From NCBI GenBank assembly GCA_023053545.1, contig JAKZAN010000006.1, forward strand, positions 2,919,001 through 2,983,000: a stretch of 64,000 nucleotides of DNA. Reading direction: 5' to 3'. This DNA comes from Lepidurus packardi (Eukaryota > Arthropoda > Branchiopoda > Notostraca > Triopsidae). The notes under the pieces were generated by a model, which was given only the letters and a program-made list of their open reading frames with translations, ran no database searches and was not told the origin of the DNA. The position numbers and the translations under genes were made by a program. This document shows, piece by piece, positions 1 to 64,000 of the stretch (its first letter is position 1; every line of letters begins with the position of its first letter).

Positions 1-881
1 TGACAAGTTGGATATCGTAGACCGGACACTGGCGGTGGCTTTGCTCACCATTCCTAACTTCCAAACCAAGAATAAAACTATACAGATTGTGTCCATTTAT
101 CCCTGGTCAATTTACCTCTTCTGGTCTCAAAACCTGACTTAGGTTGGCAGTATCTACATCTACCAAAACGGTGCAATGATGATATGCGTTCTTTCCACCC
201 AGTTTGGCAGCAGTACCGGAAATCTAAACAGAGGAGGCATGGAAACGGTTAAACTACTTGACTTTTTGCGTTCGTTCTGCAAGCAACTTCAATTACCTTG
301 TACTTGTTGTTTAGCATAATATCTTCCCGTTCATTGATGTCAACAGGAATTTCCCAGTTGGTTTTCAGAGCTTCACAAATTAGTTCCAAATTCCGTTTTC
401 TGTGATAATCAGCTCTGGTAGTAAAAAACGTACAATTCAAATTGCCCAGATCATGGTATACTGTCCCTCCACCACTATTTCGCCTTGCGAAAGATATATC
501 TAAGCTAGGGAAAATTCTGACATGAAATAAGAAGATTACGGTATCGGTGTCAGTTTTACCATTTTTAGCTAGCAAGGACAGGTTGGCTTCCATCCAAGGG
601 TTCTGATGCCGTCCAATAACCACACAAGGTTTATTTTGCCATAGTAAGAGCACTTGGTGTTTCGAAAAATCAAAATGACGATAAAGCCAATCCTCTAAAG
701 CTAAATTTGTAAAGATATCGTCAGATTGAGAAATAAACACTGAACGACAAACTCTTGCATCTTTGCACGCACTTGTGAAAGTTCTTTTCATATTTATCCG
801 ACAGATTTTCTGTGCATTTTTCAAGTTAGAAGTTGTCACGCTGAAACTGTGCTTGAAACTATGCATTGCCGTAAACAACAT
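1..881 (-). CDS. LIPT1: Lipoyltransferase 1, mitochondrial (3' end outside window)
   Basis: Exons 881-560, 499-297, 223-116 and 57-1 join in phase on the minus strand. The protein starts MLFTAMHSF with a basic, Ser/Thr-rich leader that fits a mitochondrial presequence. The lipoate-protein ligase fold follows: NLALEDWLY near residue 60, RHQNPW near 91-96, the hallmark RRNSGGGTVYHDLGN near 112-126, NKYK followed by ISGTAAKLG, and HHCTVLVDVD. This family moves lipoyl groups from glycine cleavage H protein to the E2 subunits of 2-oxo-acid dehydrogenases. The last visible residues (TASVRSTISNL) match the conserved stretch after the lipoate loop; the C-terminal domain lies off the edge. Introns are 60-74 bp. 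It is head to head with the protease gene across 2.3 kb. Confidence 0.93.
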
Positions 882-3224
882 TATGAAAAAATTTAATAAG
901 TCGGCAGTGGGACTATTTGCACCACATCAGGAGGCTATCTATACATACAAACTTTCAAAGACAGCAACAACGTTGCCCCTGGACGCAGGCTACCAGAATG
1001 CTGACACGGTCTCCGGATTTACTGAATGTGTAAATGTATTCCTTTATCAAAATTGACACTAGTGTGTCAGTTTCGAAAAAATAATTTTTTTAAGCTTTTA
1101 ATATTCTCTCAACTTAACCTAACCTAACCTAAGCTAACATATGTAACCAGTGAACCTGTTGGAAAATTTCAACAGGTTGTCCGGTTTCAGAACAAGAGAT
1201 AAAAATGACAATTTTTGTCATATTATTGGTAAACGTTCTCCAGGAAAAAGAATGACAAACAAGTGTCACTTGAGTTAAAAATTGGTAGTTGGAGTGGAAA
1301 TACATTAGGGTTGGTTAGCTTAGGTTGACGATTCTCTTAGATTAGCTTAGGTTAACGATTCTGATGAAAATCTTGTACAGTAATACCCGACTACGCGAAC
1401 TCGGAGATACGCGGTTCTTGATCTTGACTGAAGCAATTTTATTTCTGCACAGTTTACTGCTATGCAGGATGTGAATGTCAATGCCATACTCCAGTTTTTC
1501 CTTCTTAGCCTCGTAATGAGATTTTTCCTAAAGAATTTTTAATTTATTTCATTACTGTATGTAGCTGTAGCGGGCGGCAACCCGGCAACCCTGTCACCCC
1601 GCTAGCTTTAGTGTACCCCAACTTACGCGTTTTCCCTCGTCACACCTATCGCGTAACTTTGTGGTACTACTGTACATGTACTTTCTTTCACTCCATTAGC
1701 TGAAAACAGAAAAATCCATTGTTCGAAACTGACACACTAATATAATTTTGACAGCAGAATACACTACATAGGTTTGTCACTAAATCCGAAGAACGTGTTG
1801 AAATTTCCCGAAAAAAACGATCCGATCCCTGCCAATTTACGGTCAACGCTGGCCCGATCAGATCCGACCAAGTGATCAGGTCTGATCGGATCGCTTTTTG
1901 AAAGATCCGGAACACTGGTGAAATCATAGAGTAAAGATTCATATAGAGGGAACATCCCTGTGTATAAGACTTGTTGCCAAGAAATAGATGTACTACTTGA
2001 GCCAAACCATGGAAACGTTGACGAGTGTAAACAAAATCCGCCATGAGTGTGGCCAAATCTACTAGTTGCGTCACCCTATACTCTGTATGCACCGCAGCAT
2101 AGCCATGCCATATCTAAAGTATATATGATTTAAGGCTCGTGGCACGTTAATAAGCCTTCTGAGCGCTTGATGCCGGTAAAGTCGCTGAAGACGCAAAATT
2201 TTATAAAACAAATGTAGCTATAACGAATATTTTAAAAACCAGTTAAAACGGGTTAGTAAAGGATGATAAAGATTATCTTGGCAATAAATAACACAAACAT
2301 CTTAAAAACGGGAGTTTTTTCTTATCAATTAAAAATTGCTTTTAATTAGCAATTTATGTTGTAGAATGCATCATTAAAGCTAGCCTTCCAAATTATCCCA
2401 ACCGCTCTCATAACACAGGAATTTTCAAGCATTTCGATTTCGAAAAATACAACGCTGCTACCACTGACTTTCTACTAGAGAGGATCACGCCAAATTTTCC
2501 ACTCTGAAGTTAAGAGCTTTGTATACTAACAAACTTTCTACCTTGGACCGCAAATACAAGACTTCCGGGAGCGTCTTGCGTGCCAGGCTATTTAACTTTT
2601 TTTTATGTCAGTAGTGTATGCATAATCACTGTATAAATACATCCAAAAGAATTTTTATAAGCTGAGAATAATAGCAGGGAAAAGTTTGACGAGTTGTTGT
2701 AGTATATACGCAGTCCAGGACATTTATATAAGTTTCCGGAATGGGGGTATTTTGTCAAGAGAAAAGCGACCCACATTAGTCCCGGACCAATAGCACGCAG
2801 GCAGATGCTGCGGGGAGAAAAGCGAAAAAGAAAGTCCTTTCTCCTGTTGTCGGGAAAACTTTTTCCTTTTTATCAGTTTTCCCTGCCAGTTGATCCTTGA
2901 TCTTGAGCCTCGGTTACACGTACCTTGAGAGTACTTGCCAGTCCGTGTGTTTTTGCAATTCCGACCTGTCAGTTAAATCCCCTATTCTGTCATAGTTTTA
3001 CGAACAGTGCAAAAGATCTGCGATTACTCCTTCCAATTATAGTGCTTATTTTTTCCCCTTAATTTCCAGTTTCGTTATTAAGCAAAACCTTTCGTCATTG
3101 AGCAAAACCCAATCAGTTATTACCATTTCCACTGTAGTTCCACTTGTATTTGTAGTATTGCGATATTATCTTATCGGATCTCTAGTGACAAAGGGTCCAA
3201 TTGTTAACTAATTTATTTACAAAA
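882..3224. other. Intergenic region between LIPT1 and the protease gene
   Basis: AT-rich non-coding DNA with no convincing gene. It holds a short TTAGG-type repeat (1115-1133), a 21-bp direct repeat (1315-1335 and 1342-1362) and a GATC-rich patch (about 1820-1910). Short ORFs on both strands lack homology features or splice context. Confidence 0.6.
1115..1133. repeat. Short interstitial TTAGG-type (CCTAA) repeat
   Basis: Three consecutive CCTAA units, that is TTAGG on the other strand, the canonical arthropod telomere motif. The array is too short to be a telomere and is probably interstitial or chance. Similar scattered CTTAGGTT/CCTAAC words occur at 1309-1362 and 31,697-31,740. Confidence 0.6.
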
Positions 3225-5241
3225 ATGAAGTTCCTCTCTGTGATATTAATATTCCATGTATCCATGACTCAAAGCTTTCGATTCCCAGAAGAAGACGGGC
3301 AAGTTTATGGTGGACAACAAAGTGTGACTTTCCCGGGGCCTGCAAGTAAAAGATAAAAACGACTAAGCTCAAACTACCCATATATTAATGCTAAAATTTG
3401 ATATTCATTTGCTAACCTTTAGAAATCGAATGCGGTATAAGTCGCTTCTATCACCAACGCAAACCACGCGACAAAGACGACTTCAGTTCCGTCAACCAAA
3501 CCAGTCGTATGCTTGATTTGGATGCCGACGAAGAGCTCCACGAATCAGCTCGCATAATTAATGGCAAAGAAAGCAAACCAGGCGCTTGGCCATGGCAGGT
3601 AGAGCCCTTTTTAACTCCTAACAATTGTTTCTATCTAATATAATTCCAATAAAATAATTCCTTCTTAAAAGAAAGTAAAAGACGAAAAAGGAGCATAGAA
3701 AACGTGCTGAAAGATATCGGTTCGCTTTCTCGCAGCTCCAGTAAAATTAGCTTTGTAATGAAATGCGTTGTTTACACAATAAGAGCGTTCATAAGCTCTA
3801 GTAATTTTTCCACAAATCGTATGCTCATAAAATTACAATGTCCTTTACTTTTCAAGCTTTTTTTATTTTCCGGAAACTGTTGGCCTTGCCTGGCAGAACA
3901 ATGCACCCTCGTTAACTAACGCACCGTGAAAAAAAAAACTTGATTAAGTTGTTTCGCTCCCATGCTCCAGTTTTCCCTTTTCAAATAATATATATTCTTT
4001 GTTTGCTACTTTCTTACAGGTTTCCATTCATCTGATGCATCCTAAATGGGGTTTTATAGGCCATTGGTGTGGAGGCATCTTGATTGATTCAGAATGGGTA
4101 CTGACAGCTGCTCATTGCATAAAAAAGTACCTAACTCTTAACTATGTGATCCTTGAACCCAACCAAACTTTGCGTCCTTGTTTTTTCAAGTGATGCTTTT
4201 AACCTTCCATTTGGACAAATGTGGACTGTCGTAGTTGGGGACCACGACCGTACAGCTGAAGAGGGCCACGAGCAGCGACTTCAAGTAGATAAAGTAATTC
4301 TGCATGAGCGGTTCAAAGAATACCATAACGATATCGGTAAGTGCGAACATTTTTGAGTGACAGGTTACGCAGTAGAACGCGTGCTTATGCAGCTGACTGA
4401 CAGTACATGGAATTATCACTGATTAAGCATTCACCATCTCTGGCCTCTCAAAGCAGTTAATTAAACTTCTTTTTAAAAAATTATTTCAATAGCGTTACTC
4501 AAACTGACCCAGCCAGCTGCCTTGAATGACACTGATTACGTGCGACCTATCTGCCTACCGGACAAACTCGAATGGGAAAGCGAAAGTCAGACCAACACTG
4601 AATCCTTCCAAGGTAAAATTATCGAGACACAAATGATGATAACCCTTCTTAGATGAAGGAAGACATCTGAATTCTTTCTAAAAACTCTCATTAAAGACTT
4701 TATTTGCAGAAGGGTAATTAAAAAATTATACTCTCTATGAACAACTTAGGGATGAAATGCATTGCCAGTGGGTGGGGCCAGGCTCATCATGGCGGTAAAT
4801 TAGACAATACATTACATCAAGCTGCATTGCCGGTCGTGGAAACAAAACACTGTAAGCAAATGTATGGCATGATGTACAACATTCCCATCAACAAATATCA
4901 TTTATGTGCTGGTCCGTTAACTCAAGGCGGGATTGGCACATGCGTGGTAAGCATTATTTCACTCATCCTACCAAGAACTTATAAAATTCGTTATCAGAAG
5001 AAAACTAGACAAGCATTTCTGTTCTACAATGTTCTAACAATTAATGCTGCGAATTGATAACCAACAGGGCGATTCCGGTGGACCTTTACACTGCAGCATG
5101 AAAGACGGAAAATGGTATTTAGCCGGGATAACGAGTTTTGGTTCAGGTTGTGCCAAACCAGGATTCCCGGATGTTTTTACTCGAGTAACTTATTTCATGC
5201 CCTGGATCCGGGGGAAGCTCCGCCTTTATGCAGAGCTTTAA
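3225..5241 (+). CDS. Secreted chymotrypsin-fold (S1) serine protease zymogen
   Basis: Seven exons: 3225-3345, 3423-3598, 4020-4126, 4191-4336, 4493-4612, 4750-4946 and 5068-5241, total 346 aa. A signal peptide ([17 protein letters not shown]) is followed by a prodomain of about 67 residues with one Cys (IECGIS), expected to stay disulfide-linked to the catalytic chain. There is no clip, CUB or LDLa domain. Activation is expected at R/IINGKE. The catalytic triad is complete: TAAHC, NDIALLKL and GDSGGP. The residue six before the catalytic Ser (chymotrypsin position 189) is Gly (I-G-T-C-V-GDSGGP), not Asp, so trypsin specificity is unlikely; elastase- or chymotrypsin-like specificity is an inference. 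A polyadenylation signal AATAAA lies near 5279. The third exon follows an unusually long (421 bp) intron for this region. Confidence 0.92.
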
Positions 5242-5596
5242 TCTTTCTCACTTGTAAATCGTTTTCGATATTCGTTGCCAATAAAAAGATAAACGTATTG
5301 TTTGTCTGAACCGATTTATAAGATTCGGCCAAGACGCACGACAGATTAACTACTCCCTTGCTTTGATCTGCAACGTGCAACTTAAAAAAGAATACAGTGC
5401 AAAGTATACGGGTTACTCCAGCTATTGGATGACGTGTAATCAGCATTTGATTAGAAGCCCAAGTCTGATTTCTTTTATATTGCCAAAATGCTGTTCAGCC
5501 CTGGATTCATATGTAGAACACCTAACCCGTGCGTGCGAAGTTTTAAAAACTGCTTGTACACTGTGAACAGTTTATCACCTAAAACGGTGTAGAGTA

Positions 5597-7491
5597 ATGA
5601 CAATGCGTTGCATTAAACCTATTGATGAGGAAAGGCGTGCAAGCAATGAACTGGATAAAAAAATCCACTCATGGATCAAGGAATACGACAAAGTGATTAA
5701 GTTGCTACTACTTGGTAGGATATTTTATTGTACCAACTCCAATTTCAACCAAGGGTAACACACATAATATAATGCTATTTAAAAGGTTCTGGTGAGTCAG
5801 GAAAAACGACCATCATCAAGCAAATGAAGATTCTACACATCAGCGGATTTTCTGACCAGTGAGTCTCAGCTCCCGAAATTTTTGCCAATATAAGTCTTTT
5901 AAAAAATTTATTCCGACCGCAATTTAAATTTAGAGAGCGACTGGATAAGATCGCGGAAATTCATAATAATATCGCCGAATCTATGAAAGAGTTGGTGGTT
6001 CAAATGACGCGTTTGGGAATTCCGTTAGGAAAGCACAGAAACAAGTCTAGTTTCCGTTACTTTCAAACACTTGATCTGGACCAGACCGAACGCTCCAAGG
6101 TAACGAAATGTCACATTGCATCCCACACTTAAAATGTCAAGCTAGGAGTTTTATCATCACGCTTTAAAACTATGGCACGATCCAGGCATTCAACAATGCT
6201 TTTCTCGAGCAAACGAATTCCACTTTATGGACTGCGCTCCATAGTAAGAAAAAAAAATTATTTACTGAATCACAAATCCTTTTTTCCCCCAAAGTTTCTT
6301 AGAAAAAATGGAAGAAATCCGAAAGTCGGAATACGTGCCCACAGATCAAGTATACAGCAATACTACAAAATAGTGAAACCTTCTTAGACAAATGATGACA
6401 TTAGTCATCAACACAAGATTAAAAACTCGATAAGAAAGCGCAAATAATACTTGCTTATCACGCTTATTTTCCAGGACATTCTACGTGCTCGACGCATCAC
6501 AAGTGACATCCAGAAAATTGAATTCGAGGTCAAAGTGCCCAAAAAATACGGAGGTGGGTCTCAAGTGTTTTGGATGTTTGACGTCGGTGGACAACGAGGG
6601 CAACGTAAAAAATGGATTCAAGTAAGCTTATCAACTGACTGGGACTAAGCGTGGGACAAAATATCAATTAATAGACGACTCTATTTTCAATTAAATATCC
6701 AATCAGACAAAAGCCGAGGGAGAGATGGCTACGAAAACTTGATTTCTAAACTTCCTTTACCTTTTCCATTCTTTTAGGTATTTGAAGGAATTCATGCCAT
6801 TTTATTCTTAGCTGATTCCAGCAGTTTCGACCAAGTATTGCGGGAAGACAACAAAACTAACCGCTTGCAAGAATCTGCAAATCTTTTCGAAGACGTTTGG
6901 CACAGCAGGTAACCAAATTGGGCGTTTCTATTATTTTTTTTTACACTACATACCAACTACGGCGCCACAGATTTCTGCAAGAGTGTGGTTTTATCCTTTT
7001 CTTGAATAAGCAAGACATTCTGCAAGAAAAGATCCAAAGGGGTGTCGATCTAGGCAAGCACTTTCCTGCCTATCGAGACTACGTGCTCGACAACAAAGGT
7101 ACACAATACATCAAACATTTTTGCTACATCGAGAACATGGTTTCATGGGATTATTTTTATAATACACTTACTTTACCTTGTTAGATGCAGGTGAAGATAA
7201 TGAATTCTGCAAAGCCCGTGCCTTTATCAGGGACGCATTCTTGGTAAGTGATGCCAACTAGCCACGAAAAGACTAGCGAAAATTCTGACCGTTACCTTAC
7301 AGAAATCCACCAAAAACTCAGCAATCACGGGCTCCAAGCCAACTTCCAGCAAAGAAAAGTACCAGAACAAACCTCGCCACTGTTACTGGCATTATACAAC
7401 AGCTACGGATACCAACAATGTCAGAACAGTGTTCGACGACGTCCATACCATGATTATTATGTGGAATCTAGAAAAGCTTGGAGCGCAGTGA
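5597..7491 (+). CDS. Divergent heterotrimeric G-protein alpha subunit, Gs-like
   Basis: Ten exons: 5597-5714, 5786-5858, 5934-6099, 6146-6243, 6295-6349, 6475-6621, 6778-6908, 6971-7098, 7185-7243 and 7303-7491, 387 aa. The nucleotide-binding boxes are intact: GSGESGKTT (P-loop), DILRARRIT (switch I, catalytic Arg kept), FDVGGQR (switch II, catalytic Gln kept), NKQD and TATDT. REDNKTNRLQES and the C-terminal half match the Gs class best. Oddities: the N-terminus is short and begins MTMRC, not MGC, so the usual lipidated start is absent unless an upstream exon exists; an insert (KKYGGG) lies before switch II; and the receptor-coupling tail ends NLEKLGAQ, not the RQYELL-type end of canonical Gs. 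It may be an insect Galpha-f-like paralogue or a lineage-specific duplicate. Confidence 0.9.
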
Positions 7492-7672
7492 AAACGGAAA
7501 GCATATATCTAAACCGTTTAAATGTGGAGCATTAATTGCAAGATAATGTCGAAAAATAACGCAGATATTACACTTCCCTATATTGTTTACTTTTGCTTCG
7601 CAACTCTACAAGCTTCTCGAGAACTCTTTGAATTTGTACAGACTGCGCAAGGAGCCTGACAGCTTAAACCGC

Positions 7673-8129
7673 TCACGAGAACGTAGCTGGGATAAATTTA
7701 GCTGGAGGTACGGGATAATCGTCCGGCAGTCTTGGTGTAGGATCAGGAAACTCGGGGGCCCGTTTCTCAATGGGGCGTGGTCGTGCCGTATGGTGAACTT
7801 TGGGGATATTATAGTAGTTGTAAGGCGGCCTTTCGATCCCCATGTGATCTAGGACGCACTTGTCCAATACGGCTTGGGTTTGACGGCAACTGATAAAAAT
7901 AGGATACGGAATTTCTGCATTAAAGGAAAAATTATTCAAAAACGTCCACTTACGGTTTGTACTGAAAGTCGATGCTACTCTTGTCCAAGCATTCAGCGTA
8001 TTGCGTAACTTCTTGGGTACAGGACTTCTTCAACGTTTGAAAGAAATTCAATGCGCAGGCTGTCACAGCTTTTCCTTCCTTAACACATTTCCTAGGGTCA
8101 TTCTCCTCTGTGCGACACAGCATAAACTC
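7673..8129 (-). CDS. NDUFA8: NADH:ubiquinone oxidoreductase subunit A8 (complex I, CHCH protein); N-terminal exon unresolved
   Basis: Two exons are clear: 8129-7954 (starting EFMLCRTEENDPRKC) and 7889-7673 (ending FIPATFS then stop), joined in phase 2. The twin Cys motifs EFMLC..RKC, ACALNFF..SC, AECLDK and CRQTQAVLDKC and the Pro-rich tail match NDUFA8, an intermembrane-space complex I subunit with CX9C pairs oxidised by the MIA40 pathway. The N-terminal exon, expected to carry the first Cys and VLKA-type helix, is uncertain. A reading frame at about 8310-8240 (VLKAMETNSTAVPC) is the best candidate but its splice donor is poor. The gene is convergent with the Galpha gene, 181 bp away. I see nothing else between 8311 and 8756. 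Confidence 0.85.
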
Positions 8130-8756
8130 CTAAGAATTACACGAGACAGAACATACAAAATTAGTTTCCAATTCAAACGAAGTAAAATTTATCGGTACTG
8201 ACATAAATAATGAATTATTGCAGACTTTTGACATGAAAAGAGTTACAATCAACGCATGGAACTGCCGTGGAATTCGTTTCCATAGCCTTTAGAACTTCTC
8301 AGCTACCGAGAAAAACCAAATCAACTCTCTTAATCTTTTTTTCCTTTTTCTCAAATAGGGATGGAGTTTTAATGCCGTTTTAAACAATAATATGACCCAA
8401 TCCCAATCCATGTATATCCAAACTGCACTTGCTAAAAAGGTATGTTAGAACTAAGCGAAACGTCTTACTAAACGAATTCTTTTTCGAAGACAAGTGTCAT
8501 CACACTGCTGTTCTCAGTAATTCATGTATACTCGATACATAATACATAAGTACAACTGTGTGCAAGAAAATTATGCTCTAAAAGGGAGGGTAATCTTTCA
8601 GTTACTTGTTAAAAAAATACATCGTCGTAATAGTGTATTTTTGCTTTACCTACTTGAAAGGGAAAGTTAACTTTTATTTATCAAAAACGGATCAAAACAA
8701 AGAATTCACACTAATCATGCAATCTAATAACCAAAGGGTAGTGTAAATGAAAATGT

Positions 8757-10403
8757 TTAGGCATTCGGCGAGGGCGCAGGCTGGAGATGGCGCTTGCCTT
8801 TCTTTTGGCGGTAAACAATGAAAATGGCAATAATGATAGCCACCATGATAACCAAAGCTATAATGACCATGACCACCGGGCCGGTAACAGGTTCATGTTC
8901 ATGAGCATGATGCTCCTTATCATCTTTCTGTTTCGGGATTGATTGCGTGGTTTGGCTCTGGGCAGATGGTACCGAACCAAGCTGACCAGTCTCTCCATTC
9001 GGAAAGAGAAAAGGTTTGCGCGGATTGAGTTCCTCGTCGGGCGTCGAAAATTCGTTATAACTATTCGGATCCCAGGCTTTTGTTCCTTTTCCACCGTAAA
9101 ATTTTGCAGGTGGAGTCCCAGGTGCATGGTCGCAATGTTCCGCAATATACTCTACCAGGTCTTGCTTCTCCAATTCATTCGCTGGGAGATAACATCGCGT
9201 GCTTCTCAAAAAAGCAATATAAAACGCGTGCTTAATCTTCATCAGCTTCTCACTGTCTTGTTCTCCATTGCTGGATTGTGGCTTCAGAATATTGCTACTG
9301 ATATGCAGACTGCAACTGCAGGGCATAACATTGTCTTCGATATGAACAATGCTCTTGGTGACCTCGTCCGTTAAGTTGCGAAAACTCTCAAACTCAAAAT
9401 CGTATATGCCTTGCATGGGCATGCCTCCTTTAAAGGTGTTATTCTGGAATTTTAAGAAATTTTTGGTAGTCGTATTCCCCCAAACGCCGATTCCATTGAA
9501 GGGGTTATTCCCCACGTGCAAAAATGAATTACTGGTTATAGCCATAGAAACAGCTTTGATCTTCAGGGGCTCTGCTTGCATGAATAAAACTTGGTTATGA
9601 GTAAACGTGAACTCACTGGTGACAACCCGCCAGGAGTCCTTAAAGAGCGCATGAAAAAGCGATTTTTCAATGATGACGGCGTTTGCCGTCACCGAGAACG
9701 CATTTTCCAAGCGACAAAATGTGCTATTGACTACCAAAAATCTTGAGTTCGGAGCCATGACTAGATTAACGGCTTTTTGATCCACGCGATCCAATACGCA
9801 ATTGTGAAAATCTAGCTCTGCGAGCTGATCCAAATCGTCGAAAACGGATTCCAACAGTCCGACTAGGTTAACCGTAGTGAACCGCAAAATTCGTAGTTTT
9901 TTTAAATTGCGGAAATGATTCCTGGAGAGGTTCTCCAAACGTGTAATATTTTCCAGTACTAATTCTTCCAAGTTGGGTAAATCCAGTACAGTCATGTTCA
10001 ACGTTGACACATTTTCAATCGTCAGTGTAGTCAACTTCGGTAAAGGTAATGCTCGGACGTCACAAGATTCGAATACAGCTGAAATAACATTAACCTTATC
10101 GTGGTGACTTAAGGTAGACTCAACCTAAACCGAAAAAAGGGAGCAAAATTTTGGGAATTTGCATAAAGCCAAATATCTATATCTATATATTTGTATTACG
10201 ATTTGCTGGCCCTTGTCACAAAGACAGCTCAACGTCGTAGGTCCTACAAACGTACAAGGTGGTGGAACCTTGTCCTCGCCATTTTGAAGGACTTCAGCAG
10301 AAGTAAGCGTGGATTCCCCATTAATTAACAATAGCACACACAACGCACAACACCCTAATCTGTTCGCCATTTTCGATAGTTTCACAAAGAAACTTCTCAA
10401 CAT
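8757..10403 (-). CDS. LRR type I transmembrane protein
   Basis: Two exons: 10403-10200 and 10124-8757 (523 aa). A hydrophobic leader (GCCALCVLLLINGE, residues about 17-30) is followed by a Cys-rich N-cap (PPPCTFVGPTTLSCLC), irregular leucine-rich repeats (LPNLEELVLENITRLENLS, FRNLKKLRILRF and others), and a CSC-type C-cap (MPCSCSLH..CYLP..HC). An acidic/His linker (KEHHAHEHEP) precedes one membrane segment (about residues 482-504, VVMVIIALVIMVAIIIAIFIV) and a short basic tail KKGKRH. No TIR or kinase domain is present, so it is probably an adhesion or recognition protein. It lies immediately downstream of, and in the same orientation as, a related LRR gene, suggesting tandem duplication. Function is not assigned. 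Confidence 0.82.
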
Positions 10404-10566
10404 TTTTCCCCAGACTCCGACACAGGAAAGCCTATCCCAGCAAATGCGGTAAAAAAATGAAACAGGAAAAAATCTTTCACGAACGGAAAGCTAACGCGGT
10501 TACTCCACTTCCTTACTCAGGCTCCAGGCTCCTAACCTCAGCTCCTTTGTTAAAAGATTTTTCTAA

Positions 10567-11986
10567 CTAACTACGCGATATCGTAGTCAAATTAATGAGT
10601 AGGAAAACCAATAGCCAGGAAAGCTCAGGCCTAGCGGCTGATACAGAAGACGACGGTTTCTTGGTTGTTTCTCTATTTCGTGACCGGTTAGCACATCGAA
10701 TTCCTTCAGTTGGCACGGCCACATCGGGCATGAACCGGGAGGGCTTGATGCACTCGCCGTTCTTGTCGAGCTCGATTTGCGCTAGTTTCGCAACCCGGGT
10801 ATTGGGATTTGAGATGCAGGCGGATGAGTTATGCAATTGGTTGTAGAAACGTTGGTTTATGTCCAACTCGCTATCCTGGGCGCGGTAATGATCGGTTAGT
10901 CGGACTTGAAGAAGCCATTTAGAATTACGACACAGGCAAGAGAATCGGTTATCTCGAACGACCAATTCATCGACTCGCGCCATCCCCATTGAATCCAGCA
11001 ACACCGACGAAAGGTTGGCCATATGGAAGTAATTTTGGGTGAGGTTAAAGTGAGATGTTATATTACTGAAGGGTGGGGTTTGGATCTCTAACCCCTGGAA
11101 AGCGCCAGCTCCCAATGTTCTAAAGGTGTTTCTCTCGAAGATGCCATGAATAAACTTGAATTTAAATGGGGAACTTTCCAATCGGCCATTGAAATGGTTC
11201 CCACTTAAAAATATATAATAGGCTGCAATTTCAAAGGCTAATGGTTCCACTATGGCGAAATCGGAATTGATAATTTGAAAATTGTGCATGTTTTTGCCTG
11301 GGATATAGAAGCCATCACGTTTTACGTTCCGGAAATTACAGCATCGGAAAGTCATGTCGTAAGACAGGAAGTCATCATTGAAATGGTGGAACGCATTCAT
11401 TTCAACTACCTCAACGTTCACGTAAGCCAGCGTCAAATTGCGAATGGTCTGAGCCCCAGCGAAACATTTGTTCGAAATGCGGTTCCAGCTAACGTTATAG
11501 ATTTCGAGCCTATCCAAGCTAGAAATGTTTTCGAAGGCACCAGATTCCATGATCAACTCTTTGATATTTTTGAACTGCACATAATCAAGATTTGATTCAG
11601 TGCTGAATGAAGACGTTTTTATACGCAGCTGTTTAGCGTTGCTGATCGACACTGTTTTCAGGACTCCGGCTGATTTCAACGTTCCTGATTCGATGGTGAC
11701 ATTGTTGCATTGATCGACTCTCAAGACTCGCACATTAGGAGGCAGGCTGTTCTGTAAATTCCCAAGTATCAATTCCTAATACCAGTTAGAATATGAGTTG
11801 TTTTCAATTCCATGATATAAAGAAGGAACTTACCGGAGCATTGGTATGGCAAATACACTCAACCACCATAACATTACCGTCCTTAGGACATTTGCACCTA
11901 GAATCGCAAATAGATGTCGGTTCCAATGGCCAACAGACTGAGAGTTGCATCACGAAAAGCCACACGATGCACGGAACTCTTTTCAT
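10567..11986 (-). CDS. LRR surface protein, probably GPI-anchored
   Basis: Two exons: 11986-11834 and 11775-10567 (453 aa), joined in phase 0. The signal peptide is MKRVPCIVWLFVMQLSVCWP, followed by a Cys-rich N-cap (CDSRCKCPKDGN..CICH), LRRs with many N-glycosylation sequons (NVT, NIS, NVS, NLT, NSS) and a C-cap (FSCLCRNSKWLL..SACIS..GECI). The C-terminus is a hydrophobic stretch (SWLLVFLLINLTTISRS) with no cytoplasmic tail after it, the pattern of a GPI-attachment signal. It shares exon structure and N-cap layout with the adjacent LRR gene but differs in anchoring. The two start/stop positions are 164 bp apart. No precise orthologue recognised. Confidence 0.82.
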
Positions 11987-13597
11987 GGTTCAGGACAAGA
12001 TATTGCCGAACAAAACTCCAGTTGTTACAAATGTAAAGCAAACTTAATTCGTGGGTGGATGTCTGTTTGTTGGCAAGCTAAGGCTGAATGTTACTGATCT
12101 GATAACACTAGCACTGCAGCTATGGGAGACAACCACATCCTCATGTGGGGATTTTCAGCTACTTCATATCGTTGTTTCTTTCTTCCTTTCCTTGTTTATA
12201 CAATATAGTAGCGACAAGAAGGATAGCAAGTGTCCTTGCTTGGCTGGCTAACGTCAACTACAAGTGTCTAACGAGAACGGATTTCACGATAATTTAACCT
12301 CAAATCATGACACTCAAGTTATGACAAATACGTGGCATTTGCTTGCAGACCAAAAACAAGAATGACTTATGGGAAGTCAACTGTTTGCGAGAATGAGATG
12401 AGTTGTCGCACGAAATTTTCAAGACATGCCTTGCGGTCTTCTTTCAGTTTAACATAAGCAAGGACTTTCCATGAAATAGTATTCGTGATAAGTCCCTTGC
12501 CCAAGACATGCAGTGCTGCAGATGTATATCTTCATGAACAGTCTTTCTGTACGAATAAGTTTTGGACATGTCAAAGTGATTGATGAGAATTTCAATGCTC
12601 ATGATCTCAGCACTACATGTGCGTATAATAGCAATAGCAGACTGTTAACAATAGCAAAGGCCGTTAGGAACTGTTAGCAATAGCAAAAATTGTTAGCAAT
12701 ATATCTTTATACCTGGAGCTACAGGATCAAGTTTAACTTACGTTATTTTGTGCTTGACATGCCACTCCAAGATGAAATGCACTAGCTAGCAAATATGGCG
12801 TGCTAAGGTTGACTTCTTGCACTGTCAGCTCTTCCTCAGTAGGAAGTTCAGTTTGACTGGTGAGAACCATATTCAAATTGCCCCTTTTCTTTGAAGTTCA
12901 CGCAAAATAAACTTTGTTGTTGCAAACAACTCGGGCAGGAAATGGACTCTCATATCGATATTATAATCGACGAGGCTGAGGCATTTTCAGTCGATACGAT
13001 AGAATAGCTGTTCAGTAAAAAGCGCGGGATAATTTGAATGCCCAATGTCAATGTCCAGCAAGACTGCGTGCGTAATTGCAATAGAGCACAGAATGAACAC
13101 TCGCATAGAGTTTCTTCCAGAACTGAGTTATACTTTATTTCGTACATTACACGGTGAGCAGCTTTGAAAACTTTCCAGGAAGCAGGATTTAAAAATAGAA
13201 TATTTTCGTTCATGGGAGCAAAAAGAGATTAAACCAACATTATAAACGGGATTCCGAAAAAGGAAAGAAACGCACCCACCTTAAAAAAACAAGTAAAAGT
13301 TGAAAAAAAAAGGGAATGACAATGGTAAATAAATAACCACCCTTGACATTGTTTGTATGGTAGTTCTGCTCGTATTTATGCGTTTTACGCCATTACATTT
13401 CTCATACCACGGATGACACCGAACAACACATTGCCCTGATAAAAAACATTAGTGGTCAAAATCGAAACACATCGTCTGAATTATCAAGCTGCGCATTACT
13501 ATAGGGAGTAAAACAACGAATCACACTCAGTTATAAAAGCAACTCGAATAAACACCCTTTCCTATAGCTTCTTGGCATCTCTGGTTCTTCGCTAATG
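11987..13597. other. Intergenic, LRR cluster to pinocchio
   Basis: No gene supported. A short imperfect direct repeat of a GTTAGCAATAGCAA-like word occurs three times at about 12,630-12,700. Open frames here (12,051-12,251 plus; 12,950-13,213 minus) have no signal peptide, domain or splice context. Confidence 0.5.
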
Positions 13598-16500
13598 TCA
13601 AGAGGCATGTAACGACTGGAATCGATGAGACAATAAATCCGATCCATGCATCTCCGTACTATTCGAAGAATCGCTGTGACGTTCACATGTCCCCATCCAG
13701 TTGGCTTTAGACAACGAATGAGACTAGATATTAAAGAGAGAATTAACCAATCATAAGGAAAATCTAACAAATATGAAGGATTTTTACTGTGGCCAAATCC
13801 CGTTTCCATAAGCTCCCGCATTTGCCGTCACAAACTGGGCAAGGTCTTTCCATGGAATAACCTCCACACTCTTGGCAATCCAAGGAGACGTGGTCTTCTT
13901 GCCAACTAACACCACACCTACACAAAAAAAACAGGATGCAAGATGTTTTACCTGGTTTTCCAGTATTGCTATTTCAAACTTACGTGAAACAGGAGTTCAT
14001 CTGTAAACGTAGCTCTTCGATATTGATTTCCGAATAGTCATACATGCTAGGCTCTGGATCCTGGTCAAGGCTTTCCACGCTGTGAGACTTGTGACTCGGA
14101 CTATACCTAACGAGTATAACAAATGTGAGTGTTCCCTTACGAACCAGTGAGAAGGACTTACAGTTCACACTGACGCAGATCGAGATTGGCGTAATTCTGC
14201 AAGCTGCTCAAGGCCATTGGGCTTGTCTTGACTTTGCGAAGTCCGGGCACTAAAAAGGAAAGGAAAAGGAACAAGCATGAGTAAAAGTTCGGTGCGCAAG
14301 ATTCACCCCTTCTCTCATCGTCACGTGTTAGCCATGTCCGCAATATTCTGATTCTGACGTACAGAAGTCTTATTCACTCGAGAGCCCCAAGGAAAAGAAA
14401 AAGGGTGGAATCAATACCTGGCGGAATTGGGGCTCCTTGCCTCACCATGATTCAACGTTTGCGAAAACTTTCCCCTTAAACAGTCAATTCGTCCAAGTTG
14501 CGTCAAGATTCTCTCCCTGTCACGTCTCTACACACACAACACAGGCTGAACTACTCGAATCCCCAGTATTGAATGCTTCTGAACAGGTGGACTTGTTCTT
14601 CTAGACAAGCGTCGTCTACTAAGGAACGTGAACTTCCCTCAATGGATTGACGTCAGCGACTGCTTAGCTCCGTCATGAGACGTGTGGATTAAATGCAAGG
14701 ATAACGCCATGTTGAGCCACTTTTTCCTTTTGTAAAAAAAAGTTCAGTACGCGGTGCAAAGCGGTTTTTCCTCTGAATAAAAGCGATGGCACTGGCTTCT
14801 CCAAGGCAAAAAGGAAAAAAAAGTGCATTCTAGCCTCGAGAAACTTTCGCCCCAAATTAGAAACGAAGAAAAAAAAGTTTCAGGCGCTGAAGGCTAAAAG
14901 AAACGATGCGACCACAGTACCTAAGCTTTCAAACGTTGACGGAGAGAAATCGTTTCCCCTTTCTTCCCCTATCGATTCCTAAATTCTTATCTCTATGCGA
15001 AAGAGGGAGGAAAACGTACCTCACTAACCCATTACTATTGCGTATCCAAGTTACCGTTATTTTAATCGTAGAACTCCTTCGAACCATAAACAGATTGGAA
15101 TGCTGTGACGTAAATCGACCTTGCCAGCACATAAATGACATGGTGACGCACTATCCTGTTAACGAGTATGAAAAATTCGGTTACCGCCAACATCCCAAAC
15201 GTTCTAGACGACATTTTATTCGATAAAATAGAGATAAGAATTTATTGTTCACTTCCCTAAAGGCTAACAAAATAGGAAAATGACAAAGCAGGAATATCAT
15301 GTTTATAATGTTTCTACTAGCCATCAAATGACCTCTAGATGTAAATGCGTTATTTTATACTAGGATTGCACACTTTTTTTTACTACGAATCACGTTACGT
15401 GTGTCCCCAGAAGCAGAAAATTGAACTATGCTTGTAAACGAAGCCCATCACATGTGTAGCGCGTGAATGTCATATTGGCATTTCGGCACATAGATGCCTG
15501 AGGGCATTGTTGCGAAAGCTGTGCTTGCAGAAACGCTAGGGAAGCCGTAAAAGCAAGCCAAACTTGACCTGCCAACCTTTTAAACTTCCTACCTTGTCAA
15601 GTTCGTGCCCACAATTCCATCCCTTTTAGGCATTGGAATACGACAACTAAGGGCCATCTGACTGAGATCTTATCTTACAAACCGTGGGGGGAAAATAAAT
15701 AAACAAAGGCTTCAAAGAGCACGGTAGTCTCATACTAAATATAGTGCAACGTGTCACGAGAGAAGATAGCTAGAGATAGAGATATTCAGTTTCTAATTTG
15801 ATTAAAAAGGGATAATTCTTTACTTGTTTTTTAGCAGTTTGATTTCTGCAGCCAATTCTCTTTTGTCTCAGTCTAATTACCTGTAAATTCGAAATCCGTA
15901 CCTGGTAGCACCACGCGACGCACAGAAAACCAGTTGAATGAGACAGGCACTTAATCCTTTTACAGAACACAGGCTTTTCCTCAGGAACAGGTTGAAATGA
16001 TTTAACGGTACCTTTTCAAAATGGACGCTGCAGCAAAATTATTTTCAAGAAACATCGCGTTCACATGTCTGGTTTCCGACTAGCTTATATACCAGTCCGT
16101 GAGCCATTTTTTAGGGGACGCTCGCCTAACTTCAGAGCAGGACCAGAAGCAGAAGAAAAATTACATACGCTTGGTGCTCATGCCGAAAGTGAAAAGCAGG
16201 CATGAAACACCAAGGTTAGGCCACCAATATAATACAAGTGTGACTCCGACCTTGGAGCGAACCTTTGTTGGCGAGCGGAGGTTGTATTGGAACCTGGAAG
16301 GAAGAACCTTGGAAAGGAGAACACCAACTGTATTCAGCCTCCCTCTCAATGCCCTTGTAACCTACATTTCGGACTTGCCTGTTTTCCTTGTTTGCTACAA
16401 AGCGAATGCGTATCGTTAGCAAATCCTACTTCCCCTTGCAACACAGAACTCCCTAAATGAAAGGTGAATTAGGGATAGTTTCATTCTTCTCTACGCTAGC

Positions 16501-18331
16501 GGTTTTCGTTCCCTCGTTCGTACTAGAGCAAATAGTCAGTAGGCCATCCCAAGTAGGTCAGCTTACGTTTTTCATATAGTATTCAGAAGGGGAAAATAAA
16601 CGACAAACAATGCTTCTGCCAATGAGGTCAATACTTTCCCCCTCACTAATCCAAATCGCGATTAGGAGCACACACTTTCCTTTTTCTACAAACGCACTTA
16701 CTAAGCTGAGAAAAAATACTACTATATTTCTTAGTCAAAGAGATGTCCCAGTCCAATGAAGCTCGATTTTTTTCTAAACAAAAGAGGTTAATCCGGAACA
16801 AAGAATAAAAAAGAAGATTGCCGTCACTTTCCGCGCCCACGGGCGCTTCCTGGGGATTTTTCAAGGCTAATGACTTATCAGCTTCTCTCGAAAAAAGCTA
16901 AGCTCCGCAAAAAGGAAGGAAAGAGTCAGAAAAAAAGTGAAACGTCTTCTTGCACAAGGACACAAAGCAAACGCGAATAAGCGTAGCCACGCTTTGCATA
17001 AGCTTATTTTGCCATAACAAGACCCTATAACCCATCATTTCCCTTGCCCGTCAACATGTTGACATCTTTTGCAAGATCAATAAGATCGCATTGCATTACG
17101 CACATTATGCCAGTCTAGCGCCATTGTGCAGTGCAATAATATCTCGAACGCAAACATGCTGTTCACAAGGTCAGTAAGTAAGCTTCGAACACACTGGAGT
17201 CAAAAATACCTACAGAAACAGATAACAAAATCTCAGGTCATCAACCTCTCGATCACAAAGCTCGAGCTACATCATCGATTTCCATAAGCTTTAGTCTAAG
17301 AGATAGAAGCCTTACAGTAAACCCAAATTATTGCAAAATGAATGCGACTGGGGCTAAAAAAAACAGTAACTGACAAAGAAAACGAAAGCGAACGTCTGGC
17401 CTTCATTTCATGTGTATAGTCAAGCTTATCTAGTTTCACCCCCCATATGTACACTCTACTATTAAGCCTAGCCTGAAGTCGTTGAACCTTTCGTTTAGGA
17501 TAGTAGAAAACAGCAAGCGAAGTAGAGGGAATTGACCGCCCGTATATCCCCCTTGTACAACAATTGTTGGGGGGTACGTTCCTGTGCGGTTTTCTCGTTT
17601 GCCGTATGTCGCTCGCCAGTATGCTATGGCAACCCAGCACAGCAGCAATCAAAACAGAAAGAGCACGGGGATTCAAGGGTTTCCCCAAAGATTTCACACG
17701 GCACAAAAGAGCGTCGGAAATTCTTGTTCACAGCGTCACAGCTGAATAGCAAAAATAACGTTAAAAGGTAACATGAATTTAAACACCAGGTTAATGAACG
17801 CAAAGCCCAAATTTGCCAAGTTTAGAACCTAGAAGAAGCCGCGCAAGTTAAAAACAACCAAAATTCCACCGTTCGTCCTACGGAGAACCTGGATCAAAGT
17901 AGAGTTCTATTTAAGCCACAGTCGCGGCTCGAGACATGGGAGAGACGCTTTCTTTTTAAGGTTAGAAAAAAATGTACCCATCCCCTATGATACAGTCATG
18001 AGACCTTCAAGGCTAACGAGGCTATAACGAGATGCCATAGAACTAAACGGTTAGAATATCCGCCACAAACCCACGTCTACCCAACACATGCCTTTCGTTT
18101 CTTTGTCTGCTGAAATGAAAAGAAGGGTTAAAACTTACTTCCTTGGTGATAAACGAGCTGAAAGACTTCACTTAGCTCGTCATTTGGAGACTGCAAGTTG
18201 AGATGATCTTCTAAAACCGGATCATGATGGAAATCTGGATCATCCACATCAAAAGCAAACATTTCTCGGTCGTCTACTAAACAAGTTGAATTCGAAGTCG
18301 AAGAGTTAGTCCACACGTCCGATAAGGGCAT
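13598..18331 (-). CDS. pino: Pinocchio family protein (zinc-ribbon-like), two candidate first exons
   Basis: Shared exons are 14249-14162, 14106-13984, 13917-13788 and 13723-13598. Two alternative first exons both end in phase 1: 18331-18139 ([11 protein letters not shown]..., giving 219 aa) and 14448-14418 ([10 protein letters not shown], giving 165 aa). The core has four Cys pairs in [29 protein letters not shown] and KRDLATSHS..W.GTC, which I recognise as the arthropod Pinocchio signature; in Drosophila the gene affects olfactory behaviour. The acidic first exon ([10 protein letters not shown]..) occurs only in the long form. The 3.9 kb intron stands out against 55-70 bp introns elsewhere in the gene and probably contains the second promoter. 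Confidence 0.78.
14449..18138. other. Large pinocchio intron / proximal promoter region
   Basis: No additional coding gene is supported in this 3.7 kb. The ORFs at 14,906-15,226, 16,099-16,419 and 17,296-17,706 have no recognisable features. Sequence just upstream of 14,448 is the likely promoter of the short pinocchio form. Confidence 0.5.
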
Positions 18332-19876
18332 CACTTTCACCACACAACACGACTAAAAACAGCAAAACGCAACGTTAAATAAGCCTTCTGTAACAAGGTA
18401 GGAGTTCGAGTAATGCAGATGAACATGGGGAATCGTTGTGATACTCTTTTTCGGAGGGGAAACGGTACTGTCCTTTTACCACGTGCAGGCCTCAGTCAGC
18501 ACTACTCGAGACACGACACCCGTATCGTGCTGCTATAGCTCTCCTGCTCTCTCTCTCTCTCTGTTCGTTCAGTCTCGCCAGTTTGCTGCTTAGATGCGAG
18601 ATCTCCCAAAATCCAAGGCAAACACCCCTCCTTTCTCTTCTTTTATCCATTTATGTTACCTTTTCCTTTTCCGGGGAATTCCATTTTCTGCTACTCCTGT
18701 TCCCTCCTCCCTTCCCCTTTTCACATGCTTCTAATATACTGCACATTGGCGCTTATTTGCACCCAATGTCAACGAGTAAAAACTTGAGCTTTTAAGTGCT
18801 GAAAATGGGGAAAGTTTCCTCTTTCCCTTCCACCTCAAATAGTAATAAGCGCGGTGTCCGAAGGATCCCTTTCCGCTTATGGTGGACTTCCAATTGAGCA
18901 ATGATTTAGAAAAGCTGAGGAGCAAGTGTAGCAAGAGGAAGAGACTTGCGCAAATGCCAAAAGGCCAAAAAGGCAGAAAACAACGTTACCAAAACGTCCA
19001 TAAAACCGTTCGCATACTCGAGACCCTGAAACACCCCGCATCTGCGCGGTAAAACCGGAAGTCTCTCGCCCTGAACCTGGGTCTGGAGTTTAGACTGCAG
19101 TTTAAACTGTTCTTTTTGTTTTCCTTGAGTTGCAAACAAAGTTTTAAGATTCTGTATTAGAACCTATAGCGCCTAAATATGGTATTGTCTAAGCCTGACA
19201 GGCGATAAAGGAGGTCATAAACCTTACATAGTATGTTTTGAACTTACGTTATAGTATGTTTCTCATAGCGGGCAGTAAAGTGCAGGGGCACAATACCCTT
19301 TCCAAGGTTCACGACAAACACAAGGCACACAGAGAAGAAATTTTAGAAGAATCCCCGCTTGTGAAATTCGCAAACAGAACTCACGAAAGCAACCAAACAT
19401 CTGCGAAGGTTAGTCAAATAACATTACACAACACATTAGTATGACGCGCTTGATAAAGGGCTTCTGCTTATATCTTGCTATGTCCATGATAAAGCAAAAT
19501 TGGCACTATAGTCACCTTACGTAAACTACTCTATAATATTAATTACCTATTCCTTGCCCGCGCGAGTTTTGAAATAAGAACAGCTCACTTCCTTTAAGGA
19601 ACACATGATACATGATACCCAGAACGTTTAATATACTATAGATATGCCAGCTAAATTACACTAAACATTAAAAAACCGTGACAATGGAAAAATTTACACG
19701 TACGGTAACTTTTTGACAACTTTTCTAGGTTGTCCATACTCACGGATCATGGTGATACACTGGCAACCGTAGTCAATAGAAATTAAAACGGAAAAGAATC
19801 CTGGCAAGCGAGCGACTATTATATAACACTGAATGTAACATACGCCGGGGTCAACGGGAATGTGGAACAAATGGAT
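18332..19876. other. Intergenic between pinocchio and the 3' end of WDR7
   Basis: No gene seen. It includes a (CT)8 microsatellite at 18,547-18,562, likely in the 5' region of pinocchio's distal promoter, and TC-rich sequence around it. Confidence 0.5.
18547..18562. repeat. (CT)8 microsatellite
   Basis: Sixteen bases of uninterrupted CT. It sits about 215 bp upstream of the distal pinocchio start codon, a common place for GAGA-type promoter tracts in arthropods; that role is an inference. Confidence 0.8.
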
Positions 19877-45160
<25,284 letters not shown>

Positions 45161-46064
45161 CTTGTCAAGTTACCAAATATTTAATGAGAAAGTTAGTGCT
45201 AAATCAACAAATCACAAATTCACTAGAAAACTTAACAGGCTCACAAGAGGAATGTCACAAATCACTATTGAAATTCCCGGTTCAACTGCACCATAAATCT
45301 CAGACGGAGTCTTTCTAGTTTCTGTTCAGAAATATAATACTTTCAAAGGCTCCTATTACAAATTACTGAGTCTTTTCTAAACACAGTTCTTGTAAACACA
45401 ATGACACTATAAAACCGAGCGCATACAGAAGTAATTAGATTAATAATTACTGCGCAATTGCAGTAAAAACAAATCACTAATCCACCAAAATAAACGTTGT
45501 TCAATACAATGTTTAAAGTTCTAAACTCACCGCCAGATGCTACAAAACAAGTTTGGATCCAATCGAAAACGTGAAAAGGTTAAAATGCGAAACGGCCTGC
45601 AAGCGAAACTGAAAATTACGAAGTGAAATGGTGCATGCAAAATGAACGGTAAATATGACACGGGGTATGGAAAATTAAGTACTAGAAAATGAGTAAATAT
45701 TTTTCTGAACATATCAATGTAACAGACACAGGACCGATATTGAGCGATCTTAACGTAACTTCTTTATATTTTTAACATTCACTCCGCCTATACCTTGGTA
45801 GTGTTATAAAATAAATTGTATTATTCAAAAGTGTTATTTACTAAATGGATCCGAAAAGGCAAAATTCGAAAAATTTTTCGCAACGAGCCTTAGGTTTCGC
45901 ATTTTAGCTACGCTCGAGAAAGAGTTTTGAGAAACTTGGGCACTAGACCATTTATGGCAGCACTGTACAGAGGCAAGACAAGTTGCAGTACTACAACAAA
46001 CCAGCGTGCTTGCGCGACGTAAGTTAAACAAAATTGTGTACGTAAACATGAAGATGAGTTAAAC
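45161..46064. other. Divergent promoter region, WDR7 / zinc-finger gene
   Basis: 904 bp between two head-to-head start codons. AT-rich, no TATA consensus placed convincingly, no ORF supported. Likely a shared housekeeping-type promoter. Confidence 0.55.
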
Positions 46065-47929
46065 ATGGAGGTAAATATTTCTGTACCATGCCTTCCATTG
46101 GTACAACAAAGCGTGAATATCAGCGGTGCCGATTCGTCGGCATTATTTTGCGTACTTTGCAATGCTCCCTGTTCATGTGGCCAGCCTCCCACCTCCCATT
46201 CCTTTTTCTCGATGGGACTAGACGGCAAAGCTGTTACAAGTCCAATAGCTATAAAAATAATTGAGCTGCTTGTAGGAGAAATCAATGATAGCGAGGACGC
46301 TTGCGAAGCTCTTTCGCAGTTCCCCAGCCATGTCGTCTGCCGATTTTGCTTCAGAACTTTAACAAACCTCATAGAAGAAGAAGAACGTCTCAAGAACAGC
46401 ATATCCGCCTTAAAAACGAGACTCGCACGCACCCTTGCCAAGCATGATATGGTTATCCTAGGCTTACCCGTGCCAACTGAAGAATTGCGGCCACCAAATA
46501 CTCCCAACACGATGATCCTTACCAAAACACCTTCCAACAAGCCATCATCGGCCAAACGACTTGAAGTAAGACCAGCCCAACTTTCAAAACCTATTTCCAA
46601 AACCTCTGTGAAAGAGAACCTTATTTCTGCGTTCTCCAAAGTTGAAACTATTATTGACGCCCCGGAAAACACCCTTGACAACGTTACTTCGGAGGAAGCA
46701 AGTTCCTCTTCCAATCAGGGCTCGGGCCAACCGAATGCTAAGAATCTTTTCTATATCCCTGTAGCAGTTCACGAATGTGAAACCTGTAGTGAGGTTTTCA
46801 CCTGTAAAAGCTCTCTATTAGCTCACCAGGAACAGCACTCAAATATCAGGGAAAGTGCTACCCAGAACGGGACCAGTTTAAAAGGCATAGGAGGAGTACT
46901 TGAAAACAGCGGTGAGTTGTACCGATGTCGATTATGCATACAAGAATTTTCTTCCCTCGAAGCTCGAGAGCAGCACGAAAAGACCCATAAAACGTACCTT
47001 TACTGCAAGGCTTGTGACGTATACTTTAAAAAACGCGATGAGTTAGTAGAGCATCGGATAACCTGCCAAATTCATTCCTCCAGATTCATGTGCGAACACT
47101 GTGGGAAAGGATTCCCAAATTCAAACTCGCTAACTATCCACTTGCGTACGCACACGGGCGAAAAACCTTTCAAGTGCCCCGAGTGCGACATGACCTTTTC
47201 GCAGGTGGCCAACATGCGCGCACATGTACGCACCACGCATTTGCAGGAACGCCCCCATGAATGTAACTTGTGCGGACGGGCTTTCAAACGACGGCGCATG
47301 CTCGAAAACCACACGCGCTCAGTCCACACGGGAGAACGCCCTTTCCAATGTGAAGTGTGTTTAGCGAGCTTTGCGTATGTGGAACATATGCGCAAGCACA
47401 AGCTCATCCATTCCGAAAACAAGCCGTACGTGTGCGAAATTTGCGGCAAGGGCTTCAGCAACCGCGACAACCGGAATACACATCGATTTACTCACACGGA
47501 CCGTAAACCTTATGAGTGTAAGGAATGCGGCGCAAGGTTTTTGCGCAAACCACAACTTCTACAGCATTTACAAGTCTTTCAGCACGGGGCCCCCGAAACT
47601 GCAGGTGCTGCTGTCAAAATTACGCAAGTCATTTCCGAACCGGCTGAAAGTGATGAAGAGCGACCTACCTTATCTACAGACGAAGGTCTAGAGAGCAACA
47701 GTGGACAACCTCAGCCCATGTCGATTATGATTTCCGGTAAAATTTTATTTTTAAGGACTTTTTTTTTCCAAAAATAATGTGGGTTCTTTTTTCAGACAGC
47801 GACGGAAAACCGATTTACGTGGAGGTTATGCCTCATAGTGAAGATGTTATGGAGGTGGAGGAAGAAACTCTCGATTCCATTACTTTGGAAATGGCCCAAG
47901 ACCTCGTAGATGTTACGTTGGATCTATAG
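46065..47929 (+). CDS. ZAD-like C2H2 zinc-finger transcription factor
   Basis: Exons 46065-47736 and 47796-47929, 601 aa. The N-terminus has C29-x2-C32 and C92-x2-C95 separated by about 60 residues, followed by a helix rich in Glu/Leu, the layout of a ZAD (zf-AD) dimerisation domain common in arthropod zinc-finger factors. A linker rich in Ser/Thr follows, then about nine C2H2 fingers: two isolated (CETCSEVF.., CRLCIQEF..), one degenerate (YCKACDVYF..), then six in tandem with TGEKPF/TGERPF-type linkers. An acidic tail (EDVMEVEEETLDS) follows the second exon. Expected to be a nuclear DNA-binding protein; targets unknown. Confidence 0.9.
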
Positions 47930-48175
47930 AAGAACAAGCGTGTGCCCTTTCCTACCACGACAGACATTTATCGAAAATACAAAAGTTGAAGACGCGTATT
48001 TTGTTGGGTTTCTTTTAAAAAGTCCGGTGTTTTTTATTATTTGGAGGCTGACTGGCTGGTTTACAGCGGCCAAATTCTGTTGTATTCCGCGTGGCTAATC
48101 CATGCTCTAAACTTTACTTGTTTTTGTCCCTTCTCAAGGTGGTTTCTGCCGCAGGCGCCAAAAAAAGAGGAAAGC

Positions 48176-49472
48176 TCAACCAATAATCAGACCGCAGCCC
48201 ATTCTAAACTGGTTTTTCGTATGGTTCATCATCCCACTCAAGGCAAAGCTGAACGGGAGAGGTAGTAACTTCTTTTCCAAAACTCCGCCCACAGTCCAAT
48301 TCGAGTCAACCATCCCTATAATGATTTTTTTTTTAAGAAAGTCTTTCTAGACTATTTTGTCCTTTGTTTTGTTGAGCTTTCGTTTCGTTTTTTGCAATTT
48401 TTGAATTTTTTTAGAAGAAAAATTTTTCAATTCCGTCAGAAAAAGAGGCGAAAACTACAAGGTTTACCTCTGAATACTAAGTTCGCTTTGGGTAAATCAA
48501 TCTGGTAGCCCACGGATGCGACCGATTCTTGCATTCTAAAATTGGTTTCCAGTTCGACGCCAAATTGGACCTGGTCACTCGCCCGTTGCCAAAAACATGC
48601 GTGCAGACCAGCCGCACCGACTGTCCCGCTCAGGATGTAATCAGGGCCTATTAAAGGACAGAGTTTACCTAGATAATAAAATCTAGAAACGTTTTAGTTT
48701 ATCTTACCTAAATACCTTCCTGCTATGGATAAAACAGCAACGCCGCCCCCAGGAACCTGGGACCCGAATTGATATGCTAATTCGGCGCCCAAAGCGGCTC
48801 GCGAAGTTATTGACTGAAGGTAATGGGTAACTGCTACTCCCGATCCGTTGATGAAATCAGGGTTTCCTAAAGTTAGCGACGCGGTGTAGTCCTGGCCTTT
48901 ATAATCGGATGTAAACTGGGTGGCTACAAATTTTGAGCTTTGAACCTGTTAACAGTTAAGGGTTAGAGAAAAACGTTTTAGAAATTTGTAGAAAGAAAAA
49001 TTGCCTGGGCGACTAATTTGCAACGAAGATTGCTGCTCAATTGGTGAATAATGTTGGCATTTAGGTTGCCACTAGGATCAATATCACCCAAAAGAATAGG
49101 ATATGCTTCTCCTGGTCCAAACTGTCTAGTACCAACATACGTGGCGCCAAAGCGGTAACCCGAGGGTGTAACGGAGCTCATGTTCAAGGTATGAGATATT
49201 TGGAAATGGTTGCTGAGACCCTTGTTAATGAGTAATTTGGCACCTTCAAAGTTAGCTGGGAATACATCTACGAGGCATTTATAAATAATTAATTTAGTAG
49301 GAAGAGCGATAAAATAACGTGATACAATACCTTTGCATTTTTTATGCAAGTCTTCCATTGTTCCAGGATTGTCCAACTTGGGAAGTGGAGCACCAACGTC
49401 TGTGGTGCTTACAGGAGGAGGAGGCAATATATTGGAACTTACATGTTGACTGGAGGCTAGTACGTTCCCCAT
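48176..49472 (-). CDS. TOMM40: TOM40, mitochondrial outer-membrane import channel
   Basis: Exons 49472-49331, 49267-49005, 48945-48708, 48647-48468 and 48315-48176, 320 aa. A Pro-rich N-terminus (ILPPPPVSTTD) precedes NPGTMEDLHKKCKD, FEGAKLLINKGLSNHFQISHTL, YVGTRQFGPGEAYPILLGD, the beta-strand repeats of the porin_3 barrel, and the end FSFALSGMMNHTKNQFRMGCGLIIG. This is the pore of the TOM complex for presequence proteins. The intron between exons 2 and 3 uses a GC donor (CAG/GCAATT) and a normal AG acceptor. Convergent with the zinc-finger gene, 246 bp between stops. Confidence 0.96.
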
Positions 49473-49975
49473 TATTCTACTTGCAGTAGATCACGTAAAA
49501 CTAAGGCAAAATAAGCCTCAAGAACGCGCCAAATAAGCGGCTTTAACCTTGCAGTCTTGTTTCTCCCCCTCTCTTCTGTACGCGACTCACCCAAGACAAC
49601 CTAAAGTTCTCGTATGAAAATCAACCTCTTGCTTTTAGTAATACCTTGGAATTAAGAGTAATCAAGGAAAATGACAGCAACGTTGATAAAACGTCCAGAA
49701 AAACACGAAAAAAAATTTTCTATTTGATCCACGAGTTTGCAAGTACTCGCTCTCATCAGATATAGCTATCGATACTAAATCGAAAATCTACTTAAATCGA
49801 TTATCACCTCCCGACACGTAAATTCAACCGGTTACGTTAAATTTCTTTCACTTGGTATTCATTTTTTACTTTCCCACAGAATACAAAAGAATTGTAATGC
49901 CAGATTTGTTTATTTAATTCAAAAATATTACCATGTGCCTAGAAAGTTGGAAGATCAAGAAAAGGAAAATGGATT

Positions 49976-51345
49976 CTAATATGGCCTCGGTGGCAAGGGA
50001 TTCGACGAATGTACAGAGCCGGAGTTTGCGGAAATAGAATTTGGGGCAGCATATACATTTGAGGATGGGTAATAAGCGTTTGCGTAATATGGGGCTGCTC
50101 CTTGCGTAGGGTAGGTTGCCCCGGGTGTTGGGGGGCCACTTGGAACTTGAGCCACTGGATTTGAGCCGACAGGATACGTGTATGGATAAGGATACGCAGC
50201 ATTCGGAAGAGGGAAGCCTAGCATGTAGCTGGCAGCACCCATGCTAGCAGACATTTCTACACTTGCCGGTTGCATAGCTTCCAATCGCTCGTCAAATGCC
50301 GATGTTCCCATGCGTGGCTTTCCAGTATTGTTGGCTGCTGCTGACAGTTCAGGTCGTTTCCCGCTTGGTAATGATGAAACAGCGCCGGCAATGGCTGCAG
50401 TCGATACGTTAAGAAGTGGCGAATCAGGCCGGGACGTCTGAGATTGCGAGTACAAATCCAGTACTTGATGGCATGTGTCTAAAAAAATGGTCTGTTCTAT
50501 AGGTTTGATGTCAAAGTGACTCTTTCGCGTTACCTTCCAGAATATCCAAGGTGATGTCCTCTACGAATGCATCCCACCATCGCAAATGCCTGGGTTGTTT
50601 ATCCTTCCAGTCTTGTACTTCAAACTTGCTTAATTTACCGGCAAGGTAGATGAGCGCTATGCCAATAATCTCTGGTTCCCATTGCAAACAAAGTGTTGTA
50701 CACAAACTAGAAAATACATGGTTTATAATAAAACAAGAAAGTTACATGTACACCTACCTGTCGTTTACAAAGGTCCAAGCCATTTGTACCATTTTTTGAA
50801 GCTTGACTTTATCCCCTCGCAGACATTTGGCATATTGGATGAGGTAGCGGTAGGGGTGTTCCACTTGGAGGTCAAACTGAATAGTTTGAAGAAGAATTCG
50901 CTCCATGGTCATGACTTCTTCTTTGGGATCGGATCCAAACTGATTGTAGTGTGCATCGGAGAGCAAACCCTTGGCAGCTTTGATAATATCTTTGCATTTC
51001 TTTGGAGTTTCTTCTACTTTTCCGGCCAAGAAAAGACAACAGCACGCAGTTATCTAAACAAAGAATAGTTACAGCTACTTGTGCTTTCCGAAAATGACCG
51101 AATGATTTTAGATATTTAAGGCTTACGTAGCGTGGAAATTCCTGAAAAGTATGAAACATGTAAAAGCGATGAAAGTATACAACGCCAGTGGCCATAGTAT
51201 CATAGCGAAGACCCATTTTGGTACCAACGTCAATGATGAAGCGGGCTCCTTCTCGCCGGTATCGGCATTCAGTCTCATAATCCAGGCCAGCTTGGATACT
51301 GGGAGTGTTGCGCAAATCTTTCTTGTCATAATACCAGCAAGGCAT
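49976..51345 (-). CDS. CCNK: Cyclin K, regulatory subunit of CDK12/CDK13
   Basis: Exons 51345-51127, 51053-50758, 50706-50534 and 50478-49976, 396 aa. [110 protein letters not shown] and [16 protein letters not shown] follow cyclin K through both cyclin boxes (residues about 20-250). A shorter Pro/Tyr/Ala/Asn-rich tail ([13 protein letters not shown]..) replaces the long Pro-rich tail of vertebrates. With CDK12/13 it phosphorylates the RNA polymerase II CTD. The 503-bp gap between this stop and the TOMM40 start has no gene. Confidence 0.96.
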
Positions 51346-51662
51346 GATTTACGCCACCTCTATTATATTTATACATTTAATAATTAAACTAACTACTATA
51401 TTCGTAATTTACCGGATACTTAAGAACAAACACCCGTGAAGTTGACTGTAAACAAATCCCACCGTGCGACAAAACAAGTAAAAGGTAAGAGGCGTGGCTT
51501 GGAGACGCTAAATGACCCCTGACGAATAGAAATACGGAAATGCGAGTTGCGTTTTCCGAAGCAGTAGCTCCTTCATATGCTGTAAGAATCTTTATACGGC
51601 TTGTCTGATAAATATTGGTACTTGACTGTATTAAGCTTAACATCATCAACACATTTAGCTCT

Positions 51663-52344
51663 TTAGTAGTAATTACCCATATTGTAACCATAACTTGGTG
51701 CAGGATAGGAACTGTAACCAGGTTTTCCGTACCCATAACCACTAAATCCATAAGATGGGGATGGGTAAGCGGGAGCATAACTTGGTTGATAAGAAGGGTA
51801 GCTTGGCTGGTACGAAGGATAACTTGGTTGGTAAGATGGGTAAGCTGGAGCAGTATATGAAGGGTAAGCAACAGGAGCAGAATATGATGGATAAGCAGGA
51901 GTAGCGTAACTTGCTCCATAGGATGGTGCAGCATAACTTGCTCCATAGGATGGTGCAGCATAACTTGCTCCATAGGATGGTGCAGCATAACTTGCTCCAT
52001 AGGATGGTGCAGCATAACTTCCGTACGACGGCGCAGCGTAGCCGTAAGATGGGCTTGGATAAGCTGGGGCGTAAGAAGGATACGCTGGAGCATATGAGGG
52101 GTATGCCGGGGCAGGGTATCCATAGGAGGGTGCTGCAGGATAGGCAGGGGCATAGCTTCCATACGAAGGTGCTGCATAACCTCCGTAGGACGGGGCAGGA
52201 TAACTGGCTCCGTAATTGCAGGCAGCAATGCTTACCAAAGCCAAGACGGCTAGCGTAACAGCTTGGCCTAGGCAGAATGAGATATAAGTTTATCAAAATG
52301 AAATTGCCTTTGCTTTTTGAAAAATATAATAGTTTACCTTTCAT
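51663..52344 (-). CDS. Secreted Tyr/Pro/Ala/Ser-rich repeat protein
   Basis: Exons 52344-52338 (MKG) and 52267-51663, 203 aa. Signal peptide (MKGQAVTLAVLALVSIAAC), then almost pure low-complexity APSYG, AYPSYAP, APSYGASYA and QPSYPSY repeats, ending YGYNMGNYY. No folded domain. Composition fits a structural extracellular protein (cuticle, byssus- or silk-like adhesive, or egg covering); Tyr-rich repeats are typical dityrosine cross-linking substrates (inference). The start is set by the split signal exon (7 bp of coding in exon 1) and the TATA box 100 bp upstream. It is outside the WDR7 cluster and shares no domain with it. Confidence 0.85.
51907..52014 (-). repeat. 27-bp tandem repeat, four copies, in the Tyr-rich gene
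   Basis: Four consecutive identical 27-bp units encoding SYGASYAAP-type peptides; a fifth, diverged unit follows. Frame-preserving period. Confidence 0.93.
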
Positions 52345-52446
52345 GGCTAAAGTTGAGAAAAAAAGAACGAGTAAACGACTGAACTGAATCTGCTCCAATG
52401 GACGCAGCCAAAGAGACTGGTGCAGTTTTAGGTTCTGAATTGTTCC

Positions 52447-52453
52447 TTTTATA
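52447..52453 (-). promoter_or_regulatory. TATA box of the Tyr-rich gene
   Basis: TATAAAA on the minus strand, about 100 bp upstream of the ATG at 52344. Confidence 0.65.
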
Positions 52454-53764
52454 GAAGTCCAGTATTGTGGAAAAGGTGAACTTGTCCGTCACATTCTCGA
52501 AGCTTTCTTTTCGTAGTGGGCCACGTTGTGTGCACAACTTCGGCGTGGAACATGTCAAGAATTCGTATATCAAACTCCAAACGCGTGTCAATCCGTTTCA
52601 GAAGTAAGGGAAAGGAGATTTCCCAATCGACGGAGGTTTCTTTTCAAATATCGTCGGGATGGGGATCCCCTAGTACAAAACAGTCACAATCTTGTTGAAG
52701 ATATCCGAGCCCATTGTATACAGGTTTTACTCGGTAGTTATTGCTGACAATCGATATGTTTTGTTCGGCGTTACCGGGTTTAGGCCCTAGCAAAAGAAAA
52801 AGGCAAGCCCCTATAGTGCGCAAATACAGTCCGGAAGTGTGACCATCTGCTTCCTTTGCATGACCTCCGCTCTGTAGCTCCATGGGTCACATACCCCCAT
52901 CAAGTTCAGGTTTTTGGTGGGGAGATACGGAACTTGGGGTGCCACACAATAAACATCCTTTTTGTCCCGTGCCAAACAAGGAGACAACCAGCCAGCTGCC
53001 TATTATGTATCCTTTCGACGCAACGTGTTAAAAGCCATAATTGCCCCCCCCCCCCCCAAGAAAGAAAGTAGTCTTCCACCGCACCTGACCTTCTTAGGTG
53101 ATTTGTCCTATACAGCGGAAATCGAACTTTTTTTGTGCATATAAGTAAATTTGCTACACTTCGAGGGTATTGATAGGCGTGCCGTTTAACTTGGTGTGAG
53201 CTGAAGTTTCCTTCCTTCCTTGCTCCAGTACAACTTCCTTCCTCCTATTTATTGATTAGTGCAGTATGTGTGTATATGTGTGTAAAGCACTTCCTTCTGC
53301 TACGTTCCCTGCTTCAAAGAACCCCTCTCCCCGATAGTATCCCCAGCCCCTCCTTTCCAAAAATCGGCTTCCTCTTCCTGTCAGTTACTACCGTACAAAG
53401 AGACAAGGTATGGACACGGACTTTTACCGTCAGTCTGCGTCGTGTGTCCGAACAAGTCACATACTTATGAGCTTACAGCAACATTTGCGCAAACGTAAAC
53501 CTAAACAGCACGTGCCAGTCTTTCAGACAAATTCTTATTGGGAAACCAGCAAATGTCTGTCAACGCGTGCTAAACTCTTCATACTGTGGCCCCGTGGACA
53601 TTTATGTTCGTGTAAGAAACCTTCATATTAATTGCGAGCAAAGCTGCCAGTGTCTCGAGACCGGAAGTGAGTCAGGAGTAATCAATATTAGGCTTAGCGT
53701 GGAACGTTCTTGGCAATTACGTCTAGCTGTCACAGCTGTAGACACAAACGATCTGGACCCAGCC
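52454..53764. other. Intergenic region with a C14 homopolymer
   Basis: No gene supported; 53,044-53,057 is a run of 14 C. The open frame entering the PNT gene from about 53,567 has no ATG until 53,765. Confidence 0.5.
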
Positions 53765-54532
53765 ATGCAAACCGAAACGTATTACCCGGATTGTGTAGCC
53801 TTTTTCCAGAAACTCGGTCCCAAGACGGACTTGCCGTCAGGTAAAAAACACATTGCACATCCAGAATGTCTAAAAGCGTACTAGTTAAACATTTGCTTCA
53901 TGTTAAACTAACGGAGTTTGTTTTTAAAAATCAGATCCCCGTACTTGGAGTCGGGAAGACGTTTGGCAATGGCTTCGGGTGTCGGAAAAGCAGCACCAGT
54001 TACCTCCAATCAGCCGCGACCGATTTCACATGAACGGAAAAGCGTTGTGCTTGATGAACCTGGATATGTTCGTGCAAAGAGTTCCTTTGGGCGGCAAACT
54101 GCTCTACAAGGACTTTCAACTGCGGTTATCCACAGCCATGTACAAACGTTAGTTCCTTACCCACGTTTTTCTTCATAAACAGAATTTAAAACCCTTCCGG
54201 AACTAAAGAACCAAATCGGAGAGGACATGTTGTGTGTTACTAGTCACCATTCATGTATTGTATTCATGTTTTACAAAAAAAAAAATATCAATATTGTAAA
54301 TCACAGAAGAGTACAGCGCCTTTTTGCCTTGTCCTTTTTATTTGCTCTTGTTTTTGGTCTTCAGTGCTGCTACAGCCGATTGCCATTTGTGTCGCCACAC
54401 GGAAATGTCTTGGCCTTGAACCTTTTTCGTACTGACAATCTTCTGAGCCGGTTGTTCCCACCTGGAACCAACGAAAACAAAAGTGTATTTAAAGATTCTT
54501 ATTTCCTTAATAATAAATGCAAGGAAAGGTAG
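53765..54532 (+). CDS. PNT (SAM-pointed) domain-only protein, Mae/Edl-like ETS modulator
   Basis: Exons 53765-53840, 53935-54147 and a 3' exon from 54183, modelled to the stop at 54532. The PNT domain runs from about residue 22: TDLPSDPRTWSREDVWQWL, a middle segment, RFHMNGKALCLMN, VQRVPLGGKLLYKDF. DPR-W-R-DV and MNGKALCL are hallmarks of the TEL/Yan/Mae subgroup. No ETS DNA-binding domain follows: the next gene starts on the other strand at once. A PNT-only protein of this type (Drosophila Mae/Edl) binds Yan and Pointed and controls their polymerisation and phosphorylation downstream of Ras/MAPK. The start (MQTETYY) is the only in-frame ATG. The C-terminal tail after the domain is poorly protein-like, and an alternative acceptor near 54,373 is possible, so the 3' end is uncertain. 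Confidence 0.72.
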
Positions 54533-56825
54533 CGGAAATGTACCATATGCTTAGAGCTTTGTGAATTTCCGGCAGCATATCTTCCGCTTTGCGTAGCACT
54601 CCGAGTCGAGAATGCAACTCAGGAACTAATTCGTCGTGCTGTGCTTTCCAAGCTTCATTGACGTGACGTTCTAAGCCTAAGGGCAAGAACAGGAAAATAA
54701 TAAAAAAACAACAACAAAAAAACACTAACGGATGACGGAAAATCTTAATGGGCATACTTTGGGATTTCAGGCGACCTCTGTCGACCCAGTCGTTGCTAGA
54801 TTCCTGCATGTTTGCCACGTGCCAAACATGCCACGACTTTTGTTTCCGAGTTTGCAGCTGTAGGTTACCACAGACCGTCAAAACGCGTTCCGGTGACAGG
54901 AAACGCTGGGCATCCAAACCTTGCAACATCTTCCGTAGCTCGCCATCAGCTTCGCACTCATTCGATCCGGATACAGCGGGCAAACAAAAACGGTAAATCG
55001 CCCTAATTTTAATTGTAAATTAAGCAAGTGTAAAATAATGAAAAAAAGCTTGTTACTTGGCTTGTGAAATGGGTGACAACTGCCAAATGGGAGTTTTAGA
55101 TAGATCCTGAACCAGACTTGCAATCGGGTTTTTATTTCCCGTGAGTAGAAGATCCAATCCTGCCATGTGCCCTGGTAAATCAGATTTGAGTATTTTGTAA
55201 TTCTTGTGTTGACAGTCCCCTATCCGTTGGCCCACGCCAATATTCCTCTTCGCTACAGTCTTGATCATCAATGCTAAGCGATCCTAGTAACAGGAAAAAA
55301 ATATTTTTCTATTTTTGCAAAACAAGAAAACTGATACCGAAATAAGGGTATTTTCTTCAACTTTAGACAAATTAGTTTTCCACTCCTTTTGCTGCTCTTC
55401 CCAGGAAGCATTCTGCCGTTGAAACTCTTCCATTGATTTTTTTAGGTAAGCAATGGCAGCTTCAAGCTTGCTGGTCTGTAACTGAAGTGAAATATACACT
55501 CGTGCATTTTGCAGAAATTCAGGCTCTGGCCCGGTTTGTTCCTAAGATGTTTATTTATAACATTTAAAGAACGAAACATACGCGACTGTGCACCTCTAAT
55601 TGCAAGTAGATTATTCGTTCCATTTGTTCCAAGTTTCCCTGTAAAGCTGCTAGTACTTTCTGAGATTTATTCGTAGCCAGCTTTGATTTGGCGTGAAGCC
55701 ATGACAGCTCTTGTAGCAACGACTGTAGGGACTTCAGCCCGTACTCTTCGTCGCTTTCCAGCTTCAACCTATGACAAGAAATTTTACCTTCATTAAGTCT
55801 TATGCTTTGGAAAAATTTACTTCAATTCTTCAGCATTTTTATGCCAATCCATGTTTTGGCTCTTCAGCTTCAACTGAGACAAATTAGCAACGAGATGTTC
55901 TTCCAAGCATTTTAATAAAAGAGTCGATGAACCCTGTGACATAAGCTGCTGGGTTAACTGTACCAGCTGCGTTTTGTTGACTTGACCAGATCCATGCAAA
56001 CCTGCTTCCAAGAACTCTTCAAACGTTTTGCAAGTTTCGGTAACTACCAACTTAAAAATTTCCAATTTAGTAGCTAAAATTTAACGTTAGAAGACCACTT
56101 TACCTTATAGCTATGATAGTCTGGCTTCTCATCACACAGTAATCCGTCCTTCACGACGTCCAGCCCTGCTCTGAGCTTAGAATACCGTTCGGTCTGAAGA
56201 GCGACATTTTCCCCATATAATCGAAGCATAGATTCTGATTGATGTGCATTATGCTTGCCCTTTTTCAACTGAATCGATGATGTTTCTTAAGGAAAATGGT
56301 AACATTAGCTAAACAAACGCATTTCAGAAAGTTACCAGTGTCGGAAATTCGTTTCCTAAGATCTTGACAAGACGATTGCGCCTTTTCCAACGTCTTTTCC
56401 AAATTTGTGACTTCTTTGGCCAGATCAAGTTCCTCTTGTTCCAGCTCGATCAACTTCAGGTCCTAAGTCATTAAGTTTTTTTTTTTCAGAAAGAAAAGCG
56501 AGTAGTATGCGGGTACCTTAGATTTCGGGCTCTTTTTCAAGTTGTCGAGTCTCAAGTTGCTTTTAATGTGATTAATGTTTTCAGCAGACTTGACGCGTGT
56601 AATAAAGAACGACCATAAATCCTGATATTGCCCTTTGCATATGCTAGAATTAAAAATTTTCCAATAAAAAAGAGCGTTTTCACGTTTATACAACCATAAT
56701 AAAAACAATGTTTCTACGCACCACTTTAAGTCTTCTACAGAGGGACTTATGTTGCAAGGATTGTGACCAACCATTTCTTCAGTCAGCCACCTGTGTAAAG
56801 CCACAACTGTGTTATCCGTTTCCAT
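54507..56825 (-). CDS. HAUS5: HAUS augmin-like complex subunit 5
   Basis: Ten exons: 56825-56722, 56643-56517, 56462-56336, 56285-56136, 56073-55821, 55768-55582, 55541-55338, 55283-55057, 55002-54758 and 54676-54507, 597 aa. WLTEEMVGHNP, then CICKGQYQDLWSFFITRV and NINHIKSNLRLDNLKKSP match the HAUS5 N-terminus; the rest is mostly coiled coil (ELEQEELDLAKEVTNLEKTL, LEAAIAYLKKSMEEFQRQ). Augmin recruits gamma-tubulin to spindle microtubules for branching nucleation. The exon 4/5 junction is the weak point: the obvious GTAAAG donor would leave only a 30-bp intron and the wrong frame, so I used GTGATG (62-bp intron, in frame). The coding end overlaps the modelled PNT tail by 26 bp. Confidence 0.82.
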
Positions 56826-56829
56826 CCTT

Positions 56830-57051
56830 CTATTCTACGTCCAATACGGGTGATACACAGATGGTGTTATTGTTTGAAAATTTCCTTCTATGTTTGCGTG
56901 TTTCAATTTTCGTTTCCGTTCGGTGCGGTTTAAAATCCGCCGCTGCTTCAACATGACGGCTAAGAGCTGACCAACTTGGTGTCACTAAAATACAAAATGC
57001 GAGCAGAAAAACTCGAAACGCCATGCGAATCTGCATTTCTGCTTGGTCCAT
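56830..57051 (-). CDS. Small signal-peptide ORF immediately upstream of HAUS5
   Basis: 73 aa from the first ATG, or 64 aa from the ATG at 57024, which gives a textbook leader (MAFRVFLLAFCILVTPSWSA) followed by a basic, Cys-poor peptide (KPHRTETKIETRKHRRK) ending CVSPVLDVE. The stop is four bases (AAGG) before the HAUS5 ATG. Either it is a separate small protein, a dicistronic message with HAUS5, or an upstream ORF with a chance hydrophobic start. No family recognised; the reading is only supported by the leader and position. Confidence 0.35.
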   Translation of the reverse strand: MDQAEMQIRMAFRVFLLAFCILVTPSWSALSRHVEAAADFKPHRTETKIETRKHRRKFSNNNTICVSPVLDVE

Positions 57052-57953
57052 TCGATTTGCCGTTCCACATTTTAGTCATTGTGGAAAGGCGAATGGTGAA
57101 TAATGTCCAAAATGTATAGCTTTGGGCAAGTTACCTTTCACCTGTATAGTCAGTTGAAGATTTCTACAACGCATGGTGAAAAAAAAACAAAAAAAACCTT
57201 TGCCTTCTATTTCGGAACTGTCGACTTCGGCAACGAAATCACCCGGCCAATAAAGATCGAACGGTTAACATTGCGTGCGCATGCCGCTTATCTACTCAGC
57301 CGAGTTCACCGATTCAGCCAATACGAAAATTGGTTTGGCCAGATTTGCATGGAAATTGTACAGTGTGATTGGCTGGAGGTTTAACCTATTATATTATGGA
57401 CCTGTCCACTATATGGATTTTTCTTTATCCCGTACTTTTTGTATGTTTTACCTTTCGTTAATATGACGATTACATTATATTATTTGTTTCATACATTTTA
57501 TCTGGATCATTGTTCGTTGGTGTAATAATGCAAATTTTGGTATACGTATTGTTTATTGGGAAATACTCGTAATTTTATTAATCAGTTTATTTTACTTTCA
57601 AGAGATTCTTGTTTTCGCAGAAGTTCTTAGGTTGGTTATTTAGAAAATTTAAAATTTGCATTCTATAGGGAGTTAGTATCACTCCGTTTCGCAAATTGTT
57701 TTGCATTTTAGTTCCCCTCCGCACCCATGATTTTGTACAGTTTCACATTTTATGCGTTTCGCATTTTTGTAACACCCGAGCCAATGGTAAAAGTTAACCC
57801 GCTTTCATTCTACTTGAGTGTAACCATCGCAACAAGGGCTCCACGCCAAGAGAAGTTGTTTGTATGGGTCGAGCATTTCACCGAGACGGGTCGGTTTCGG
57901 GTTCGGTATGCAATATAATTATAGGTATCGCATCGCGGACGTGGAAAACAAAC
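57052..57953. other. Intergenic between HAUS5 and the serpin
   Basis: Divergent promoter region. The frames at 57,103-57,384 and 57,727-57,918 lack support. Nothing else seen. Confidence 0.5.
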
Positions 57954-60607
57954 ATGACCGAGTCGACAACCTACGATAAGCTTTTTGGGGTAGATTACAG
58001 GGGCGGTGGTCAGGAGCCAAAGTTCAGTTTTTTTCAGTCTACCAAAGGTAATACAGTAATGTACATTTATTAATTGAGTCATTTTATGATGTTTAACGGT
58101 TATATCTTGACAGGGAAAGTGTTCCTAGGAAGTTTAGTGGCGATTGCCGTCATTTCGACAACGACAGCAGCTCTTACGATGGCTTCTCAGAATCAGGAGC
58201 AACAAGCTGAGGCTGCAAATCCCCAACTTTCATCCGCCGTAGCCCAAGCGACAGCGAAATTTTGTTTGGATCTTTACAAAGTATTCGCTTTAGTTAGTGT
58301 TCAATACCTTCATTTTTGTTCTATTTTTTTTAGGATGTAGCTTCCAATGTACAGAGCTCTGACAACATCTTCCTCTCGCCTTTTAGCATTAACGCCGCCC
58401 TGGGAATGACTTTGGCAGGGGCCAGGGGGAACACTGCATCGCAAATGATAGCAGGATTACATTTGCCTCAAGATCCTGATGTAGTTCATGCCGGATTCCA
58501 ACAATTACTTAGCCAAATGAAGAGCAATGAGAATTATACCCTGGAAACTGCCAACCGTATGTATGTCAACCAGGGATTCAAGCTGCTAGAAAGCTTCCAA
58601 ACTTTATTGGAAAATAATTATTTGGCTTCTGCCGAGAACGTCGACTTTGCTGATGAAACCAAGGCACGTACATCAATCAACGATTGGGTGGCTGAGATTA
58701 CGAGGCAAAAGATTAAAGATTTGATTGCTCCTGGTACTAAAAAAAAAAAAAAAAAAAAAAAATCTAATTGTGTCACTTGTTAATAGGTATTTTAAACGAG
58801 CTAACTCGTCTGGTACTAGTGAATGCCATTTACTTCAAGGGAAAATGGAAGAAACCGTTCGATAAGGAAAATACTATCGATCGTCCTTTTCATACATCCG
58901 CATTGACGTCAGTGCAAGTTCCTATGATGCGTAGAGAGGAAAGTTTTCGTTTGGGTTACCTGGAAGATCTGAAAACTCGCGTTTTGGAGATACCTTACAA
59001 TGTAAAACAAAAACAAAATTTTATAAAAAAGAAAGGCTAATATGGTAATCTTGATTAGGATCCGAGGTTGGCTATGCTAATTTTCTTGCCCGATGAAGTA
59101 GAGGGCATTAAACTGTTGGAAGAGAAAGTGCAGGATTTACCCTTGTTGGACATTGACTCACTTTTGCGTACCACGAAAGTAAACGTGGTTCTCCCCAAAT
59201 TTAAAGTGGAGCTTTCAGTTTCACTCAATGATCATCTCATGAACGTAAGCTTTTCAAAATTCAAAGCTTTTTCCGGTCAATTCATAGTGTTATTATTTAT
59301 ATGCAGTTGGGCATCACGGATCTGTTTGATGGGAAAAAAGCTGATTTGTCTGGTATTACTGGCCGTAACGATTTGGTCGTTTCTAAAGTCATTCATAAGG
59401 CGTTTATTGAAGTAAACGAGGAAGGTAGCGAGGCTGCAGCAGCCACTGGTAAGTTCATTTTCATTAAAGATTACATTCGCATGCTTTGCTTGTGGCGTCC
59501 TTTTGGTTTTTTGAAAACGTTGTTGCTTCTTTAAGAAAAATAGTTGAAGGGTTGTGTTGTCATTATTTTATATCGGTTACAGCTGCGGTGGTGCGTATGA
59601 AACGGTCCATGGATATGGGACCAGAACCTTTTATTGCGGATCACCCATTTTTATTTAGCATTCGCGATTCTCGCTCAGGAATCCACCTCTTTATGGGAAG
59701 ATTAACCGAGCCTCTTTCTGTGATGAAAGTAGGAGCACATGATGAATTGTGAAATTTTTTTCTTAAACATTTGAAAGGCAGCATTGATGAACTTTAATGT
59801 GAGGCACGCGCGGCTTTGGGATTTTTGTGTATTTTTTTTTTACTTGGTCTTGTATTCTTCCGTTCGTTACTCGTTTAAAAGCTTTACAACAAACATGAGC
59901 GCACTCAAAACTTCGAGTTGATTCACTTTTATTTTACACAGCTGTGATCATGATGTTGCGTTCCATGCCGATGAATAGGACTCCGCCCTTTGTTGCCGAT
60001 CATCCCTTTTTGTTTATGATAAGGGATTCGGTAACCAAAGTCGTTCTATTTGCCGGACGTTTGGCTGCTCCGCAGTAAAAGGAAGTAAGAAGTACTTGCA
60101 CATAATTGTTTGGCTGATTGCTAGTAGTCGCAATCGATTCAATTGCCTCTCTAAGTCATCTTTCGACCGTTCAAAATTTTACAATTTTTCGTCCCTAGCC
60201 TTCAAACGTGTGATTTTGTAATGAACGGTCAATAGTTTTTATTCCGGAAGGAAATGTTTTATGCTTATTTTTGGTGGCAGAAAACCTGTATTACATAGCT
60301 AGTTTACAACAATACAAGACAAGGAATTGCAAACATTCTGCACAGTAGTTCGTGAATTGTCCCAGGGCTATCATATTCACATTCGTATGTAAGCTTGACT
60401 TTGTTTTCTGTGTGCTATTGAAATATTGAATAACATCTTGAATCTGAATGTTCCTTTCTCCTAGCGGTGGTAATGATGGAGTGCTGCGCTATGATACATG
60501 AAGCCCCAATTCCGCAGTTTGTCGCAGACCATCCCTTTCTGTTTATCATTAGAGACTCAAAAACCAGTTCTGTACTATTTGCCGGATGTTTGAGTCTACC
60601 ACACTAA
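57954..60607 (+). CDS. Serpin with three mutually exclusive reactive-loop exons
   Basis: Constant exons: 57954-58047, 58114-58280, 58334-58733, 58787-59001, 59059-59244 and 59307-59448. Alternative last exons: 7A 59583-59752, 7B 59942-60078, 7C 60465-60607; each starts in phase 1 with Ala and ends with its own stop (about 450 aa). Serpin landmarks: [64 protein letters not shown], and the inhibitory hinge [13 protein letters not shown] ending constant exon 6 at P8. Loops: 7A VVRMKRSM with C-terminal HDEL; 7B VIMMLRSM; 7[10 protein letters not shown]. Each then has [10 protein letters not shown] and IRDS. 7A matches Drosophila Spn42Da (Spn4A), a furin inhibitor retained in the ER. The N-terminus has 31 residues before a hydrophobic stretch ([19 protein letters not shown]), a signal anchor or internal signal; an ATG at 58,087 would give a plain leader. 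Confidence 0.93.
58739..58762 (+). repeat. A24 homopolymer at the start of a serpin intron
   Basis: Begins six bases into the 53-bp intron (GTACTAAAA...). Short intron, so the tract occupies nearly half of it. Confidence 0.9.
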
Positions 60608-60723
60608 GTATTTTTGCCACGGAATATTTACACAGCCATTAGTATTCTTTGTGCTCTGAATAATGCAAGTGGGAAGGTACACTTGCATTCATTTAAGTTA
60701 TAACACTACACGGTATTATGTAT

Positions 60724-60810
60724 AATCGAAAATCATCACTCTTGTTTCTCATAAGGGATTCTGAAACCAAATTCGCACTCTTCGTTGAACGCTTGGTAGC
60801 TCCGCGGTAA
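60724..60810 (+). pseudogene. Decayed fourth reactive-loop exon of the serpin
   Basis: Reads LLFLIRDSETKFALFVERLVAPR then stop, aligning with the end of exons 7B/7C ([18 protein letters not shown]). Upstream the frame shifts at ENHHS, where ADHPF is expected, and no loop or splice acceptor remains. Relic of tandem exon duplication. Confidence 0.75.
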
Positions 60811-60978
60811 TAGAAATAACCTATAACTTTCGGAATACAAGAGCAGTACAAGAATGTGAAACCTCGTATTTTCTGAAGTGTTTAAACTTTTTGGTTATAT
60901 GCTTTAATTCTTAGTATCTCTCAAGTGTTCTTGTGTATATAGCTCCTTTATTTGTGTTCTAGTATTCTGTAAACATCA

Positions 60979-61028
60979 AGGAAGTTGCTCCGCTTCGTAT
61001 CGCTGCTGAGCATCCGTTTCTGTTTTAA
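60979..61028 (+). pseudogene. Decayed fifth reactive-loop exon of the serpin
   Basis: Reads KEVAPLRIAAEHPFLF then an in-frame stop, aligning with [10 protein letters not shown] of exons 7A-7C. The RCL part is gone and the IRDS region is not in frame. Confidence 0.6.
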
Positions 61029-61687
61029 TGGACAACAATTAAAACGCCAAATTGGTACTCTGCTGATGTTTGATTCAATTCACCGTGAAAAGCTACTAGT
61101 AGATGAAAAAGTTCAGGTTGAATAGTCAGATAATCGCTGTAGTCTCTTCCTATGAAATTTTACGCGATTTTTTTTAGTATTTTGAGTAACGAATTCCTAA
61201 AAAGTTCCAAGTTTAAATTTTGGTTCGCTGATAGTGGTTCGTGGCTTATGATGTAGTCGAACAATGAAGAACAGGAAGACATAAACGTTAAACGTAGCCG
61301 AAGGCGGCGGTTCTACGCGTTTGTTTTGATTCTTGTGTACTACGTATTCTTCGAAGAAAATAAATTATGAATTTTATAGTAACTAGATCTGATATTTGTC
61401 AATGAGTTGGGGAATTTTTAACCGTGTAAACTCCACACAGCAAGTAAGTCCATACACTTAACTTGCTATATTGTATGTTTAAATTTAGAACAATCAAATA
61501 CATAATATAAATAATCGAAGCTTGTTTCAAGACCCAGTCATGTTGACTCATTTATGGTTTTTGTATGGAACCTAGATATAAGTTAGAACTTAACTAGTCA
61601 AGCGTCAAGGTTCTGCATGAGTAATTGACTCATTTCTTTTTTCTTTTCTAGGAAACAAATCAGAAGTGTGGGGTGACGGGCATTAAA
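61029..61687. other. Intergenic, serpin to RALGAPB
   Basis: No gene supported. A CTAG acceptor at 61,651 shortly before the RALGAPB ATG suggests a non-coding 5' exon upstream of it. Confidence 0.5.
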
Positions 61688-64000
61688 ATGATGTACAATG
61701 AATGGACATCCTTAACTATCCAGCTGCAAAATGGTGAACTGGGTCTTGGTGGTAATTCGGTTTTATCAAAATTCTCCCCTGAAGCTGGGAAGGAAATTGT
61801 TTCAAGAGTTGTCCAGCCTATTGCAGCCAATCTTGGCTTGAATTCAGAAGCCAGTAAATTGTCCACCCAGCCGGAAGTGGAATGGTGTATGGAAGTAAGC
61901 CTTTCTTGTTCCCTCTTTAGCCCTATCAGTATAAAATTTTGTTTTGTAGGTTTTATGCTATGGGCTGAGTCTGCCCTTAACAGAGCAAGATACCATACGA
62001 GATTGCGTTCATGTCTATTGCGAATGGCTTACAGCAATGCTTCCTTCTCCAAAAGCCACAATTCCACTTCCTATCTTAGACTCGCCTAATGTCTATTCCA
62101 GGAAAATCATTCAACATTTATACAATCTTTTCGTGCCACGACGAGGAGATGGTATGTTTAACAAATTTCTTAACTTCATGGCTTAACTCTTAAAAGCTAA
62201 TGCGCGTATGTTTTATTCATGTCATAAGCGTTCGTGTTCCTGGAAGCAGGTTAATTTACTTACCTTTTGTGAAGGAAGGTTTTAATTTTTCATTTACAAA
62301 GTTTACTATTAAAATTCGCTCTAGCTCCGGACGTTATTAACCGACAAGCCATGCTGTGTCATCGTGTTTTGAGAATTTTGCAAACCGTTGCTCAAGCTTC
62401 GACTATAATTGAGCGAGACACTTGGGAAACTTTTCTGTTATTTCTTTTGGCTGTTAACGATGCCTTGCTTGCTCCTCCCACCATCAAAGGTACTGGCCAA
62501 GTGCTTCAAGCTTGTCCAAAAAAGAAAAGCTAATGAAATTAATTTTTCAAAAGACGATATTGGAGACCAGCTTTGTGACCGTGTTCTTAGCGTTTTGTTC
62601 GAAGTTTGGCTTCTGAGCTGCGCGCGCTCATTTCCTTCACCTTCCTTATGGAAAACATTCAATGAAATCAGTCAAAGTTGGCGTCACAGACCTGGTTTGG
62701 TTGAACATTGGACGCGAGTCAACGCTGTGATGACCTCTAAACTCCTCAAAGTTACCCATGGACCGGATTTCCCAGAACTTAAAATCCGTAATTGGAATGT
62801 TTTAAAACTTTACAGTTTAATAAGTTTAGATTGTAGTAGATGAAGAAATGAGTTTGCTTCCTTCGGATCTCAGCTCAGAAGCTGTGGCACAAAGTTGGTA
62901 CCGCTTTTTGCACCTACTGGGCAATCCCAATCACCTTTGCCGCCCAGAACTTATTTCTCAAACTCCCAAGTTCCTTCAATTCGCTATTCTCAGCTCTCAA
63001 GTCGTCGACCCCAGCCAGCACCCATGCTTGGTTGCACTGCCTAACATTTTCCTGCGAGCTATGAGAGGTCTAGCTCTTCTTGTCGACGCTTTCTTAGGTA
63101 AGTTCTGTTTTTTCCTCGAAAAAAAGAAAAGTCAGGAAACATTTAATTAATGCCTTCCAGGGCTACCTTCTGCGCATTACGACATGAAAAGAGAAGCAGG
63201 AAGTGGTCACGCTGCTGGGCCCATAACACCACCTATGCGCCGACCTACGAAAAGCTTTTCGGGAGCTACAGCCAATTTGTCCTCTGCAGCTTCAGCAGCA
63301 TTTGGTAATTTTCCCCCTGAGCTTATTTGTCTTGTATTTTTCGCAATATTCGTTTCAGGTTTAGCTAAAAATAGTGTGTCAGGAAGTCGAGGGTCGTCCA
63401 CAGGGACCAGCGGTCCCGTGTCATCTTCTTCATCCATTTCTAGTAATTCTTCTCTCTCATCACTCCCGTACGAGCAACCCAAAGGCGCGCCCACTCCTCT
63501 TCGACCGCGTTGCAACTCGATTCTTCATCTGTTTGGTGACTGGCTCTTCGAAGCCGCCTTGTTAGGGAGCACTCTCGGTTCTCGTTAGTCTATATTTGTA
63601 ACTTTGTATTTGCAGATTAACTGGACATCCCTTTTTCTTTAGGACCACCAGCTGGTACACAGTTGCGAAAACCATCTCCACTTCTAACCGAACGCAGAGG
63701 GGTCACTGATAAACCTAATTTAGGGTCTCAAGTCTCTTTCGCAGTGGGAAACAGTAGTTCCGAAGAAAATTGGGGTCGCTACGATAGCGGGCGTGCTGAA
63801 GCGGTGGGAACATTATGTCGGATTTTCTGTGCTAAGAAAACGGATGAAGAGATCCTGCCTGTTTACTTGGCGAGATTTTACATTGCCTTGCAACAAGCCT
63901 TAAAGATTCCCGAAGTAAACAGTATTGCTCTTAATGGAATATTTCGTGACTTTTTTTTATTATCATAGGATCGAATTTGCAATGAAGTCATGGCCAGTGT
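61688..64000 (+). CDS. RALGAPB: Ral GTPase-activating protein subunit beta (3' end outside window)
   Basis: Exons 61688-61894, 61950-62151, 62325-62489, 62554-62787, 62840-63097, 63161-63304, 63359-63583, 63643-63914 and 63969 onward, all in phase. [128 protein letters not shown] and [35 protein letters not shown] all match the N-terminal third of RALGAPB, the non-catalytic partner of RALGAPA in the RalA/B GAP that feeds TORC1 signalling. The Ser-rich linker after 63359 is shorter than in mammals. Confidence 0.95.

Follow-up and report, generated by a model that had tools for sequence, protein, structure and literature searches.

The 64,000-nucleotide stretch of the Lepidurus packardi genome analyzed here, referred to as the window, contains a serpin gene on the plus strand, in which six core exons are followed by three tandem terminal exons, here called cassettes 7A, 7B, and 7C. 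The start of the gene for the augmin subunit HAUS5 was located just upstream of the serpin gene in the opposite orientation (56463-56834, minus strand; Pfam score 26.6 bits versus a cut-off of 25.6). Another gene was located downstream (61402-64000, plus strand), which we take by eye to be RALGAPB-like; a Pfam search of three exon frames of this gene gave no match. The introns of the host genome were short. It was also noted that the globin matches in the same genome were mostly paired, about 550 to 610 bases apart (10 of 13), which resembles the two-domain hemoglobin clusters of Daphnia and, with the short introns and the assembly size of 108.6 Mb, would fit a branchiopod.

Exon 1 of the serpin gene (57954..58047) starts with an ATG in the context ACAAACATGACC and contains 31 codons plus one base, which encode a hydrophilic n-region, and ends at the donor AAG/GTAATA; an in-frame ATG further upstream (57864) has a weaker context than that at 57954. 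Exon 2 (58114..58280) encodes a hydrophobic segment, after which the serpin fold begins, and the serpin body continues through exon 3 (58334..58733), exon 4 (58787..59001), and exon 5 (59059..59244). Exon 6 (59307..59448) ends in phase 1 with GSEAAAAT and a single G, the first base of the P7 codon, which places the end of the constant body at the Thr in P8, as the sequence-only reading had claimed. The P15 to P9 hinge consists of small residues and is of the inhibitory type.

All donors of the core exons (57954-59448) were GT and all acceptors were AG. The donors were scored with an approximate matrix, for which the 3355 GT dinucleotides in the window gave a 99th percentile of 3.94 and a 90th percentile of -0.005. 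With this matrix, the exon 6 donor (CTG/GTAAGT) obtained the top score among the six core donors (6.75), and 3 of the 6 donors scored low (58280, -3.52; 58733, -1.26; 59001, -1.11). A tract of over 20 consecutive A (GTACTAAAA..) was located directly 3' of the intron 3 donor (58740-58761), beside a weak splice donor, and is possibly variable in length.

The boundaries of the span 59583 to 60607, previously marked as a reactive-loop exon array, are correct to the base: 7A begins at the first and the stop codon of 7C ends at the last position. Cassette 7A (59583..59752) contains an RMKR bait at a spacing of 18 residues and a C-terminal HDEL, while cassettes 7B (59942..60078; AVIMMLR/S) and 7C (60465..60607; AVVMMEC/C) have the canonical spacing of 17 residues and no ER motif; all three are on the plus strand. 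The acceptors end with ACAG in 7A and 7B, and with CTAG in 7C. As had been proposed, the three terminal exons are intact and compatible in phase. When joined to the constant body, their frames contained no internal stops and predicted full-length serpins of 457 (7A), 446 (7B), and 448 (7C) amino acids, with 412 to 415 bits to the Pfam Serpin domain (PF00079), covering positions 2-370 of the 370 in the model for the 7A and 7B products and positions 2-367 for the 7C product. The HDEL tetrapeptide was confirmed to be the true C-terminus of 7A. A constant exon that stops at the hinge, followed by tandem terminal exons of compatible phase, is the arrangement of a loop-switching serpin gene. Since each cassette has its own stop codon, translation of a hypothetical 6-7A-7B mRNA would end at the 7A stop and yield the 7A product.

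Cassette 7A is tightly flanked by a 16-nt AT-rich inverted repeat (59530-59545 and 59752-59767). Pairing between the cassette flanks was considered as a switch for exon choice and rejected, as none of 4 flank pairs stood out; the observed energies were reached in 269, 20, 76, and 98 of 300 shuffles each, and the pair involving the 7A inverted repeat was the weakest.

The position of the scissile bond in 7A had been left in doubt between Lys/Arg and a loop that is one residue longer, with the Arg of RMKR at P1. With P1 fixed at 17 residues, the P1/P1' pairs are indeed Lys/Arg in 7A, Arg/Ser in 7B, and Cys/Cys in 7C, but a comparison with the structure of Drosophila Spn42Da (PDB 4p0f; chain sequence EEGTEAAAATGMAVRRKRA) settles the question in favor of the longer loop in 7A. 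The hinge-to-P1 segment of 4p0f is EEGTEAAAATGMAVRRKR/A, in which P1 is located 18 residues from the first hinge Glu. The authors of the crystal paper assign P1 to the final Arg of RRKR, where the electron density ends in one crystal form (PMC4006314). Because the 18-residue spacing is common to 7A and 4p0f, we assign P1 of 7A to the Arg of RMKR. In this register, R-x-K/R-R ends at P1, and the 7A bait is of the furin type, with R-M-K-R at P4 to P1 and Ser at P1'.

We consider it about 75% probable that the locus is a single serpin gene of the inhibitory type, in which a constant body is joined to one of three alternative last coding exons and 7A provides an ER convertase trap. Each of these exons would supply its own version of the reactive loop, from P7 through to the C-terminus. 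Splicing of exon 6 to 7A is predicted to give a serpin with a terminal HDEL and an R-M-K-R/S bait, in which P1 is residue 18 of the hinge count, and this form would most likely act in the early secretory pathway, where it would trap furin-type proprotein convertases like Spn42Da-A. Splicing to 7B (Arg/Ser) would give a form without a retrieval tag aimed at trypsin-like proteases, and splicing to 7C (Cys/Cys) another untagged form, the target of which could possibly be cysteine proteases. The exon anatomy, the phases, the open frames, the register, the HDEL, and the constraint on the cassettes can be read directly from the sequence, and the splicing, ER entry, and protease targets in this scheme are predictions from it.

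The overall design is the known insect one. The presence of a furin-type RMKR bait and HDEL in a reactive-loop cassette encoded by one exon is supported by the sequence, as is the likeness to Spn42Da that had been pointed out, which extends to the 18-residue spacing, the HDEL, and the position of the furin cassette as the first in both arrays. In both Spn42Da (also called Spn4; isoforms A/B with RRKR and HDEL; PDB 4p0f and 4p0o) and the Lepidurus gene, a constant body is followed by tandem loop exons, one of which carries R-x-K-R at P4 to P1, and a choice of N-terminus is possible. However, Spn42Da contains two core exons and four cassettes, whereas the Lepidurus gene contains six core exons and three cassettes, and the P1' residue is Ala in Spn42Da and Ser in 7A. 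Furthermore, the signal peptide of Spn42Da is encoded by a separate alternative exon, whereas the hydrophobic stretch and an internal Met are both encoded by exon 2 in Lepidurus. The two proteins are about 40% identical over 389 aligned positions. The furin cassette is reported to be the first in drosophilids and to be kept in all those compared, while the other cassettes turn over (PMC2770083); in the Lepidurus array, too, the RMKR cassette comes first, and dead remnants are located at its far end. Among the serpins of the fly, the Spn4A form has likewise been called the sole one with HDEL (PMC4147316).

A splice at the end of the hinge with an extra G, as in exon 6, is reported for Pteromalus PpSerpin-1 and, in 161 of 192 genes, for the loop-switching serpins of insects, along with both intracellular and extracellular N-termini (PMC10513286). 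PpSerpin-1 has 21 C-terminal forms as compared to three in the Lepidurus gene, and the words HDEL and furin had 0 occurrences in the accessible text of that paper (PMC10513286). Mutually exclusive loop exons have also been described for Manduca sexta serpin-1, with 12 variants generated by exon 9, and the accessible part of that description does not mention an ER or convertase form (PMC1761132). Outside the arthropods, the lancelet Spn-1 has an NMMKR/S bait and KDEL, an ER motif like that of 7A, and no cassettes are described for it in the accessible text (PMC2556349). The P4 Arg of 7A is shared with the fly form, and M-K-R/S at P3 to P1' with lancelet Spn-1. No crustacean loop-switching or HDEL serpin was named in the titles and abstract openings of the literature matches listed. 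What the Lepidurus gene adds to the known design is a settled register, two dead remnants, an old paralogue with a single cassette, and a possible internal cytosolic start.

At least 25 serpin matches at no fewer than 7 loci were identified in the 108.6 Mb assembly. The closest paralogue, L009, is located on the minus strand of the same contig as the main gene (C5:9919795-9921364), and its introns are in identical places. The bodies of the two genes are identical at 245 of 347 positions, with a dS of about 1.05 and a dN of 0.19. L009 contains a single 7B-like cassette with Phe/Ser at P1/P1' in the 17-residue register and Gly at P8, which is identical to 7B at 32 of 44 positions, to 7C at 23 of 44, and to 7A at 22 of 43. 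Thus, 7A and 7B, which are identical at 26 of 44 positions and saturated at synonymous sites, have diverged more from each other than 7B has from the L009 cassette, and with the bodies at this dS, the retention of 7A probably reaches back beyond the duplication that separated the gene from L009. Most simply, 7A and 7B would have split before the gene duplication, with 7A retained ever since, although this is tentative because the exons are short and may have been subject to gene conversion. The sequence upstream of the L009 start looked foreign to the gene (L009 region 1-3500, C5:9919001-9922500). Another serpin on the contig, L011 (2060-3100 in C5:3243801-3248500), has a last exon frame that extends about 300 Pro/Ala/Ser-rich residues past the serpin core.

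The sequence evidence suggests that the gene works like Spn42Da, and the orthology results point both ways. When Spn42Da was compared with the 7 genome loci after assembly, 4 of which were put together only roughly, the score was highest for the main gene (246 bits), followed by L009 (207), L011 (191), L014 (188), and the others (122, 119, and 41). The best match of Spn42Da to any single stretch of the genome was an intronless serpin on contig C1 (176 bits). In searches against PDB, the best match of the gene body was serpin B1 (308 bits), with 4p0f in ninth place (258 bits), so the body is not specially similar to Spn42Da. The 7A tail alone matched only two neuroserpin chains, both weakly (E-values of 0.25 and 0.4). 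PDCD10 is reported to adjoin neuroserpin in deuterostomes, while this linkage is absent also in fly and worm (PMC2556349). Linkage to PDCD10 as a mark of a neuroserpin orthologue was not found in Lepidurus either, where PDCD10 is located on contig C2 and the serpin on C5.

The chance is slightly below even that 7A and the furin cassette of the fly are of independent origin, with RxKR and HDEL gained convergently within a common loop-switching frame. Consistent with this, the fly exon is not a near match of the complete 7A, with 4p0f in 44th place among the 82 PDB matches of 7A. The bodies of Spn42Da and the Lepidurus gene also do not group in a tree of 10 rows, which contained no supported fork and placed Spn42Da loosely with neuroserpin, apart from the main gene. 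The literature, too, cautions about homoplasy in this family (PMC2556349). Yet the spacing, the tetrapeptide, and the first position in the array are all shared with the fly cassette, and the M-K-R/S of 7A at P3 to P1' recurs in the NMMKR/S of lancelet Spn-1, which argues against convergence. A bolder proposal, which we regard as speculative and rather improbable, is that a single ancestral first cassette gave rise to both 7A and the furin cassette of the fly, and that it predates the split between insects and branchiopods and had the lengthened 18-residue loop, R-x-K-R, and an ER motif, on a line that would also join the deuterostome serpins with M-K-R/S and KDEL (lancelet Spn-1 and neuroserpin). 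If this is true, loop-switching was added onto an ancient guardian of the secretory pathway. We take the last intron, in the P7 codon, to be at the 352a position, present also in vertebrate neuroserpin. Another intron, which interrupts the Gly codon of DLIAPG in the body (58733/58787), was placed by hand and may correspond to intron 174a of lancelet Spn-1.

The labels "ER-retained" and "secreted" that had been given to the different forms would depend on the hydrophobic segment in exon 2. This segment of 19 residues has a mean hydropathy of 2.05, the highest among the stretches sampled, and begins only after 33 residues counted from the ATG at 57954; at this distance from the start it could anchor the protein in the membrane instead of being cleaved off as a signal. 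A scan for upstream first exons returned 25 top candidates that were not separated by the score, which was derived from exon 2 itself. In addition, Met 54 (MASQNQEQQ..; 58179..58181, plus strand) is an internal, possibly cytosolic start in the favorable context CTTACGATGGCT. In L009, only this internal MAS Met has been kept (MASPKQEEQ), and the upstream hydrophobic stretch has apparently been lost. These features, together with the report that a signal peptide is lacking in half of the isoforms in the fly (PMC4006314), fit a situation in which the 7A form is mainly cytosolic or membrane-anchored, the HDEL is idle, and RMKR baits some other protease of trypsin-like or dibasic specificity.

We judge this to be unlikely, as a terminal HDEL is rare by chance and is located on the same cassette as the furin-type site. 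Only 1 of the 1240 open-frame ends in the window (at least 30 amino acids, six frames) matched the PROSITE-type ER motif [KRHQSA][DENQ]EL, namely that of 7A, which was also the only one of the 9 serpin C-termini read in the genome (7A, 7B, 7C, and L009 to L014) with an ER motif. Moreover, two in-frame ATGs in intron 1 (58086 and 58089) would give a shorter leader with the look of a conventional signal peptide, and both starts could serve side by side, so that the gene could give rise to cytosolic products as well as to secreted or ER ones, as in the fly.

Two remnants of dead cassettes on the plus strand 3' of 7C show that cassettes in this array also die. The first (60714..60810) has lost the loop half, ends with LFLIRDSETKFALFVERLVAPR and a stop, and is 62% identical to 7B over 97 nt. 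The second (about 60966..61028) was recognized by its translation, SVNIKEVAPLRIAAEHPFLF followed by a stop, and contains a stretch (61005-61025) that is 86% identical over 21 nt to 7C (60524-60544). The remnants are in line with the possibility that one or two of the three cassettes are in decay and that the gene in practice makes a single form. In addition, the bait of 7C, Cys-Cys, is odd, and separate poly(A) signals are absent for the three cassettes; the sole AATAAA within 59700-61420, a candidate poly(A) signal, is located at 61359..61364 on the plus strand, and none was found after 7A, 7B, or 7C before that position, which counts against three separate last exons. However, the acceptor, the phase, the reading frame, and the ADHPFLF core have been kept in all of 7A, 7B, and 7C. 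The dN value of 7B versus 7C (0.30) is far below the dS value (1.15), and between 7A and 7B the proportion of differences was much higher at synonymous (0.83, 30 sites) than at nonsynonymous sites (0.33, 102 sites; Fisher's exact test on rounded counts, P = 1.6e-6), indicating that the cassettes are not chance frames. Cassettes with Cys at P1 (C/S) are also reported from several drosophilids (PMC2770083), and a gene with dying cassettes appears distinctly unlikely. Finally, a scissile bond at Lys/Arg in 7A at the canonical 17 residues, which would make the bait trypsin-type rather than a convertase bait, is very improbable, because although the distance from the hinge to the FxADHP core is equal in 7A and 7B and an ungapped reading puts Lys at P1, the equally spaced 4p0f has its P1 at the last Arg of RRKR.

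The finding in a branchiopod of a furin bait with HDEL in the first cassette and other baits behind it means that this arrangement reaches beyond the insects. If the gene is functional as proposed, both the secretory pathway and the extracellular space would again be served by a single gene. The combination of a serpin-poor genome, with at least 7 loci, and one loop-switching gene also agrees with the trade-off reported for insects, in which alternative exons are balanced against gene copies (PMC10513286). A common origin of neuroserpin and the arthropod convertase inhibitor was left undecided in 2008 (PMC2556349), and the matter was termed "becoming clear" by a co-author of that study in 2015. 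Lepidurus provides an early-branching arthropod in which this can be asked, the point of interest being whether the ER convertase cassette was invented just once, long ago.
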